From Bacteroidia bacterium (lineage in GTDB: Bacteria > Bacteroidota > Bacteroidia > CAILMK01 > JBBDIG01): a stretch of DNA of 64,000 nucleotides. The stretch lies in assembly GCA_040880525.1 (NCBI GenBank), contig JBBDIG010000014.1, positions 62,001 through 126,000 of the forward strand, given 5' to 3'. The notes under the pieces were generated by a model. That model made no database searches and had not been told where the DNA came from. It saw only the letters and a program-made list of their open reading frames with translations. The translations under genes and the position numbers were made by a program. Of the stretch, positions 1 to 64,000 are shown piece by piece (the stretch's first letter is position 1; every line of letters begins with the position of its first letter).

Positions 1-1
1 T

Positions 2-2755
2 TTTGAACGGGATTGTTCGGTACAGCGCAGATTCCAGAAGGTGGTGGAAATTGCGCCTTGCCCCACCATCAGCGACCAGGCGCGGCAAAAGCTCTACAGT
101 TACGCACTCAAGATCTGCAAACACGTTAATTATACCAATGCCGGCACAGTTGAGTTTTTAATGGATAAGGATGAAAATCTTTATTTTATTGAAGTAAACC
201 CGCGAATCCAGGTTGAACATACTATTACTGAGGAAATCACAGGAATTGATATTGTGCGGCTACAGATCCTGATTGCCAAAGGACACAAACTCACTGATTC
301 TTCCATAGGAATTTTCGACCAGAGCCAGATCAGCAGGATTGGCTATGCCATACAAACCCGCATAACAACGGAAGATCCTGTAAACGAATTCAAGCCCGAC
401 TACGGAACGCTCATCGCCTACAGGAATGCAGGTGGATTCGGTATTCGACTCGATGAGGGCAGCACGTACCAGGGCGCGCGCATTTCGCCATTCTTCGATT
501 CTATGCTGGTAAAGGTCTCTTCGCATGGCAATACCCTGGAAGGCGCGGCTGCAAGGCTCTCCCGTACTTTGCGTGAATTTCGCATCCGCGGTGTAAAGAC
601 CAATATTCCTTTCCTGCTCAATGTCATTAATCATCCTATTTTTCTTCAGGGAAAGGCCAATGTGAAATTCATCCATCAGCACCCGGAGATCTTTGAGTAT
701 GAACGCAAGCGCGACAGCGGGACAAAAGCCCTTCGCTATCTCTCGGAAGTGATCGTAAATGGCAATCCGGATGTGAAATACATAGATCCTGCGGCTCGTT
801 TTCGGCCCGCGGTGGTACCGGAATTCTCCAAAACCGGCCCGTATCCCAAAGGCTCCAAAGACCGGCTGACCGAATTGGGACGCGAAACATTTATCAGTTG
901 GCTGAAGAATGAAAAGGCCGTTCAATATACAGATACCACGTTTCGTGATGCGCATCAATCGCTGCTGGCCACAAGGGTGCGAACCACAGATATGATAAGG
1001 GTAGCCGAGGCTTTTGCCAGGAGCCATCCGGAGGTATTTTCTATGGAAGTGTGGGGCGGAGCTACCTTCGATGTAGCCATGCGTTTTCTGCATGAAAATC
1101 CCTGGAAAAGATTGCAGTCGTTTCGTGCAGCAATACCCAATATTCTCCTGCAAATGCTCATCAGAAGTTCAAATGCGGTAGGATACACAGCATATCCTGA
1201 CAATCTCGTGGAGAAGTTCATTGAAAAAGCTGGCGAAGAAGGAATTGACATCTTCCGCATTTTCGATTCGCTGAACTGGACTGAAGCGATGAAAGTGAGC
1301 ATTAAGGCGGTGCGTGAAAGAACCGGATCGCTGGCAGAGGCATGTATCTGCTACACCGGAAACGTGAGCGATCCTGACGAGAAAAAATACACGCTGCAAT
1401 ACTACCTTGACATGGCGCGGCAACTGGAAGATGAAGGCGCCCATATTCTCTGCATTAAAGATATGGCCGGGCTACTGAAACCCTACAGCGCACAATTGCT
1501 TGTGGGTGAGTTGAAGAAAGTGCTGGATATTCCCATTCACCTGCATACACATGATACATCTTCATTGCAGGCGACCACTTATCTTAAAGCCATTGAAGCA
1601 GGTGTGGATGCCATTGATGTGGCTCTTGCTTCTATGTCCGGACTCACATCGCAGCCGAGTTTCAATTCTATTGCGGCCATGATGGAACATCACGAAAGGA
1701 ATAATCCGCTGGATATTCAGAAACTCAACGAATTCAGCAATTACTGGGAAGCCGTGCGGGAGTGGTATTATCCTTTCGAATCGGGACTGAAAGCCGGAAC
1801 CGCTGAAGTGTATGCGCATGAAATTCCGGGTGGGCAATATTCTAACCTGCGGCCACAGGCCCGTGGGCTCGGACTGGAGGATAAATTTGAGACCATAAAA
1901 AAGAACTATGCGGATGTGAATGAGCTTTTTGGAAACATCGTGAAAGTGACGCCATCCTCAAAAGTAGTGGGCGATCTGGCGCTTTTTATGACGGCCAATA
2001 ACCTCACAAAGCAGGAAGTGCTGGACCGTGGAGAGGAACTATCTTTCCCCGAATCTGTGAAGCAATTTTTTCGTGGGGACCTCGGCCAGCCGCACGGTGG
2101 TTTTCCGAAAAAGCTGCAGAAACTTGTGCTGAAAGGAGAGAAGCCCTACACGCAGCGACCCAACGCCCACCTCCAACCAATTGATTTCGACAGCGAATTT
2201 GAAAAGTTCCGGAAAAAGTTTCGCTATGCTGACTTCCTCGATTTCCTTTCCTGGCTCTTTTATCCCAAAGTTTTCGAGGCTTATTATGAGCATCTTCAGG
2301 AGTACGGAAATGTGGATGCCATTCCCACGCCTGCATTTTTCTATGGACTTCAACCGAATGAAGAAGTGCTTGTGGAAATTGAAAGAGGCAAGATCATTAT
2401 CATAAAACTGTTGGGCAGGCGCCCGTCAGAAGAAGTGGGATACGAGATTATTACTTTTGAATTGAATGGACAAACCAGACGCATTAACGTCCGCAATCGC
2501 TCTATCGAAACGAATAAGAATATCCATGAAAAGGCGAAAAGCGAAAACCAGGTAGGCGCACCGCTGCAGGGGAAACTCAGCGCCATCCTGGTAAAGCCCG
2601 GAGATGCGGTAAAGAAAAACACTCCGCTCTTTATTATTGAGGCCATGAAAATGGAAAGCACCATTTCAGCCTCCAAAGCAGGGAAGGTGGTGCGGGTAGT
2701 TCTTCCCGAAAGCATCATGGTGGAGCAGGATGATCTTGTACTTGAATTGGAGTAA
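2..2755 (+). CDS. pyc: Pyruvate carboxylase, 3' part (5' end outside window)
   Basis: ATP- and biotin-dependent carboxylation of pyruvate to oxaloacetate (anaplerosis, cytoplasm). The frame is open from base 2, and the first residues (FERDCSVQRRFQKVVEIAP) are the conserved biotin-carboxylase segment, so the GTG at 41 is not the start. In order: end of the biotin carboxylase domain with NPRIQVEHTITEEITG (about 195-245), carboxyltransferase domain opening with DTTFRDAHQSLLATRVRT (about 931-985), the PYC/OADA region, and a C-terminal biotinyl domain whose EAMKMES motif puts the biotinylated lysine at 2648-2650. About 917 residues are visible; full-length enzymes are near 1150, so roughly 230 N-terminal residues are missing. 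The single-chain BC-CT-BCCP order separates it from two-subunit oxaloacetate decarboxylases. Confidence 0.96.
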   Translation, partial: FERDCSVQRRFQKVVEIAPCPTISDQARQKLYSYALKICKHVNYTNAGTVEFLMDKDENLYFIEVNPRIQVEHTITEEITGIDIVRLQILIAKGHKLTDSSIGIFDQSQISRIGYAIQTRITTEDPVNEFKPDYGTLIAYRNAGGFGIRLDEGSTYQGARISPFFDSMLVKVSSHGNTLEGAAARLSRTLREFRIRGVKTNIPFLLNVINHPIFLQGKANVKFIHQHPEIFEYERKRDSGTKALRYLSEVIVNGNPDVKYIDPAARFRPAVVPEFSKTGPYPKGSKDRLTELGRETFISWLKNEKAVQYTDTTFRDAHQSLLATRVRTTDMIRVAEAFARSHPEVFSMEVWGGATFDVAMRFLHENPWKRLQSFRAAIPNILLQMLIRSSNAVGYTAYPDNLVEKFIEKAGEEGIDIFRIFDSLNWTEAMKVSIKAVRERTGSLAEACICYTGNVSDPDEKKYTLQYYLDMARQLEDEGAHILCIKDMAGLLKPYSAQLLVGELKKVLDIPIHLHTHDTSSLQATTYLKAIEAGVDAIDVALASMSGLTSQPSFNSIAAMMEHHERNNPLDIQKLNEFSNYWEAVREWYYPFESGLKAGTAEVYAHEIPGGQYSNLRPQARGLGLEDKFETIKKNYADVNELFGNIVKVTPSSKVVGDLALFMTANNLTKQEVLDRGEELSFPESVKQFFRGDLGQPHGGFPKKLQKLVLKGEKPYTQRPNAHLQPIDFDSEFEKFRKKFRYADFLDFLSWLFYPKVFEAYYEHLQEYGNVDAIPTPAFFYGLQPNEEVLVEIERGKIIIIKLLGRRPSEEVGYEIITFELNGQTRRINVRNRSIETNKNIHEKAKSENQVGAPLQGKLSAILVKPGDAVKKNTPLFIIEAMKMESTISASKAGKVVRVVLPESIMVEQDDLVLELE

Positions 2756-2935
2756 TAGCATTATTCAAGTAAAAAATTAATATTTTAATCCGGTATTTAA
2801 ATTCAATTAATTATTGATTAAAATTTTGAATAAACTGGTTTGTCATAAAAATTAGAAATTGAATTTTAAATTTTAATTGAGAGATAGAGAAATGATCTGG
2901 CAGGAAAGGATGCACTACAACTTAAGCCTGTTTCT

Positions 2936-3958
2936 TTGAAAAAAATAAACAAACCCGGCAGGTGGGTTTACCAACTGGATTTTTCAGAGGTATATGCCCT
3001 GAGTTGTACAATAATGCTTTTGGTTATAGTTTTTCGTTTTAATAAAACAGGCGTATTTTATCTCTTCGAATATTTTGAGAATGACTCGGCTTATTACGAG
3101 GCAATGGTAAGTTATTTCAGGTCAGGAAAAATTTTTGAGCGGCTCTCTGATCCATTTGTCTACCGGCCTCTTCTGCCTTTCCTGGCGTCTCTTCTGCCTT
3201 TCGATCCATTGACGGCCATAAACCTGATGAATGTCATCTTCCTTTTCCTGTCAGTTTTATTGCTGCAATTGATTTCGGTTCACTTTCGCTTTTCACTGGT
3301 TTTGGCCCTGTTAGGAAATTTGTTTTTTGTCCTTTCTTTTCCCTTATTTTATTATGGAACGATTGGGTTGATAGAACCGGGGCTGATCTTTTTGCTGCTG
3401 ACATCTCTTTATTTCAGCATAAAAGGAAAATTCATTGAGAATATGCTGCTTTTCCTGCCTGGCATTTTAATGAAGGAAACTTTCATTATTGCCTTGCCTG
3501 TGCTATGGATTTATATGTACCGGCACCAGGTTTCTGTTAAAAAAGCATTTTTCCTGAATATTGGTATTTTAGCGCTCATAACGGTGTCCATGCTTATTGC
3601 CCGCAACTGGTCTCCGGCAGGCGGCCTTTATGTATGGTCATTCCAGCCGCAATTTTTCCTGGATAATGTCAGCCGGTCCAGAACCTGGATCAGCGGATTG
3701 CTTGCGCTCGGAATTCCCGGGATCATCAGCCTCCTTGGAATTGCCTGGCAGGGACGCTCATGGCTCATTCAACATTTCCCTTTGTATGCCGGCCTCTTTC
3801 TTTCTGTTTTGCTCTTTTTCTATTCTATAATGTCAGCCCATTCTGACGGACGGTTCTTGTGGCTGTCTTATCCCTATACCATTCCGCTCGCACTATTTAC
3901 GATAAGAGCGTGGAAAGAAAACGCAGCCAACACTCATTGCAACAATAACCTTAGCTGA
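2936..3958 (+). CDS. Polytopic membrane protein, possible GT-C-like fold, function unknown
   Basis: About 340 residues with roughly eight to nine hydrophobic segments spread along the whole chain. After the first membrane segment there is an acidic loop (FENDSAYYEAM) followed by YRPLLPFLASLLP. This arrangement (acidic first loop, then an aromatic/proline-rich stretch before the next helices) recalls lipid-linked-sugar glycosyltransferases of the GT-C class, but no diagnostic motif is clear and I do not assign a function. The apparent start is TTG at 2936; an ATG at 3014 would cut into the first membrane helix. No promoter element is evident in the AT-rich 180 bp upstream. The 3' end lies inside a repeat unit: the codons NNLS-stop are part of the repeat starting at 3948, so the original C-terminus may have been overwritten. 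Confidence 0.6.
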   Translation: MKKINKPGRWVYQLDFSEVYALSCTIMLLVIVFRFNKTGVFYLFEYFENDSAYYEAMVSYFRSGKIFERLSDPFVYRPLLPFLASLLPFDPLTAINLMNVIFLFLSVLLLQLISVHFRFSLVLALLGNLFFVLSFPLFYYGTIGLIEPGLIFLLLTSLYFSIKGKFIENMLLFLPGILMKETFIIALPVLWIYMYRHQVSVKKAFFLNIGILALITVSMLIARNWSPAGGLYVWSFQPQFFLDNVSRSRTWISGLLALGIPGIISLLGIAWQGRSWLIQHFPLYAGLFLSVLLFFYSIMSAHSDGRFLWLSYPYTIPLALFTIRAWKENAANTHCNNNLS

Positions 3959-4049
3959 ACCTTAGTGCGCTTCGTGTCTTAGTGGCAAAAAACTATTTAT
4001 AAAAAAAACCTTAGTGAACCTTAGTGCCCTTTGTGTCTTAGTGGCAAAA
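3948..4049. repeat. Two imperfect direct copies of a 42-43 bp intergenic repeat
   Basis: Copy 1 is 3948-3990 and copy 2 is 4008-4049, with a 17-bp AT-rich spacer. Each copy is built from related short words (ACCTTAGTGA, ACCTTAGTGC, CTTTGTGTCTTAGTGGC) and ends in GGCAAAA; the copies differ at only a few positions. The words inside a copy resemble each other, so this is a repeat of repeats. CTTTGTGTCTTAGTG-type words are familiar from Bacteroidota intergenic DNA (from memory, not searched). The first copy contributes the last codons and stop of the membrane-protein gene. Confidence 0.75.
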
Positions 4050-4077
4050 CAAAAAAAAACCCGCCATCCGGCAGGTT
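4047..4077 (-). terminator. Rho-independent terminator of pnp
   Basis: Read on the minus strand, ACCTGCC (4076-4070), a 4-nt loop GGAT (4069-4066) and GGCGGGT (4065-4059) form a 7-bp stem with one G-U pair, followed directly by a T-tract at 4058-4051 that continues after one G. It lies 26 bp beyond the pnp stop codon. Confidence 0.85.
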
Positions 4078-4102
4078 CTTCTATTACATATACATTCAAT
4101 CC

Positions 4103-6385
4103 TTAATCGTCATCGCGTCTTCGGTGCGATCCGGAATCATTGCGCGGTCCGCGATCATCACGCCCACTGCGGTTATGATCTCTGCCACGGTCATCCCTGC
4201 GTCCGCCACGGTCGCCTCCCCGGTCTCCGCGATCTCTGTCACTTCTTGGCGGGCGGTCTACCCATCCTTCCGGTTTCGGAGTCAATGCCTTTTTGGAGAG
4301 CTTCACTTTGCCGCTACGCTCGTCAATGCCTATCAGCTTTACCTCAAGCTTTTCGCCTTCTTCCATTACGCCTTCCATCGTTTCTGTCTTTTCCCAGGCT
4401 ATTTCGCTGATGTGCAGCAAACCTTCCTTTCCTGGCAGATATTCTATAAAAGCTCCGAATGGCATGATGGATTTCACGGTGCCGGAGTAGGTTTCGCCTA
4501 CTTCAGGAACGGTAACAATTCCTCTGATCCACTTCTTGGCTTTTTCAATGGATTCCTTATCTGGCGATGAAATTTCCACGTATCCCTTTTCATCCTTTTC
4601 TTCAATCGTAATGTGGGCTCCGGAATCTTCCTGAATTTTCTGGATGATCTTTCCGCCCGGGCCGATCACTGCTCCGATATAGTCTTTGTCAATAATGAGC
4701 GTTTCGATCCGCGGAACGTGCGGTTTGTACTCCTCTCTCGGCTGGCTGATCACCTCATTCATTTTATCGAGAATGTGAAGGCGGCCTTCGCGTGCCTGCA
4801 TCAGGGCTTTTTCAAGTACCTCATAAGAAAGGCCTTCAACCTTAATATCCATCTGGCATGCTGTGATGCCATCTTCAGTTCCAGTGATCTTAAAGTCCAT
4901 ATCGCCAATGTGGTCTTCATCACCCAAAATATCGGAGAGCACGGCATAATCGCCTTTTTCTCCCGAGATGAGTCCCATCGCAATACCTGAAACCGGCTTC
5001 CTGATCTTTATACCGGCATCGAGGAGCGCAAGTGAAGCGGCACAAACGGTAGCCATTGAGGAAGAACCGTTTGATTCTAAAATATCCGAAACTATACGTA
5101 CCACGTAAGGATTGCTTTCGCTGTCTGGCATTACCATTTTAATGGCGCGCATGGCCAGGTTCCCGTGGCCGATTTCCCTGCGGCCCGGTCCGCGGTTGGG
5201 GCGGGCCTCACCGGTAGAGAATGCCGGAAAATTGTAATGCAGCAGGAAACGATTGTAGCCTTTGAACATTACATCGTCAATTAATTGCGAATCCATCTTA
5301 CTTCCCAAGGTAATGGAAGTGAGCGATTGAGTCTCGCCCCGTGTGAAAACGGCTGATCCGTGAGCTGATGGCAGAAAGTCCACTTCGCACCAGATGGATC
5401 TGACTTCATTCAGCTTCCGGCCATCGAGGCGCTTGCCTTCCTTCAGTACCATGTTTCGTATTACCTGTTTCTTGATCTTGGAAAAATAACGCTTGATCAT
5501 CTCTTCGTCCAATTCATGATCTTCAGGTAATGATTCCAGATATTCGGTTCTTATCGCCTTGAAATTGTCTGCACGATTGGTTTTGTCATTAAAGTTTCTC
5601 GCAATTTCCAGAATGCGGTCTGACCATAATTCTTCCAGTTTTTGATAAAGCTCCAGGTCCTGGGGGTCGCCAATATGTTCGCGCTTTTCGGTGCGGCCCA
5701 TTTCCTGAGCCAGATCTTCCTGCGCCTGGCACTGCAGCTTGATGGCTTCATGCGCAAACTTTAATGCTTCCAGCATCTCGGCCTCACCCACTTCTGCCAT
5801 TTCGCCTTCCACCATATTGATGTCATTCTTGCTTCCGGAAACGATCAGTTCCAGCGTACCTTCTTTTACTTCCTCGGCTGAAGGATTGATTTTCAGCTTA
5901 CCATCAATCTTTGCCACGCGTACTTCGGAAATAGGTCCCTGAAATGGAATATCAGAAATGCTGAGTGCAGCAGAAGCACCGAGGCCCACCAGGCAGTCAG
6001 GTATTACTTCCGTATCAGCAGAGATCAGCGTAACCATTACTTGCGTTTCACAATGGTAGTCATCCGGGAATAGGGGCCTTATCGCCCGGTCCACGATGCG
6101 GCTGGTAAGGATCTCATATTCTGAGAGGCGCCCTTCCCGTTTCAGGAAGCCACCGGGAAAGCGGCCTGCCGCAGCATATTTCTCCTGATAGTCTACCGTA
6201 AGCGGAAGAAAGTCAATTCCTTCCTTAGGTTCTTTGGAGGAAACTACGGTGGCAAGCAGCATTGCATTTCCCATGCGCACCACTACGGCTCCGTCTGCCT
6301 GCTTTGCCAGCACTCCCGATTCAATCGAGATCTCGCGGCCATCGCCCAGGCTGATCGTTTTTTTATACAGTTGAGGTTTACTCAT
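4103..6385 (-). CDS. pnp: Polyribonucleotide nucleotidyltransferase (PNPase) with RG-rich C-terminal tail
   Basis: Phosphorolytic 3'-5' exoribonuclease of the cytoplasm, a core RNA-decay enzyme. The 760 residues show two RNase PH-like domains (about 10-145 and 315-545, the second with the [14 protein letters not shown] segment) separated by the helical PNPase domain, then a KH domain with [10 protein letters not shown] (about 560-620), an S1 domain (about 635-705, containing [21 protein letters not shown]) and a tail of about 50 residues made mostly of Asp, Arg and Gly ([20 protein letters not shown]). The family is usually about 700-710 residues, so the tail is extra. It lies downstream of rpsO, the classical order, but a strong hairpin separates the two genes, so pnp either receives readthrough or has its own promoter, which I could not see. 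Confidence 0.97.
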
Positions 6386-6420
6386 TACATTAAAAATTAG
6401 AATTGAAAAAGTAGAAAATA

Positions 6421-6449
6421 AAAAAGGCGATTGTTGAGAATCGCCTTTT
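6421..6449 (-). terminator. Hairpin terminator between rpsO and pnp
   Basis: A perfect 11-bp inverted repeat (AAAAGGCGATT at 6422-6432 and AATCGCCTTTT at 6439-6449, loop GTTGAG) lies 15 bp past the rpsO stop. On the minus strand the right side runs into a T-rich stretch, so it should terminate or attenuate rpsO transcripts and limit readthrough into pnp. The equivalent spot in Escherichia coli is an RNase III processing hairpin; a processing role here is possible but not shown. Confidence 0.8.
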
Positions 6450-6463
6450 GAAAAGGTGGAAAG

Positions 6464-6730
6464 TTATCTTCTTAGCCCCAGCTTTGAGATGATCTCGCGG
6501 TAGCGGAAGATGTCTTCCTGCATCAGGTAGTTTAGCAATCTTCTGCGTTTACCTACCAGCATCTGAAGGCTGCGCTGCGTGCCGAAATCTTTACGATGCG
6601 TTTTGAGGTGGCCGGTAAGGTCGCTGATGCGTTGCGTAAAGAGCGCGATCTGGCTTTCGGGAGAGCCGGTATCTTCTTTTGCCTTGCCGTACTGGCTGAA
6701 AATCTCTGTTTTTTTCTCGGATGATAACAT
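6464..6730 (-). CDS. rpsO: 30S ribosomal protein S15
   Basis: Small-subunit protein that binds 16S rRNA helices 20-22 early in assembly. 88 residues, the usual length, with the family signatures [15 protein letters not shown] and HLKTHRKDF, then the C-terminal [11 protein letters not shown] segment. It is the first gene of the rpsO-pnp pair. A TAnnTTTG promoter element lies 44 bp upstream of the ATG (6774-6781). Confidence 0.98.
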
Positions 6731-6773
6731 TTATGTGCTTGTTCTTTAATTTCTTGCGGTCAATTTGAGCTTG

Positions 6774-6781
6774 CAAATGTA
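6774..6781 (-). promoter_or_regulatory. Bacteroidota -7 element (TACATTTG) of rpsO
   Basis: Exact match to TAnnTTTG on the minus strand, 43 bp before the rpsO ATG. No clear TTTG -33 box was seen. Confidence 0.6.
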
Positions 6782-6880
6782 GCAATATTTTAAGAAAATT
6801 GTATGTCCACGCCTATTAGGAAGCTGACCTTTTACAGCCTGCTTTGTGAAGTGATTATTTGGTTTTAACATTATCCTGTT

Positions 6881-7849
6881 TTACCATCTCTTTCCATTAA
6901 TCAAATAATTCCTGATATACTCCCGGACGCCTTCAGCCACAGGTATGAAAGGTTTTTTATAGCCAATGCTTCTTAGCTTTTCCATTTTAGCTTCAGTAAA
7001 ATACTGGTAGCGCTCCCGGATATCCTCAGGAATATCAATGAATTCAATTTCAGGTTTTTTATCCATCGCAGCGAATACTGCATGAGCCAGTGCCAGGAAG
7101 GATTCTGCTTTGCCGGTCCCCAGGTTGCAGATGCCTGAGTTTTCCGGTTTGCGGTGGTGCATCAGCCAGTAACAGACGTCCACCACATCTTTTACATAGA
7201 TAAAGTCACGCAGTTGCATGCCATCCTTGAAGTCTGCACGGTGGGAGCGGAACAGCCTGATTTTGCCTTGCTCACGTACCTGATTATATGCGTGAAATAC
7301 CACGGAGGCCATTCGTTCTTTGTGATATTCATTCGGACCGTATACATTAAAAAATTTCAGGCCCGTCCAGTAGTAGGGCTGCTTTTCCTGCGTCAATGCC
7401 CATTTGTCAAATTCATTTTTGGAAACTCCGTATGGATTCATGGGCACCAGTTCCGGGATTAAGGCATGGTCATCAGCGTAGCCTTTTTCACCGGCACCAT
7501 AGGTTGCAGCCGAAGATGCGTAAACCAGTGGAAGCCCGTATTCTACACAAAAATTCCAGATGCTTTTGGAATAATCCACATTCAGCCGCTGGAAGAGGTC
7601 TTCATCAAATTCGGTGGTATCCGTGCGGGCACCCATGTGGAAGATGAACTGCAGGCGCTTTTCGTTTTCGGTGGCCCAGTCCAGGAATCTATCGCGCTCC
7701 ACGAATTTGGAAATCTGCTTTCCTTCCAGATTGTGGCGGCTGTGGCTGGCAAAATCGTCTACTGCAACAATATCGAAGTAGCGGTTCTCATTCAGTTTGG
7801 CAATCAGGGCACTTCCAATAAATCCTGCTGCTCCTGTAACGATGATCAA
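6881..7849 (-). CDS. hldD: ADP-L-glycero-D-manno-heptose 6-epimerase
   Basis: NADP-dependent short-chain dehydrogenase fold enzyme that epimerises ADP-D,D-heptose to ADP-L,D-heptose for lipopolysaccharide inner core (cytoplasm). It shows the nucleotide-binding motif TGAAGFIG at the very N-terminus, the HMGARTDTTE segment, the catalytic YxxxK as YGVSK, and FFNVYGPNEYHKERMASV, all typical of HldD/RfaD. The longest frame starts at 7915, but that TTG is part of the promoter element (7913-7920), so it cannot be the translated start. The TTG at 7847-7849 gives a 322-residue protein beginning (M)IIVTGAAGFIG, as in known HldD, and is preferred. No other heptose gene is adjacent. Confidence 0.93.
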   Translation of the reverse strand: MIIVTGAAGFIGSALIAKLNENRYFDIVAVDDFASHSRHNLEGKQISKFVERDRFLDWATENEKRLQFIFHMGARTDTTEFDEDLFQRLNVDYSKSIWNFCVEYGLPLVYASSAATYGAGEKGYADDHALIPELVPMNPYGVSKNEFDKWALTQEKQPYYWTGLKFFNVYGPNEYHKERMASVVFHAYNQVREQGKIRLFRSHRADFKDGMQLRDFIYVKDVVDVCYWLMHHRKPENSGICNLGTGKAESFLALAHAVFAAMDKKPEIEFIDIPEDIRERYQYFTEAKMEKLRSIGYKKPFIPVAEGVREYIRNYLINGKRW

Positions 7850-7912
7850 GGATCTTGAATTTTTTGGGTTTAGAATCTGAGAATAGAAAAGCGGCTGATA
7901 CCGAAATGTGTA

Positions 7913-7920
7913 CAAAGGTA
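7913..7920 (-). promoter_or_regulatory. Bacteroidota -7 element (TACCTTTG) of hldD
   Basis: Exact TAnnTTTG match on the minus strand, 63 bp before the preferred TTG start of hldD. It excludes the upstream in-frame TTG at 7913-7915. Confidence 0.6.
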
Positions 7921-8031
7921 TTTAAATGGCTCGCAGATATCCGGGGCTGACTGTCATTTCTGCGAAGGCAGGAATCTCCTGCGCTCGGGTCTTTGCACCA
8001 GCGCCCATCCTCCCAAACAATTCCTCAACCT

Positions 8032-8039
8032 TACCTTTG
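8032..8039 (+). promoter_or_regulatory. Bacteroidota -7 element (TACCTTTG) of lpd
   Basis: Exact TAnnTTTG match, 25 bp before the ATG of the dihydrolipoyl dehydrogenase gene. It is divergent from the hldD promoter, with about 110 bp between the two elements. Confidence 0.6.
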
Positions 8040-8064
8040 CGGATGAAATAAAATAATCAGAAAA

Positions 8065-9471
8065 ATGTCAGATAAATTTGATGTTACTATAATAGGATCC
8101 GGGCCGGGTGGATATGTGGCCGCCATACGTTGTGCGCAACTGGGTTTTAAAACCGCAATTATTGAACGCTATAATTCACTGGGAGGTACGTGCCTGAATG
8201 TGGGCTGTATTCCTTCCAAAGCGCTGCTGGATTCTACAGAACATTTTGCGCAGGCAAAGCACCAGTTTAAGGAGCATGGGATTGAAATCGAAGGATTGTC
8301 GCTGGATTTTAAGCAAATGATAAAGCGAAAAGGGGAGGTGGTGAAGCAAACTACCGGAGGCATTGATTTCCTGATGAAGAAAAATAAGATCACAGTATTT
8401 ACAGGCCATGCCTCTTTTAAGGATAAAAATACGATCGCGATTAGAAAAGACGGCAACAAAACGGAAGAGATCAAAACGGAGAAAGTGATCATTGCCACGG
8501 GCTCCAAGCCCGCAAGTTTGCCCAACATTGAAATTGACAAAAAAAGGATCATTACCAGCACTGAAGCACTGGAACTGGCCGAAGTGCCGAAAAAGCTGCT
8601 GGTCATCGGTGGTGGATATATCGGTTGCGAGATGGCCGCAGTTTACAACCGCATCGGATCAGAAGTCACCATCGTAGAGTTTATGGACAAGATCATCCCG
8701 AACATGGACAGCGACCTGAGCAAGGAATTGACACGCGTTTTCAGAAAATCTAAAATAGATATAAAGACCAACCATAATGTTACAGGCGTCAGCGTGGAGG
8801 GCAACAAAGTGACGCTAACGGCAACTGACAAGAAAGATAAGGAAGTGGTGTTTGAAGGCGATTATTGCCTGGTGGCGGTTGGCCGCAAACCATATACTGC
8901 GGATCTGGGGTTGGATAAAGCCGGACTTAAGACGAATGAAAAAGGTTTCATACCAGTGAATGGCCACCTTGAAACAGAAGTTGAAGGCATCTTCGCCATA
9001 GGTGATGTAATTGGCGGATTGATGCTGGCGCATAAAGCAGAGGATGAGGGCAGCTATGTAGCTGAGTATATGGCCGGAGAAAAGCCACATATTGATTACA
9101 ACCTCATACCGGGCGTAGTGTATACCTGGCCGGAAGTAGCTTCAGTCGGAAAATCAGAGGATCAACTGAAGGAAGAAGGGCGCGAGATCAAAACCGGCAA
9201 GTTTCCTTTCAAGGCAAGTGGCCGGGCGCGGGCAAGCATGGACACTGACGGCTTCATAAAGATTATTGCTGATGCCAAAACCGATGAAGTGCTGGGTGTA
9301 CACTTGATAGGCCCGCGCATGGCCGACCTGATTATGGAGGCAGTTGTGGCCATGGAATTCCGTGCTTCCGCTGAGGACATTGTAAGGATGAGCCACCCGC
9401 ACCCAACCTATAGTGAAGCCATGCGGGAAGCAGCGATGGGCGCTACCGGAGACAGGGCCATTCATATATGA
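8065..9471 (+). CDS. lpdA: Dihydrolipoyl dehydrogenase (E3)
   Basis: FAD flavoprotein that reoxidises dihydrolipoamide with NAD+ as the E3 subunit of 2-oxoacid dehydrogenase complexes or the glycine cleavage system. 468 residues, normal length. Features seen: the N-terminal FAD-binding GSGPGGYVAAI, the redox disulfide GGTCLNVGCIPSKALL (about 39-54), the NAD-binding GGGYIGCEMA (about 179-188), the second FAD motif AIGDVIGGLMLAHKAEDEG, and the catalytic His-Glu pair in HPHPTYSE near the C-terminus. It is monocistronic here with its own promoter; no E1 or E2 gene is adjacent, so it may serve several complexes. Confidence 0.97.
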   Translation: MSDKFDVTIIGSGPGGYVAAIRCAQLGFKTAIIERYNSLGGTCLNVGCIPSKALLDSTEHFAQAKHQFKEHGIEIEGLSLDFKQMIKRKGEVVKQTTGGIDFLMKKNKITVFTGHASFKDKNTIAIRKDGNKTEEIKTEKVIIATGSKPASLPNIEIDKKRIITSTEALELAEVPKKLLVIGGGYIGCEMAAVYNRIGSEVTIVEFMDKIIPNMDSDLSKELTRVFRKSKIDIKTNHNVTGVSVEGNKVTLTATDKKDKEVVFEGDYCLVAVGRKPYTADLGLDKAGLKTNEKGFIPVNGHLETEVEGIFAIGDVIGGLMLAHKAEDEGSYVAEYMAGEKPHIDYNLIPGVVYTWPEVASVGKSEDQLKEEGREIKTGKFPFKASGRARASMDTDGFIKIIADAKTDEVLGVHLIGPRMADLIMEAVVAMEFRASAEDIVRMSHPHPTYSEAMREAAMGATGDRAIHI

Positions 9472-9523
9472 TCCTTGTTCTCTCATTCATTTTACCTTGC
9501 GCTTCAATTCAAAAATCTGCATC

Positions 9524-9970
9524 ATGAAATACTTAGTAGCTCTTTTTACCCTGGCCTTCTCCTATAGTATCGTTATGGCACAGACGAACGGGGAATGGGT
9601 AATGCACGAAACGGTGATGCCTAACACGCAACCTGAAGTAAAAATCCGGTTCGACAAGCAGTTGAATGCCGGGTTAATCACTTTAGAAGAACTGCAAGCT
9701 TCAGAGTACCTCACGGTGGTGGTGGATACCGCAAACCCTGACCAGCAACTGGAAGTAAAAGGTTTTGTTATGATCACCGAGAGCGTTGATGGAAATTCCG
9801 CTTTTTTCAAAATGAACTCAGCAAATTTGGGAGATACCTTTAAAAGCATGCTCACTGAATTGACTTCCGGCTCAAAAATCATAATTACCGAAGTTATTTA
9901 TCAGAATGAAGAAGGCGAAGAAGTGACCATTGCCGAAGGCTCAGGAACATCTATTCTTGTGATTAATTAA
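9524..9970 (+). CDS. Small secreted protein of unknown function
   Basis: 148 residues beginning MKYLVALFTLAFSYSIVMAQ, a standard Sec signal peptide with a cleavage site after the Ala-Gln region. The longer frame back to 9413 runs into lpd and is rejected: the ATG at 9524 is preceded by a promoter-like TACCTTG (9493-9499, one T short of TAnnTTTG). The mature part is rich in beta-prone residues with no cysteines, and I recognise no domain. It ends SILVIN, without a T9SS sorting signal. Its 3' 152 bp occur again in diverged form at 11226-11378, so a paralogue or partial duplication once existed next door. Confidence 0.75.
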   Translation: MKYLVALFTLAFSYSIVMAQTNGEWVMHETVMPNTQPEVKIRFDKQLNAGLITLEELQASEYLTVVVDTANPDQQLEVKGFVMITESVDGNSAFFKMNSANLGDTFKSMLTELTSGSKIIITEVIYQNEEGEEVTIAEGSGTSILVIN

Positions 9971-9998
9971 GGAGGAAATTTTTCACCGCACCTTCCCC
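9819..9998 (+). repeat. Copy 1 of a diverged ~180-bp direct duplication
   Basis: This segment (3' part of the small secreted gene, its stop, and 28 bp beyond) matches 11226-11406 with about 19 differences over 181 aligned positions by hand. The match ends where the minus-strand codons GKVR-stop, the C-terminus of the gene at 11391-12850, are also preserved in this copy (9984-9998). So copy 1 includes the last codons of the downstream convergent gene although that gene itself is 1.4 kb away. Confidence 0.85.
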
Positions 9999-10038
9999 TC
10001 ACTTTTCAACCGGCCAACGTGTGATGTTGATGGCAATC

Positions 10039-10161
10039 TCATGCTTCCCCATTTCGGAAAAGCTCCAGGAGATATCCACCTGGGCCAAAATGTTCATACA
10101 GAGAAACGCCTTCCCGGAAGCTGCCAGAGCGGAGCCATTTTGCAATTACTTTCAATGCCAT
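10039..10161 (-). CDS. Short ORF, probable fragment of a small Bacteroidota protein
   Basis: A 40-residue frame, MALKVIAKWLRSGSFREGV then SLYEHFGPGGYLLELFRNGEA. The pattern of an Ile/Trp-containing helix, then 'GVxLYExxG', then 'LLxLFRxGE' is one I recall from small Bacteroidota proteins annotated as hypothetical; this is memory and not a search. It stops early, and an overlapping frame stays open to 10001 (ending ITRWPVEK), which suggests a frameshifted remnant rather than an intact gene. It lies on the same strand as, and downstream of, the other ORFs of the inserted patch. Confidence 0.35.
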   Translation of the reverse strand: MALKVIAKWLRSGSFREGVSLYEHFGPGGYLLELFRNGEA

Positions 10162-10227
10162 TGGGCGAAAGTAGAATTTTGAATAAAAGACTTGAAGGAC
10201 GATGACAAATAGCCAAATAAAGACTTA

Positions 10228-10779
10228 TCAATTATTTTTTAGCTTCTCAAGTATTTGTATAACCTTATCTTGATTTCTATTAATACGTGCAAATGTTGCT
10301 AATTGATGCGATTGTGAGAGTAGCATTTTTTTATATAAGTTATCTTGGATTTTATAAACACTGTCTATTTTTATATATAATTCTAATAGCTCTCGGTCAA
10401 TATCGCATCTATGCAAATCGACCAGTACTTTCCTAGCAACTGTTTCAGACAAAATTATATTGGGGGAATCCACAAACAAATGTCGGTCCGCCATTTTTAA
10501 ACTATCCACTAAACCTGTTTTAGCTTTGACCCTCATTTCTAAGTCGGTAATTTCATTTTCATAAAATTCTCGCTGGGATTTAAGTTTTGTTATTGCACGA
10601 TCTATTTGATTCTCTTTCAGAATTTCATTTTCTGTTTTAACTAGTTCAATTGTACTGTCCTTAGTTTTGATTTGTTCCTGATGAATGATGTAGGCATAGG
10701 AAAGTATTATCGGAATGCCAACAATCATTATTATGTCACGTATGAGGGTTACAATCTCTTTAAATTTCTTCATAATCAT
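10228..10779 (-). CDS. Membrane-anchored coiled-coil protein, unknown
   Basis: Starting at the ATG at 10777-10779 this gives 183 residues (or 181 from the ATG at 10771-10773). One N-terminal hydrophobic helix (IIMIVGIPIILSYAYII, about 15-31) is followed by a long charged helical region with heptad-like spacing (TIELVKTENEILKENQ, ITKLKSQREFYENEITDLEMRV), so it is likely membrane-anchored with a soluble coiled coil. Its base composition is clearly more AT-rich than the flanking genes, suggesting acquisition. The ATG overlaps the stop of the upstream 56-residue ORF (ATGA), which indicates translational coupling. No family is recognised. Confidence 0.55.
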   Translation of the reverse strand: MIMKKFKEIVTLIRDIIMIVGIPIILSYAYIIHQEQIKTKDSTIELVKTENEILKENQIDRAITKLKSQREFYENEITDLEMRVKAKTGLVDSLKMADRHLFVDSPNIILSETVARKVLVDLHRCDIDRELLELYIKIDSVYKIQDNLYKKMLLSQSHQLATFARINRNQDKVIQILEKLKNN

Positions 10780-10946
10780 CTCTCCTTCAGCAACCACACA
10801 TAGTGGCCACCAATAAATTTATAAGTAAATCCATTCTCCTTCAGCAGATCATAAACCTGTGCCGGACTATAGTCCTCTGAAGGATAAAGCTCCTGAAGCC
10901 TGTCAAAGAGCAAAACCGTTCTCAGCCGCAAATCAGCCGCGTCCAC
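10776..10946 (-). CDS. Small ORF (56 aa) coupled to the coiled-coil gene
   Basis: Reading from GTG at 10944-10946 to TGA at 10776-10778 gives a 56-residue protein: VDAADLRLRTVLLFDRL, then QELYPSEDYSPAQVYDLLKE, then NGFTYKFIGGHYVWLLKER. The frame is open a little further up to a stop near 10980 but contains no ATG. The tidy end (a helix, then a beta-like GFTYKFIGGHYVWLLK) and the ATGA overlap with the next gene argue for real coding capacity, though it may be the C-terminal remnant of a longer protein. Small proteins ending in a 'GxxYxxxxGxYxWLLK' pattern are familiar to me from Bacteroidota accessory or phage-like regions, unverified here. Confidence 0.45.
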   Translation of the reverse strand: MDAADLRLRTVLLFDRLQELYPSEDYSPAQVYDLLKENGFTYKFIGGHYVWLLKER

Positions 10947-11225
10947 TTCATTTACCGGTTCATTACATCTCCAATATCTTCGCTATCATGCCAGGCAATT
11001 CTTCGTGTACATCATCCATAACAGGCCATAATATTCACCCGGAGCGAATCCGGGCTTATTTCACGGACGCCCCTGGCGCTGTGGCCATGGTTCCGTGCTC
11101 TTCAGTAAATCAAATCACGTGTACGGCTCAAAACTACACAAAAAAAAGCCCCGGCAAATCTCTTTACCAGGGCTACTTCCTGTATACATGAAAGATACAG
11201 AAGACTATTCTCTATTCGCTTTCGC
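10947..11225. other. Gene-free remainder of the inserted patch
   Basis: No convincing coding region. A short minus-strand frame reading VMDDVHEELPGMIAKILEM-stop lies in front of the 56-residue ORF, and there is an 17-bp hairpin (CCCGGA and TCCGGG, 11038-11054). The plus-strand frame from 10859 to 11191 has no recognisable features and I consider it spurious. Confidence 0.4.
11138..11174 (-). terminator. Hairpin plus T-tract on the minus strand
   Basis: On the minus strand AGCCCTGG (11174-11167) pairs with CCGGGGCT (11154-11147) with one mismatch, loop of 12, followed by a run of eight T (11146-11139). It would terminate transcription coming from the 11391-12850 gene, about 220 bp beyond that gene's stop, or mark the upstream border of the inserted patch. 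Confidence 0.6.
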
Positions 11226-11378
11226 CAGCAAATTTTGGGAGCTCAGTTTAAAAGCATACTCACGGAATTGACTTCCGGCTCAAAAATCATTATTACCGAA
11301 GTTATTCATGAGAATGAAGAAGGCGAGGAAGTGACCATTGCCGAGGGCTCAGGATCATCTATTCTTGTGATAAATTAA
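11226..11378 (+). pseudogene. Remnant of a second copy of the small secreted gene
   Basis: Encodes the same C-terminal stretch as 9524-9970 (FKSILTELTSGSK, IIITEVIHENEEGEEVTIAE, GSGSSILVIN-stop) with a handful of substitutions (M to I, Y to H, Q to E, T to S). There is no upstream start, no signal peptide, and one extra T at about 11233 shifts the frame relative to copy 1. It is therefore a 3' fragment and not a working gene. Confidence 0.8.
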
Positions 11379-11406
11379 AGCGGAAAACTCTCACCGCACC
11401 TTCCCC
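11226..11406 (+). repeat. Copy 2 of the diverged ~180-bp direct duplication
   Basis: Pairs with 9819-9998. This copy keeps its native context on the right side (it runs into the intact 3' end of the convergent gene at 11391), whereas copy 1 keeps the native context on the left side (the intact small secreted gene). The 1227 bp between the copies (9999-11225) look like an insertion flanked by an unusually long target duplication, or the scar of a tandem duplication with partial loss. Confidence 0.8.
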
Positions 11407-12850
11407 GCCACCCATTCATTGTAGTCTATGAGTTCTTCTTCCACACCTGATTCGGTGGGAAATCGCTGGCCAAAGCTTTTCACGGATTCCTGCACTTTGG
11501 GATCGTGCTTAGGATCCACGGATTCGTTCATTGAATTCAGGACGTTTAAGAAAATGCTTTCCCGTGCAAATTCTTTGGTCTGCAGAAATTCTTCGTAATC
11601 TTTTCCAACTTGCTTCAGGCGTCTGCGGAGGACATCATAGTCTCCCAGTTCATAGCGAATAATGAGTTCGGCCAGTGCGATCTTCATCTTTACTGACGCG
11701 TCCACGGTCTCATATTCTGTCAGTAGATAGAGCCGGTTGATGTGTTGAAAAGCGTTGTAATAGTCCTGACGGATAAAGAGCAGGAGCGCCAGGTTAGTAT
11801 AAATAAATACTTTATAGAAAGAGAAATTCCTGATCTTTTCGTCCGTCTTCAATTTCTCAAGGATTGCAATTGCCTTCTCAATATTCTTACGCGAATAATT
11901 GATCACCAGGGAATTGTAGTAGAAGAAGTAATACTTATCGAATAACAACTGGTTGTATTCCTCCATGCCCTCTTTGAGCTTTTCTGCATATTGCAGCGAT
12001 TCTTCCGTGCGGCCGGTTTTATACAGTGCATTCACGATGTAGGTGAGCATCTGCAATTTATGATCATGGGTGGTTTTGGTGAAAATGCCATCGCGGTAAA
12101 CTCATCGTGGGTGCGGAGCAGATAGTCGGTCAGCGCCTGGAAATCCTGCCGTTGCAGCAGTATCTGGCTTACGGAGCGGTATAGCTTTATCCGGAGCTTA
12201 GTGCTTTTTTGCAGATCCAGCGAGCCTTTATGTTTTTCAATCAGGCTCTCCAGCATTGAGATGATGGATTCATTTTTACCTGAAAGCGTTTGAGAGATCT
12301 TGAGGCGGTAGCTGATAATGGCCAGGAGGTCATCTATCTCGCGCAGTTGTCGCAACTGTCCCCGGTTAGCGCTTCGTTTGGCAATAAAAGTCTCGGGGTT
12401 GATGGAGAGGATTTCGTGAGACAGCCGGATGAATTCTCCATAGATGATGTCAAGGAGTTCATAGTTTTCAAGCTTCTGCGCATATTTTTCCGCCTTCTTT
12501 AAAAAATGCAGGGAAAGTTCAAACTGGTTCTGATTATAATAATACCGGCAAAGTGCGAGCAGGTTATGCAAATAAACTTCTTCGTCCTTGCTAAAGCTTT
12601 GAAGCAGAATGCTCTTGTTAAGGTCTGTTACGAGCCGATTTTTAAGCCTGTAAAATGGATTCTTATCACTGCCTTTGTATAATAATCTGAAAGCTTCATC
12701 ATCACTAAAGTCTTCACCGCTCCTTCGCACCATGTCAAAAAGCTGCAGATCTTTGCGGTCCTGTTGTACATGAATGCGGGCCGTATAAAGCTTGAAATGC
12801 CGGACATCTTCCTTATTCATGGAACTCACTAACCTTTCTAAAATATCCAT
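11391..12850 (-). pseudogene. Helical-repeat (TPR-like) cytoplasmic protein, interrupted by one frameshift
   Basis: Two adjoining frames on the minus strand form one gene: 12850 to about 12095 starts MDILERLVSSMNKEDVRHFKLY, and about 12090 to 11391 continues DGIFTKTTHDHKLQMLTYIV and ends NEWVAGKVR. Together they make about 485 residues, almost entirely amphipathic helices with TPR-like spacing (LHNLLALCRYYYNQNQFELS, LHFLKKAEKYAQKLENYEL), no signal peptide and no membrane segment. The shift lies at about 12088-12100, where the first frame runs off (FSPKPPMIINCRCSPTS) and the second becomes sensible. The site is not a long homopolymer. I recognise it only as a Bacteroidota-type conserved protein of unknown function. 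It may be truly broken or a one-base sequence error. Confidence 0.75.
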
Positions 12851-12916
12851 TGGGATGGTGTTTTTGAAGGGGTAAGATAATAATTTTTATGATATGCAAT
12901 AGTCGGTTGTTTTAAA

Positions 12917-12924
12917 TAGGTTTG
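12917..12924 (+). promoter_or_regulatory. Bacteroidota -7 element (TAGGTTTG)
   Basis: Exact TAnnTTTG match, 28 bp before the ATG at 12953. Confidence 0.55.
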
Positions 12925-12952
12925 TGGAGAAAATATTAAAGCAGCTATCGTT

Positions 12953-13627
12953 ATGAAAAAATCCCTTCTTCTTCCCATTCTTTTTCTGCTGGCCACTCAC
13001 TGGGTCTCGGCTCAAAGCTCTCTTGGAGTAATTGACATACTGGAATTTCCCGCCACCGTCAGATCCGGAGACTCTATAAATTTTATTGCCGTAGTACAAA
13101 ATACAGGGAATGTTACAATTCCCAACGGAACGTTAATCTCCATCTCCATGGCGATAAATGGCGACTTGGATTCGATGGAGTTGGTTGGAATGGATACGCT
13201 CACAGAAGATCTGGATGCAAGTGATACAGTTGAAATACGGACAGATCAGACCATCCGGATCACGGCTCCGCAATACCATATAGGAGGGGTGAATATCATT
13301 GTCGTATGGCCGTCTGCGAATAGCATTCTTACCACGGATTCAGTAACCCGGCAATTTTATGTAGACTATGCCGTAGGGATTGAGGAGAACCGGGGAAATG
13401 AGGCTTTTGAACTTTTCCCGGTGCCTGTTCAGGATAAGCTTTATCTGAATCTTGAATCAGGTGTTGAACTTGAAGAGGTAAGAATAACTGATATGGCGGG
13501 CCGGTTACTATTCAGAACAGAATTGAAAGAGGTTGATGTCCGGACCCTGGCTCCCGGTACTTATATTATAAAGGCTAAACTCAGGGACGGGCAAATCATT
13601 ACAAGGAAATTCGTAAAAGCAGGTTAG
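12953..13627 (+). CDS. T9SS-exported protein with CARDB-like beta domain
   Basis: 224 residues. An N-terminal Sec signal peptide (MKKSLLLPILFLLATHWVSA-Q) is followed by a single beta-sandwich-like domain of about 120 residues (DSINFIAVVQNTGNVTIP, the sort of 'nonlinear, with gap for tension' sequence seen in CARDB/DUF11-type cell-surface domains). From about residue 150 there is a type A T9SS C-terminal domain (FELFPVPVQDKLYLNLES, VRITDMAGRLLF, LAPGTYIIKAKLRDGQII, TRKFVKAG). It should therefore be carried across the outer membrane by the type IX system and either released or anchored. No catalytic residues are visible; a binding or structural role is inference. Convergent with the peptidase gene, 6 bp apart. 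Confidence 0.8.
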   Translation: MKKSLLLPILFLLATHWVSAQSSLGVIDILEFPATVRSGDSINFIAVVQNTGNVTIPNGTLISISMAINGDLDSMELVGMDTLTEDLDASDTVEIRTDQTIRITAPQYHIGGVNIIVVWPSANSILTTDSVTRQFYVDYAVGIEENRGNEAFELFPVPVQDKLYLNLESGVELEEVRITDMAGRLLFRTELKEVDVRTLAPGTYIIKAKLRDGQIITRKFVKAG

Positions 13628-13633
13628 CGCGGT

Positions 13634-15538
13634 TTACCGTCCCAGGTAGTGTACTTCAGCTTTTTTCCCGATCAGGCGGATTGCTTCCGGGTTTCCAACG
13701 ATCCTGCCGTTTTTACCAATGATCAGCTTTGATTTTTTCATCAGCCAGATCTTACCGTTCTCGCCCATATCCAATTCCGAATCATCTTCAATAATCAGCG
13801 TTGCCTTCTTTTCCAACGTTATAGAGCCGCTTTCAGTGAATACAAGCCTCGTTTGGGGAGGCACCTGGTTTTCCCTGATTGCTGTGCCGGATTCATTTAG
13901 CAGCAGCATTTGATCTTCTTTCACCACCAGACTGTCATGCAATCGAATATCTCCTGTCCACCGGGCCGGACGGTCCAGGTCAAAATCGCCATAGCCCATC
14001 CGGAGGCGGACCTGTTGGCTATCCATTTCCAGTACCTCAATGTGAATTCCGCTAATATGAACCACCGGGCGGTCTTTTCGTGTACCATTGCTGGCGGTGG
14101 AAGGATTGGTGCTCAAGCTGAATATATTTCTTCCCTGCTCTGAAGTGAATCCATCCATTTTATCACCAATAAAATAAGGCATCGTATCAATCCCGCTGTT
14201 AATGTAGAGCAGCACTTTGAGAATGTCTTTCTGGCCGACCTTGTCGTCCCCGTCTTTATCCAGCTTCATGGCATCCCTGTCTCCAAATCCGAGGAACGGA
14301 TTGGGTGCCAACCTTAGCAGCGGAAGGTGTTTGGTACCATCCGGTACCGGATGGCGGATGGTATCAGCCAGTGCATAGTCAAAGTTACCGTCAGCCTCTT
14401 CAAGATCCAGATGGTGCGGGCCGTTTTCCCTGGTTTGATGAAATATGTAAAGTCCGGTCGCACCCTGATCCACATTGTTGAATGCAGCCTTATTCGCATG
14501 GAATTCGAGCAGAAAATATTCGTCAGGCACATGCGGCAGGGCAATGCGCGCCATATTGCCCGTGGTAATAAAATCCCGCAGAACCAGCTCTTGTGCCTCT
14601 TGGCCGGGAACCATGTCCACATTGTATTCTCCCCATCCCATATAAAAACGGTCCCAGGCATTTGCCGCATCGCTTGCTGATCCTGAAAGAGCTGCCAGCC
14701 CCCAGGAACTGTGCAGCACGTAATCATTCCCATACCGGTCGTTTACGGAGGCGTAATGATGCCGCGTCAGGAAGTGCGCCAGTTCATGGCGATAGAGGTA
14801 GCGCAGCCCGTTGATGCTGGAATTGTTAACGTTGAGATACAATCCGGAACCGAGGGATCCTGTATTGATGGACAATGAATCATTTAAATGGATCCTGTTG
14901 CCATAGAGCATGGCCACGCCTCCGGAATGGCCGATCCACGTACATTCCGGACAAAGACGGGTAGGCGGCAGGCGGTAAAGGATCGCGATGTTATCAATTT
15001 CGCCATCCGGTTTTTTTCGGTAGTGGCCGGTGCGCTTGTCCTTTCCCCACCGGTCGAAATCGTTCCAGTCCACAAGGCCACTGTCAATTACCTTGCGAAG
15101 GGCCTCAGCATTTGTAGCACCGTATTGTCCGTGTTTGTGATAATAGGAGGGTGGGCTGTCAAGTTGAACCACAAAAGGATAAAATTCTCCCCAGTAGTAA
15201 AATCTCCCCTGTGAAGCTTCCTGAAAATAATGGGTCAGGCTTTTTTCGGGAAATGAATCTTTGCTGGTAGCGAGCAAGAGATCCAGTTCAGGTATCCGGG
15301 TCAGCGAATCGGCCGGCCACATTCCCCTTATTTCCTGTTCTCCGGGAAATTGTACCAGGATCACAAGTGCCTTTAGTGTATCAAAAGCGGGAAGCGAAAA
15401 TCCCTTGCTGGAATCAATGGGCGGGAGTGCAGGCTGATAGGGATAGGTTTTTAAATATTGTTGAGCTGCCGCAGGGGAAAAAATTCCTGTAAACATTAAC
15501 CCCAGAAATACATATCGTATCAGGACAATGAATTTCAT
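13634..15538 (-). CDS. Secreted M6-like metallopeptidase
   Basis: 634 residues from the ATG at 15536-15538, which begins a clear signal peptide (MKFIVLIRYVFLGLMFTGIF, then SPAAAQ); the longer frame from 15676 would run through the divergent gene's start and is rejected. The zinc motif HELAHFLTRHH is at 251-261 and is preceded by a D-N/I-rich segment typical of M6 (immune inhibitor A-like) peptidases that also contain 'ALVILVQFPGE' near the N-terminus (57-67). At 427-449 a DKDGDDKVGQKDILKVLLYI segment resembles one half of a dockerin/EF-hand calcium motif. The last 120 residues form short hydrophobic beta repeats (LVVKEDQMLLLNE, TRLVFTESGSITLEKKA, LIIEDDSELDMGENGKI) like a small beta-solenoid; there is no standard T9SS C-terminal domain. 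Confidence 0.75.
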   Translation of the reverse strand: MKFIVLIRYVFLGLMFTGIFSPAAAQQYLKTYPYQPALPPIDSSKGFSLPAFDTLKALVILVQFPGEQEIRGMWPADSLTRIPELDLLLATSKDSFPEKSLTHYFQEASQGRFYYWGEFYPFVVQLDSPPSYYHKHGQYGATNAEALRKVIDSGLVDWNDFDRWGKDKRTGHYRKKPDGEIDNIAILYRLPPTRLCPECTWIGHSGGVAMLYGNRIHLNDSLSINTGSLGSGLYLNVNNSSINGLRYLYRHELAHFLTRHHYASVNDRYGNDYVLHSSWGLAALSGSASDAANAWDRFYMGWGEYNVDMVPGQEAQELVLRDFITTGNMARIALPHVPDEYFLLEFHANKAAFNNVDQGATGLYIFHQTRENGPHHLDLEEADGNFDYALADTIRHPVPDGTKHLPLLRLAPNPFLGFGDRDAMKLDKDGDDKVGQKDILKVLLYINSGIDTMPYFIGDKMDGFTSEQGRNIFSLSTNPSTASNGTRKDRPVVHISGIHIEVLEMDSQQVRLRMGYGDFDLDRPARWTGDIRLHDSLVVKEDQMLLLNESGTAIRENQVPPQTRLVFTESGSITLEKKATLIIEDDSELDMGENGKIWLMKKSKLIIGKNGRIVGNPEAIRLIGKKAEVHYLGR

Positions 15539-15541
15539 TAA

Positions 15542-15549
15542 TATCTTTG
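15542..15549 (+). promoter_or_regulatory. Bacteroidota -7 element (TATCTTTG)
   Basis: Exact TAnnTTTG match, 16 bp before the ATG at 15566. It lies in the 27-bp gap between the divergent peptidase and DUF4920 genes, so the two promoters must overlap each other or the opposing coding start. Confidence 0.6.
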
Positions 15550-15565
15550 TAAAAAAATTAAAACG

Positions 15566-16099
15566 ATGATGAAAAATCTTTTGATACTCCCGCTGGCAAT
15601 AATGCTCCTGGGCAGTTGCAGCGAACAGCCTACCGAAAATAAAGCCAATCGTTCGGAGAGTTTCTCCGCTGTCCAAACCGGATACGCTGATCAGGATGGT
15701 GAATATTATGGTGAAAAATTCGATATTTCAAAAGCACAAAGTGTTGATCAAATGGTAAAACGGGTTCTCAAAAAAGGCTCCTATCAAACCACCGTGAAAG
15801 GCACAGTAAAGGAAGTGTGTCAGAAAAAAGGATGCTGGATGAAACTGGTGCAGCAAAAGGATGAAGACGTAATGGTAACCTTTAAGGATTACGGATTCTT
15901 CGTTCCTAAGGACATTTCCGGAGAAACCATTTATATGCATGGCACGGCTTCTTTGGATACCGTTGATGTGGCCACGCTGCAGCACTATGCAGAAGATGCC
16001 GGCAAATCACAAGAGGAGATTGACCAGATTACCGAACCGGATGTGCAGATGGCATTCAAGGCGGATGGCGTTTATCTGGAGCGGGCAAAGGAACAGTAG
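15566..16099 (+). CDS. DUF4920 lipoprotein
   Basis: 177 residues with a lipoprotein signal peptide (MMKNLLILPLAIMLLGSC, lipid-modified Cys 18). The mature part matches the Bacteroidota DUF4920 family: YYGEKFDISKAQSVDQMV, then VKGTVKEVCQKKGCWMKL, then VTFKDYGFFVPKD and YMHGTASLDTV. The GTV-x-EVCQKKGCWM segment with its two cysteines suggests a metal- or redox-linked role, but the biochemical function of the family is not known to me. It has its own promoter (15542-15549) and a terminator at 16126-16175. Confidence 0.88.
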   Translation: MMKNLLILPLAIMLLGSCSEQPTENKANRSESFSAVQTGYADQDGEYYGEKFDISKAQSVDQMVKRVLKKGSYQTTVKGTVKEVCQKKGCWMKLVQQKDEDVMVTFKDYGFFVPKDISGETIYMHGTASLDTVDVATLQHYAEDAGKSQEEIDQITEPDVQMAFKADGVYLERAKEQ

Positions 16100-16125
16100 G
16101 TAACAGTGCCTCTTTAATTTTTAAC

Positions 16126-16175
16126 AAACCACTGCGGAGCCAAGATCTGTTCTTGTTTCCACAGTGGTTTTTTTT
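16126..16175 (+). terminator. Rho-independent terminator after the DUF4920 gene
   Basis: AAACCACTG (16126-16134) pairs perfectly with CAGTGGTTT (16162-16170), followed by T to 16175. The 27-nt loop can pair further (GGAGC region with GTTTCC). It lies 27 bp past the stop codon. Confidence 0.85.
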
Positions 16176-16235
16176 GTAAAATTCAATTTTAAAACTGGTT
16201 TAAAATTGAACAGGGCCTGAATTAAATTGGGTGAT

Positions 16236-16243
16236 TAACTTTG
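16236..16243 (+). promoter_or_regulatory. Bacteroidota -7 element (TAACTTTG)
   Basis: Exact TAnnTTTG match, 23 bp before the ATG at 16267. It falls inside the longest frame from GTG 16231 and so decides the start of the downstream gene. Confidence 0.6.
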
Positions 16244-16266
16244 GTTACTCAAAAAATAACTTGCTC

Positions 16267-17037
16267 ATGGAATCCCGCGATACTTTATTGATAGAATTAA
16301 GCTTCCTTCTGCTCAGCCTCTTCTGCGCAGGTTTGGTTTATGCGGGATTGCGGAAGGTGCTGCCACACACATCATTTCCACCCCGCAGGCAGAAGCGGAT
16401 CCTTTTCTCCTATGTAGCCATTCTTCTTCTCTGGATCTCTATCCTGGCGGTATTATCTCTTAGCGGATGGCTCGGCAATTTCGATAGCATCCCTCCACGA
16501 ATGTTTATCGTTTTGGCTGTTCCGCTTTGCACTATTCTTTTTATCACATTTTCCACGGGAATGAATGAGATCCTGCGGTGCACGCCAGGACATTGGCTTA
16601 TCCTCATCCAGACTTTCAGGATCCCCGTGGAAGTATTGCTCTGGTGGATGTTTATCAGCAACCTGCTCCCACTGATGATGACCTTTGAAGGACGAAACCT
16701 GGATATACTGAGCGGTTTACTCGCGCTTCCGGCAGCTTATGTGATGGCCAGAAATTCAGGGCTTAAGAAAATGACCGGCATCGCCTATAACATTGTGGGG
16801 CTGCTGTTTCTGATAAATATTGTGGTAATAGCAGTTTTGTCTTTACCCACACCATTTCGTGTATTTACGGAAGGCCCTTCCAATGCGGTGATGGCTACGT
16901 TCCCCTATGTGTTGCTGCCAGGTATTTTGGTTCCGCTTGCCTATTCCATGCACTTTTTCTCGTTGCGGAAATTACTTGCCACAAAGCCGTCAGCACTGCC
17001 GGAAACGAATAGATCAGCACAAGTGCATCCGGTATAA
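16267..17037 (+). CDS. Seven-helix membrane protein, unknown
   Basis: 256 residues from ATG 16267, chosen because the promoter element lies at 16236-16243. About seven hydrophobic helices (LLIELSFLLLSLFCAGLVYA, ILFSYVAILLLWISILAVLS, MFIVLAVPLCTILFITF, PVEVLLWWMFISNLLPLMM, LSGLLALPAAYVMA, AYNIVGLLFLINIVVIAVL, TFPYVLLPGILVPLAYSMHF). No known motif is visible; the even spacing and the loop 'RIPVEVLLWW' are the most distinctive parts. I know similar uncharacterised proteins in Bacteroidota but cannot name a function. A separate promoter in front of trkA suggests it is not cotranscribed with it. Confidence 0.7.
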   Translation: MESRDTLLIELSFLLLSLFCAGLVYAGLRKVLPHTSFPPRRQKRILFSYVAILLLWISILAVLSLSGWLGNFDSIPPRMFIVLAVPLCTILFITFSTGMNEILRCTPGHWLILIQTFRIPVEVLLWWMFISNLLPLMMTFEGRNLDILSGLLALPAAYVMARNSGLKKMTGIAYNIVGLLFLINIVVIAVLSLPTPFRVFTEGPSNAVMATFPYVLLPGILVPLAYSMHFFSLRKLLATKPSALPETNRSAQVHPV

Positions 17038-17046
17038 AATCCGGGT

Positions 17047-17054
17047 TATATTTG
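17047..17054 (+). promoter_or_regulatory. Bacteroidota -7 element (TATATTTG) of trkA
   Basis: Exact TAnnTTTG match, 34 bp before the ATG of trkA. Confidence 0.6.
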
Positions 17055-17088
17055 CCCCCTTTGTCAAAAAAAATCTGTTGCCTGAAGC

Positions 17089-18429
17089 ATGAGGATTATT
17101 ATTGCAGGTGCGGGAGAAGTAGGATTTCATCTTGCACGGCTTTTGGCCATGGAGTCGCAGGATATTGTGCTGTTAGATATTGACCAGCACCGGCTGGACT
17201 ACGCTGAGAGTCTTATTGACGTCATTACCATTCGGGGAGATGCCACCTCTTATTCCGTACTTCATGAAGCTAAGGTGGAAGGCGCTGACCTCCTGATCGC
17301 TGTTACAGAATCAGGCGATACCAACTTTACCACGAGCGTGATCGGTAAAAAACTGGGTGCAAAGAAAACCGTAGCCAGAATCCGCAACATGGAATATCTG
17401 GTGGATAAGGAAGTGCTGGATCTCCGCACCCTGGGTATTGATGAACTGATCTCTCCGGAATCGCTGGCCGCCCGCGAAATAAAAAGGTTGCTGCGTGAAG
17501 CCGCATTTACCGATTCTTTTGACTTTGCCAACGGAAAGTTATCGCTCATCGGAATTCATCTTGACAGCAATGCACCGGTGATTGGAAAGTCGCTCATTGA
17601 AACGGCACCTCTCAATCCTGACCTGAACTTTCTTACGGTGGCTATCCACCGGAATAAAGAAACCATTATCCCGCATGGCAGAACCGTTTTTGAAGCCGGT
17701 GATCATGTTTATTTTATTTCTGATACAGAAGGTATAGACCAGGTACTTCATTTTTCCGGAAAAATCAGAACCGCAATAAAAAATGTTATGATTTTGGGAG
17801 GCAGCCGGACAGGTGTTCATGCGGCCCGAAGGCTAAACAAGGATTATAATATTAAATTAATTGAGATTAATAAAGAAAAGAGTTTTGAAATAGCGGATAA
17901 ACTTCCTGATGTACTGGTAATTAACGGGGACGGTACAAATGTAGAATTGCTGGAAGAGGAGGGAATTTCTGATGTGGACGCTTTTGTTGCCGTAACCGGA
18001 AATTCAGAAACTAATATTCTTTCTTGCCTGGTTGCGAAAAACAGGGGTGTGAAAAAAACCATTGCAATGGTTGAAAATATTGAATACATAAACCTCTCGC
18101 AAAGCATTGGTATTGATACGATGATCAACAAAAAACTGATTGCGGCCAATTTTATTTTCCGGTATATCCGCAGGGGAGAAGTGATCGCGCTTACCGGCAT
18201 TCATGGCGTGGATGCCGAATTGCTGGAGTTTAAAGTAAAAGAGCATTCACGTATTACTAAAAAACCAATCAGGGAATTAAAATTTCCAAAGTCTGCTATC
18301 ATTGGCGGAGTAGTGAGAGATGGGAAGGGCTACATTACCCTGGGAAACTTCCAGATAAAGCCGCACGACAGGGTGGTGGTATTTACGCTCTCTTCAAGCA
18401 TTTATGATGTAGAAGAATTTTTCAGATAG
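17089..18429 (+). CDS. trkA: Trk potassium transporter regulatory subunit TrkA
   Basis: Cytoplasmic gating subunit of Trk-type K+ uptake. 446 residues in the standard duplicated layout: RCK-N with NAD-binding IIAGAGEVGFHLARLL (2-17) and acidic LLDID, an RCK-C domain (about 145-225), a second RCK-N starting VMILGGSRTGVHAARRL (about 232-248), and a second RCK-C to the end. Immediately upstream of trkH (80 bp), the expected partner, so the two probably form an operon from the promoter at 17047-17054. Confidence 0.95.
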   Translation: MRIIIAGAGEVGFHLARLLAMESQDIVLLDIDQHRLDYAESLIDVITIRGDATSYSVLHEAKVEGADLLIAVTESGDTNFTTSVIGKKLGAKKTVARIRNMEYLVDKEVLDLRTLGIDELISPESLAAREIKRLLREAAFTDSFDFANGKLSLIGIHLDSNAPVIGKSLIETAPLNPDLNFLTVAIHRNKETIIPHGRTVFEAGDHVYFISDTEGIDQVLHFSGKIRTAIKNVMILGGSRTGVHAARRLNKDYNIKLIEINKEKSFEIADKLPDVLVINGDGTNVELLEEEGISDVDAFVAVTGNSETNILSCLVAKNRGVKKTIAMVENIEYINLSQSIGIDTMINKKLIAANFIFRYIRRGEVIALTGIHGVDAELLEFKVKEHSRITKKPIRELKFPKSAIIGGVVRDGKGYITLGNFQIKPHDRVVVFTLSSSIYDVEEFFR

Positions 18430-18515
18430 CAAAAAGCAAGTCTTATTTATTTAAAAAATAATATGAGCGGCTCCGGTAAATATTCATTCATTTTAAAGGG
18501 ATTTGGAAATTGTTC

Positions 18516-19973
18516 ATGCGATTAAACTTTCCGGTCGTTCTCAGCATCATGGGATTGTTGCTTATCATCAACAGCCTGGCTATGCTCCTCAGCCTTTCCA
18601 TTTCTATTGCGTATGGCGAGGAGGCCTGGAAGCCGATGGTATATGCGGCAGGAATTACACTGTTTGCAGGCGCAATTCTCCGGCTGGTATACAGGAAGTT
18701 TGACAATAAGGACATTCGCAAACGCGAAGGCTACCTTATCGTGACGATGGGCTGGCTCGTTCTTACGCTTAGCGGAACGTTACCTTATCTCTTCTCCGGC
18801 ACTACCGAAACCTTTGCGGATGCCTTTTTTGAAACGATGAGCGGCTATACCACTACGGGAGCCACCATTCTCACAGATATCGAAATACAATCCAAAACAA
18901 TCCTTTTCTGGCGAAGCCTCACGCACTGGATCGGAGGTATGGGAATTATTGTGCTTACCATCGCCATTCTGCCACTTTTGGGAATTGGCGGAATGCAGTT
19001 GTTTTCAGCAGAGGCTTCAGGCCCCACACCAGCTAAGCTCCATCCCCGCATTAAGGAAACAGCCAAGCGCCTCTGGATCATCTATGTGGCATTAACCGGA
19101 TTGGAAACGGTTCTGCTGATGTTAGGTGAAATGACATTTTTCGATGCCGTAAATCACTCAATGTCCACAATGGCAACCGGGGGGTTTTCTACCAAAAATG
19201 CAAGCCTGGCTTTTTACTCCTCGCCTTATATACAATATGTGGTTCTTGTTTTCATGTTTCTGGGGGGCACAAGTTTTCCGCTGATCTATTTCGGCTTGCG
19301 GGGAAAATTGCTGAAAGTATTTCATAATGAGGAATTCAGGGCTTACCTGTTTGCCTGCATGGCCGGTATCGTGCTGACTACCACGGCCATACTTGTAGTT
19401 ACTGATCTTCCGTTGGAAAGGGCCTTCAGGGATGCTGCATTCCAGATCGTCTCCATCATTACCACCACCGGATTCATTACGGCTGATTATACCGCCTGGG
19501 CACCCTTTGTCACCGTACTGTTTTTTGTGTTGTTCTTTACCGGTGCCTCCACCGGCTCCACTAGCGGAGGCATAAAGATGATGCGTCACGTTATTCTCAT
19601 TAAAAACAGTGTGCTTGAATTTAAACGGCAAGTGCATCCCTCAGCCATCATTCCAGTACGTTTCAATGGAAAAGCCGTAACGCAGAATATCAGCTACCAT
19701 ATTTCGGCATTCATTCTTTTATACCTGCTCATTTTCTTTGCCGGCTCCCTGGTAATGGCCGCCATCGGGCTCGATTTTGAATCGGCCATTGGTTCTGTTG
19801 CGGCATCGCTGGGGAATATTGGTCCGGCTATCGGGAGCGTTGGCCCCGCAAGTAATTTCGCACACATTCCGGCCGAAGGAAAATGGTTCCTATCTTTCCT
19901 GATGCTCCTGGGGCGTCTGGAGATCTTCACCGTTCTCATCCTGCTAACGCCATACTTCTGGCGAAGACATTAA
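18516..19973 (+). CDS. trkH: Trk potassium uptake channel subunit TrkH
   Basis: Membrane pore subunit of the TrkAH potassium uptake system. 485 residues from ATG 18516; the frame opens two codons earlier at a TTG. Four P-loop-like selectivity segments are visible: SGYTTTGATILTD (about 110-122), STMATGGFSTKNAS (about 217-230), SIITTTGFITADY (about 312-324), and SLGNIGPAIGSVG (about 426-438), each followed by a hydrophobic helix. IGGMGIIVLTIAILPLLGIGG is typical for TrkH. Preceded by trkA. No trkG or kup gene is nearby. Confidence 0.95.
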   Translation: MRLNFPVVLSIMGLLLIINSLAMLLSLSISIAYGEEAWKPMVYAAGITLFAGAILRLVYRKFDNKDIRKREGYLIVTMGWLVLTLSGTLPYLFSGTTETFADAFFETMSGYTTTGATILTDIEIQSKTILFWRSLTHWIGGMGIIVLTIAILPLLGIGGMQLFSAEASGPTPAKLHPRIKETAKRLWIIYVALTGLETVLLMLGEMTFFDAVNHSMSTMATGGFSTKNASLAFYSSPYIQYVVLVFMFLGGTSFPLIYFGLRGKLLKVFHNEEFRAYLFACMAGIVLTTTAILVVTDLPLERAFRDAAFQIVSIITTTGFITADYTAWAPFVTVLFFVLFFTGASTGSTSGGIKMMRHVILIKNSVLEFKRQVHPSAIIPVRFNGKAVTQNISYHISAFILLYLLIFFAGSLVMAAIGLDFESAIGSVAASLGNIGPAIGSVGPASNFAHIPAEGKWFLSFLMLLGRLEIFTVLILLTPYFWRRH

Positions 19974-20014
19974 GGTTTCCTGGCGGATTGGATTTCCTGC
20001 TTCAGGAACTTAAC

Positions 20015-20515
20015 TCATCCATTTCTGCTCTCAGAAGGGTTGCCGGTCAGGACGTGCTTTTTCATCACATATTCCAGAAAATGACAGACGCTGCGCACAA
20101 GGATGCTATAAACATTCTCAAAGCCTTGCGCACCGCCAAAATAGGGATCGGGTACATTGGTGCCGCCTTCAGGGTCAAATTCCCGCATCATAAAAACTTC
20201 GGCTGTAGCGCCCTCCGGTTGCAATTCACGCACATTTCGCATGTTGTCCTCGTCCATTACAATAATATAGTCGTATTCAAAAAAATCATCTTCGGTAACC
20301 ACCCTCGCCAGGCTGTTGAATTCGAGTTTATAGGTTTTCCCGATCTCCAGCGTACGCGGGTCAGGCCGCTCGCCTTCATGCCAGTTGCCGGTTCCGGCTG
20401 ACTGGCAAACGATCTCATCTTCCATTCCCAGTTTCTTTAATTCCGCATTCGTAACGGCCTCAGCTAATGGAGACCGGCAAATATTACCCAGGCAGACGTA
20501 AAGTATCTTTATCAT
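20015..20515 (-). CDS. Low-molecular-weight protein-tyrosine-phosphatase
   Basis: Cytoplasmic phosphatase of the LMW-PTP family. The P-loop VCLGNICRSPLAEAV (C-x5-R-S) sits at the N-terminus and the catalytic acid DPY is in NVPDPYFGGAQGFENVY. The longest frame starts at 20527 (MTSKMIKIL), but the promoter element ends only about 15 bp upstream, so the internal ATG at 20515 (MIKILYVCLGNICRS, 166 residues) is the more likely start. Such enzymes may act on tyrosine kinases of capsule export or on arsenate; there is no kinase or ars gene nearby to decide. Convergent with trkH; the 3' ends are 41 bp apart. Confidence 0.92.
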   Translation of the reverse strand: MIKILYVCLGNICRSPLAEAVTNAELKKLGMEDEIVCQSAGTGNWHEGERPDPRTLEIGKTYKLEFNSLARVVTEDDFFEYDYIIVMDEDNMRNVRELQPEGATAEVFMMREFDPEGGTNVPDPYFGGAQGFENVYSILVRSVCHFLEYVMKKHVLTGNPSESRNG

Positions 20516-20541
20516 TTTACTCGTCATTTTTTATTTCGGTT

Positions 20542-20549
20542 CAAAATTA
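20542..20549 (-). promoter_or_regulatory. Bacteroidota -7 element (TAATTTTG)
   Basis: TAnnTTTG match on the minus strand upstream of the LMW-PTP gene: 26 bp before the preferred ATG at 20515, and only 14 bp before the outer ATG at 20527. Confidence 0.5.
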
Positions 20550-20673
20550 AGAAGGGCATTCATTTCCCTGTTTAGATAAAATGTACAGGCGATAGGTTGC
20601 AGCATTTTTCGATTGAATAATCATTACGCAGTAACCATTTTCCAATGCTGTATAGCCATATAAAAATCCGGAA

Positions 20674-21975
20674 CTATTGCAGCAGTTGTCCGCTCAGCCG
20701 CAGCAATTCCGTTTCAGTAGCCTTTAACAGGTACAATGCTTCGATGTAGCGGTTTTCAGCTTCCAGGAAATTCAGTTGCACGATCCGCAGTTCGATAGGA
20801 GAGATGTTGCCCAGTTCAAAGCTTTCCAGCGCTATTTCCTGGTTTTGCCGCGCCACTTCCACATTTTCACTTTCCAGGCGGGCAAGCTCCAGATTATTGC
20901 TGTAGCTGTTCCAGGTGGTGAAGACTTCTTCGCTCACCTGCAGTTCGAGTTGCTGCACCTGTAGTTCCCTGTTTTCGACTTCAATCCGCGCATTTTGTAT
21001 TTGCCGGTTAAGGTTAAAACCATTGAAAAGGTTGATGCGTGCGGTAATCCCGTAGTTGAAGCCACTTGCCTGGTTGCTCAGGAGGAAACCTGCTTCGGAT
21101 TGTGAACGGTTGTAGAGATACCCAGCGTTCAGATCAATTTCAGGCAACCTGCCTGACTTGAGGATATTCACGTTCAGGTTCGCTATTTCCCGGCCTTTTC
21201 GTTGCGCCAGGATCTGAGGGTTTTGCGCAGAAGCATTATCTATCAGTGCCTGTAGTTCCAGATTGTTGAGGTAGGGAATTTCCCGGCTCACCTCATACTC
21301 GGTGCTGATGCTTCGTCCTATCAGCCGGTTCAGCCGGAATTTCGTGGAACGGAGTTGCTCTAACTGGCGCAGCAGTTCGGTAGTGTCAGTATTATAATCC
21401 ACTTGCGCCTGCAGCATTTCCAGGCGTGAGCCTGAACCAAGTTCAAGATTATCCTCGGCCAGCCTCATTCTTTCTTTGGAAAATTCCAGGGCATCCTCGT
21501 AGGCGGCTACCTGCCGGGTATAAGCTACTGCCTGGTAGTAAGTTTCCAGAACTTCCGAAATTGTATTTTCAATGACAAAGCGGGTTTCGAATTCACTCAG
21601 GTCCTCCAGCGCCTCCAGCATGTTGTGTGAAGAAAACATGCGCGTGCCGTCAAATAAAGTCCAGGTTCCAAAAATACCTGCGTTTACGTTGCTGGAGCGG
21701 GCATTTTCCCGGTTATTGGTTTCGCCATTAATAAATTCCTGCTGGGTATTCTGGACGCTCGCACCTGCTTCCGCATCTGCAACCACTTCTGGAAGAAATC
21801 CCGCATTTCCCAGCGACACATTGTTCTCAGCAATGGCTTCTGCGTTCTTTTGTATTCTGATATTGTAATTATTCTCAAGTGCAAGTTTCACTGCGTCAGT
21901 GGCTGAAAGGGTGTCCTGCGCCAGTGCTGGCAAAGAGATAAACGGGATCAGAAGAATTAAATAATTGAAATTCAT
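20674..21975 (-). CDS. TolC-family outer-membrane efflux protein
   Basis: Outer-membrane channel of a tripartite RND pump. 433 residues with a signal peptide (MNFNYLILLIPFISLPALAQ) and the two OEP repeats of long alternating helices and strands: first repeat with LSATDAVKLALENNYNIRIQ (about 23-42), second from about 235 with LQALIDNASAQNPQILAQRK and a C-terminal NISPIELRIVQLNFLEAENRYIEALYLLKATE. It is the last gene of the marR-adaptor-permease-tolC cluster, 106 bp after the permease gene, and should connect adaptor and permease to the outside. Confidence 0.93.
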   Translation of the reverse strand: MNFNYLILLIPFISLPALAQDTLSATDAVKLALENNYNIRIQKNAEAIAENNVSLGNAGFLPEVVADAEAGASVQNTQQEFINGETNNRENARSSNVNAGIFGTWTLFDGTRMFSSHNMLEALEDLSEFETRFVIENTISEVLETYYQAVAYTRQVAAYEDALEFSKERMRLAEDNLELGSGSRLEMLQAQVDYNTDTTELLRQLEQLRSTKFRLNRLIGRSISTEYEVSREIPYLNNLELQALIDNASAQNPQILAQRKGREIANLNVNILKSGRLPEIDLNAGYLYNRSQSEAGFLLSNQASGFNYGITARINLFNGFNLNRQIQNARIEVENRELQVQQLELQVSEEVFTTWNSYSNNLELARLESENVEVARQNQEIALESFELGNISPIELRIVQLNFLEAENRYIEALYLLKATETELLRLSGQLLQ

Positions 21976-22081
21976 TTTAAAATTTATTATAAACCGAATT
22001 CAACAAAAACATTTTTTATTGTAATAAAATTAAAAATAAATGATGTTCTTATTAAATCAGCATAATTGAATTATTGATTGG

Positions 22082-25000
22082 TTAAGTCGGCTCTGCGACA
22101 GGTTCCAGCGCCTCTTCCTCTTTTTCCTTTATCAGTTCATCATCATCCACATTGGATACTTTTTTATCCTTTTCAGAAATATAACTGTAGATGGCCGGGA
22201 TTACGAAAAGCGTGAGGATTGTTGCGAATATTAACCCGCCAATTACGGCAATCCCCATTGAGACGCGGCTTTCTGATCCGGCTCCAAGAGCCAGCGCAAT
22301 AGGCAGCACACCGAGAATAGTAGAAAGACTCGTCATTAAGATTGGCCGAAAGCGGGCAACAGCCGCATTTTGTATTGCATCCATAAAATCAATTCCGGCA
22401 GCTTTCCGCTGATTGGCAAATTCCACTATGAGGATGCCATTCTTAGTTACCAGCCCAATAAGCATAATAATACCGATCTGGCTGAATATATTGAGGGTTT
22501 GTCCGAAATACCAGAGGCTGAGCACTGCGCCACCAATTGCCAGCGGTACGGTGAACATAATAATGAACGGATCTCGGAAACTCTCGAACTGGGCTGACAG
22601 CACCAGGTAAATGAGCACCAGCGCCAGCAAAAATGCGAACAGAAGGCTGTCAGAACTTTCCACAAAATCCTTGGAAGGTCCGTCCAGCGAAGTTGAGAAA
22701 GAGTCGTCCAGCGTTTTATCCTTTACCCGGTCCATCGCGGCAATTCCATCTCCGATGGTTTTTCCCGGAGCCAGGCTTGCTGAAACGGTGGCGGAGACAA
22801 ACCGGTTATAATGGAAAAGCTGCGGAGGTGTAATTTCTTCGGTAAGTTCCACCAGATTGTCAAGCTGGATCATTTCACCATTATTATTCCTCACATACAG
22901 CGAAGCCAGGTCAACCGGAGCTGACCGGTCCTGGCGGTCTACCTGGCCTATTACCTGGTATTGGTTGCTGTTCATAATATAATATCCGAAGCGCGTACCG
23001 CTGAAAGCAAATTGCAGCGTTTGCGCCACATTCATGGTGGATACTCCTGCTTTCCGGGCTTTTTCACGATTGATCTCCACACGCAGTTCGGGCTTATTAA
23101 ATTTAAGATTAACATCTACGAACTGAAAAGTAGGATCCTGATTGGCTTCCTCTAAAAATTTTGGAAGCACTTCCTTTAATTTTTCAAAATTAGGCGCCTG
23201 GATCACGTATTGTATTGGCTGTCCGCTCCGCTGATTTCCAATGCTTTGTTCCTGTATTACGAATGCGCGGGCAGTGGTGAGCTGCGTTACTTTTGCGGAA
23301 AGCGCATCGGCTATCTCCATTTGAGATCGTTCGCGCTCATCTGCATCCACCAGCTTCAGCCTTACGAATCCTGAGTTGGTAGAAGACGAGGCACCAAAAC
23401 CGGGAGACGTAACGGAAATAATGGCTTCAACTTCCGGCACTTCCTCCTGCACCAAGGCAATGAGGTCGTCCATATAATCATCCATAAACTCGAAAGTGGC
23501 ACCTTCAGGCCCGGTAGACATAATGCGAAGGCCGCCACGGTCTTCGATCGGAGCCAGCTCTGAAGGCAGCATGGAGCCGATACCAAAGATCAGGACGATG
23601 GCAGCCGCCATTACGGCAAAAGCAAGCCACCGCCTTTGCATAAACCATGAAAGCATGTTGGCGTAGCCTGCGGTGAGGTTGCGGAAAAAGGGTTCCGTTG
23701 CTTCATAAAAACGATTGTGCTTTTCCCGTCTTTTCAGCAGTTTGGTAGAAATCATTGGTGTAAGGGTAAGCGCCACAAAAGAAGAGATCAGCACGGCCCC
23801 GGCAATCACGATCCCAAATTCGCGGAACAACCGCCCGGTAAGGCCCTGCAGAAATATCACCGGCAGAAAGACTGCTGCCAGCGCAATGGTGGTGGCAACT
23901 ACGGCAAAGAATATTTCTGCGGCTCCCTGCATTCCTGCTTCTACAGGCTTTTTACCTTCCTCAATTTTGGTGTAAATATTTTCCAATACTACGATGGCAT
24001 CATCCACCACAAGGCCAATGGCCAGCACCACCCCCAGAAGCGTTAGCACATTAATGGAGAAATCCGCAATGTACATGATGAAGAAGGCTCCGATCAGGGC
24101 TATGGGAATAGCTATTACCGGAATTATGGTGGCCCGCCAATCACGCAGAAAGAGGAAAATAATAAGGACAACAAGGATGAATGCAATGAAAATAGTTTGC
24201 ACTACTTCAGATATTGAAGCACGAATAAAATCGGTGGTGTCAAACCCGATTCCGAGTTCAATGTCGGCAGGAAGGTCTTTCTTAATATGCTCCACCCGCT
24301 CATAAAATTCATCTGCAATCTCTATATGGTTAGAGCCGGGTTGTGGCCGCAGCACAACGCCCACCATTGGAATTCCATCGCGCTTCAAAACCGTTCTCAT
24401 GTTTTCAGGACCCAGTTCAGCCCGGCCCACATCCCGGAACCTGACAATATTATTTTCGGATTCTTTAATGATCAGGTCGTTAAACGCTTCTACATTGGCA
24501 AGCCGCCCGAGGGTTCTTACCGTCAGTTCCATATTGTTGCCTTCAATGCTTCCCGTTGGCAATTCTATATTTTCCCGTTGAAGTGCGCTTTGCACGTCCA
24601 GTGGCGTAAGGTCATACGCTGCCAGTTTTCCCGGGTTCATCCACAGGCGCATGGAATATTTCTTTTCTCCCCAAATGTCAACCTCAGCCACACCCGGAAT
24701 GGTTTGCAGCCGCTCCTTGAAAATATTATCGGCAAACTCCGTAAGCTCCAGCAGCGATTTTTCCTCGCTTTTTATATTCAGGAATACGATTGGGTTGGCA
24801 TCTGCATCGGCTTTCGATACAATGGGCGGCTCCGCATCCTCCGGAAGATTCCGCACGGCTCCGGAAACTTTGTCCCGCACATCATTGGCAGCGGTTTCAA
24901 GATCCACCTCGAGTTCAAATTCTACCGTAAGGGTGCTCCTGCCATCGCGGCTCACTGAAGTTAGCGTGCGGATACCGGCAATCCCATTCACGGCATCCTC

Positions 25001-25201
25001 CAGCGGCTCTGTGATCTGCGTTTCGATCACCTCTGCATTAGCACCGGTATAATTGGTGGCAACAGTGATAATAGGAGGGTCTACACTCGGAAATTCCCGA
25101 ACACCCAAATAGGTATACCCGATCACGCCAAAGAGCACGATGATGATGCTCATTACTGAGGCGAGTACCGGCCTCCTTATGCTTAATGAGGATAAACTCA
25201 T
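22082..25201 (-). CDS. RND multidrug efflux permease (HAE1/AcrB type)
   Basis: Inner-membrane proton-driven exporter, 1039 residues, the usual length. Twelve membrane helices in two halves with large periplasmic domains; the N-terminal SIRRPVLASVMSIIIVLFGV and TITEPLEDAVNGIAGI-like signatures, and the proton-relay pair of aspartates in LAIGLVVDDAIVVLENIY (about 402-418), are all present. Preceded by the adaptor gene (173 bp AT-rich gap) and followed by tolC. The dibasic acidic tail (VDDDELIKEKEEEALEPVAE) is variable in the family. Substrate cannot be told from sequence. Confidence 0.96.
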   Translation of the reverse strand: MSLSSLSIRRPVLASVMSIIIVLFGVIGYTYLGVREFPSVDPPIITVATNYTGANAEVIETQITEPLEDAVNGIAGIRTLTSVSRDGRSTLTVEFELEVDLETAANDVRDKVSGAVRNLPEDAEPPIVSKADADANPIVFLNIKSEEKSLLELTEFADNIFKERLQTIPGVAEVDIWGEKKYSMRLWMNPGKLAAYDLTPLDVQSALQRENIELPTGSIEGNNMELTVRTLGRLANVEAFNDLIIKESENNIVRFRDVGRAELGPENMRTVLKRDGIPMVGVVLRPQPGSNHIEIADEFYERVEHIKKDLPADIELGIGFDTTDFIRASISEVVQTIFIAFILVVLIIFLFLRDWRATIIPVIAIPIALIGAFFIMYIADFSINVLTLLGVVLAIGLVVDDAIVVLENIYTKIEEGKKPVEAGMQGAAEIFFAVVATTIALAAVFLPVIFLQGLTGRLFREFGIVIAGAVLISSFVALTLTPMISTKLLKRREKHNRFYEATEPFFRNLTAGYANMLSWFMQRRWLAFAVMAAAIVLIFGIGSMLPSELAPIEDRGGLRIMSTGPEGATFEFMDDYMDDLIALVQEEVPEVEAIISVTSPGFGASSSTNSGFVRLKLVDADERERSQMEIADALSAKVTQLTTARAFVIQEQSIGNQRSGQPIQYVIQAPNFEKLKEVLPKFLEEANQDPTFQFVDVNLKFNKPELRVEINREKARKAGVSTMNVAQTLQFAFSGTRFGYYIMNSNQYQVIGQVDRQDRSAPVDLASLYVRNNNGEMIQLDNLVELTEEITPPQLFHYNRFVSATVSASLAPGKTIGDGIAAMDRVKDKTLDDSFSTSLDGPSKDFVESSDSLLFAFLLALVLIYLVLSAQFESFRDPFIIMFTVPLAIGGAVLSLWYFGQTLNIFSQIGIIMLIGLVTKNGILIVEFANQRKAAGIDFMDAIQNAAVARFRPILMTSLSTILGVLPIALALGAGSESRVSMGIAVIGGLIFATILTLFVIPAIYSYISEKDKKVSNVDDDELIKEKEEEALEPVAEPT

Positions 25202-25374
25202 TTTTTTAATTTTAATATTGTGATCAAGGTTTTAAAATTCAATTTTGGTATTTTATAAACCAATTATTAAAAAACTAAAAGCTTCAGAATTAACATCGCC
25301 TTTTAATTCTTTATAATTGTTTTTAGTTTAAATCTTAAAACCTCTTTATTATTTATTTCTCTTTAAACCAAGAC

Positions 25375-26448
25375 CTATCTTAATTCACTGATTTTCACCT
25401 CCACTCCGGGACGAATTTGAAGCAAACCGGTGGTGATGATGGTATCCCCATTCTTTATTCCACTTGTTACCTGGATGTTCTCTGCTGTGCGGATACCGGT
25501 TTGAATATCCACTTTGGCGACTTTACCATTCTTATACAAAAACACTTTTTGGCCATCTATTTCCGAAATCAATGCATGGCTGGGAATAAATACGGCATTC
25601 TCAATTTTTCCAAGCACTAGTTCCACATTGGCGAAACCGCCCGGCAGGAGTTTATTATCAGGATTATCCGCTCTTGCTCTTAATTGCAGGGTCCTGGTTT
25701 CTCTGCTTATTTGCGGATCCATGGCATATACTTCTCCTTCATGTTGCGTTTCAGAACCCGGAACGGAGAATTTAATCTTGTCCCCCAAATTCACTGAAGC
25801 TGCATATTTTTCAGGAATGGAAAAATCAATTTTTACAGGATCGGCATCCACAAGCGTGGCGATAAGCGTATTGGGCGAAATATAGCTGCCCGGGCTAACA
25901 TGGCGCAAGCCGATTACACCAGCAAACGGTGCGCGGATCGAGGATTTATCAAGCAAAGCAGTAAGGCGGGCCACCTCAGCTTTCAGCGTATTGGTTTCGG
26001 TTTGTGCCTGTTCAAAGGTCTGCTCACTGATGCCGCCTCTTTCCAGGAGTTGCTCCTGGCGATATTCGCGGTCTTCAGCAAGTTTGATCTGGTAGCGCAG
26101 CTTTTGCAGCTCAGCCTGCACTTCCTCATTTCTGATCTTTACCAGCAGCCGGCCTTTCTGCACCCGCTGCCCTTCTTCAAAATTGATGGTGGAAACCTTT
26201 CCGGCAATTTCGCTGCGCAGCTCCACAATTTCATTGGCGATAATGTTTCCTGTGAGATCAATCGTTTCGTTCCAGAGCGTATCTTTAGCGATGCTTGCCC
26301 GGACAGGCAGCGAGGCTGAAGTGCCCGGCCCGGCAGCCGCTACGTCTTCCGAGTTTCCGGAGAGTTCTATTTTAGGAATGATGAGCGCAGCAAGGATGAT
26401 CAGCACCAGGCCCGTAATGGATACTATTTTAACCGTTCGTTTGGACAT
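25375..26448 (-). CDS. RND efflux periplasmic adaptor (membrane fusion protein)
   Basis: 357 residues. An N-terminal hydrophobic anchor (VKIVSITGLVLIILAALII) without a lipobox, then a lipoyl/barrel-sandwich domain (VELRSEIAGKVSTINFEEGQ, RVQKGRLLVKI), a helical hairpin of about 60 residues (VQAELQKLRYQIKLAEDREY, EQTFEQAQTETNTLKAEVAR), the second lipoyl half (SIRAPFAGVIGLRHVSPGSY), then beta-barrel and membrane-proximal domains. It bridges permease and TolC. The start lies 2 bp beyond the marR stop codon, so the two are cotranscribed and probably under MarR control. Confidence 0.94.
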   Translation of the reverse strand: MSKRTVKIVSITGLVLIILAALIIPKIELSGNSEDVAAAGPGTSASLPVRASIAKDTLWNETIDLTGNIIANEIVELRSEIAGKVSTINFEEGQRVQKGRLLVKIRNEEVQAELQKLRYQIKLAEDREYRQEQLLERGGISEQTFEQAQTETNTLKAEVARLTALLDKSSIRAPFAGVIGLRHVSPGSYISPNTLIATLVDADPVKIDFSIPEKYAASVNLGDKIKFSVPGSETQHEGEVYAMDPQISRETRTLQLRARADNPDNKLLPGGFANVELVLGKIENAVFIPSHALISEIDGQKVFLYKNGKVAKVDIQTGIRTAENIQVTSGIKNGDTIITTGLLQIRPGVEVKISELR

Positions 26449-26450
26449 TT

Positions 26451-26921
26451 TTATTTGTAGAGTTTAAAATATAATTCAAGTTCTTCTTCCGGCATGTTGT
26501 ACATGTTGCACCACATTTTTTGCAAAACGGTATAAAAAGCTGCGATTTGATCCTGATTTAACCCTGCCATTGCCTCGCGGTTCAGGTTGTGCATTTCTTT
26601 TTCGATCAGGGGCAGCAGCTTTTCACCTTCGGGTGTTACGGCCAGCAGATGCTTCCGTTTATCGCTGGGGTTTTGCCTGCGCTCCAGCAATCCGTGCTCT
26701 GAGAGATAGTTCACGATCTTCATGGCAAAAGCCTTATCAATTTTGAGGTAATCGGCCAGTTCCTGCTGCGTCATCCGATCGTTCTGGTAAATGATGAGCA
26801 GGTAGAAATAGTAGCGGTCAATTTCCAGATCTGCCAGGCGGAGGGTGAGGACGCCTGCATACTTCTTGGAAAGAAGCCGGAAGTAAAATCCTAAGGGAGT
26901 ACGATTGTCAAGTCTTTGCAT
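26451..26921 (-). CDS. MarR-family transcriptional regulator
   Basis: 156 residues from ATG 26919-26921 (MQRLDNRTPLGFYF); the frame can be extended to TTG 26942, but that codon lies inside the operator palindrome. A winged helix-turn-helix core is visible (MTQQELADYLKIDKAFAMKI, VNYLSEHGLLERRQNPSDKR, with the wing RKHLLAVTPEGEKLL), flanked by helices for dimerisation. As first gene of the efflux operon it is the likely local repressor. The DNA immediately before its start codon contains a 7-7-7 perfect palindrome (26926-26946), a plausible autoregulatory site. Confidence 0.92.
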   Translation of the reverse strand: MQRLDNRTPLGFYFRLLSKKYAGVLTLRLADLEIDRYYFYLLIIYQNDRMTQQELADYLKIDKAFAMKIVNYLSEHGLLERRQNPSDKRKHLLAVTPEGEKLLPLIEKEMHNLNREAMAGLNQDQIAAFYTVLQKMWCNMYNMPEEELELYFKLYK

Positions 26922-26925
26922 ACAT

Positions 26926-26946
26926 ATAGTTGATAAATACAACTAT
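26926..26946. promoter_or_regulatory. Perfect palindrome at the marR start, likely operator
   Basis: ATAGTTG (26926-26932), 7-bp spacer, CAACTAT (26940-26946): a perfect inverted repeat of a size usual for MarR dimers, ending 5 bp upstream of the marR ATG. Location and symmetry suggest that MarR represses its own operon here. Confidence 0.6.
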
Positions 26947-27214
26947 TTAGCCCCGGCTTTACAAATGTCCTGCCTGAGTGGAATTTTTGGGTGAGGAAAA
27001 GGTGGCGAGGGATAAAAAAATGGTAAGACATTGAGACGGCCAAAAGATGCATACATCTTCAATCTCTTGACGCTAAACATTAAGGGGTAGCCTCGTAGGA
27101 ATTCCCCGTCCTGAAGCACAAAAATTATTGCAAAATGATTCGTGCTTTAGCCTTGGATGTACAAGGGTGGAGCGGTTCATTACAAAAAAGGTTAACCATT
27201 TTTGATTGGTTTTG
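26947..27214. other. Gene-free divergent region between marR and the T9SS repeat protein
   Basis: No coding region. It contains a possible hairpin in which CTGAAGCAC (27112-27120) pairs with GTGCTTTAG (27142-27150, one G-U pair), and a GGGG/CCCC pairing in AAGGGGTAGCCTCGTAGGAA then TTCCCC (27082-27107). These may be a palindromic repeat or an RNA structure; nothing further could be decided. Confidence 0.35.
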
Positions 27215-27222
27215 TATTTTTG
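27215..27222 (+). promoter_or_regulatory. Bacteroidota -7 element (TATTTTTG)
   Basis: TAnnTTTG match, 20 bp before the ATG at 27243 of the T9SS repeat protein. It lies inside the longest frame from 27135 and excludes that start. Confidence 0.55.
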
Positions 27223-27242
27223 GCAAAATAAAATGCTTTGTT

Positions 27243-30032
27243 ATGATATATTATGTTAAGGTTTTGCCCTTTGCTCTTTTTCTTGTATTTGTTTCAATGT
27301 TTGCCTCTGCACAATCCCCCAATTTCCAATGGGCCAAGCAACTTGGTGGTAATCTTCAGGACGTTAGTAACTCCATCACAATAGACGATTCGGGAAATGT
27401 CTATATCACTGGAGCATTTCGAGGTGCATGTGATTTTGATCCCGGCATTAATACATCGGTGATGGTCTCTGCTGGAGAAGAAGATCATTTTATTTCTAAA
27501 CTGAATGATTCAGGGAGTTTTGTTTGGGCTAGGCGCATGGGTGGAACTTCATCAGATTTGGGCTTATCAATAGCCGTTGATGATGTTGGAAACATTTACA
27601 CTACCGGCTACTTTGAAGGGACCGCTGATTTTGATCCCGGTATTGATACCTTTTTACTGGTCTCGGAAGGAAGTAGGGATATTTTTATTTCTAAGCTGGA
27701 TGCCTCGGGAAATTTTGTCTGGGCTAAGGGACTAGGCAGCCCTTCAGATGATGATGGCTCTTCTTTGGTTTTAGATGACTCAGGAAATCTCTACATAACC
27801 GGAAAATTCTCAGACTCTGTGGATTTTGATCCAGGACCAAGTACTTCTTATTTGAAATCTGATCAAGATACGGATCCGTATGTTCTAAAACTGGATACAG
27901 CCGGCAATCTTATTTGGGTTAAACATTTTGGGGGTACTAGAGGTATCGATATTTTCGTGGATGACTCCTTTTATGTTTATACTACCGGAACATTTGCAAC
28001 CATTTCAGACTTCGATCCCGGAGTTGATACTTTTAATCTGTTTCCTACCGGACATTATGATACCTTCATTTCTAAATTGGATTCTGGAGGGAATTTTATT
28101 TGGGCGAAACAATTAGGAGGTAGTGGGAACCAAACTGCCCATTCTGTTGTGGTAGATGATTCTGGAAGCGTTTATACGGCAGGATTTTTTAACGGTAATG
28201 CAGATTTTGATCCTGGTGTTGATACATTCGAACTCTCGGACAAAGGAAGAGGTGATATTTTCATATCTAAAATTGACGCCTATGGAGACTTTAAATGGGC
28301 AAAGCAGTTTGGAAGTACATCTCTCATGATTAATTCTGCTTCTTCCCTTGCGTTAGATAATGCTGGAAATATATATTCCATAGGAGGCTTCACTGGAAAT
28401 GTTGATTTTGATCCAGACACTGGGATTTTTAACTTAAGTTCATTGGGACCTTTCGATATTTTTATTTTGAAGCTAAGTTCTTCTGGTGATTTCATCTGGG
28501 TTACACAATTGGGAAGTTCAGGTACCGACTACGGTTCCAGCATCTTTGTGGACAGCCTGGACAATATATACACTACGGGGCATTTTGCTGGAACAGTAGA
28601 TTTTAACCCAACCAATGGGGTAGCTAACATGAGTTCCTTCGGAGCGCAGGATGTCTTTATTCATAAGATGTCCTCATGTCATTCCCGCGTAACAATAACT
28701 CCCTCCGCCTGTGATAGTTATATGGTACCAAGTGGGAAAGAGACATATACCATAAGCGGAATTTATATGGATACTCTTGCTAATGCTCAATCATGTGATA
28801 GCATTATCACTATCAATTTAACGATTAACCAACCAACTACTTCATCACCAGTGGTTAATGGATGCGATTCATTTCAATGGCACGGACGTATTTTTCATGC
28901 TTCGGGAACTTATTTCGATACCATTTCGAATGCTGCTGCATGTGATTCTGCTATTACGTTGAACTTGACGATTAATAGATCTTCTGCATCCACACAGAAT
29001 ATATTATCATGCTCTGATTTTTTGTGGCAGGGAAATACATATTCTACCACTGGAACCTATTATGACACGATTCCTAACGTATCGGGTTGTGATTCAGTCA
29101 TGATGCTGAATTTAGTTATCAACCGTACTGCTTCCACCTTAATTGATACTGCCTGCGATGTTTATTTCTGGCAGGGCCAGACTTACACTTCATCCGGGAC
29201 TTATTATGATACTATACCTAATGCGCAGGGTTGCGATTCAGCAATGACCTTGCTTTTAAATGTTAAAAATTCAACAGCTTCCTCGCAAACCGTAATCTCT
29301 TGTGATTCTTTTTTATGGAGAGGGAACAGTTACACCCTCTCGGGAAATTATTCTGATACAATTCCAAATTTCATGGGTTGCGATTCGGTAATAATATTGA
29401 ATTTGACAATTCATAATTCAACAGGATCCTTGCAGACCGTTACCTCCTGTAATAATTTCTTTTGGCAAGGAGGAATTTACTCCTCTTCTGGAACCTACTA
29501 TGACACTATTAAAAATAGCTTTGGTTGTGATTCTTTAATGACTCTTATTTTGACCATTGACACTGTTGACATTTCTGTTACAGTCAACGATCCTAAACTT
29601 ACATCTAATGCGCAGGATGCAAGCTATCAATGGATAAATTGTGATGCTATGCAGCTCATTCCCGGGGATACTAATGCAATTTTTATTGCCACCACAAACG
29701 GAAACTACGCAGTTATTGTAGGGCAAACAGGCTGTGCCGATACTTCTGTTTGTTACCTTATTTCAAAGGTGGGAATAGCTGAAACTGTTTTTGAGAAAGA
29801 ACCTATAATATTTCCAAATCCTACTGATGGGGTGATATTTATTCTGTTTGATAAAGCAACAAACCATGCAACTTTGCGGATTTCCAATCTTTATGGGAAA
29901 GTTATAATAGAAAAAACCAGTCTCAACAGCGATGAATTGGAATTGGATTTTTCTGAACAGGCATCGGGCATCTATCTACTTGAAATATTGGAAAAAAGAA
30001 AGATTTTCAGAGCTAAGATAATCAAGAACTGA
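27243..30032 (+). CDS. Large T9SS surface protein with two repeat arrays
   Basis: 929 residues from ATG 27243, starting with signal peptide MIYYVKVLPFALFLVFVSMF-ASAQ. Residues about 27-480 hold seven units of about 60-66 residues of the pattern FxWAKQLGG, then VDDSGNxYxTGxFxGxxDFDPG, then DxFISKLDxxG: an SBBP-like repeat array fitting a seven-bladed propeller, with Asp-rich loops that probably bind calcium. Residues about 481-775 hold six units of 47-50 residues, each with two cysteines (CDSFLWQGNTYTxSGTYYDT, then IPNxxGCDSVMTLNLTI). After a PKD-like linker comes a T9SS sorting domain (IIFPNPTDGVIFILF, SGIYLLEILEKRKIFRAK). It is an adhesin- or mat-type surface protein by inference. Clearly more AT-rich than neighbouring genes. 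Confidence 0.85.
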   Translation: MIYYVKVLPFALFLVFVSMFASAQSPNFQWAKQLGGNLQDVSNSITIDDSGNVYITGAFRGACDFDPGINTSVMVSAGEEDHFISKLNDSGSFVWARRMGGTSSDLGLSIAVDDVGNIYTTGYFEGTADFDPGIDTFLLVSEGSRDIFISKLDASGNFVWAKGLGSPSDDDGSSLVLDDSGNLYITGKFSDSVDFDPGPSTSYLKSDQDTDPYVLKLDTAGNLIWVKHFGGTRGIDIFVDDSFYVYTTGTFATISDFDPGVDTFNLFPTGHYDTFISKLDSGGNFIWAKQLGGSGNQTAHSVVVDDSGSVYTAGFFNGNADFDPGVDTFELSDKGRGDIFISKIDAYGDFKWAKQFGSTSLMINSASSLALDNAGNIYSIGGFTGNVDFDPDTGIFNLSSLGPFDIFILKLSSSGDFIWVTQLGSSGTDYGSSIFVDSLDNIYTTGHFAGTVDFNPTNGVANMSSFGAQDVFIHKMSSCHSRVTITPSACDSYMVPSGKETYTISGIYMDTLANAQSCDSIITINLTINQPTTSSPVVNGCDSFQWHGRIFHASGTYFDTISNAAACDSAITLNLTINRSSASTQNILSCSDFLWQGNTYSTTGTYYDTIPNVSGCDSVMMLNLVINRTASTLIDTACDVYFWQGQTYTSSGTYYDTIPNAQGCDSAMTLLLNVKNSTASSQTVISCDSFLWRGNSYTLSGNYSDTIPNFMGCDSVIILNLTIHNSTGSLQTVTSCNNFFWQGGIYSSSGTYYDTIKNSFGCDSLMTLILTIDTVDISVTVNDPKLTSNAQDASYQWINCDAMQLIPGDTNAIFIATTNGNYAVIVGQTGCADTSVCYLISKVGIAETVFEKEPIIFPNPTDGVIFILFDKATNHATLRISNLYGKVIIEKTSLNSDELELDFSEQASGIYLLEILEKRKIFRAKIIKN
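27324..28684 (+). repeat. Seven tandem ~190-bp units encoding propeller repeats
   Basis: Seven consecutive coding repeats of the SBBP/FDPG type. DFDPG is kept in units 1 to 5, DFDPD in unit 6 and DFNPT in unit 7, so the last units have drifted. Confidence 0.8.
28685..29560 (+). repeat. Six tandem ~145-bp units encoding Cys-pair repeats
   Basis: Six coding repeats, each with CD near the start, a W-x-G motif, an SGTYYDT motif and GCDS near the end. The two cysteines in each unit probably form a disulfide outside the cell. Confidence 0.8.
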
Positions 30033-30507
30033 AATTATTACCAGCTAACTTCCACATAATTTGTATAAGTTATCATCAAGCTGTTGCAATACCTCATCTT
30101 TCAACTGATTTAACCATCCCAGCTATTTTGAATGTTCTTTGGTACTTAAAGTATTTATAAGAAAAAAATTTAAACGAGTATTACAGATGGTTCGTTCCTC
30201 ACCATGCCAATTTGGAGCAAACTACTGGGGCTGTTCATTGCTAATTTATATTCGTCTGCATAGGGAATTTAAAAAACAATATTGATTAGCATTTAGTGGT
30301 ATTTTAATGGAAAAATGTTAAAAGCTCTCCAGTCATTTGATACCGGCAATACTCAATAGCGTAGGCTAGAGGATTGACTCCTGTACTCCATTATTTTCAT
30401 GATAGAACAATTTAATATTAAAAGTATTAATAAGCTAAACTGAGTTTTCAGCATTACGGATGGCTGGGCCCAAAAATCCATTCGGTGCTATTATCCTGCA
30501 TGTGCCA
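30033..30507. other. AT-rich gap without recognisable genes
   Basis: No frame with start, length and composition of a gene on either strand; no tRNA-like cloverleaf or terminator hairpin was recognised. It may be decayed accessory DNA, in keeping with the AT-rich neighbour gene. Confidence 0.4.
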
Positions 30508-30515
30508 TATATTTG
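30508..30515 (+). promoter_or_regulatory. Bacteroidota -7 element (TATATTTG)
   Basis: Exact TAnnTTTG match, 61 bp before the ATG at 30577. Confidence 0.5.
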
Positions 30516-30576
30516 CCCGCCATAGCCAGATCGTTTCTTTAAAATTGCAGGAACGTTATTATCAGCTTTCAGAAAA

Positions 30577-32070
30577 ATGGAGATTAAATCTTATATATCC
30601 AAAGCGTCTGCCGCCAAATGGGGCGTTTTTTTACTTTTTTGCCTTTATCTCTATTTTCCGGTTTTTCTCCATCTCAATACGCTGCCCATCCACCTTTGGG
30701 ACGAGGCGTTGTTTGGCTTGCGTGCGCTGCACTTCTTGAAGTTTGGCGAGTACATGGTCAATTTCAATCATTTCGAGGGAATGCCGGACTACCTTAGCAC
30801 CAAGCTGCCGTTTACCACTTTCTTTCAGGTTGCCGGTTTAAAAATATTTGGAATCAACGAGTTAGGTCTCAGGTTGCCAATATCCTTCATTTTTTTGGGT
30901 ACTGTATTTTATGGCTGTTACTTTTCACGAAAATACCTGGGAAGCATTTTGCCGGGAATCGTAGCCGGGGTGGTGTTGGTGAGCAGCACCGGAGTGGTGA
31001 CCTCACACATGCTGCGCACGGGCGATCATGATATTCCTTTTGCCTGCTATTTATTTCTCGGTATTTTATTTTTTCATCGCTTTCTTAATACGGACCGTTC
31101 TGCTCTGCTTGTGGCTTTTACGATATGTATGATCGCTGCTTTCCTGACGAAAAATCTCCTGACGGGTCTCATTTTTCCCGGCCTGTTGGCCTACACGCTT
31201 TATCGCAGATCATTTGTGAAAATGCTGAGGGACTATCGCATTTACCTGTCTTTGCTGGCCATTGCAGGAAGCTATGTAGGCACCATTCTGTATATTGAAA
31301 ATATATCCCCGGGCTTCTGGGCAAGGATGTGGGACCATGACCTGATGGGGCGGTACAAGGAACCAATTCATGGCCATGAAAAAGCATTCTTCTATTATTA
31401 TTATCTGTTTGTAAATGAGAGTTTTGTCCCATTCAGTTATTTTATGCTGGCTGCCATTGCTCTTAGTGCAGACCGCAATATGAATAAAAATGTACAGCAA
31501 TTGCTGGTGCTTAATTCACTGGTTTTTGTTTTTTATTTATTGGGTATTTCTTTAGCCGAAACTAAATTACCCTGGTACCTTGGCCCACTATATTTTATGG
31601 GCGCATTCATTACAGGATTGGGGATTTATCACCTGTGGGCCAGCTATATTATCCGGATGAGCGTGGCCGCCCAATATTCGCTACTGGTAGCCGCCCTCAT
31701 CCTAGTGATCCCAAATTATGCGAAAATTATCGGATCCATTTATTTACCTGAACCAACCCTGTCAGAGCAGAAATATGGGATTTTTATTGAAAGGATCAGC
31801 AAAGATTTTCCGGAAGTTGATACTATGGTAATAGCCGATAAAAGCTTTGGGCCGGCGGCTTATTTTATTAAAGAAGAATATAATGCGCTTGAACAATTTA
31901 ATATTAGTTATCAAAAGAACATTGAATTTAATAAAGGTGAATATGTAATAACCTGCTTCCAGAGTGTGTTGAAAGTGATGGAGCAAAAATATGATATTAA
32001 ATTGCTGAATAGCTGGCAGGAATGCAGCCTGATAAAAATTCAAAGAGAAAAATTGATTTTGGATAAATAA
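30577..32070 (+). CDS. GT-C family glycosyltransferase (PMT/ArnT-like)
   Basis: 497 residues with about ten to eleven membrane helices. The first extracytoplasmic loop starts HLWDEALFGLRALHFLKFGE (about 39-58), the acidic W-D-E motif that marks the polyprenyl-phosphate-sugar-dependent GT-C class (PMT_2/GT83-like), and further on KLPFTTFFQVAGLKIFGINE and LRLPISFIFLG continue the family pattern. A soluble C-terminal domain of about 90 residues (from about 405) follows the last helix. Acceptor (lipid A, protein or surface polysaccharide) cannot be told. It stands alone, convergent with the RNA methyltransferase gene, with its own promoter. Confidence 0.8.
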   Translation: MEIKSYISKASAAKWGVFLLFCLYLYFPVFLHLNTLPIHLWDEALFGLRALHFLKFGEYMVNFNHFEGMPDYLSTKLPFTTFFQVAGLKIFGINELGLRLPISFIFLGTVFYGCYFSRKYLGSILPGIVAGVVLVSSTGVVTSHMLRTGDHDIPFACYLFLGILFFHRFLNTDRSALLVAFTICMIAAFLTKNLLTGLIFPGLLAYTLYRRSFVKMLRDYRIYLSLLAIAGSYVGTILYIENISPGFWARMWDHDLMGRYKEPIHGHEKAFFYYYYLFVNESFVPFSYFMLAAIALSADRNMNKNVQQLLVLNSLVFVFYLLGISLAETKLPWYLGPLYFMGAFITGLGIYHLWASYIIRMSVAAQYSLLVAALILVIPNYAKIIGSIYLPEPTLSEQKYGIFIERISKDFPEVDTMVIADKSFGPAAYFIKEEYNALEQFNISYQKNIEFNKGEYVITCFQSVLKVMEQKYDIKLLNSWQECSLIKIQREKLILDK

Positions 32071-32139
32071 TTGGGAAGCACCGTGTTCAGGGGAAATTGC
32101 GATTAGAAAAAGCATTAATATGTTAAAAAGATAGAATAA

Positions 32140-32886
32140 TCATTGTCTGAAGTTTGAAACTTCATACATCATGATGGCTGCAGCGATCGCAGCATTCAGG
32201 CTTTCTGCGTGGCCGGAGCCGGGAATTGTAATCTGGTGACGGCATTTAGCCAGGAGCGACTCTGTGAGGCCATGCGCTTCATTGCCTATAATAAAAAATC
32301 CGCCTTTGGGTTTATCCTGAGAAAGTGGTACACCCTGAATTGTACACGCATAGGACGGTATTGCCGGATGATCTGTCAGCAATCTTACCAGATCGTGATA
32401 GTAAACCGGCAGGCGGGCAATGCTGCCCATACTGGCCTGGATGGCTTTCGGGTTGAAGCAGTCTGCACAACCAGGAGAGCAGATTATGGCAGGAATTCCG
32501 AACCAGTCGGCCGTGCGAATGATGGTGCCGAGGTTGCCCGGATCGCGTAGGTTGTCCAGCAGAATGTAAGGCAGTTCCGGTTTCAACCACAGTTCCGGCA
32601 ACTCCGGAATTGGAAAAACGGCCAGCACTTCCGGTGGCGTTATGAAGCTGCTGATCGCTTTCATTTCAACGGGCGATACTTCGACTATCCGATCCTGCGG
32701 AAGCTGAAATGTTTTACCTTTCTGCCGGAGCCAATTTTCGGTGGCAAACAATTTGTCAAATCGTAGCGAGCTTTGCAACAATTCCGCGACAGTTTTGTGG
32801 CCTTCAGCAATGAATAACTGAAATTTATCGCGAAACTTTTTGCCCTGAAGCTGCCGGAGCCACTTTTCCTGAGATTTTGAAACCAT
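32140..32886 (-). CDS. TrmH/SpoU-family RNA 2'-O-methyltransferase
   Basis: 248 residues. A short N-terminal substrate-binding domain (KFQLFIAEGHKTVAELLQSS, with the typical EG-x-K/R) is followed by the knotted SPOUT domain with its three motifs: NLRDPGNLGTIIRTADWFG, FIIGNEAHGL and ITIPGSGHAESLNAAIAAAI. The enzyme methylates ribose 2'-O of rRNA or tRNA with S-adenosylmethionine; the exact site is not predictable. The start codon overlaps the start of the divergent tamL-like gene by 10 bp. Confidence 0.92.
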   Translation of the reverse strand: MVSKSQEKWLRQLQGKKFRDKFQLFIAEGHKTVAELLQSSLRFDKLFATENWLRQKGKTFQLPQDRIVEVSPVEMKAISSFITPPEVLAVFPIPELPELWLKPELPYILLDNLRDPGNLGTIIRTADWFGIPAIICSPGCADCFNPKAIQASMGSIARLPVYYHDLVRLLTDHPAIPSYACTIQGVPLSQDKPKGGFFIIGNEAHGLTESLLAKCRHQITIPGSGHAESLNAAIAAAIMMYEVSNFRQ

Positions 32887-35213
32887 CTTTCCCTTATTTG
32901 AGACCCTTCATTTTCATAGCCCTGATGCTGCCTGCGCTGCTGTTTTCCTCATGCAGCGTCAAAAAGTATTTAGGCGAGGATGAATATCTCATGAACAAGG
33001 CAAAGATAAAGGGCGCTCCGCCAAAAGCCGATGAGGACCTGATGAACCTCGTAAAGCCGAAACCCAACAGCCGCTTCCTGGGAATTGGAAAATGGCGAAT
33101 GCGTATTTTTATTCTTTTCGATAATGACAAAGAAAAAGGGCTGGCCTACTGGTTAAGAAAAAATATTGGAGAGCGCCCGGTAATTTTGGATTCCACCGCT
33201 GTGGAGCAGGCGGTGATGCAAATGGATAATTACATGTTTAATGAGGGTTATTTTCAGAGCAGGTCAAGCTATGAAGTGGATCCTAATGAAAAAAGAAAAC
33301 GGGCGAAGGTAACTTTTAATATTGAGCCCTATATTTATTATGGTATAAGCCATATTGAATATTATATACAAGACAGGATCCTTGACAGTATTGTAACCAG
33401 CGACTCGGCCAATTCACTCATCCATCCAGGCCAGCGGTATGACAGCAATGTGCTTTCGCAGGAGCGCGAAAGGCTTACCACATTGATCCGTAACCAGGGC
33501 TACTATAACTTTAACCGCGAGTATATTTATTTTGAAGTACCTGTAGATACCACTTCCATTGTAAAGAATGTAAAAGTGGGCATCGGCATCACGCTCCGGC
33601 AAAATTATGAACCGCACAAAGTATTTTATATTGATACCATTTTCGTGGAGCCGGATTACCGGGTGCTATACCCTGAGCAACAGGATACCTTTACCGTGGA
33701 AGGTGTTGTGTTCGTAGCCAATCGTTCCATTATTAATCCTAAAGTACTTAAGGATTTCATCTTTTTTGAACCGGGAGATGAATATCGTATTGAGGATGAA
33801 AAATCCACGATCAATAAAATTGCGGGCCTCAACCTGTTCAAATTTGTGGATGTAAAGTATGTTGAAAAAGGAACACGTAATGATTCTTCGCTCCTGGATG
33901 CTTTTATTCGCCTGACGCCTTACCGGCAATATGACCTTCTGACCGACCTGGAATTGCGCACACGAGAGGAAAATCAGCAGATCACCCAAACACCGGTGGC
34001 GGACCAGTTTTATGGAATTGCAGGCAGCATCACGCTTCGCAACAAGAACTTGTTCAGGAGCGCCATACAGCACGATATCCGGTTGCGGGGCGGACTCGAA
34101 TATCAGACTGAAGATATTGGCAAAAGCCCGTTCCTTGGCGATTATCAATTCGGAGTGAGCACGGGTCTCAACTTCCCGCGAGGCTTCGTACCGTGGAAAT
34201 TCCGTAGCGTGGCATTGGGCGTAAATTCCATAACCTCGTTAAATCTTGCTTATTTATTTGAGAAAAACTCAGATTTTAAAAGACAGACAGGGACATTCAA
34301 ATATTATTATCAGTTGCAGAGAGATAAATTCACTTATCTTTTTACGCCTTTTGAGATCAGCCTTGTAAGCACCGACCGTACGCCAGAATTTGATGCGATC
34401 CTGGAGCGATTCAATAATCCGCTTATCACCAATCTATTCGATCGCCACCTGCTCATGAACAACCGGTTTACGGCCATCTTCACAGATAAACCCCGTACTC
34501 AGGGAATCAACTACTGGTATATAAAAGCCACCCCGATGGAGTCAGGCGGACTGCTGCTGTACGGAATAAAGAAATGGCTTAGCCCGGAACCTCCACCCGG
34601 CCGTGGTGAAGAAATAAACACATATCAATTTGCAGGGGTAGATTTCTATCAATATTATAAAACAGAACTGGACGTGCGGTTTTACCAGGTTTTTAACGAG
34701 CATGAACAGATGGCTTACCGGCTGAGCGGAGGCATTGGACTTCCTTATGGAAACAGCAAAGTGATGCCCTTTGAAAAACGTTTTTTCATTGGAGGTTCCA
34801 GCAGCGTGCGGGCCTGGCGGAATGGACAATTGGGTCCCGGCTCTTACCGCGATACACGCCCGCTATTTCAGCGCATTGACCAATCAGGGGAAATTCTTTT
34901 GGAAGGAAATACCGAATACCGGTTCGATATGGGCGACATCACCGAAGGAGCTATATTCATGGATTTCGGGAATATTTGGACGCTTAATGACACTACTCGA
35001 GCCGGTTCCATTTTTTACCTCGACCAGTTTTATAAGCAAATCGCAATTTCTGGCGGCATTGGCCTGCGCCTGGATTTCAGCTTTTTTATTTTCAGGACTG
35101 ATCTTGCTTATCCGCTTCGCGATCCTTCCCTTGTTTCCAAACGTCTCTTCAGCCTGGACAATCCCCGGCTCAACGACATCCGTCTCAATTTCGGGATAGG
35201 GTATCCATTTTAG
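32877..35213 (+). CDS. tamL: TamL-type lipidated BamA/Omp85-family outer-membrane protein
   Basis: 778 residues. The N-terminus reads MKPSFPYLRPFIFIALMLPA then LLFSSC, a lipoprotein signal with Cys 26; the start is TTG 32877, since the next ATG (32925) would leave a signal of only nine residues. Next come POTRA-like segments (RVTFNIEPYIYYGISHIEYY-type and VEGVVFVANRSIINPKVLKD), and from about residue 350 a bacterial surface antigen beta-barrel that ends in NPRLNDIRLNFGIGYPF with a terminal Phe. FEKRFFIGGSSSVRAWRNGQ (about 635-654) is the conserved Omp85 loop-6 region with (V/I)RG(F/Y)-like VRAW. TamL works with TamB in outer-membrane biogenesis in Bacteroidota; no tamB gene is adjacent here. 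Confidence 0.82.
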   Translation: MKPSFPYLRPFIFIALMLPALLFSSCSVKKYLGEDEYLMNKAKIKGAPPKADEDLMNLVKPKPNSRFLGIGKWRMRIFILFDNDKEKGLAYWLRKNIGERPVILDSTAVEQAVMQMDNYMFNEGYFQSRSSYEVDPNEKRKRAKVTFNIEPYIYYGISHIEYYIQDRILDSIVTSDSANSLIHPGQRYDSNVLSQERERLTTLIRNQGYYNFNREYIYFEVPVDTTSIVKNVKVGIGITLRQNYEPHKVFYIDTIFVEPDYRVLYPEQQDTFTVEGVVFVANRSIINPKVLKDFIFFEPGDEYRIEDEKSTINKIAGLNLFKFVDVKYVEKGTRNDSSLLDAFIRLTPYRQYDLLTDLELRTREENQQITQTPVADQFYGIAGSITLRNKNLFRSAIQHDIRLRGGLEYQTEDIGKSPFLGDYQFGVSTGLNFPRGFVPWKFRSVALGVNSITSLNLAYLFEKNSDFKRQTGTFKYYYQLQRDKFTYLFTPFEISLVSTDRTPEFDAILERFNNPLITNLFDRHLLMNNRFTAIFTDKPRTQGINYWYIKATPMESGGLLLYGIKKWLSPEPPPGRGEEINTYQFAGVDFYQYYKTELDVRFYQVFNEHEQMAYRLSGGIGLPYGNSKVMPFEKRFFIGGSSSVRAWRNGQLGPGSYRDTRPLFQRIDQSGEILLEGNTEYRFDMGDITEGAIFMDFGNIWTLNDTTRAGSIFYLDQFYKQIAISGGIGLRLDFSFFIFRTDLAYPLRDPSLVSKRLFSLDNPRLNDIRLNFGIGYPF

Positions 35214-35241
35214 TTTGCGGATTCAATGTGCTGCTCTTTTC

Positions 35242-35249
35242 TATTTTTG
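35242..35249 (+). promoter_or_regulatory. Bacteroidota -7 element (TATTTTTG)
   Basis: TAnnTTTG match, 22 bp before the GTG at 35272, in the 58-bp gap after the tamL-like gene. Confidence 0.5.
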
Positions 35250-35271
35250 CTGCAATTGCTAAAACAGAAAA

Positions 35272-37689
35272 GTGGTCAGGAAGAAGAGCAAACGGAAACC
35301 GCCTACAAAAACTGCCTCAAAGGTTGCACCTCTTAGTATAAAAGCTACGGTCCCTCGCGGGATGCGAATAGCTAAGTATGCTGCGCTGGTAATGGTATTG
35401 TTGTTCGGCACCGTCCTTAGTATGAAGAGTCTTCAGGAGCCTGATCTCTGGTGGCAGTTGCTCACGGGACAATATATTTTACAGGAAGGAGCAATTCCGA
35501 GGGTTGATATTTTCTCCTACACTTTTGCAGGTACCGACTGGCTCAACGTAAAATGGGGTTATGAAGTGCTGATGGCTTTGGCAGCTAAGGCGGGCGGCCC
35601 GGAGTTGATCCTGTTTCTGCAAATTGTGATCACGCTTTTGTTGCTTCTCTCGCTTTACCGGGTCTTCAGAATTTTTCACAGCGGGCTATTCGGAAACAAC
35701 CGGCAGGGACCCACTGCTGGATTTGTGATCGTTGCCATACTTTCTCTCGCTGCTTTTGAATTCCGGATGACGGGCCGCCCCGAAGCCGTAAGCCATTTAA
35801 TGGTTGGAGTTTTCCTCTGGCTGCTAATGCGATGGCGGCAGCAACCCGGCTTATGGATTTACCTGCTGGTTCCATTGCAAATGTTCTGGGCCAACCTGCA
35901 TGAGGCCTATGGAACCGGACTCGTGATGACTCTGGGGTTTCCTGCAGCCTGCTGGGCCGAATATCTCTGGGGGAACCGTTTCGGACTAAAAACGCCAAAA
36001 CCGCTGCATCTCACCATCGCTGCGGCTTTGTCCATTCCCGCTGTGGCCATACATCCCTTTGGCTGGGAACTCATTATTCATCCTCTCAATATCTTTTTTC
36101 AGTTGCAGGAGAATAAATTCACCGCAGAACTGGAATCGGTATTTTCTCCTAATTACTGGGAATTTCAGGCTTACATCAATATTCTGTTTTTTGTAATTAG
36201 CATTGCGGGGTATTTCCTTTTAAAAAATAAAATCGGGAAGGATCTTTTAAATATTCCCTTTCAGCGTTTCGGGCTGGGATACCTGTTGTTTCTTTTTCTG
36301 TTTTTTTACCTGAGCCTGTCCGCTTACCGCAATATTCCTTTCTTCATTATTATTTCGTTCCCGGCTGTAGCTGTTGCCGTAGATGGCCTAGCGGAGCGCT
36401 TGCTGAGTTCAAAGAGATCTCTCGCAGCCAATTTTCTGGTGCTGCGACAGGTGGCATTTATCTTTTTGTTCCTGATGCTGGCTGTTGGGTACGTTATGGT
36501 GGTAACCGGCAATTACTACAAATGGACCGGAAGCAATGACCGCTACGGATTGCAAACAGATGCAGTAAATGCACCGCTGGGTGCTGTAGAGTTTATCAAG
36601 GAACATGGCCTGGCCGGGGAACGCAGTTTTACTGATTATATCATTTCGTCCTATCCGCTTTGGGCTTTGCATCCGGAGTACAAAACATATATTGATTTGC
36701 GTGACCTGGATATTTTCCCTGCCGGATTTTTCCAGCGCTTTCTGCGGATCGCCACGCAGCCGGAAGGAAATTTTGAGCAGGCTGACAGCACCTGGCAGTT
36801 CGGCTACGTATTGCTTTACAGAAATCAATTTATGCCGCTGCATGGCTACCTCATTTCCTCAGAGCAATATGAAATGGTATATGCTGATCCGGTAGCCGTT
36901 TTATATGTAAACAAAAGCCACCATCCTGATCTGGCAGAGAAGTTCGGATTTGATGGCGGCAGCAATGATATTTTCAGCAACCCCCAAAATCCTGAAGTAT
37001 CGGTTCCGGCATTGGTCATTTCGCGTTTATTCTGGCCGGCCTTTCAGGAACAGTATTACCCGAATCTGAATACAGACCTTGAGGCTTCGGGATTTTACTT
37101 CCGGACCGGCTACAGGGAATTGGCCTGGAACAGAGCTGTGGCAGCTTCAAATAGCAATATAAGGCAGTGGGAAGCCTACCTGCAACTGGGGAATCTCACA
37201 TTCCAGGTGGCACAGCAACAAAGTGATGAAACCGAAATGAAACGAATGCTCCAGGAAGCGAGCAGTTATTTCAAACAATCCATAAATATAAAGGAGAATG
37301 CCGGAGCCTTTTTAGGATTGGGCCTGGTAAACATCCTTTATAACAATGTGCGGGAAGCAGAGAAACAATTGCAGAACTGCATAGATACCGATCGTAGCAA
37401 CAGCGAATGTTATACCTATATGGCAGAGGTCGAGTTCATGTATTCACAACAGAACCCAACCGAATCGGGCTATCATTTAAGGGAGCAGCGTAAGTACATA
37501 GAAAAGGCGATGGATCTGAATCCTGACAGTCCCTTTTTGCTGTTGCAAATGGGAATAAGCCATTACAGGTTCAACGAGTGCGAAGAAGCGATGGAATATC
37601 TGGACCGGGTGCGAAATTTCCCTGGCTTTTCTGCACAGGAACAAAGGATGTTGCAAGACTGCCTCCGGGCGTGCGGAGGTGTTTTATAA
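35272..37689 (+). CDS. Polytopic membrane protein with C-terminal TPR region
   Basis: 805 residues from GTG 35272. A basic N-terminus (MVRKKSKRKPPTKTASKVAP) precedes about eleven hydrophobic helices (about 30-410). The first outer loop holds LQEPDLWWQLLTGQYILQEG and SYTFAGTDWLNVKWGYEVLM, with a D-x-W-W acidic/aromatic motif also seen in several GT-C-like membrane proteins of Bacteroidota. A soluble region follows (about 430-615, with YKTYIDLRDLDIFPAGFFQR), then TPR-like helices (about 620-800, LGLGLVNILYNNVREAEKQL and LLLQMGISHYRFNECEEAME). It could be a glycosyltransferase-like enzyme with a TPR docking platform; the function is unknown to me. Confidence 0.65.
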   Translation: MVRKKSKRKPPTKTASKVAPLSIKATVPRGMRIAKYAALVMVLLFGTVLSMKSLQEPDLWWQLLTGQYILQEGAIPRVDIFSYTFAGTDWLNVKWGYEVLMALAAKAGGPELILFLQIVITLLLLLSLYRVFRIFHSGLFGNNRQGPTAGFVIVAILSLAAFEFRMTGRPEAVSHLMVGVFLWLLMRWRQQPGLWIYLLVPLQMFWANLHEAYGTGLVMTLGFPAACWAEYLWGNRFGLKTPKPLHLTIAAALSIPAVAIHPFGWELIIHPLNIFFQLQENKFTAELESVFSPNYWEFQAYINILFFVISIAGYFLLKNKIGKDLLNIPFQRFGLGYLLFLFLFFYLSLSAYRNIPFFIIISFPAVAVAVDGLAERLLSSKRSLAANFLVLRQVAFIFLFLMLAVGYVMVVTGNYYKWTGSNDRYGLQTDAVNAPLGAVEFIKEHGLAGERSFTDYIISSYPLWALHPEYKTYIDLRDLDIFPAGFFQRFLRIATQPEGNFEQADSTWQFGYVLLYRNQFMPLHGYLISSEQYEMVYADPVAVLYVNKSHHPDLAEKFGFDGGSNDIFSNPQNPEVSVPALVISRLFWPAFQEQYYPNLNTDLEASGFYFRTGYRELAWNRAVAASNSNIRQWEAYLQLGNLTFQVAQQQSDETEMKRMLQEASSYFKQSINIKENAGAFLGLGLVNILYNNVREAEKQLQNCIDTDRSNSECYTYMAEVEFMYSQQNPTESGYHLREQRKYIEKAMDLNPDSPFLLLQMGISHYRFNECEEAMEYLDRVRNFPGFSAQEQRMLQDCLRACGGVL

Positions 37690-37907
37690 AAATTATTAAT
37701 AGCGAAAATTTCAAAATTTTTCAGAGAAAATGAATTCATTTAAAATTCAAAAATAGTTATGAACAACTATTTGTAAATTAATTCTAACCAAATGCCATTC
37801 TTTACAGAATTTAGCCGCGAAAACAATATTCTGCGGCACTCTTATTTAGAACCAGTCTAAATTGGCGCGGTAACCTTCGATAGCCAATGCTAACTCAAAT
37901 TATCGTC
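37690..37907. other. Upstream region of the act operon with a palindrome
   Basis: No gene. An 8+8 inverted repeat AAATAGTT (37751-37758) and AACTATTT (37765-37772) lies about 140 bp before the act promoter element. Its half-site ATAGTT is the same as in the marR operator but the spacing differs (6 against 9 bp), so a shared regulator is only a possibility. Confidence 0.4.
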
Positions 37908-37915
37908 TAAATTTG
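37908..37915 (+). promoter_or_regulatory. Bacteroidota -7 element (TAAATTTG) of the act operon
   Basis: Exact TAnnTTTG match, 45 bp before the actA ATG at 37961. It overlaps the TTG that opens the longest frame and therefore decides the start. Confidence 0.65.
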
Positions 37916-37960
37916 CGCCCGAAAATACAGCACTTAATTACACCAAGTCCACTCATATTT

Positions 37961-39280
37961 ATGCTTGCACGAACCACCAAGCTATCCCTGATCTTTCTGT
38001 TGTTTGCGGGTAGCCTCCTTGCTCAGGAACCGCAGATCACGGGTGATAATCAGGAAGCAACGGCAATCACTGAATCCAATGTGGAATCTTCTCAGGCTGA
38101 TGCTGCCACCGGACAGATAGACGGCCAGCTTTTATTTAAGAAAAACTGCACACAGTGCCATAAACTGGGAAGCGCCCTGATTGGCCCCGACTTACTTGGG
38201 ATCAGGGAACGAAAGTCAGAAGAATGGCTGATACGATTCATTCAGAATTCCCAGGCCGTCATTGAATCCGGAGATGAATATGCAGTGGCGCTTTTTGAGC
38301 AGTACAATAACGTGATCATGCCTCCGCAGCCTCTCAATGAGGATGAAGTGGCGGCAGTGCTGGATTATATTGATGAGGAAGAAAAGAAACTGGCAGAAGG
38401 AGTTCCGGGAACACCCGGAGGAAGTGGGGGACCGGGCTTTGACCCAACTGCCGGAGCCGAAGGTTTATTCGGTCTCTCTTATGAGCAAACAATGGGCTTG
38501 CTCGCGGTAGTATTGCTTATTCTTTTGGCCATTTGCTTTACGCTGGTACGGATTCATCAACAGGTCAGTGATTTAGTTTGGGCTAAGGACCATCCGGGAG
38601 AAATTAAGCCTGAAAAGGAAATTCGGGAAGGCCGCATCAAATATTTTGTACGGGAATTTCAGGAAAGAGTCAATCCTACTTTCGCAGTGATATCAGTGAT
38701 CGGGATATTCGTGGTAGGCGGTGCGGCTTTTACATGGGTTCAGGCGCAATGGCTTGGGTCTCAATACAAATATTCTCCCACGCAGCCCATAGCATTTTCA
38801 CATAAGCTGCACGCAGGCCAAATGAATATTGATTGCCAATATTGCCATAGCAGTGCCTCCATTTCAAAAAATGCCGGCATTCCTTCAGTGGAAACCTGCA
38901 TGAACTGCCACAGCTACGTGCAAGGCGGATTGCAGACTGAAAATCCTGAAATCAAAAAACTCATACAGCATTGGCAGGATTCCGTACCGATTGAATGGGT
39001 CCGGATCCACAACGTTCCGGATCTGGCCTATTTTAATCATTCGCAGCACGTTACAGTAGGCGGACTGGATTGTGTGAAATGCCACGGCCAGATCGTACAC
39101 ATGGATGAAGTAATACAAAACACTACGCTGGAAATGGGTTGGTGCATTAACTGCCACAGAGAAACAGCCGTAGACAGCACGAATCAATATTATGCGGAGA
39201 CATTTAAATTTATGGATCAGCATAAGCAATTTACCATAGCGCAATTGGGTGGCCTGGAATGTTCCAAATGTCACTATTGA
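37961..39280 (+). CDS. actA: Alternative complex III subunit ActA, multiheme cytochrome c with an extra N-terminal heme domain
   Basis: 439 residues from ATG 37961, with a signal peptide ending LLFAGSLLAQ. A mono-heme cytochrome c domain (CTQCH at 63-67, distal Met in NVIMPPQPL) comes first, then two membrane helices (about 180-205 and 240-265), then the periplasmic ActA pentaheme part with CQYCH (292), CMNCH (313), CVKCH, CINCH and CSKCH; the last lies three residues from the C-terminus. Six heme c sites in total, against five in the original Rhodothermus-type ActA. It accepts electrons within the quinol-oxidising ACIII complex and passes them toward a terminal oxidase. First gene of actABCDEF. 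Confidence 0.92.
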   Translation: MLARTTKLSLIFLLFAGSLLAQEPQITGDNQEATAITESNVESSQADAATGQIDGQLLFKKNCTQCHKLGSALIGPDLLGIRERKSEEWLIRFIQNSQAVIESGDEYAVALFEQYNNVIMPPQPLNEDEVAAVLDYIDEEEKKLAEGVPGTPGGSGGPGFDPTAGAEGLFGLSYEQTMGLLAVVLLILLAICFTLVRIHQQVSDLVWAKDHPGEIKPEKEIREGRIKYFVREFQERVNPTFAVISVIGIFVVGGAAFTWVQAQWLGSQYKYSPTQPIAFSHKLHAGQMNIDCQYCHSSASISKNAGIPSVETCMNCHSYVQGGLQTENPEIKKLIQHWQDSVPIEWVRIHNVPDLAYFNHSQHVTVGGLDCVKCHGQIVHMDEVIQNTTLEMGWCINCHRETAVDSTNQYYAETFKFMDQHKQFTIAQLGGLECSKCHY

Positions 39281-39313
39281 TCAATTCCTTTATTTGAATT
39301 ACCTATAGCCGTA

Positions 39314-42300
39314 ATGGACAACAACAATAAGCAGTACTGGAAAGGGTTTGACGAATTTTATCAGGAGAATAAATTTGAGGCAAAGAAGCATGATGAATTT
39401 GCCGAAAAGCTTCCTGTCAGGCCGGAAGACTTTAATCTGCAATCAAGCAGGCGTGATTTTCTGAAATTTTTCGGATTTAGTCTTTCCGCAGCGGCATTAA
39501 CTGCTGCCTGCACAAAGACTCCCGTCAAAAAGGCTATTCCTTATGTTATTAAGCCTGTTGACATCGAGCCGGGGATGCCCAATTATTATGCTTCTACCTG
39601 CCATGCCTGCAGCGCTGGATGTTCAATCCTGGTCAAAACCCGCGAAGGGCGTCCTATTAAAATAGAACCTAATCCGGAATCGGAACGGACTGGCTCCGGC
39701 ACCTGCGCTTTAGGGCAGGGAACAGTACTCAACCTGTATGATGCAGGCCGTCTGACAGGTCCTGTGGCCAATGGCGCAGACACGACCTGGGAAGATATTG
39801 ACCCACGCGTGGTAGCTGACCTTCAAAAGGCCTCATCAAGAGGCAAAGTGGTGCTGCTCTCGCAAACCGTAACCAGTCCCACAACGCAAAAAATAATTAA
39901 CAGCTTCGTGGAAGCGGTGCCTAATGCCGAGCACAGAAATTACGACCACGTTTCAGCCTATGGCCTTCTTAAAGCTCATCAGGATGCATTTGGGAAATTC
40001 GCTTTGCCGCGCTATCGTTTTAACCGGGCCAAAACCATTGTCAGTTTTAATGCTGATTTTCTGGGTACCTGGATCTCGCCCGTAGAGTATACTAAAGGAT
40101 ATTCTGAAGCCCGTGCAGTAGATGAGAAAAAACGCATGGCATATCACATCCAGTTTGAAAGCAATCTTTCACTTTCCGGAAGTAATGCGGATTTGCGAAT
40201 GCCTATGCGTCCTTCGCAGGAAGGCGCTGCTGTTCTTTCATTGCTCAATAAAATAGGCGGGGGCAGCACCTACGGCTCAGGTGATTTTGAATTACCCGGA
40301 AATGCAATCGCCTCGGCCGCCAATGCTTTAAAGGCTACAGCCGGGGAATCCATCGTAATATCAGGATCGAATGATCCCGGAATTCAGGCGATGGTGCTGG
40401 AAATAAACAGGAGGCTGGGCAACTATGGCAATACGCTGGACATGGATAATCCATCATACCAGAAGCAGGGAAATGATGAAGACATGATCCGCCTGGTGCG
40501 AGAAATGAATGCAGGACAAGTGGCCGCGATCATTTTCTACGGCAGCAACCCGGCATATTCATACCCTCAGGCAACAAAATTTAAAGAAGCTCTTGCCAAG
40601 GTGCCTGTGCGTGTGAGTTTTGCTGACAAAATGGACGAGACAGCCAAGCTTTGCACATACGTTTGCCCGGACGATAATTACCTGGAGAAATGGAATGACA
40701 GTGAGCCTGTAAGAGGCATGTATACCATGACGCAGCCTACCATCACCCGCATCTTCAATACACGCGCTGCCCAAGAAACATTATTAACCTGGATGGGCAA
40801 CCGGCAGGAATACCATGACGTACTGAAAGCGAATTGGCAACAAAATATATATACAGGAACCGGGGGTGAGGATTTCGAAAGTTTTTGGCGCAAGGTGATC
40901 CACGATGGCGTATACCAAAGTGAACGCAGCCTGCACGACAGGGCAATTTCCACATCAGGACTGGTTGGCTCACTCGCTGCCTTTGCAACAGCCGCGATGA
41001 GCGCTGTAACGGATACAGCCGGTGCGGCCATGAATGCCATTTCAGATACAACCGGTATGTCTGCTGCGCTGCCTGGCATGGCGGCAATTTCTGATACCTC
41101 TGCCACTGCGACTCAGCAAGGCGAGACCACAACCGTTGAGGATACGGCTCAAAGTATTAATACAAGAGATCTTTCTTCAGTAGCAGCAATGGCAGAGAAA
41201 GACCGCCAGGCTGCGGAAGGACAAATGGAATTATTTCTTTACCAGACAGTAGCTCTTCAGGACGGAGAATCAGCAGGAAATCCCTGGCTTCAGGAGTTGC
41301 CTGACCCGATCAGCCGGATCTGCTGGGATAATTACGTTTGTGTTTCTAAAAGAAATGCGGATGAAAAAGGATGGAGCGATGGCAAAGTGATAAAGGTTTC
41401 TGTAGGAGACCGCAGCGTTAAATTGCCGGTATATATTCAGCCAGGCCAGCCTTATAACACCATCGCCATTGCAGTTGGATATGGCCATGATATGGCGGAA
41501 GCGTCAGGCAAGATCGCCAACTTTGTGGGTAAAAACGCTTTTCCACTGGCATCGCTGAAGAATGGAGCAGTATCCTTTCGGGGAATTGCTACAGTGGAAG
41601 ATACTCCTGATGTAATAAATCTGGCACAGACGCAGACTCACCATCATGTGGAGGGACGCGATCTTGTGAGAGAAACTTCCCTGGGAACGTATATGGCCGA
41701 TCCTTCTTCTATCAAGAAGCAGGACGTACACATGGTTTCACTCTATGATCCGTACAAATTTCCCGGCCATCACTGGGGCATTGCCATTGACCTCAACGCA
41801 TGCACCGGTTGTGGTTCCTGCGTGGTGGCCTGCACTGCAGAGAACAATGTTCCCGTTGTGGGCAAGGCTGAGGTTCTGATGCGCAGGGAAATGCACTGGA
41901 TCAGGATTGACCGCTATTTCAGCATAGAGGAAGATGGAAAGTATCTTAATAAGGAAGATGCGGTTAATGATATTGAGAACAGCGATAGCTTTGAGAACGT
42001 GAAGGTGAATTTTCAACCGCTCATGTGTCAGCATTGCGACAACGCTCCCTGCGAGAACGTTTGTCCGGTAGCGGCCATCAGCCACAGTTCAGAAGGTATC
42101 AATCAGCAGGTTTATAATCGCTGCGTAGGAACCCGCTATTGCCAGAACAACTGCCCTTATAAAGTAAGGAGATTCAACTGGTTCAGCTATTATGAGAATG
42201 AGGAATTCGACTATAACATGAATTCGGATCTTGGCCGCATGGTACTGAATCCGGATGTGGTAGTGCGGGCACGCGGGGTGATGGAAAAATGCTCAATGTG

Positions 42301-42556
42301 CGTTCAGCGCATTCAGTTCCATAAGCTGGAGGCAAAAAAGGAAAATCGTGGACTAAAAGATGGCGAAATTAAAATGGCCTGTCAGCAGGCCTGCCCCGCA
42401 AATGCAATTGTATTCGGAGACATGAACGATCCCGAAAGCAAAGTTTCTAAACTGATGAATCGCGACAGGGCGTATGGAATTCTTACGGAAATCCAGACAA
42501 AGCCCACGGTAAATTATATGGCAAAGATCCGGGTGGAAGAACCGGCCAAGGCATAA
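39314..42556 (+). CDS. actB: Alternative complex III subunit ActB (molybdopterin-oxidoreductase-like and Fe-S protein)
   Basis: 1080 residues. A twin-arginine signal (SSRRDFLKFFGFSLSAAALT) sends it to the periplasmic side. The first part (about 60-545 and 640-790) resembles a cofactor-less molybdopterin oxidoreductase; the last part (about 810-1060) is a ferredoxin-like domain with cysteine clusters CTGCGSCVVACTAENNVPVV, CQHCDNAPCENVCPVAAISH, CVGTRYCQNNCPY and CSMCVQRIQFHK plus CQQACP, fitting three 4Fe-4S and one 3Fe-4S centre. Residues about 545-630 are an Ala/Thr/Ser-rich low-complexity insert (AATAAMSAVTDTAGAAMNAI and so on) not expected in the core fold. Between actA and actC. Confidence 0.92.
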   Translation: MDNNNKQYWKGFDEFYQENKFEAKKHDEFAEKLPVRPEDFNLQSSRRDFLKFFGFSLSAAALTAACTKTPVKKAIPYVIKPVDIEPGMPNYYASTCHACSAGCSILVKTREGRPIKIEPNPESERTGSGTCALGQGTVLNLYDAGRLTGPVANGADTTWEDIDPRVVADLQKASSRGKVVLLSQTVTSPTTQKIINSFVEAVPNAEHRNYDHVSAYGLLKAHQDAFGKFALPRYRFNRAKTIVSFNADFLGTWISPVEYTKGYSEARAVDEKKRMAYHIQFESNLSLSGSNADLRMPMRPSQEGAAVLSLLNKIGGGSTYGSGDFELPGNAIASAANALKATAGESIVISGSNDPGIQAMVLEINRRLGNYGNTLDMDNPSYQKQGNDEDMIRLVREMNAGQVAAIIFYGSNPAYSYPQATKFKEALAKVPVRVSFADKMDETAKLCTYVCPDDNYLEKWNDSEPVRGMYTMTQPTITRIFNTRAAQETLLTWMGNRQEYHDVLKANWQQNIYTGTGGEDFESFWRKVIHDGVYQSERSLHDRAISTSGLVGSLAAFATAAMSAVTDTAGAAMNAISDTTGMSAALPGMAAISDTSATATQQGETTTVEDTAQSINTRDLSSVAAMAEKDRQAAEGQMELFLYQTVALQDGESAGNPWLQELPDPISRICWDNYVCVSKRNADEKGWSDGKVIKVSVGDRSVKLPVYIQPGQPYNTIAIAVGYGHDMAEASGKIANFVGKNAFPLASLKNGAVSFRGIATVEDTPDVINLAQTQTHHHVEGRDLVRETSLGTYMADPSSIKKQDVHMVSLYDPYKFPGHHWGIAIDLNACTGCGSCVVACTAENNVPVVGKAEVLMRREMHWIRIDRYFSIEEDGKYLNKEDAVNDIENSDSFENVKVNFQPLMCQHCDNAPCENVCPVAAISHSSEGINQQVYNRCVGTRYCQNNCPYKVRRFNWFSYYENEEFDYNMNSDLGRMVLNPDVVVRARGVMEKCSMCVQRIQFHKLEAKKENRGLKDGEIKMACQQACPANAIVFGDMNDPESKVSKLMNRDRAYGILTEIQTKPTVNYMAKIRVEEPAKA

Positions 42557-42596
42557 TTAATATTAGGAAGAAGAAATTAAAAAATAAAGAGCAAAG

Positions 42597-44006
42597 ATGT
42601 ACGAATCGCCCTTACGAGAGCCGCTGATCGTTGGTCACAAAACCTACAAGGATATTTCGGATGATATCTGCCGGGCAGTTGAAGGCAGGCCGACTCCGCT
42701 TTGGTTCGCAGGTTTTGGCTTTTCAACGCTGGTGCTGGGATTGCTACTGGTTGCCGTTACTTACACTTTCGTGGTAGGGATTGGCGCCTGGGGTCTCAAT
42801 AAAACCGTTGGCTGGGCTTTCGATATTACAAACTTTGTATTCTGGGTGGGTATCGGCCACGCAGGTACACTCATTTCCGCCATCCTTTTGCTCTTCCGGC
42901 AGCACTGGAGAACCTCCATCAACCGGTCGGCTGAGGCGATGACCATCTTTGCCGTTATGTGTGCAGGATTGTTTCCCCTCATCCACATGGGCCGGCCCTG
43001 GGTTGGATTTTGGGTGCTTCCTGTACCAAATGATCTGGGTCCGCTTTGGGTAAACTTTAATTCCCCGCTTCTATGGGATGTATTTGCAATCAGCACGTAT
43101 CTCACGGTTTCACTCGTGTTCTGGTACATGGGGCTTATTCCGGATCTTGCAACTTTAAGAGACAGGGCGACTAAGACAGTACCCCGCTTTATTTACAATT
43201 TGTTCTGCTTTGGCTGGACAGGTTCGGCTAAGGTGTGGCAACGATTTGAACTGATCAGTTTAATTCTGGCCGGCCTGGCAACTCCTCTGGTACTTTCCGT
43301 ACATACGATTGTAAGTTTTGACTTTGCCACATCCGTAATTCCGGGATGGCATACCACGATATTTCCGCCCTATTTTGTAGCAGGTGCGATCTTCTCCGGG
43401 TTTGCGATGGTGCATACGTTGCTGATCGTAGTAAGAAAAGTTCTGAAACTGGAAGCCTATATTACCATCGGACATCTTGAAGCAATGGCCAAGGTGATCA
43501 TTCTCACCGGATCTATGGTGGGCATCGCTTACGCCACTGAGCTTTTCATCGCCTGGTATTCGGGCTATGAATATGAACAATTCGCTTTCATTAACAGGGT
43601 GATGGGTCCTTATTGGTGGGCATACTGGACGATGGTAAGTTGTAACGTGATTACCCCGCAGCTTTTCTGGTCAAAATACATACGAACCAATCCAACCGCT
43701 ATTTTCATCATCTCAATTTTTGTGAATATCGGGATGTGGTTCGAGCGTTTTGTGATTATTGTTATTTCACTGCACCGCGATTTTCTGCCTTCAAGCTGGG
43801 TAATGTATTCTCCCACAATTGTGGAAGTAGCGATATTAATCGGCTCATTTGGTCTTTTCTTCACGTTGTTCCTGCTTTTCGCCAAGTTCCTTCCGGTTAT
43901 TGCCATAGCGGAAATTAAGTCTATCCTGAAGATGGAACATGCTAAGAAAGCTGGTGCCGCCAAAGTGAAACAAGAGCCACCAATTTTGGCTACAGAAAAT
44001 GTATAA
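42597..44006 (+). CDS. actC: Alternative complex III subunit ActC (NrfD/PsrC-like quinol-binding membrane protein)
   Basis: 469 residues with ten membrane helices. The [20 protein letters not shown] start and the helices with [20 protein letters not shown] and [20 protein letters not shown] are typical of ActC; the NrfD-like fold binds menaquinol near the periplasmic side. ActC and ActF are the two large membrane halves of the complex. 40 bp after actB and 15 bp before actD. Confidence 0.95.
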
Positions 44007-44021
44007 GTTTAAAAAGAAGAA

Positions 44022-44579
44022 ATGGCTAATCAGAAAGTTGTAGTCGGCATTTTTGAGGATGAAGTTCCAATGATGGAAGCCATTAAAGTGGCTAAGCGAC
44101 ATAATATTGAAATCATGGATGCCTTTACTCCTTTCCCGGTTCACGGCCTGGATAAGGTAATGGAGCTTCGCCCTTCAAGGCTTGATATTGTGGCGTTCAT
44201 TTTTGGTACGCTGGGATTTCTTACGGCAGTGGGCCTCCAGGTATACACCATGGGAATTGACTGGCCCATGAATATTGGTGGTAAACCCCGTTTCCCTTTT
44301 CCATCCTTTATCCCGGTTACGTTTGAACTTACAGTCCTATTTGCATCGCTGGGAATGGTGGCTACCTATCTCATCGTGAGCCGGCTCCTTCCGGGTGTTG
44401 AGCCGAAACTATATGATCCCCGGCAAACAAGTGATCATTTCGTGGTGCTTTTCAGAGATGACAACATCAGCGAGGAGATCAAAAACATTTGCTTAGAAAA
44501 TGGCGCCATCGAAATAAGGACTGATGAATACCAGCAAACACTTTGGCCTTATCCCATTCCGATCAAAATGAAAAAATAA
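44022..44579 (+). CDS. actD: Alternative complex III subunit ActD (DUF3341)
   Basis: 185 residues. A cytoplasmic N-terminal DUF3341 domain (VVVGIFEDEVPMMEAIKVAK, then THNIEIMDAFTPFPVHGLDK-like HNIEIMDAFTPFPVHGLD) is followed by two membrane helices (about 55-75 and 98-120) and a small soluble C-terminus (SDHFVVLFRDDNIS). ActD stabilises the complex on the cytoplasmic face. Its stop codon overlaps the actE start by one base (TAATG), so translation is coupled. Confidence 0.94.
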   Translation: MANQKVVVGIFEDEVPMMEAIKVAKRHNIEIMDAFTPFPVHGLDKVMELRPSRLDIVAFIFGTLGFLTAVGLQVYTMGIDWPMNIGGKPRFPFPSFIPVTFELTVLFASLGMVATYLIVSRLLPGVEPKLYDPRQTSDHFVVLFRDDNISEEIKNICLENGAIEIRTDEYQQTLWPYPIPIKMKK

Positions 44580-45304
44580 TGAGATTAGCTTTTATAGGAA
44601 TATCCACAATACTGGCGGGTTTATCCTTTTCGGGTTGCCTCTATCGCATGGATCCCGATAAGGAGCCGGGTTATGAATATGCTCCGCAGATGTATCACGC
44701 TTTACCACTCGAACCCTACAGGGAAGAGGTAGACAAACGCCCGGAGCATAATCCCTTTAACATGAATATGCGAACGCCACCTGCCGGCACCGTGGCAAGA
44801 GGAAAACTTGACTATTTCTACCCAATTGAAAATACCAATGAAGGATATGAGAGAGCCGCGACAGAACTGAAGAATCCGCTGGAGAAGAATCAGAAAAATA
44901 TGGAGATCGGGCAAAAAAAGTATATGACCTTTTGCTATCCCTGCCATGGCACAACAGGGCAGGGTGATGGGCCGGTTATTAGTAATTTCATGGATGACGA
45001 TCCATCCAACGATAATAAATTTCCACCACCTCCTGCCTATACACTGGATTACAGGAGAACAATGCCCGAAGGACAGATCTATCATGTCGTTACCGTGGGA
45101 CGCAACGCAATGCCTCCTTATGCATCGCAAATATCTCCGGATGACCGTTGGCGCATTGTGATGTTTGTGCAGCAATTGCAAAAACTGGATGACACGACAG
45201 ATGAACAGGTGGAAGCCGCTGCCACAACTGCAGATACATCAGAAACCATAAACAAATCGGTAGAGATCATGGGGCAAGAGCCTGATACTGCCGGTAAGGA
45301 GTAA
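44579..45304 (+). CDS. actE: Alternative complex III subunit ActE (monoheme cytochrome c lipoprotein)
   Basis: 241 residues from ATG 44579; the longer frame from 44543 lies inside actD and is rejected. A lipoprotein signal (MRLAFIGISTILAGLSFSGC, Cys 20) puts it at the outer face of the inner membrane. One heme site CYPCH (about 120-124), with the distal Met in NAMPPYASQI, and an Asp/Thr/Ala-rich tail. As the likely electron exit subunit it would pass electrons to a terminal oxidase. Confidence 0.93.
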   Translation: MRLAFIGISTILAGLSFSGCLYRMDPDKEPGYEYAPQMYHALPLEPYREEVDKRPEHNPFNMNMRTPPAGTVARGKLDYFYPIENTNEGYERAATELKNPLEKNQKNMEIGQKKYMTFCYPCHGTTGQGDGPVISNFMDDDPSNDNKFPPPPAYTLDYRRTMPEGQIYHVVTVGRNAMPPYASQISPDDRWRIVMFVQQLQKLDDTTDEQVEAAATTADTSETINKSVEIMGQEPDTAGKE

Positions 45305-45336
45305 ACCAAGAAATAGCAGAAAAGAATAAACCGCGA

Positions 45337-46713
45337 ATGGAACTGCATAACGTTAAGGAAAAATTTATATTCACCGGCAGGTTAAAGGCAATTACCCTGG
45401 GAGTTACGTTACTGGGACTTATCCTCACCGTAATTGGTATGCTGGTAAATCCTGATGGCCGTCATGGGCATGGCGAATCCGTTACCCATGGCGTAGAACT
45501 ATCAGAGCAACAAAACGTGCATGAAGAGGAGGGAATTGATTATGCCACCGATCTTAAAGATCATCCTACTAAGGTGGTTGCAGACCATGATGCCGCCTCT
45601 GGTCATCATGAAAATATCGGGGCCAAGCGTTTTTGGGCTAACCTCCTTTTGAGCAGTACATTTTGGTTTCTCATTTCATTGTGCGGTACCTTTTTTATTG
45701 CCTTTAATTACCTGGCAAATGCAGGCTGGGCGGTTGTGCTAAATAGAATAGCCGAAGCAGTTGGAGTATATTTACCCATCTCTGCGGTTGCGCTGCTCAT
45801 CATTATGGCTTTTGGCAGCCACTCCATTTATCACTGGGCGCACGAAGCTGTCTACGAAGTGGGAAATCCCGAATACGACCCGCTGCTGGTCGGTAAACGG
45901 GAGTTCCTGAACGAAGGATTCCTGATGACCGGTTTCGTAATTTTTGCCGGTCTGATGATTCTCTTTACTTATTTATTCAGAAGAAACTCTCTTCTGGAGG
46001 ATGTAAACGGGGGACTTAAATATTATGACCGTTCTTTAAAATTTGCCGTATTCTTCCTGGTCGCTTTTGGCTTGGGAATTTCCTTCTTTGGTTTCGGTTT
46101 CCTTATGTCTACTAACCCGCACTGGTATAGCACCATCTATGGCGTGTATGTATTTGCGGGCATGTTCGTAGGTGGAATGACCGTAATTACCATGATCGCC
46201 ATTTTGCTGAAGAATGCAGGATTTTTGGCGGAGGTCAGAACCGAACATATCCATGATATGGGCAAGTTCATGTTTGCGTTCTCAATATTCTGGACCTATA
46301 TCTGGGTTTCGCAATTCCTGCTTATCTGGTATGGTAATATTCCTGAAGAAACCATCTATTATGACATGCGGTGGGCGCCTAACTGGAAAACTCTTTTCTG
46401 GTTAAATCTCATAATAAATTTCACTGTACCGCTACTGCTTCTTATGAGTCGGCACACCAAAAGGAATTTCAAGTTTCTGTTCGCCATTGGCATTGTAATC
46501 CTCATCGGACGTTTTATGGATATCTATCTGCTCATTATGCCTGATACCGTAGGGCTGGATGCCAGCACTTTTGGCTTCATTGAAATAGGATGCTGGCTGT
46601 TCTTCGGAGGCATCTTCGCATTCACTACGGCATGGGCGCTGAGCCGTGCCAATCTTATTCCGATGCACCATCCATACCTGGGCGAGAGTTTGCACCACGA
46701 GATTCCGGTATAG
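45337..46713 (+). CDS. actF: Alternative complex III subunit ActF (quinol-binding-like membrane protein)
   Basis: 458 residues with ten membrane helices, homologous to ActC. The sequence LNRIAEAVGVYLPISAVALL and SHSIYHWAHEAVYEVGNPEY, then KRNFKFLFAIGIVILIGRFM and MDIYLLIMPDTVG are characteristic of ActF in Bacteroidota. A histidine-rich loop (about 55-105) lies between helices 1 and 2. It is the last act gene; its final 59 bp overlap, on the other strand, the 3' end of the next gene. No cytochrome oxidase gene follows, unlike in many act operons. Confidence 0.95.
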   Translation: MELHNVKEKFIFTGRLKAITLGVTLLGLILTVIGMLVNPDGRHGHGESVTHGVELSEQQNVHEEEGIDYATDLKDHPTKVVADHDAASGHHENIGAKRFWANLLLSSTFWFLISLCGTFFIAFNYLANAGWAVVLNRIAEAVGVYLPISAVALLIIMAFGSHSIYHWAHEAVYEVGNPEYDPLLVGKREFLNEGFLMTGFVIFAGLMILFTYLFRRNSLLEDVNGGLKYYDRSLKFAVFFLVAFGLGISFFGFGFLMSTNPHWYSTIYGVYVFAGMFVGGMTVITMIAILLKNAGFLAEVRTEHIHDMGKFMFAFSIFWTYIWVSQFLLIWYGNIPEETIYYDMRWAPNWKTLFWLNLIINFTVPLLLLMSRHTKRNFKFLFAIGIVILIGRFMDIYLLIMPDTVGLDASTFGFIEIGCWLFFGGIFAFTTAWALSRANLIPMHHPYLGESLHHEIPV

Positions 46714-47431
46714 CAGATTTTTTAAAAACATACAGTTTCACCGGGCGCAATGCTTCGGGTGGAACCTTCAGCCACGGAGGAACATTGCCGGGCGTTCCCA
46801 TAAAACCATACTCCCTGGTCAATTGAAAATTACTGTTTTCAAAAATCTTCAGTAGATCCGAACGGCTATAATTCAGACAGCCTACCTTTTTATCGTAGTA
46901 AGTCTTTGCAGCGATTGGCTCATAAATGAATAATTCCGCCCCCGGTTTCATGGTTTCCCAAATGTCAGCAAGCATTGCATCAGGATGGGAAAAATGGTGA
47001 AACGTCTGGCGGATTATGATCTTATCAAAAACATAACGTGGCAAATTTGTTTTTTTCTTCCTGCCCTTAACCAATACTAGTTCATTGGTATTGGGAGTTG
47101 TCCGAAGTTCTGAATATTTGTCGCTTACAACATTTAATGTTCTGAGAGAATAACCATTTATTTCCTGGGCATAAATTGTAAGGCTGTCATAATTTATCAT
47201 CAATACGCCTTCCAGCCAACCCGTGGCAAAACCAATATCTGCAATTACCTCATTCGGCTGTAAATCATATACTTTGAATTCCTGCTCCATTGACTTAAGC
47301 ATAGAATCAGCATGGAGAATGAAACCGCTGTTATTCACAATGGACTCTTTCTTTTTCGCCAACCGGGTGCTGCTACATGATAAATTAATGATTAAAAGCA
47401 GCCCTAAGAATAAGTAAAATAAAAATTTCAT
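46655..47431 (-). CDS. Lipoprotein with a class I methyltransferase-like domain
   Basis: 258 residues. The N-terminus MKFLFYLFLGLLLIINLSCS is a lipoprotein signal with Cys 19, followed by a basic linker (STRLAKKKESIVNN). From about residue 58 the sequence is a class I SAM methyltransferase-like fold: motif I as VIADIGFATGWLEG (62-75), then DKIIIRQTFHHFSHPDAMLA (motif IV-like) and LADIWETMKPGAELFIYEPI (motif VI-like). Motif I has D-x-G-x-A-T-G, close to the consensus. A periplasmic methyltransferase fold is unexpected since SAM is cytoplasmic. The 3' end overlaps actF by 59 bp in convergent orientation. Similar Bacteroidota lipoproteins exist to my knowledge, but the role is unknown. Confidence 0.75.
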   Translation of the reverse strand: MKFLFYLFLGLLLIINLSCSSTRLAKKKESIVNNSGFILHADSMLKSMEQEFKVYDLQPNEVIADIGFATGWLEGVLMINYDSLTIYAQEINGYSLRTLNVVSDKYSELRTTPNTNELVLVKGRKKKTNLPRYVFDKIIIRQTFHHFSHPDAMLADIWETMKPGAELFIYEPIAAKTYYDKKVGCLNYSRSDLLKIFENSNFQLTREYGFMGTPGNVPPWLKVPPEALRPVKLYVFKKSAIPESRGANSRPGMDGASE

Positions 47432-47518
47432 AAAATGAGAATTTCGTGTATTTATAAATTCTTCAGCAACATTTAAATAATAGTAATGCTGTTTCTGGAA
47501 TTTTCTTGTGCCAATGTT

Positions 47519-49024
47519 TCATTTTTTGATCAACCGCCCATAAATTTCATTTAGCTCCTGCAGATGGTTGGCCAGCGCATTTTTTGTTTGGCCAGGAAGC
47601 ATTCGCCACTCCCAGTTGCCAAAGCTGGTGCCGGGACGATTCATTATATGCTGCTCATCCAGGTTAAGGATATCCTGCATGGGTATTACCGCTATACCGG
47701 CCACAGATTGAAGAGCCAGGCGGTGCAGGCTATCAGCTACCGTGCTATCGCTTAATTCTTTACCCAAATACAGATGAAGATTTGTCCGTTCCTTTTCGGA
47801 AATGAGTTTATACCAGCCCCGCAATGTAGCATTATCATGTGTTCCGGTGTAAACGATGCTGTTGGGAATATGATTATGTGGGACAAAAGGATTCTCGCGC
47901 ATATCGTCTCCGAATGCATATTGTAAAACCCGCATTCCTGGTAATTCAAATTGATCCCTCAAATCATGCACAGCCTGGTCTATGGTTCCGAGATCTTCGG
48001 CAATAAATGGCATGGAAGGAAACAAGCCTTTGAGATGATGAAAAAAATCATGGCCGGGGGTAGTTGCCCATTGCCCGTTCATAGCAGTTTCTTCACCGGC
48101 AGGAATTTCCCAAAATGCTGAAAAGGCACGGAAATGATCCAGCCGTACGAGATCGAACAGGGCAAGATTCTGCCTCAGCCGGCTGAACCACCAGCGGTAA
48201 TGGTCTTCCTGCATTACATCCCAATCGTATACCGGGGTTCCCCACAACTGTCCGGTTTCACTAAAGAAATCGGGAGGCACACCGGAAACCGATACAGGTT
48301 CAAAAGCCTCATTCAACTTAAACATTTCGGTGTGCGCCCAGCAATCGGTACTATCGAAATTCACATAAAAGGGCACATCCCCGATCATGTGAATTCCCTG
48401 CGAATGAGCATAATCCCGCAGCTTTTCCCATTGCTTAAAAAAGAGATATTGCAGGAATTTTTCTTTCTCAATAATATCAGATAAATCTTCCGCAGCTTGT
48501 TTCAGTGCTTTAAGTTGTCGCTGGGCCAGATCTTCAGGCCATTGATCCCAGCTCTTGTTTTGGCAGGCAGTGCGCAGCGCCATATAAAGCGCGTAGTCGT
48601 GAAGCCAATCCTTATTGTGCTCGCAAAAATCAATATATTCTTTGCTTTTATTTTTTGATTTCCAGCGAACAAAAGCTTTATCTAGTATTTCTTTTTTGAA
48701 TTGAATTACTTCCGGAAAATTTACTTTATTGTTTTTAAATTTCCCTGCATGCGGTAAATCTTCCTGCGACAGGAATCCGGCTTGCAGCAATCCTTCAGGG
48801 CTGATGAGCAGGACGTTGCCGGCAAAAGCTGAAGGGCTGCTGTAGGGAGAATTGCCGCTTTCATTGCGGGTTGGCGAGAGCGGGAGCAATTGCCAGTATC
48901 GTTGCCCGGCCGCTGCCAGGAAGTCCACAAAATTGTAAGCTTCCGGACCCATATCGCCAATTCCATAAGGAGAGGGCAAAGAAGTGATATGAATAAGAAT
49001 TCCGCTGCTTCTTTCAAATCTCAT
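47519..49024 (-). CDS. malQ: 4-alpha-glucanotransferase (amylomaltase)
   Basis: GH77 enzyme that transfers alpha-1,4-glucan segments between chains and releases glucose (cytoplasm). 501 residues, the typical length of the short MalQ type. Signatures: RSSGILIHITSLPSPYGIGD at the N-terminus, the catalytic nucleophile Asp in VRLDHFRAFSAFWEIPAG, the acid/base Glu in FIAEDLGTI, and NSIVYTGTHDNATLRGWYKL. Its ATG overlaps the treY stop by 11 bp, so it is the last gene of the operon treZ-GH57-treY-malQ. Confidence 0.96.
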   Translation of the reverse strand: MRFERSSGILIHITSLPSPYGIGDMGPEAYNFVDFLAAAGQRYWQLLPLSPTRNESGNSPYSSPSAFAGNVLLISPEGLLQAGFLSQEDLPHAGKFKNNKVNFPEVIQFKKEILDKAFVRWKSKNKSKEYIDFCEHNKDWLHDYALYMALRTACQNKSWDQWPEDLAQRQLKALKQAAEDLSDIIEKEKFLQYLFFKQWEKLRDYAHSQGIHMIGDVPFYVNFDSTDCWAHTEMFKLNEAFEPVSVSGVPPDFFSETGQLWGTPVYDWDVMQEDHYRWWFSRLRQNLALFDLVRLDHFRAFSAFWEIPAGEETAMNGQWATTPGHDFFHHLKGLFPSMPFIAEDLGTIDQAVHDLRDQFELPGMRVLQYAFGDDMRENPFVPHNHIPNSIVYTGTHDNATLRGWYKLISEKERTNLHLYLGKELSDSTVADSLHRLALQSVAGIAVIPMQDILNLDEQHIMNRPGTSFGNWEWRMLPGQTKNALANHLQELNEIYGRLIKK

Positions 49025-51722
49025 TAGATGCGGGTTTTAAAATGGCTACCGGGAATTTCCCCAGGATTTGTTTAAGAAGGAGCATTCCGTTGCCTGATTC
49101 CAGGTTTTCGCTGGTGTAAATATTTGTCCATACTTCTGGCGCGCCAGGTGGCAAAGTGAGCAATGCATCCTGCCATACCTGTGCGCCAATGGGATATTTT
49201 CCCTCCCGACATAAAGGCACGACTAACCGTGGCACAACAACTACGCAATAGTCGTTTCCTGATTTCCGCGCAAAGCATAGCGCTTTCTCGCTAAATGCTT
49301 CCGAAACCCTGAGGGGCAAATATTCTCCTTCTTCAAACAGATTTGGCAGACTTTTCCTGAATTGCAAGGCCTTGTACAAAACGAATATTTTCAGGTGGCC
49401 ATCAGCGGAATTCTCCAGCAAATTGCTGTTTAAAGATTCCGGATCTGCCGTGGTCATTTCATTAACGAACTTAGTTCGCAGATCATAATCTACCGGCCTG
49501 CGATTATCAGGATCTACATAACTGAGGTCCCAGAGTTCGGAACCCTGGTAAATGTCTGGAATGCCGGGAGCCGTAACCTTCAGCAGGCTCTGCCCGAGTG
49601 AATAAATCGCTCCGCAAAAGGCAAGCTTTTCTGCAAAAATTCTGAATGAATTTAAAAACCTGGCGCTGCATAAAATTGACTCCAAAAATTCCATCACTCC
49701 CTTTTCATAGGCCACATCAGGTGCTGCCCAACTGGAATGTACTTTGGCCTCACGCAAGGCTTTTTCGAGGTAGGCTTTTGTTCGATTAATGAAATCCTTG
49801 TTTATATCATAGGGCCAGGCGCCCAGGAGGCTCTGGTAAATAAAATATTCCTCATTCCTGTCCGGCAGATTTTTATTTCCTCTTGCCGCAGCATTTAATG
49901 TATGCCAGCGGTTCATTTCGCTAAACCACTCTTCGGGTATTTCACTCAGCACATTTATGCGCAGGCGGGCATCCTCCCCACGGTTCGTATCGTGGGTGGC
50001 TGTCGCATTAATAGAGCGCGGGAAATGTGATTGTCTGTGCAGCATTTTACGATGAAAGCTGCCTGCTCCCATTCCAAATACGGAAGGATTATCTCCAACT
50101 TCATTATGAGAAATCAAAGGATTGTAGGAATAGAAAGTGGTGTCTTCAATCCCTTTGGCCGCAAGCGGGCCGGTAAACTGCTGGCAGCGCTGAAGGAAAA
50201 AATACTGATCACCCTCGTCTGCATCAGCATGGCCGGTAAAGGTATTAAGCAGGTAATCCAGCTCTGGCCGGAGGGTGGGCAGCATGTGGCAGGCAGTTTT
50301 ATGCGCCTTCGTGATGATTTCGTATTCTCCCTGTCGTAGCGGGAATTTCTGCGGATAGATCCTGTACACAGGCCAGGCCGCAAGAAAACCCGCCAAAGCT
50401 TCCGTCCATTCCAATATCCTGGTTGCCTCATGAGCCGCTAACAGGCTGCATGATTTCATCCATTCCACAAGGTTCTGCAATTCGCCCCCCATCCGGGTTT
50501 TCAGGATAAATATTTTATTCTTAAAAACCTGTTCTTCATAAGAAAGAGGTTCTCCGCTAATGCGGCTGTATGCTTCTTTGATGGGTGCTGCCCCTTCAGG
50601 ATCCGTGAAAAGCTGGCTGACCGTACTCAGAAATCCATAGCCGCTGGTGCCTTCAATGGGCCAGCGATGCGGCAGATGCTCACTCAATTCGAGGATTTTT
50701 TCCACCACGATGAATTTCTCTCTGCCCACCAAATTGCGCAGGCGGTGCAAATAACCTTCAGGATCATTTAGCCCGTCAATATGGTCAATGCGCAGACCGT
50801 CAATTAAGCCTTCATTACAAAGTTTCCCGATAAATTGGTGGTAGCTATTAAATACCTGCTCATCTTCCATGCGCAGACAGATAAGATCATTGATCGTAAA
50901 AAACCGCCTGTAGTTGATCTTTTCTTCGGGAGTACGCCAATGAACAAGCCTGAAATACTGCTGGTCCAGCATTTCGCTAAGCAATTCAGCAGAAGCATTT
51001 ATTTTCTTTAACCCGTGGAGGATCGAGTCCAGTGCATTTTTATTTTCCTTTAAATATTCAATTAAGTTGTTTTTTGCAAGATGCCATTCGTCCGGGTTTG
51101 CCTGGATTTTTAATTTCCATTCCCATTCCTTCAGGAAATAAAAATCCTTTTCCCGTGCTTTTGTATTAAAATTTAAAATTTGATTTAATAAAAATGAATA
51201 TGAATTTTTACTGACGGGATATTTATTTTCAAAATATTCAATAAAAAATCCTTTTTCAAAAACGATCTTCAGGTCCCCATTTGAGATGGCTTCCTTGGCT
51301 TCAGTACCCAGAAACGGAGCCATCACTTTCCCCGTGAATTCTTCTTCAGGAAACTGCCAGTCAATATCGAAACTGTGATAATAACGGGATTCAGGGCCAA
51401 GTTCAAATATATCGTGGAGCCACGGGTTGCTACAGTGAAAGGCCATGTGGTTGGGTACAATGTCCTGAAGCCAGCCCATCTCGCGCTCCTTCATTTCCTG
51501 CTTAATCTCCCGCCATTCATCCAGCGTTCCGATCTCTTCGTTCACGCATAAGGGATTAACCACATCATAGCCGTGTGTGCTGCCGGGCCGGGCCTGGAAA
51601 ACGGGAGAGGCATAAATGGTGGAAATCCCCAGCTTTTGAAGATAAGGCAATTGCTTCCGCAACTGCCGGAAGGTAAAATCTTTATTGAACTGGATACGGT
51701 AAGTTGCCGCAGGCTTGTGCAT
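49014..51722 (-). CDS. treY: Malto-oligosyltrehalose synthase
   Basis: GH13 enzyme that isomerises the reducing end of alpha-1,4-glucans to a trehalose unit. 902 residues, usual for TreY. Seen: N-terminal ATYRIQFNKDFTFRQLRKQL and LPYLQKLGISTIYASPVFQA, DIVPNHMAFHCSNPWLHDIF, catalytic region LIDGLRIDHIDGLNDPEGYL and FIVVEKILELSEHLPH, and STATHDTNRGEDARLRI-like ATATHDTNRGEDARLRINVL, all TreY-specific. TreZ, its partner that releases trehalose, is two genes upstream in the same operon. 4 bp downstream of the GH57 gene. Confidence 0.95.
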   Translation of the reverse strand: MHKPAATYRIQFNKDFTFRQLRKQLPYLQKLGISTIYASPVFQARPGSTHGYDVVNPLCVNEEIGTLDEWREIKQEMKEREMGWLQDIVPNHMAFHCSNPWLHDIFELGPESRYYHSFDIDWQFPEEEFTGKVMAPFLGTEAKEAISNGDLKIVFEKGFFIEYFENKYPVSKNSYSFLLNQILNFNTKAREKDFYFLKEWEWKLKIQANPDEWHLAKNNLIEYLKENKNALDSILHGLKKINASAELLSEMLDQQYFRLVHWRTPEEKINYRRFFTINDLICLRMEDEQVFNSYHQFIGKLCNEGLIDGLRIDHIDGLNDPEGYLHRLRNLVGREKFIVVEKILELSEHLPHRWPIEGTSGYGFLSTVSQLFTDPEGAAPIKEAYSRISGEPLSYEEQVFKNKIFILKTRMGGELQNLVEWMKSCSLLAAHEATRILEWTEALAGFLAAWPVYRIYPQKFPLRQGEYEIITKAHKTACHMLPTLRPELDYLLNTFTGHADADEGDQYFFLQRCQQFTGPLAAKGIEDTTFYSYNPLISHNEVGDNPSVFGMGAGSFHRKMLHRQSHFPRSINATATHDTNRGEDARLRINVLSEIPEEWFSEMNRWHTLNAAARGNKNLPDRNEEYFIYQSLLGAWPYDINKDFINRTKAYLEKALREAKVHSSWAAPDVAYEKGVMEFLESILCSARFLNSFRIFAEKLAFCGAIYSLGQSLLKVTAPGIPDIYQGSELWDLSYVDPDNRRPVDYDLRTKFVNEMTTADPESLNSNLLENSADGHLKIFVLYKALQFRKSLPNLFEEGEYLPLRVSEAFSEKALCFARKSGNDYCVVVVPRLVVPLCREGKYPIGAQVWQDALLTLPPGAPEVWTNIYTSENLESGNGMLLLKQILGKFPVAILKPASNEI

Positions 51723-51726
51723 AGGA

Positions 51727-54162
51727 TCAGATAATGAGATTCAGCCGCTTATATGTTTCATTAAATAATGCACACCAGTTGCCGGCATCATTGTCTCCGG
51801 TTTCGCAACGATCCATGTATTCGCCATAAACCTGTGCTCTGATCTGGTAGGCGATATTCTGTGCATTCCAGTACCCCGGCTCCATGCCGCTTTTTTCGAT
51901 ATATGAAAGCAGCGTGGCCACATACTTTAGCTGCTCCAGGTTTTTTGGATCCTCTGCCAGGTGCTGCATTTCCTTCGCTACTTGTTCATCGGCAAGGAAA
52001 TTCAGGGTTATAAAATCCAGCTTCATATTGATCTTTCCCGCTGATTCCAGCATTTTCTTTAATACCTCAAGATTAATTTTTTCTTGCTTAAAAATATTCA
52101 CCAATCTGGTATTCACGGCAAGTTCCATTGGGATTCGGAGCTGACGAGGCACCTGCATATTGATCTCATTATATACCTGCAAAAGTGGAAAGTTGCTTTC
52201 ATAAAGCTGGTAAATAGCACCCTCCACGTGTTGCATGGTTTGCTCTGTAACCAGATCCATGATCTTTCGCTGGTCGTCCCGGAACAGATGCCAGAAGGAG
52301 TAATTGTGGCTGCCGAAATATTTATCCATCAGATTGAATATTTCATAGATCCCGCTTTTATGAAAAGCCTGTACAATGCTGTCATGCAATTCATTCAGGG
52401 CATCGGTGCTGATGTAGGGCCGCACTCCGCCAAAAAGATGGTGCTCTCCCAGGTGGATTACCGCGTACGATATATCGGTTTTTTCCCGCGTTATCTGCGA
52501 TTGCAGGAGCACACGGCCAATTACGAGTTTCTGTTTTCCTGCTTCGTAAAATTCCCGTTTCAAGGAATGCGTATTGAAGCTATAGATCGCAAGTTCTTCA
52601 GGAAATTCTTCGAAAATGGATGAGACGGCAAAGTGAGCACCTACCCGTAACATATTTACCATCATCGGCTTTACGTGGCGATTGTAGGCAATAGCAGCAT
52701 TGTCATATTTCCTGATATTGCTCGGAATATTTTCGAGGTGGCGCACAAATTCATCCTCATATTTATTGCCGCTAACCTCTTCTGCCAATTGCATTGCACG
52801 GGTGGCGTAAAGTATATCCTGCATGGATTCAATGCCGGTTACTTCATCGAAAAACCAACCACAGCTTGTGTACATCAACATGCAGTGGTATTGCATTTCC
52901 AGCAGCTTGAGGAGCTTTATCTGCTGCTCATCTTCCAGCTCCTGTCCAAAATTTTCCCGGAGGAAGGATTCAACATTCTCATCGGCACGGTCGGCTACTA
53001 CCCGGATATATTTGTTGCGAACATCCCACGGATTCTTTGTGAACGCCTTCATCTCCTCTTCGTAAAGAACAACACACGTGTCGCGAAGCCAATCAAAGGT
53101 TTCACGGAGGGGCTTTCGCCATTCCTGATTCCAGCCCTTGTTTCCTCCGGTATTGCAACCGCAGTCGCTCTTCCATCTTTCCACTCCGTGGTAACAGCTC
53201 CAGGAGGTGTTTTCCAATATTTCTACCTCATGCTCCGGAGGATGCTTTTCCAGATATTCTGCATAGATAGTTAGTTGCTGATCAGGATGTGCTTCTTTGA
53301 TGGTATGCAGGCAATATGAAAGCGCCATTTCGCCCAATTCGTGATGGTGGCCGTAGCTTTCTCCGTCTGTGGCGATATGTACCAGTTGCGGGATTTCTTC
53401 ATCCGTAAATTGCCCCAGCAGCCGCTGGGCAAAAGCTTCCCCGTTGTTGAGCAATCCTTCAAAAGCTACCGCCTGGGAAGCTGGTCCATCATAGAAAAAC
53501 AGGTTGATCTTTTTGCCGGAAGGCAGATTGTACACGTAAGAATGACGCGGGTTTATCTTCGCATTGGTGCCATCCTGCCAATCATTTTCGTCTTTTCTGC
53601 GAAAGCGCCTGGCCTGGTAGGGAGAAAGTATGGTGAACGCAATACCGTTTTCTGCCAGTACCTCAAGCGTTTCAGTATTGGCGGCAGTTTCGCCCAGCCA
53701 CATTCCTTCCGGGTCTCTGCCGAAACGCCTCTTAAAATCTTCGATCCCCCATTTCACCTGTGTTTCTTTGTCTCTGCGATTGGCCAGCGGCATTATGAGG
53801 TGATTGTAGGCCTGGGCGATGGCTGATCCGTGACCAGAAAAATATTCCCGGCTTTCTTTGTCAGCCTGCAGTACTGCCTCATAAATGTGCGGAACTTCGG
53901 TTTCCATCCAGGTGAGAAGGGTAGGCCCGATGTTGAAGCTCATGCGCGAATAGTTATTGATAATATCCAGGATCGCCCCTTCCTCATTGAGAATTCGTGA
54001 GGCGGTATTGCGGCTATAGCACTCGGCATTGATGCGGTGATTCCAGTCATGGTATGGATATGCCGAATCCTGCACCTCCACTTTGTTCAGCCAGGGATTT
54101 TCTCTTGGAGGCTGATAAAAGTGGCCGTGGATGCAGACGTACTTTTTATTATTTCTACTCAT
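51727..54162 (-). CDS. GH57 family protein with DUF3536 domain
   Basis: 811 residues. The N-terminal GH57 region has HGHFYQPPRENPWLNKVEVQ and NIGPTLLTWMETEVPHIYEA, the likely nucleophile Glu in GMWLGETAANTETLEVL (about 155-171), and the likely acid/base Asp in LVHIATDGESYGHHHELGEM (about 260-279). The rest is the DUF3536 region (from about 350) with the Cys pair CGCNTG. GH57 enzymes act on alpha-glucans as amylases or branching enzymes; the activity of the DUF3536 subgroup is not settled to my knowledge. Position between treZ and treY (gaps of 6 and 4 bp) points to a role in preparing or trimming glucan for TreY. Confidence 0.9.
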   Translation of the reverse strand: MSRNNKKYVCIHGHFYQPPRENPWLNKVEVQDSAYPYHDWNHRINAECYSRNTASRILNEEGAILDIINNYSRMSFNIGPTLLTWMETEVPHIYEAVLQADKESREYFSGHGSAIAQAYNHLIMPLANRRDKETQVKWGIEDFKRRFGRDPEGMWLGETAANTETLEVLAENGIAFTILSPYQARRFRRKDENDWQDGTNAKINPRHSYVYNLPSGKKINLFFYDGPASQAVAFEGLLNNGEAFAQRLLGQFTDEEIPQLVHIATDGESYGHHHELGEMALSYCLHTIKEAHPDQQLTIYAEYLEKHPPEHEVEILENTSWSCYHGVERWKSDCGCNTGGNKGWNQEWRKPLRETFDWLRDTCVVLYEEEMKAFTKNPWDVRNKYIRVVADRADENVESFLRENFGQELEDEQQIKLLKLLEMQYHCMLMYTSCGWFFDEVTGIESMQDILYATRAMQLAEEVSGNKYEDEFVRHLENIPSNIRKYDNAAIAYNRHVKPMMVNMLRVGAHFAVSSIFEEFPEELAIYSFNTHSLKREFYEAGKQKLVIGRVLLQSQITREKTDISYAVIHLGEHHLFGGVRPYISTDALNELHDSIVQAFHKSGIYEIFNLMDKYFGSHNYSFWHLFRDDQRKIMDLVTEQTMQHVEGAIYQLYESNFPLLQVYNEINMQVPRQLRIPMELAVNTRLVNIFKQEKINLEVLKKMLESAGKINMKLDFITLNFLADEQVAKEMQHLAEDPKNLEQLKYVATLLSYIEKSGMEPGYWNAQNIAYQIRAQVYGEYMDRCETGDNDAGNWCALFNETYKRLNLII

Positions 54163-54168
54163 TAAAAT

Positions 54169-55986
54169 TCATTGATTTATAAAAATGATGAGTGATTCAG
54201 GCGGCAATGTGATCCGGCAATTTGCTTCTGCCAAAGCAGGCGCACCGCCAGGCCCCAGCCATTCAGCATCCCAGGATGCCAGAACCTTCTGCCAGTTCCC
54301 GCCTGATGACGGCAAACGCACTTCCCGGGTTTTTTGATCAAAATTAAAAAAGGCCAGATTTTGCTGATCCACTCCGGCCTGTAGTTCCAGAATCATTTCA
54401 TTTTCATGGATACGGGTTTCAATATGGTCACTGGCAAAATTTTCAAAATGGCCATTTCTGCGCATCGTGATCAGGTGGCGGTAATATTCGCGGAGTGTAA
54501 CCTGCGTTTTATCCCCGTCAAAATTCCATTGCAGTTTTGAAAGCTCAAAGGTTTCCGTTGCCTGTGGATCGGGCACTTCTCCCTTCCATTCAAAAGAAGC
54601 GAACTCCTGCTGGCGGCCCTTCCTGACAGCCTCCACCAATACAGGATCGCTGTGGCTTACGAAATAGAGGAATGGATGCTTTTCGCCATATTCTTCGCCC
54701 ATAAACAGCAGCGGAACAAAAGGCGAGATCAGCATGGCGCCTGCACATAGCTTGGTCATTTCGAAGGAGACGAGATGCGATAAACGCTCGCCTTTCATCC
54801 TGTTCCCCACCTGGTCGTGGTTTTGAATGCAGACCACGAACTTCTCCGGAGGATGGCCGGAAGGATCGCTGCCGATGGTACGTTTCCTGAATCCGGAGTA
54901 GCGACCGTCATACACAAAAGCTTGCCTGAACGTTTTCGCCAGATTTTCAATTTTTCCGAAATCAGAATAATATCCATTTCGCTCACCCGTGGCAAGGGCA
55001 TGCACTGAATGATGAAAATCATCCGCCCATTGGGCGTCCAGATTGCAGCCGCCCTCATGGTACGATCTCAAGAGTTTCACATCATTCAGGTCGCTCTCAG
55101 CGATCAGGTAATATGGGCGGTGTTCGCGCTGCTCAAGCAGGTCGGCAGCCTCACGCATTTCCGCCAGAATGTGCCTGGCACTGTTGTCAAAAATTGCGTG
55201 GACGGCATCCAGCCGCAATGCATCAATATGAAACTCGCGGAGCCACATCAGCGCTGCATTTATGAAATAACTGCGAACGTGGTCGCTGAATGCATCATCA
55301 AAGTTGAGGGCCGCACCCCACGGGGTCTTATATTTATCAGTAAAATAGGGTCCGAAATCATTCAGGTAGTTTCCCTCCGGGCCAAGATGATTATAGACTA
55401 CATCCAGTATTACGGCTAAGCCTTTTTGGTGGCAGGCATTCACGAGCTTCTTCAGGCCGGATGCACCACCATAGGAATCCTGCACTGCGTAAGGATACAC
55501 GCCATCATAGCCCCAGTTTCTGCTACCGGGAAACTGACAAACCGGCATCAGTTCAATTGTATTCACTCCAAGATCAAGAATGTAATCCAGCCGTGGGATG
55601 ATCGCCTCGAATGTGCCGCTTGGGGTGAAAGTGCCGGTGTGCAATTCGTACATGATCATGTTCTTCAGCGGCATAGGTTGCCAATCCCGGTCGTCCCAGT
55701 CATAATCGGCATTCAGGGTTTTGGATGCATTATGCACACCTGCCGATTGATCACGCGAGGCAGGATCCAGACGGGTTAATTCCTGGTCGAGCCTAAAGCT
55801 GTATTTCGTGCCTTCGGGAATATCGTCCAGAACCCTTTCCCAATAGCCCTGACCATCCTGTTCCATTGCGAAACGGGATTCATTTTTCCCTTCAATGTGC
55901 AGTTCAACGCTTTTGCGAAAAGGTGCCCACACCCTGAATTTGCATCTGTTCTGATCCTGGTAAATAGCTCCGGTCCGTTCGTGCAT
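54169..55986 (-). CDS. treZ: Malto-oligosyltrehalose trehalohydrolase
   Basis: GH13 enzyme that cuts free trehalose from the TreY product. 605 residues, normal length. An N-terminal CBM48/E-set domain (CKFRVWAPFRKSVELHIEGK) is followed by the catalytic barrel with MIMYELHTGTFTPSGTFEAI, LDVVYNHLGPEGNYLNDFGP, nucleophile in IDALRLDAVHAIFDNSARH, acid/base in YLIAESDLNDVKLL and CIQNHDQVGNRMKGERLS. First gene of the minus operon; the 207-bp gap to glgE must hold two divergent promoters, though no TAnnTTTG match is visible there. Confidence 0.95.
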   Translation of the reverse strand: MHERTGAIYQDQNRCKFRVWAPFRKSVELHIEGKNESRFAMEQDGQGYWERVLDDIPEGTKYSFRLDQELTRLDPASRDQSAGVHNASKTLNADYDWDDRDWQPMPLKNMIMYELHTGTFTPSGTFEAIIPRLDYILDLGVNTIELMPVCQFPGSRNWGYDGVYPYAVQDSYGGASGLKKLVNACHQKGLAVILDVVYNHLGPEGNYLNDFGPYFTDKYKTPWGAALNFDDAFSDHVRSYFINAALMWLREFHIDALRLDAVHAIFDNSARHILAEMREAADLLEQREHRPYYLIAESDLNDVKLLRSYHEGGCNLDAQWADDFHHSVHALATGERNGYYSDFGKIENLAKTFRQAFVYDGRYSGFRKRTIGSDPSGHPPEKFVVCIQNHDQVGNRMKGERLSHLVSFEMTKLCAGAMLISPFVPLLFMGEEYGEKHPFLYFVSHSDPVLVEAVRKGRQQEFASFEWKGEVPDPQATETFELSKLQWNFDGDKTQVTLREYYRHLITMRRNGHFENFASDHIETRIHENEMILELQAGVDQQNLAFFNFDQKTREVRLPSSGGNWQKVLASWDAEWLGPGGAPALAEANCRITLPPESLIIFINQ

Positions 55987-56193
55987 AAGAAACCTGTGGC
56001 TGTTAAATATTTTACATCATTAAATATGAAAATCGTGGAATTGGTTGTGGATTTTTAGAAAAGGAGAGGAGCGGTGTCGGGAAATATTCTGCTGTTTTCT
56101 GGTCCTCTTTGGTTGCCGGGCCGGAGCTTGTTGAAGCAGGGCGAACGTGCCAATGCATCCGGTAAAAAGCCGTGGTTTGGCTAAACATGCAGC
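55987..56193. other. Divergent control region between treZ and glgE operons
   Basis: Joint upstream region of the two glucan-trehalose operons. I found no exact TAnnTTTG element on either strand, no clear operator palindrome and no gene. Regulation by another sigma factor or an activator is possible but not shown. The unusually late possible start of glgE (ATG 56251) would extend this region. Confidence 0.4.
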
Positions 56194-58233
56194 ATGAAAT
56201 CCCGTTTCTTCTTTCACTCATTAAAGGAGAAAAATAAATACCCCGTATTGATGAAAGATGTTGAAGGCCGCAAACGGGCAATTATTGAAAACGTACATCC
56301 GCAGATCAATGGAGGAAAGTATCCGGTGAAGAGAACGCCCGGAGAAAGAGTTACTGTTCGGGCAGATATTTTTGTGGATGGACACGATAAAGTGGATGCC
56401 GCTCTTTTGTATCGCAGAGTCCCGGAGAAAAAAAGCAAAGCAACCTCCAAATGGCAGGAAACAGCTATGGTTTTCCTGGGTAATGATCATTGGGAAGCAT
56501 CTTTTACGCCTCTAAAAACGGGATACTATGAATACACGATCATAGCCTGGATCAACTATTATGGCACCTGGCAGGATGGCCTGCGAAAAAAGTTTGAAGC
56601 CCGGCAGGATGTACGCGTGGAGTTGATTTCAGGAGCGCAAATGATGGAAGATGCTGTGGAGCGGGTTTCTGCTGCGCAAAAGAAGAAGCTGAAAATGTGG
56701 AGCAAGCTGTTGCGGAGTACTAAGGATCAAAAGCAGGCTGAGGCTGTGCATATTGCACTGAGCATGGAAGCTTCCACAATTATGCACGAAGCACAGGAGC
56801 ATGGTTTTACTAAAACTTACTACCGCAACCTGGGCGTAAAGGTGGAGCGGCAAAAAGCACTTTTCAGTGCCTGGTACGAATTCTTTCCGCGGTCCACATC
56901 TCCGGTTGAGGGCAGCCACGGGACCTTTGCGGATTGCGAGCGAATATTGCCTGAAATTGCCCGGATGGGTTTCGATGTCATTTATCTACCTCCCATCCAT
57001 CCTGTAGGGAAGTCGCATCGCAAAGGGCTGAACAATGCCACAGTCGCTACAGAGCATGATCCCGGATCTCCGTGGGCCATTGGAGGTAGCGAAGGCGGCC
57101 ACAAATCCATCCATCCCGAACTTGGAGATCCGGAGGAGTTCAAACGGCTGGTGAAAAAGGCGAATGAACTGGGATTGGAGGTCGCACTGGATTTTGCCAT
57201 TCAGTGTTCCCCGGACCATCCTTATGTGAAGGAGCACCCGGACTGGTTCAAGTGGCGCCCTGACGGAACGATCCAATACGCGGAAAATCCTCCGAAAAAA
57301 TATCAGGATGTATTGCCGGTATATTTTGAAACAGCCGACTGGGAAAACCTTTGGAAGGAGCTGAAAAGCATCGTGGATTTCTGGATTGCCAATGGTGTGA
57401 AGATTTTCCGCGTGGATAATCCCCATACCAAGCCCTTTGCCTTTTGGGAATGGCTTATCAGCGAAATACACCACAAGCATCCTGATGTTATCTTTTTAGC
57501 AGAAGCCTTTACCAGACCGCGCGTAATGGAGCAGTTGGCTAAAATTGGCTTTTCCCAGTCCTATACTTATTTTACCTGGCGCAATACCGCAGCAGAATTA
57601 CAGGAATATGTAACGGAGCTAACACGAACAGAGCTAAGGGAATATTTCCGCCCCAACTTTTGGCCGAATACGCCTGATATTCTTCCCATTTCGCTGGAGC
57701 ATAAACCGGAACCGGCCTTCATTGCACGGCTCATCCTGGCTTGTACATTATCCTCAAACTATGGCATTTACGGGCCTCTATTCGAATTCGGCCTCAATAG
57801 ACCTTACCCCGGCAAGGAGGAATACATTGATTCAGAAAAGTATGAGATCAAACACTGGGACTGGAGCCGGCTGACCAGGACTAAGGAAATAATTACCCTC
57901 ATGAATGAGATCAGGCGGGAGAATCCTGCATTGCAAACTACATGGCACGTTGAATTCTGCAAGAGCGATAATCCCAATTTGCTGTGCTATGTAAAAACGG
58001 ATCAGTACAAACAGAACCAAATGCTGATTGCAGTGAATCTGGATTCTGAGCATGTTCAATCCGGATGGATAAAAGTTCCCCGGCTGTTCATGGAGCTGGA
58101 ACCGGAAGCTACCCTCTCCCTCCATGATTTGTTGACCGGGAGCCGCTACATGTGGCGGGAGGAGTGGAATTACGTGGAACTGCATCCGCAAAAAATACCG
58201 GCACATGTTTTCAGGATCGAAATAGAAGAATAA
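56194..58233 (+). CDS. glgE: Maltosyltransferase: alpha-1,4-glucan--maltose-1-phosphate maltosyltransferase
   Basis: GH13_3 enzyme that extends alpha-1,4-glucan using maltose 1-phosphate (cytoplasm). 679 residues. Signatures: AIIENVHPQINGGKYPVKRT and GERVTVRADIFVDGHDKVDA at the N-terminus, a helical insert (about 145-210), FDVIYLPPIHPVGKSHRKGL, KSIHPELGDPEEFKRLVKKA, the nucleophile Asp (about 408) in VKIFRVDNPHTKPFAFWEWL, the acid/base Glu (about 434) in VIFLAEAFTRP, and FRPNFWPNTPDILP, all GlgE-specific. The start is at ATG 56194 or, with loss of 19 residues, ATG 56251. Upstream of treS-maltokinase, which makes its substrate. Confidence 0.96.
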   Translation: MKSRFFFHSLKEKNKYPVLMKDVEGRKRAIIENVHPQINGGKYPVKRTPGERVTVRADIFVDGHDKVDAALLYRRVPEKKSKATSKWQETAMVFLGNDHWEASFTPLKTGYYEYTIIAWINYYGTWQDGLRKKFEARQDVRVELISGAQMMEDAVERVSAAQKKKLKMWSKLLRSTKDQKQAEAVHIALSMEASTIMHEAQEHGFTKTYYRNLGVKVERQKALFSAWYEFFPRSTSPVEGSHGTFADCERILPEIARMGFDVIYLPPIHPVGKSHRKGLNNATVATEHDPGSPWAIGGSEGGHKSIHPELGDPEEFKRLVKKANELGLEVALDFAIQCSPDHPYVKEHPDWFKWRPDGTIQYAENPPKKYQDVLPVYFETADWENLWKELKSIVDFWIANGVKIFRVDNPHTKPFAFWEWLISEIHHKHPDVIFLAEAFTRPRVMEQLAKIGFSQSYTYFTWRNTAAELQEYVTELTRTELREYFRPNFWPNTPDILPISLEHKPEPAFIARLILACTLSSNYGIYGPLFEFGLNRPYPGKEEYIDSEKYEIKHWDWSRLTRTKEIITLMNEIRRENPALQTTWHVEFCKSDNPNLLCYVKTDQYKQNQMLIAVNLDSEHVQSGWIKVPRLFMELEPEATLSLHDLLTGSRYMWREEWNYVELHPQKIPAHVFRIEIEE

Positions 58234-58262
58234 AAGAACCGGAAATAACTTTCAGAACGGCT

Positions 58263-61200
58263 ATGTCAGAAAAGGAAAATATTGAAGATCCGTATTGGTA
58301 TAAGGATGCCATTATTTATGAACTGCATATCAAAGCATTTTATGACAAAAATGGTGATGGCATTGGCGATTTTGCCGGCCTGTTGGAAAAACTCGATTAT
58401 CTTGAAGACCTGGGCGTGACGGCCATTTGGCTGCTCCCGTTCTATCCCAGCCCGCTGAAAGATGATGGCTATGATATAGCCGATTATTACAGCATTAACC
58501 CTGCTTACGGGGACATTAAAATATTCAAAAAATTAATAAAGGAAGCCCACAAACGCGGGCTGAAGGTGATAACCGAACTGGTAATTAATCACACATCTGA
58601 TCAGCATCCCTGGTTTCAACTTGCACGAAAAGCTCCTCCCGGCAGCAAGGAACGTAACTATTATGTGTGGAGCGATGATCCTGAGAAGTATAAGGATACG
58701 CGCATCATCTTCACTGATACCGAGCCCAGCAACTGGACCTGGGACCCGGAAGCAAAAGCGTATTTCTGGCACCGCTTCTTCAGCCATCAGCCTGACCTGA
58801 ATTACGATAGTCCACAGGTACAGGACGAGGTTTTCAAAATGCTGGATTATTGGCTGAATATGGGCGTGGACGGCTTCCGCCTGGATGCTGTTCCCTACCT
58901 TTTCGAGCGGGAAGGCACCAACTGTGAGAATCTGCCAGAAACCCACCTGTTCCTCAAAAAGCTTCGGGCCCATGTAGATAAACATCACAAAAACAAGCTT
59001 TTGCTGGCCGAGGCCAACATGTGGCCGGAGGATGCGGCAGCCTATTTTGGAAATGGGGATGAATGCCACATGAACTACCATTTTCCCATTATGCCACGCA
59101 TGTTTATGGCTGTGAAGATGGAAGACCGTTACCCGGTTACTGACATTATTGATCAAACTCCGGAAATCCCGGAATCCTGCCAATGGGCCATTTTTCTGCG
59201 AAACCATGATGAACTCACGCTCGAAATGGTGACGGACGAAGAGCGGGACTATATGTACAAGGTATATACAAAGGATATCCAGGCTAAGATAAACGTGGGG
59301 ATACGGCACCGCTTGGCGCCCTTGCTGGAGAACGACCGCAGGAAAATAGAACTGATGAATGTGCTGCTCTTTTCGCTTCCGGGAACACCAGTCATCTACT
59401 ATGGAGACGAGATCGGAATGGGGGATAATTTTTACCTGGGCGACCGCGATGGCGTCCGTACTCCGATGCAATGGAGTGCCGACAGAAATGCCGGTTTTTC
59501 CAGCGCCAACCCGCATAAGCTTTATCTGCCGGTGATCATTGATCCGCAGTATAAATATGAGGCGGTAAATGTGGAATCCGAGCAGATGAATGCTTCCTCG
59601 CTGCTTTGGTGGATGAAGCGTGTCATCAGAATGCGGAAGCAGTTTGCAGCATTCGGCCGGGGAGATATTCAATTCCTGTCACCGGCCAACTCCAAGGTCA
59701 TTGCCTTCACCCGAAGTTATGAAGATGAAACTATCCTGGTGGTTGCTAATCTTTCACGCTTTCCGCAGGAAGCAGGGCTGGAACTCGAAGATTTTGAGGA
59801 CTACAGCCCCGTGGAAGTTTTCAGCCGGAATAAATTCAGCCGTATTTCTGATCAGCTCTACCGCTTTACGCTGGCACCTTATGGCTACTATTGGTTTCAG
59901 CTTGAACAGGAACGGGAGGGACTGCTGGACAAGAGTACGCTGCCCGCAATGGAAGCCGACAACTGGAAGGCACTTTTTTCAGGAAAACAACGGCAAAAAC
60001 TGGAAACCCGTGTACTTCCGCTTTATATGCAGGATTGCCGCTGGTTTGGCGGCAAATCGCGGGCGGTTCAAAGTCTTTCCATCAGCAGCCGGATTGATCT
60101 GAAGATCGCTGATTTGCAGGCCTCGTGGGTGATCATTAATATTGGCTACAATGAAGGACTGGCAGAAACCTATCAGATTCCCCTGGCTTTTATGCCCTAT
60201 AAAAAGGAGGAAGATTTTCGTGAGATCCCTAAAAACGGAGTCATTACGCAACTGACGCTGGGTGGGAGTGAAGGCGTATTATTCGATGCAGTGTATAGCG
60301 AGCATTTCCGAAACCACCTCTTTGAAAATATCCGGTTAAATCGCAGTGTAAAAGCCAATGAGGGGAACCTGGTTTTTTCTTCGGGAAATGAATCCGGGAA
60401 GCTGAAAATGAAGGAGTTGCATTCCAAAGTGCTGAATGCAGAGCAGAGCAATACCTCGCTTATTTACGGTGATGCCTACTTCCTGAAGCTTTACAGGAAA
60501 CTCGACAACACCCTGAACCCGGATCTTGAAATTACACAATTCCTTTCTGACAAAGCAGGATTTGAACATGTACCCCATTTTGTGGGGGCAGTAAAATATA
60601 CCAATAAGCCGGCTTCAGAGATGGTGCTTGGAATGATGCAGGAACTGGTACCCAACCAGGGAGATGCCTGGGAATACACTAAAGACGTGCTCGGACGCTA
60701 TTTTGAGAGGGTGCTGACTTCCCCGAAAGATCCGCCCTCCAGGCTGGTGAAGAAGGATATTCTGACTCCTTTAGCTTTTAATGAATTATCTGAGGATATA
60801 CGGCAATTAATGGGGCCGGTTTATCATGAACGCATCCGGTTGCTGGGCCAGCGCACAGCAGAAATGCACATTGCCCTAGCATCGCACCGCAATGCACCGG
60901 GGTTTGAACCGGAGCCTTTTTCGCTTCACTACCAGCGATCGCTCTTTTCCTCTCTGCAATCCCTGACGCGGAGCAGCTTTCAGGTGCTTCAAAAAAGCCT
61001 CAGCAAACTCCCTGAAGAAATGCAGGAAGAAGCACGGGAAATCTTTAAAATGAAAAGCAGGGTACTCGATTATTTCAGGCAGATTTTTGATCATAAAATT
61101 AATAATATGAAAATCAGGACCCACGGAGATTATCACCTCGGGCAGGTGCTTTGGACGGGCAAGGATTTTATGATCATAGACTTTGAAGGAGAACCGGCCC

Positions 61201-61568
61201 GGCCCTACAGCGAAAGGCGCCTGAAGAGAGCCGCCATGCGCGATGTGTCCGGCATGATCCGCTCTTTCCATTATGCCGCATACAGCACCCTGCTTCAGGA
61301 TGACTACAGAAAATTCAGGCCGGACGGAACCCTGGATAAATGGGCTGAAGTATGGTATAACTGCATTACGCGGTTCTACCTGAGCAGCTACCGGGAGCGC
61401 GTAGGTGAAAGCGATTTTATACCTGATAATGAGGAGGATTTCAGGACGTTGCTCGAAATATTTCTCCTCGAAAAAGCCGTCTACGAATTGAGCTACGAAC
61501 TCAATAATCGTCCGGGATGGACAATGATCCCATTACGGGGGATCAGATCAATAATTGAAGGAAAATAA
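58263..61568 (+). CDS. treS: Trehalose synthase fused to maltokinase
   Basis: 1101 residues from ATG 58263 (MSEKENIEDPYWYKDAIIYE); the frame from 58152 runs back into glgE and is rejected. Residues 1 to about 550 are TreS (GH13_16), interconverting trehalose and maltose: VTAIWLLPFYPSPLKDDGYD, nucleophile in GVDGFRLDAVPYLFEREGTN, acid/base in LLLAEANMWPEDAAAYFG, FLRNHDELTLEMVTDEER. From about 560 to the end is maltokinase (Pep2/Mak): CRWFGGKSRAVQSLSI at its start, RTHGDYHLGQVLWTGKDFMI (about 951-970, the kinase catalytic loop) and MIIDFEGEPARPYSERR (metal-binding DFEGEP). One chain thus turns trehalose into maltose 1-phosphate for GlgE. Followed by glgB after 3 bp. Confidence 0.95.
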   Translation: MSEKENIEDPYWYKDAIIYELHIKAFYDKNGDGIGDFAGLLEKLDYLEDLGVTAIWLLPFYPSPLKDDGYDIADYYSINPAYGDIKIFKKLIKEAHKRGLKVITELVINHTSDQHPWFQLARKAPPGSKERNYYVWSDDPEKYKDTRIIFTDTEPSNWTWDPEAKAYFWHRFFSHQPDLNYDSPQVQDEVFKMLDYWLNMGVDGFRLDAVPYLFEREGTNCENLPETHLFLKKLRAHVDKHHKNKLLLAEANMWPEDAAAYFGNGDECHMNYHFPIMPRMFMAVKMEDRYPVTDIIDQTPEIPESCQWAIFLRNHDELTLEMVTDEERDYMYKVYTKDIQAKINVGIRHRLAPLLENDRRKIELMNVLLFSLPGTPVIYYGDEIGMGDNFYLGDRDGVRTPMQWSADRNAGFSSANPHKLYLPVIIDPQYKYEAVNVESEQMNASSLLWWMKRVIRMRKQFAAFGRGDIQFLSPANSKVIAFTRSYEDETILVVANLSRFPQEAGLELEDFEDYSPVEVFSRNKFSRISDQLYRFTLAPYGYYWFQLEQEREGLLDKSTLPAMEADNWKALFSGKQRQKLETRVLPLYMQDCRWFGGKSRAVQSLSISSRIDLKIADLQASWVIINIGYNEGLAETYQIPLAFMPYKKEEDFREIPKNGVITQLTLGGSEGVLFDAVYSEHFRNHLFENIRLNRSVKANEGNLVFSSGNESGKLKMKELHSKVLNAEQSNTSLIYGDAYFLKLYRKLDNTLNPDLEITQFLSDKAGFEHVPHFVGAVKYTNKPASEMVLGMMQELVPNQGDAWEYTKDVLGRYFERVLTSPKDPPSRLVKKDILTPLAFNELSEDIRQLMGPVYHERIRLLGQRTAEMHIALASHRNAPGFEPEPFSLHYQRSLFSSLQSLTRSSFQVLQKSLSKLPEEMQEEAREIFKMKSRVLDYFRQIFDHKINNMKIRTHGDYHLGQVLWTGKDFMIIDFEGEPARPYSERRLKRAAMRDVSGMIRSFHYAAYSTLLQDDYRKFRPDGTLDKWAEVWYNCITRFYLSSYRERVGESDFIPDNEEDFRTLLEIFLLEKAVYELSYELNNRPGWTMIPLRGIRSIIEGK

Positions 61569-61571
61569 ATT

Positions 61572-63659
61572 ATGGCTAAGAAAAATAGCGAGGGTAAAGC
61601 CCGGAAAAAGGAATCGAAAAAGCCGGAAGCAAAGAAGACGGAAGGAAGGGAAAAATCCCGGAAGTCTGCGAAGCCGGCAAAGGAGAAAAAGGGGAGCCGT
61701 TCAGCCCCTTCAAAAGCAGGAAAGCCTGCAGGAATCTCTCATACGGTTCCTGCGGCAGAAGCCACCCGCTTCAGTGAATTTGATATTTACCTCTTTAAAG
61801 AAGGCAGACATCATCGCCTGTATGAAAAGCTTGGGGCGCACCTGATGGAGCATAATGGAGTATCAGGAACTTACTTTGCCGTTTGGGCTCCAAATGCTGA
61901 GCAGATCTGCATTATGGGGGATTTCAATGATTGGAGCCGCGCTGCCAATCCCATGAAAGTCCGGGATGATGACAGCGGCATTTGGGAGACATTTATACCC
62001 GGAGCGGGCAATGGAACCTTGTATAAATATTTCATCAGTTCTCACCACCGGGGTTATAAAGTGGAGAAGGGCGATCCCTTTGCATTCCGCTGGGAAGTAC
62101 CTCCTGCCACTGCTTCAATGGTTTGGGACATTGGCAACGAATGGAAAGATGGCGCATGGATGCAGCAACGCCAGCAGAAGGCCGGCAGTGCCCGGCCGGT
62201 TTCGGTTTATGAAATCCATTTCGGATCCTGGGCACGAGTGCCTGAAGAAAAGAATCGCGCGCTTACCTACCGTGAAATGGCGCAGAGACTTCCATCCTAT
62301 ATTCAAAAGCTTGGATTTACGCACGTTGAGTTTATGCCCGTTATGGAGCACCCGTTCTATGGCTCATGGGGCTACCAGATCACCGGGTATTTTGCGCCTT
62401 CAAGCCGGTACGGAACTCCGCAGGATTTTATGCACCTGGTGGAGGAACTTCATAAGGCGGGTATTGGTGTTATCCTGGATTGGGTTCCTTCCCATTTTCC
62501 AATGGATGAACACGGGCTGCACTATTTTGACGGCACCCACCTCTACGAGCATGAAGATCCGCGCAAAGGCTACCACCCCGACTGGAAGAGCTATATCTTC
62601 AACTATGGCCGGAAGGAAGTCCGCGCATTTTTGATCAGCAATGCCATTTATTGGCTGGATAAATTTCACATTGACGGATTGCGAGTGGATGCAGTGGCGT
62701 CCCTGCTTTATCTCGATTATTCCCGCAAAGAAGGCGAATGGGAACCGAACGAATACGGAGGCCGCGAAAACCTGGAGGCTATCAGTTTTCTGAAAGAATT
62801 CAATGAAGCCGTGTATAAGGAGTTTCCAGATGTACACACCATTGCAGAAGAAAGTACCTCCTTTCCCAAAGTATCACGCCCTACGGATGAGGATGGACTT
62901 GGCTTTGGAATGAAGTGGATGATGGGCTGGATGCATGATACGCTGGAATACTTCAGCAAGGATCCTGTTCACCGCAGGCATCACCAGAATGAGATCACCT
63001 TCAGCATTTATTACGCATTCACAGAAAATTTTATGCTTCCGCTTTCCCATGATGAAGTGGTGTATGGAAAGGGATCATTGATTGATAAAATGCCGGGTGA
63101 TGAATGGCAGAAGTTCGCCAACTTGCGTACGCTATATGGATACATGTACGGACATCCGGGCGCGAAGCTGCTGTTTATGGGTGGCGAATTTGGTCAATTC
63201 CAGGAATGGAGCCATGAACGGAGCCTGGACTGGCATCTTGCAGGTGAGCCAAAACACAAAGGATTACTGGAGATGCTCAGTCAACTCAATGCGATATTTA
63301 GCCGCGAACCTGCACTTTATGAACTTCTCTTTGAAGAAAAAGGATTTGAGTGGATTGATATACATGACTCCGGCAACAGCGTGATATCTTTCCTGCGCAA
63401 AGGCAGGGATAGTCGGGAGACGATTTTGGTAGCCTGTAACTTCACTCCGGTGGCGCGCGAAAACTACCGTATCGGAGTGCCGCAGCAGGGAAGTTGGAAG
63501 GAAATTTTCAACAGCGACAGCGAAATGTTTGGTGGCAGCGGCTCCCGAAACCAGGAACGAATCCGGACGGAAGAACTTCCTGCCCATGGCCGAATGCAAT
63601 CAATTGCTGCCACACTTCCGTCCCTGGGGGTAATTTATCTTAAATATGAAACTGAATAG
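61572..63659 (+). CDS. glgB: 1,4-alpha-glucan branching enzyme with Lys-rich N-terminal tail
   Basis: GH13_9 enzyme adding alpha-1,6 branches to glucan. 695 residues. The first 60 or so are Lys/Ala/Ser/Glu-rich and strongly basic (MAKKNSEGKARKKESKKPEA, KKTEGREKSRKSAKPAKEKK), unlike any GlgB domain. The E-set/CBM48 region follows (SGTYFAVWAPNAEQICIMGD, FNDWSRAANPM), then the barrel with MEHPFYGSWGYQITGYFAPS, nucleophile in HIDGLRVDAVASLLYLDYSR, acid/base in TIAEESTSFPKVSRP and LPLSHDEVVYGKGSLIDKMP. Only 3 bp separate it from treS, so it belongs to the glgE operon, where GlgE plus GlgB build branched glucan. Confidence 0.96.
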   Translation: MAKKNSEGKARKKESKKPEAKKTEGREKSRKSAKPAKEKKGSRSAPSKAGKPAGISHTVPAAEATRFSEFDIYLFKEGRHHRLYEKLGAHLMEHNGVSGTYFAVWAPNAEQICIMGDFNDWSRAANPMKVRDDDSGIWETFIPGAGNGTLYKYFISSHHRGYKVEKGDPFAFRWEVPPATASMVWDIGNEWKDGAWMQQRQQKAGSARPVSVYEIHFGSWARVPEEKNRALTYREMAQRLPSYIQKLGFTHVEFMPVMEHPFYGSWGYQITGYFAPSSRYGTPQDFMHLVEELHKAGIGVILDWVPSHFPMDEHGLHYFDGTHLYEHEDPRKGYHPDWKSYIFNYGRKEVRAFLISNAIYWLDKFHIDGLRVDAVASLLYLDYSRKEGEWEPNEYGGRENLEAISFLKEFNEAVYKEFPDVHTIAEESTSFPKVSRPTDEDGLGFGMKWMMGWMHDTLEYFSKDPVHRRHHQNEITFSIYYAFTENFMLPLSHDEVVYGKGSLIDKMPGDEWQKFANLRTLYGYMYGHPGAKLLFMGGEFGQFQEWSHERSLDWHLAGEPKHKGLLEMLSQLNAIFSREPALYELLFEEKGFEWIDIHDSGNSVISFLRKGRDSRETILVACNFTPVARENYRIGVPQQGSWKEIFNSDSEMFGGSGSRNQERIRTEELPAHGRMQSIAATLPSLGVIYLKYETE

Positions 63660-63693
63660 GAATTGGGGTTTATGCGAATGTTCATGCCGGGGA

Positions 63694-64000
63694 TCAGGCA
63701 ACCCCCGCCTTCACTAATTTTTCTTCGCCCTCTTCGCGATCGTCTTCATCAGCCTTCGGTTTTTCCTGCTCATGTTTTTCATCAGGAATAAACACCAGTT
63801 CAATGAGCACCGGGAAATGATCGCTGCCAATATGCCGGCAGACTTCAAGCTTTTTTAACTGAAAATGATCGGAATGAAAAACATGGTCGAGGGGCCAGCG
63901 GAAAAAAGGAATATTGGCATTGAAGGTATTGAAAAAACCGCGGCCCCGCCTGGGATCGAGCAAGCCGCTGATGCGCTGAAACATCCGTGTGGTATGGCTC
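63694..64000 (-). CDS. Endonuclease/exonuclease/phosphatase family protein, C-terminal part (runs off the window)
   Basis: The minus-strand frame is open to the right edge of the window, so the 5' part is missing. The visible end contains FFRWPLDHVFHSDHFQLKKL, then the conserved end motif IGSDHFPVLIEL (SDH with the catalytic His-Asp pair typical of the EEP superfamily), then a charged tail (DEKHEQEKPKADEDDREEGE). Members are nucleases or phosphatases; many Bacteroidota versions have membrane helices N-terminally, which cannot be checked here. Convergent with glgB, 34 bp apart. Confidence 0.8.
   Translation of the reverse strand, partial: SHTTRMFQRISGLLDPRRGRGFFNTFNANIPFFRWPLDHVFHSDHFQLKKLEVCRHIGSDHFPVLIELVFIPDEKHEQEKPKADEDDREEGEEKLVKAGVA

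Follow-up and report, generated by a model that had tools for sequence, protein, structure and literature searches.

Organization of the locus

The region described here lies near the start of the window, by which we mean the whole 64-kb stretch of DNA analysed, and comprises two convergent genes, A and H, with a further segment set between two copies of their junction. Gene A (9524–9970, plus strand) is an intact open reading frame for a predicted secreted protein of 148 residues with a signal-peptide-like start, which matches the GldM C-terminal domain in Pfam (PF12080, GldM_4th-like, E = 3.3e-7, above the curated cut-off). Gene H (11391–12850, minus strand), delimited from its open reading frame and from homologue searches, encodes a helical-repeat protein of a family widespread in Bacteroidota, its best relative being 51% identical. 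A single-base frameshift at about 12086–12094 interrupts H at a point where its orthologues are continuous, and reflects either recent breakage of the gene or a sequence error. Together with a divergently placed secreted gene bearing a C-terminal sorting domain (Por_Secre_tail), H forms a pair (11391–13627) that recurs at many Bacteroidota loci.

The duplicated junction is seen as two imperfect direct repeats, at 9819–9998 and 11226–11406. An earlier note on this DNA had reported diverged direct repeats of about 180 bp with about 19 differences in 181 positions, and pairwise alignment gives just this, with 18 mismatches and one 1-base gap over 181 columns. A repeat search recovered this pair as well (89% over 176 nt) and reported none besides it among direct repeats of 40 nt or longer in the 64-kb window, so that the pair is not a product of chance. 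Each repeat covers the final ~50 codons of gene A with its stop codon, an intergenic spacer of 13 bases, and the final five codons of H, which is convergent with A. Copy 1 (9819–9998) holds the 3' end of A, the 13 bp and the GKVR-stop of H on the minus strand; it adjoins the intact gene A and, as the earlier note had claimed, retains an H tail; these 15 bp are identical in both copies. Copy 2 (11226–11406) holds a 3' fragment of A of ~50 codons that has no start, the 13 bp and the true 3' end of H. The likeness between the repeats ends at 11226, and a search with gene A recovers only residues 99–148 there, in keeping with the description of copy 2 as a 3' gene fragment joined to H. Neither the repeat alignment nor the gene A search found a second A, full-length or clearly decayed, upstream of copy 2. 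In the whole genome, gene A is present as one copy plus this 50-residue fragment; since it is otherwise single-copy, copy 2 is a fragment either of A itself or of an orthologue. Among 395 genomes of the class, gene A gave weak matches only (E of 3e-4 or worse).

The differences between the two copies are unevenly spread, affecting 5 of the 13 intergenic bases, 13 of the 153 coding bases and none of the 15 bases of the H tail (Fisher p = 0.006). Such a spread is what would be expected had both junctions been in use during their divergence. The likelihood ratio of divergence in use over decay in situ is 1.4–3.4 at an omega of 0.2–0.4, and reverses under strong selection (0.11 at an omega of 0.1); as the site classes were picked after viewing the alignment, we treat this comparison as weak evidence. 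The changed codons comprise five synonymous and six other changes, a synonymous excess that on its own (p = 0.12) is compatible with neutral decay.

Composition and genes of the intervening DNA

The segment between the repeats, hereafter the patch, spans 1227 bp (9999–11225) and is present once in the genome, where it matched itself alone. Measured against the window (mean GC 0.458, standard deviation 0.040, 600-bp windows), it is a composite of a left part of 187 bp (GC 0.465), a core of 605 bp (GC 0.317) and a right part of 435 bp (GC 0.457). The patch had earlier been described as AT-rich over its whole 1.2 kb; this applies to the core (10186–10790), about 3.5 standard deviations below the window mean, whereas both flanks have near-host GC. 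A further AT-rich stretch lies at 29450–30100, where a 965-codon gene ends, with 600-bp windows down to 32% GC.

On the minus strand of the left part (9999–10185) there is a frame of host-like codon usage whose TGA stop (9999–10001) sits at the very edge of repeat copy 1, overlapped by a 40-codon frame (10039–10161); protein searches returned no relatives of the left-part frames at convincing E-values. The core carries a 183-codon orphan gene (10228–10779, minus strand) for a protein whose hydrophobic N-terminal helix precedes long helices or coiled coil. Its open frame of 186 codons exceeds the maximum of 177 obtained in 2000 mononucleotide shuffles, and it is a real gene. Family and profile searches assigned no family to the protein, and its predicted model is all-helical and of low confidence.

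A winged-helix-like frame of 63 codons (10776–10967, minus strand) ends on the start of the 183-codon gene, the stop and start overlapping as ATGA (10779–10776). Translational coupling, which the earlier note had ascribed to the ORFs of the patch in general, is thus seen for this one pair and not for the others. The 63-codon frame has host-like codon usage (codon score 0.177), matches HTH_33 below the Pfam cut-off (E = 3.7e-4), and is modelled as helix–helix–two-strand with a pLDDT of 77. Foldseek paired this model with SmtB-type and archaeal-virus F93 winged helices, none of them significant (E above 1). Upstream, and in another frame, the stretch 10963–11019 (minus strand, MDDVHEELPGMIAKILEM) probably supplies the 5' part of the same gene, and judging from the reading frames the two are probably one short gene split by a single-base frameshift near 10965.

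Within the right part, an intrinsic-terminator-like hairpin of 12 pairs followed by a T run (11147–11174, minus strand) was found by consensus match. Two terminator-like matches were found against 1.8 expected in shuffled sequence, and the stem of this one is long. It is positioned to end minus-strand transcription from H, downstream of that gene by way of copy 2. A terminator correctly placed for H is the clearest feature of the patch that has a likely use. Nothing in the patch exceeded the Rfam thresholds, the weak matches falling mostly at the terminator, and PADLOC gave no defence gene. The patch probably does little at present.

Searches for the source of the patch

The checks proposed in the earlier note, against phage and mobile-element collections and against other loci, were run, and the patch proved single-copy in the genome and matched nothing significant in phages, plasmids or viral contigs, whether searched as DNA or as protein; nor was a copy of the repeat sequence found in these collections. 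Searched in relatives, the patch proteins gave nothing beyond weak matches to coiled coils and short matches that look like chance. For the short protein there were three matches near chance level (E of about 0.001–0.004) from three related genomes among 396, and the one inspected falls within SecA. No transposase or known mobile gene was recognised among the patch proteins, and no integrase family was matched in the patch; Phage_integrase matches are absent from this contig and present on other contigs. No pair of terminal inverted repeats spans the two patch ends, at 9999 and 11225.

Relatives and the wider neighbourhood

In two relatives of the same order (G003 and G009, of one genus; loci L089 and L093), lpd is followed directly by a DUF4920 gene. 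In the window, lpd (8065–9471) and the DUF4920 gene (15566–16099) lie about 6.1 kb apart, and the interval (9472–15565) holds gene A, the patch, gene H, the sorting-domain gene and a large secreted protein. Relative to these two genomes, therefore, not only the patch but the whole block is lineage-specific. Other relatives of the order have a different gene after lpd, which leaves the ancestral order not certain. At 13634–15538 a secreted protein of 634 residues is encoded, with a zinc-protease-like HELAH motif and no Pfam match at 0.001.

The family of this organism is represented by one genome in the collection searched, and no relative with a single A/H junction or an empty site was found there. 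We also looked for an old, syntenic arrangement with two full-length paralogues, which would have pointed to ordinary duplication with gene decay: no relative searched carries gene A at this place, and those examined have no patch. Of the proposal that a later event duplicated the A/H junction, what stands is that the junction is present twice, once beside a whole A and once with no more than a 3' fragment of it; no single-junction relative was found, and the data do not single out a specific mechanism.

Origin of the duplicated junction

On one side A is intact, on the other a 3' piece of it is joined to H, and 1.2 kb of single-copy DNA lies between the two. The reading we tentatively put foremost is that recombination inserted DNA at the junction of these convergent genes, that the incoming DNA brought its own diverged copy of the junction, and that the locus is now a worn scar of this insertion. 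The incoming molecule would have carried its own A 3' end and H 3' end, already about 10% diverged, and one crossover within the shared A/H stretch would have joined it to the chromosome. This molecule would have been either a small integrative element, of the kind that rebuilds the end of the gene it enters, or a piece of imported DNA that recombined through its homology. If it was circular, a single step would leave A whole, place the cargo downstream and put the gene-end copy beyond it. Any integration gene would have been lost afterwards, the short regulator-like gene and the orphan coiled-coil gene remaining.

Known systems offer partial parallels. Site-specific islands at gene 3' ends integrate in this manner. 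In Macrococcus caseolyticus, the McRImecD islands at the 3' end of rpsI are bounded by imperfect extended direct repeats of 160–163 bp, and in McRImecD-1 the element-borne copy is at the gene and the displaced original rpsI 3' end on the far side (PMC5341023). These islands measure 16–18 kb and encode a tyrosine integrase, and McRImecD-1 is able to excise (PMC5341023). Our locus resembles them in anatomy only: the patch adjoins a protein-coding gene at its 3' end, and the repeats, of ~180 bp, are imperfect. It differs in that the patch is 1.2 kb long and holds no recognised integrase. Another such case is prophage e14, which brings a diverged replacement 3' end for icd. Integration within a gene end, together with such a replacement, would on the insertion reading be shared by the locus studied here, but e14 is a prophage remnant with phage genes and the patch has none. 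The attachment site of e14 lies in icd of Escherichia coli (PMC5431349). Import by homology has its own precedent in homology-facilitated illegitimate recombination, or single-crossover import, where one homologous end can set unrelated DNA beside a homologous stretch (PMC3240628). In its usual linear form this process alone would not leave the insert flanked by the homology on both sides; that would take a circular donor or some further event.

Several observations favour insertion: the contrast between an intact A and a 3' fragment on the two sides, the imperfect repeats of ~180 bp, comparable to those of McRImecD-1 at rpsI, the uneven differences between them, the single-copy state of the patch with its AT-rich core, and the lineage-specific character of the surrounding block. 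Half of the patch DNA is of foreign make-up. Against insertion, the patch has no recognised integrase, transposase or mobile gene, neither it nor the repeat has a copy in phages, plasmids or viral contigs, two of its three parts have near-host GC, and no empty site was seen among the relatives searched. Of the marks of a target-restoring integrative element, imperfect repeats of the target 3' end are present on both sides, and no integrase family is matched inside the insert. A more specific version, in which the unit was a minimal, non-autonomous integrative element of about 1.2–1.4 kb that combined a copy of the target gene end with a two-gene cargo and used recombinases supplied elsewhere, seems to us very unlikely; the cargo would then be a predicted winged-helix regulator and a predicted membrane-anchored coiled-coil protein.

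Nearly as likely as crossover with incoming DNA, and ranked slightly lower, is a tandem duplication in situ that included the 3' ends of A and H, with the middle, comprising the second H and the start of the second A, later deleted or replaced by the patch and the spare copy decaying neutrally. Tandem duplication is common, and this account requires no mobile element; the genome has, the fragment aside, one gene A, and the mixture of synonymous and other codon changes fits neutral decay. On the other hand, it would take several steps for a single-copy, partly AT-rich segment of 1.2 kb to come to lie precisely between the two repeats, and under moderate selection the uneven spread of the differences fits slightly worse. 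Alternatively the contig could be a chimera, in which assembly merged two strains or species that occurred together and whose A/H junctions had diverged. This is improbable: although the assembly consists of 60 contigs and has no close reference, and sequence errors could explain the single-base frameshifts seen in H and the short gene of the patch, the patch would have to be common to both sides, the contig is 165 kb long with a low estimated contamination (0.02), and no other split gene is evident among the long ORFs of the window. Direct repeats flanking a partly foreign-looking segment could also suggest target duplication by a classical transposon or insertion sequence, which we consider extremely unlikely. 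With such elements, as the earlier note had pointed out, the duplicated target is short, the copies here differ by about 10%, the sole transposase match of a patch protein (IS630) is non-significant (E = 0.17), and the patch ends show no matching inverted repeats.

Significance of the locus

The locus looks unusual in detail and ordinary in the kind of event behind it. As one scar in one genome, situated in the lineage-specific block between lpd and the DUF4920 gene, it is of modest significance as seen. Should the minimal-element reading be true, it would represent a very small target-restoring element. The locus illustrates, in compact and readable form, the duplication of a gene end on either side of foreign DNA with the gene itself kept whole.

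Follow-up and report, generated by a model that had tools for sequence, protein, structure and literature searches.

The window analyzed here is a 64,000-nucleotide stretch of a Bacteroidia genome, and its minus strand carries, at positions 46655 through 47431, an ATG-initiated open reading frame for a methyltransferase-like protein with a predicted export signal (258 residues plus stop; herein the query). The gene is convergent, tail to tail, with the plus-strand respiratory genes at 39314 through 46713, which from their translations we take to encode alternative complex III; it shares its final 59 bases with the 3′ end of the plus-strand neighbor at 45337 through 46713. The initial annotation had placed it at the end of the respiratory operon; because it lies on the opposite strand and converges on those genes, it stands outside that operon and an operon link is ruled out. 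It is co-directional with the minus-strand carbohydrate genes upstream (47519 through 54162). These are three tightly ordered enzyme genes, beginning 87 bases upstream of the query and presumably encoding, by translation, an amylomaltase, a maltooligosyltrehalose synthase, and a GH57-type protein. The four genes could share a common transcript; a tie between the query and the carbohydrate enzymes is unsupported, as the neighbors differ in relatives. Inspection by eye of 16 genome stretches and one further locus (L032) revealed no conserved neighbor around the family genes, so nothing in the surroundings points to a substrate. Scans around the gene gave no clear excess of promoters (5 versus a shuffle mean of 2.8) and no excess of terminators (1 versus a shuffle mean of 1.0).

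The part of the gene that runs antisense to the end of the neighboring gene (46655 through 46714, minus strand) encodes residues 240 through 258 and the stop. Relatives end near residue 240 of the query numbering, and model confidence is low from about residue 241. Being both unconserved and of low confidence, these last 19 residues resemble the product of read-through, such as would arise had the reading frame lost its original stop.

The export signal of the query is MKFLFYLFLGLLLIINLSC. Residues 1 through 18 (47378 through 47431, minus strand) form a signal peptide in which a short positive start is followed by a hydrophobic stretch at approximately residues 3 through 17; the same kind of signal is present in all 31 distinct members of the first set of relatives described below. 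Cys19 (47375 through 47377) is the candidate lipidation site, within a loose lipobox (N-L-S-C). The initial annotation had described a type II signal directly followed by a methyltransferase domain with motif I DIGFATGW; signal, fold, and motif stand, while the lipobox is less regular than that description implied, with Asn at position −3. Among 31 lipoprotein-like proteins in a 420-kb sample of the same genome, Asn occupies this position in two, one of which is the query itself. L003, L007, and L008, the nearest relatives, likewise have a Cys at this place, and lipidation of the query at Cys19 is probable from its sequence. The 12 residues after Cys19 have a net charge of +3, near the top of the range found in those 31 proteins (−6 to +4), which is unfavorable for translocating that flank. 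Overall, the query is likely to be exposed in the periplasm.

The domain behind the signal has the hallmarks of a class I methyltransferase. The query scores above the curated Pfam cut-off for Methyltransf_11 (PF08241; 23.5 versus 21.2 bits). An AlphaFold2 (AF2) model built from 14 sequences (mean pLDDT 85.7) contains the full alternating class I methyltransferase domain in residues 41 through 238, bearing out the fold named in the initial annotation; by AF2 and VIA-align it is the seven-strand, Rossmann-like class I fold. The best VIA-align match is 3dh0 (Z = 19.2, rmsd 2.4, 166 residues aligned), 1vl5 has Z = 18.9, and all 1,000 chains compared have Z of at least 8. The model and these scores together indicate that the methyltransferase domain is complete.

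Conservation in the predicted pocket was counted in an alignment of 22 members from the subfamily to which the query belongs. Motif I (IADIGFATGW; residues 63 through 72; 47216 through 47245, minus strand), which from sequence and alignment forms the glycine loop of the SAM pocket, has the acid-x-G-x-x-x-G pattern in the query (D65, G67, and G71); acid 65 and G67 are kept in 22/22 members and G71 in 18/22. Strand 2 ends in Glu90 (47162 through 47164), at the position where class I methyltransferases have the acid that binds ribose; this position is acidic in every one of the 22. The segment from Gly123 to Asp136 (47024 through 47065), running from the end of strand 3 to the start of strand 4, keeps G123 in 22/22 and D136 in 20/22, and in the FHHF motif (residues 144 through 147; 46991 through 47002) H145 is again present in all 22; it is absent from two ankyrin-type members found later (L099 and L100). 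We take this residue set to be the signature of an adenosyl-binding site. Because acid 65, G67, acid 90, and H145 are retained throughout the 22, lost adenosyl binding appears unlikely, and the suggestion in the initial annotation that activity has been lost and another ligand bound is correspondingly weakened.

To see how far the export signal extends beyond the query, we applied one simple hydrophobicity rule, allowing ATG, GTG, or TTG starts and using no trained predictor, to the query's relatives and to other methyltransferases. By this rule an export signal is readable in 36/36 distinct members gathered (31/31 in the first set plus five later matches to the mature domain), four of which (L006, L008, L017, and L034) need a GTG or TTG start. 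The PF08241 methyltransferases of the same genomes that served as controls look cytoplasmic, unlike the family: 2/28 have anything like an export signal (30 loci less two in which the motif was not located). The signals themselves are of several types: approximately 19 of the 36 are lipobox-like, with Cys, 14 are SPI with Gln (L034 counted here by its non-ATG start), and 3 are SPI-like without Gln. In Bacteroidetes, most SPI substrates have Gln directly after the cleavage site (PMC5837995). The initial annotation had named absence of the lipobox from most homologs as a sign of a normal cytoplasmic enzyme; about half of the relatives do lack it, but these have another export signal in its place.

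The profile used in the search (A1) included signal regions; its matches other than the query begin at profile positions 41 through 52, past the signal. A search with the mature domain alone (residues 50 through 240) gave matches at E 1e-9 in 18 of 395 genomes from the class, and every relative found in this way carries an export signal; as the search sequence lacked a signal, the signal did not select those matches. A tree of the catalytic domain (61 rows) parts 39 exported proteins from 22 controls by one branch with support of 100/98, a split to which the sampling contributes, since similarity was the criterion for assembling the family and the controls came from the top PF08241 matches. 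The 39 comprise the 36 members plus three proteins encoded on plasmids of Geminocystis, Delftia, and Methylosinus. Taken together, the contrast between 36/36 and 2/28, the mature-domain search, and the tree argue against a wrong start, chance, or accidental anchoring. Judged from these sequences, the conclusion holds that export would be a property of the whole family, beyond the query alone. The puzzle raised in the initial annotation, that a methyltransferase fold is exported to a compartment not known to contain SAM, is thereby supported and reaches wider than was claimed.

The family is patchy close to the query and broad at a distance. Among 11 other genomes of the order there is one clear relative (E 2e-49) and three weak ones. 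A contig scan of genomes with the single query protein gave no match, and a scan with three sequences gave four loci. Exported members occur in at least Bacteroidota, Cyanobacteriota, and Pseudomonadota. Neither the query nor a TPR-type relative had a match in the plasmid collection; exported relatives do lie on plasmids of Geminocystis, Delftia, Methylosinus, and Bradyrhizobium, and the NCBI annotation of plasmid members reads only “class I SAM-dependent methyltransferase.” On the Methylosinus plasmid pMSC49c (L124, 3749 through 4477), the exported methyltransferase-like gene lies between feoB/FeoC-like genes on one side and permease and cytochrome c genes on the other. With 86 plasmid records matched, five matches below the top five consist of four short proteins that lack a signal (Halopiger, Paenibacillus, Geobacillus, and Haloarcula) and one, from Bradyrhizobium, that carries an export signal; all five are outside the tree. 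From this mixture, the exported members make up a sizable group, alongside which there are relatives that are cytoplasmic. The Bradyrhizobium protein (L129, 68 through 1336) has 423 residues and, besides its export signal and methyltransferase domain, a long N-terminal part.

Some members are also extended at the C terminus. TPR repeats follow the catalytic domain in the two exported relatives that were scanned (L009, the same gene as in L048, and L012, the same gene as in L041); by eye, L011, L013, and L016 resemble these, and their lengths are similar. Five exported proteins (L004, L005, L006, L099, and L100) have, by eye, ankyrin-like repeats after the methyltransferase domain and lack the loop cysteine described next.

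Cys19 and Cys185 are the only cysteines of the query. Cys185 (46877 through 46879, minus strand) lies in the loop that joins strand 5 to the following helix. When the query is aligned with an annotated arsenite methyltransferase, ArsM, this residue coincides with the ArsM cysteine of that loop. Counting from the motif I acid, 18/22 members have a Cys between +115 and +122, as does one of four further rows, giving 19/26; of the seven without it, five are ankyrin-type by eye, and L015 and L095 have a Cys approximately ten residues earlier. Controls have a loop Cys in 4/22 cases (22 of 30 loci, eight having been dropped because the motif was not located), and three of these four are ArsM. On this sequence evidence, a thiol or metalloid substrate would be a fair lead.

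The reading we favor, to which we give an even chance, is that the query is an envelope-side, SAM- or SAH-binding methyltransferase-like protein, most likely methylating, from an old exported family. The query would be Sec-exported and probably lipid-anchored on the periplasmic side of the envelope, where its class I domain would fold and still bind an adenosyl ligand (SAM or SAH); the signal, the fold, and the conservation of pocket signature and export are seen in sequence and model, and lipidation, topology, and SAM binding are what we infer. The predicted substrate class is an envelope-side small molecule or protein, which the query would most likely methylate. It would be one member of an unnamed exported family spanning Bacteroidota and beyond, whose export signal is old and has been stably kept. 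Methyl transfer by the family would depend on the supply of a donor in the periplasm, where SAM is not known to occur. Besides the location of SAM, the atypical lipobox, the net +3 flank, the patchy distribution, the absence of G71 from 4/22 members, and that of H145 from L099 and L100 count against this reading.

Its chief rival, which we hold to be clearly less probable though still a serious contender, is that the family is exported and non-catalytic, the fold binding SAH, methylthioadenosine, or another nucleoside, or acting as a scaffold, with the TPR and ankyrin-type fusions as effector parts. An envelope without a known SAM supply is what this explanation would expect; the C-terminal repeats (TPR in the two relatives scanned, ankyrin-like by eye in five) and the losses of G71 and H145 are also in its favor. 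Matches to Anamorsin_N, a methyltransferase-like domain that is not known to bind SAM, in 5/14 members point the same way. Against it stand the four pocket positions that are constant in all 22 aligned members despite low overall identity, a degree of conservation beyond the needs of a scaffold.

A more specific form of catalysis is more doubtful still: the family may consist of active periplasmic SAM-dependent methyltransferases in which the ArsM-like loop Cys and the invariant His position a thiol, sulfide, or metalloid in the active site, to be capped by methylation outside the cytoplasm. If this were true, Bacteroidota and other bacteria would have to supply their envelope with a pool of SAM.

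The remaining explanations relocate the protein or deny it a function. The initial annotation had raised the possibility that the signal retains the protein in the inner membrane; in its sharpest form, the hydrophobic segment is left uncleaved and the positively charged RLAKKK cluster behind it holds the domain on the side of the membrane that faces the cytoplasm and its SAM. The charge balance across the segment (net +3 over the 12 positions that follow Cys19 versus one Lys and the amino terminus before the segment) and the weak lipobox of the query would suit such an anchor. It is nonetheless improbable: all 36 members have export signals, approximately 17 of them SPI-type and 14 of these with the Gln expected at the SPI site in Bacteroidetes, and a signal that changes type while export stays speaks against retention on the cytoplasmic side. 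The Cys is moreover kept in the closest relatives, and one lipoprotein-like protein of the same genome tolerates a flank of +4. That the gene is decaying or recently acquired and has no function in this organism is very unlikely; it would agree with the patchy distribution within the order and with a tail that runs into the neighboring gene, but the frame is open and the pocket intact. Least credible of all is a wrong start, with a normal cytoplasmic enzyme beginning at the in-frame Met44, as N34 and F37, which are invariant in the three closest sequences, precede this next Met and a signal is readable in every relative.

Fold and sequence family are ordinary; what sets these proteins apart is the combination of stable export with an intact pocket. 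In the part of the open-licence literature covered, we found no description of this combination across one methyltransferase family, a weak negative. To our knowledge, class I methyltransferases are counted as cytoplasmic, since SAM is made there. With export kept across several phyla together with an intact SAM pocket, periplasmic SAM becomes a direct experimental question; if there is no SAM in the periplasm, the family would show the fold put to a new use, one that involves a different ligand.

Among known systems, Methyltransf_11-type class I enzymes (3dh0, 1vl5, and YcgJ, 1xxl) resemble the query in fold and in the order of its elements, and have in common with it motif I, the acid that closes strand 2, and the LP..FD and H..F regions. 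The query falls far below the UbiE/MenG cut-off (NF001240, 11.3 versus 378). ArsM belongs to the same superfamily, and three ArsM of these genomes have the loop Cys at +121. The query was compared with the three presumed arsenic-binding Cys positions of ArsM and has only that of the strand 5 loop, lacking the N-terminal Cys pair and the Cys of the strand 4 loop; it also differs from ArsM in being exported. It scores 10.3 against NF041537, whose cut-off is 510, and NF008823, which the three control ArsM pass, is not among its matches. The cut-offs and the missing cysteines rule out its identity as ArsM.

The predicted methyltransferases of COG4798, which carry signal peptides in Proteobacteria, are no more than a lead. 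PilD is a polytopic membrane protein of a different fold. As a prepilin peptidase and N-methyltransferase it methylates an envelope-bound substrate (PMC10450907), a feature like that proposed for the query. A further related set is an exported sister group (L022 through L028, L030, L031, and L096, and proteins on plasmids of Geminocystis, Delftia, and Comamonas), which is annotated merely as class I SAM-dependent methyltransferase. It shares with the query an export signal, a methyltransferase domain, and the same side of the tree, and differs in having its own N-terminal block (GIGKxYxGREIxxVMGxxxxxWLER), no loop Cys, and no visible TPR or ankyrin parts.
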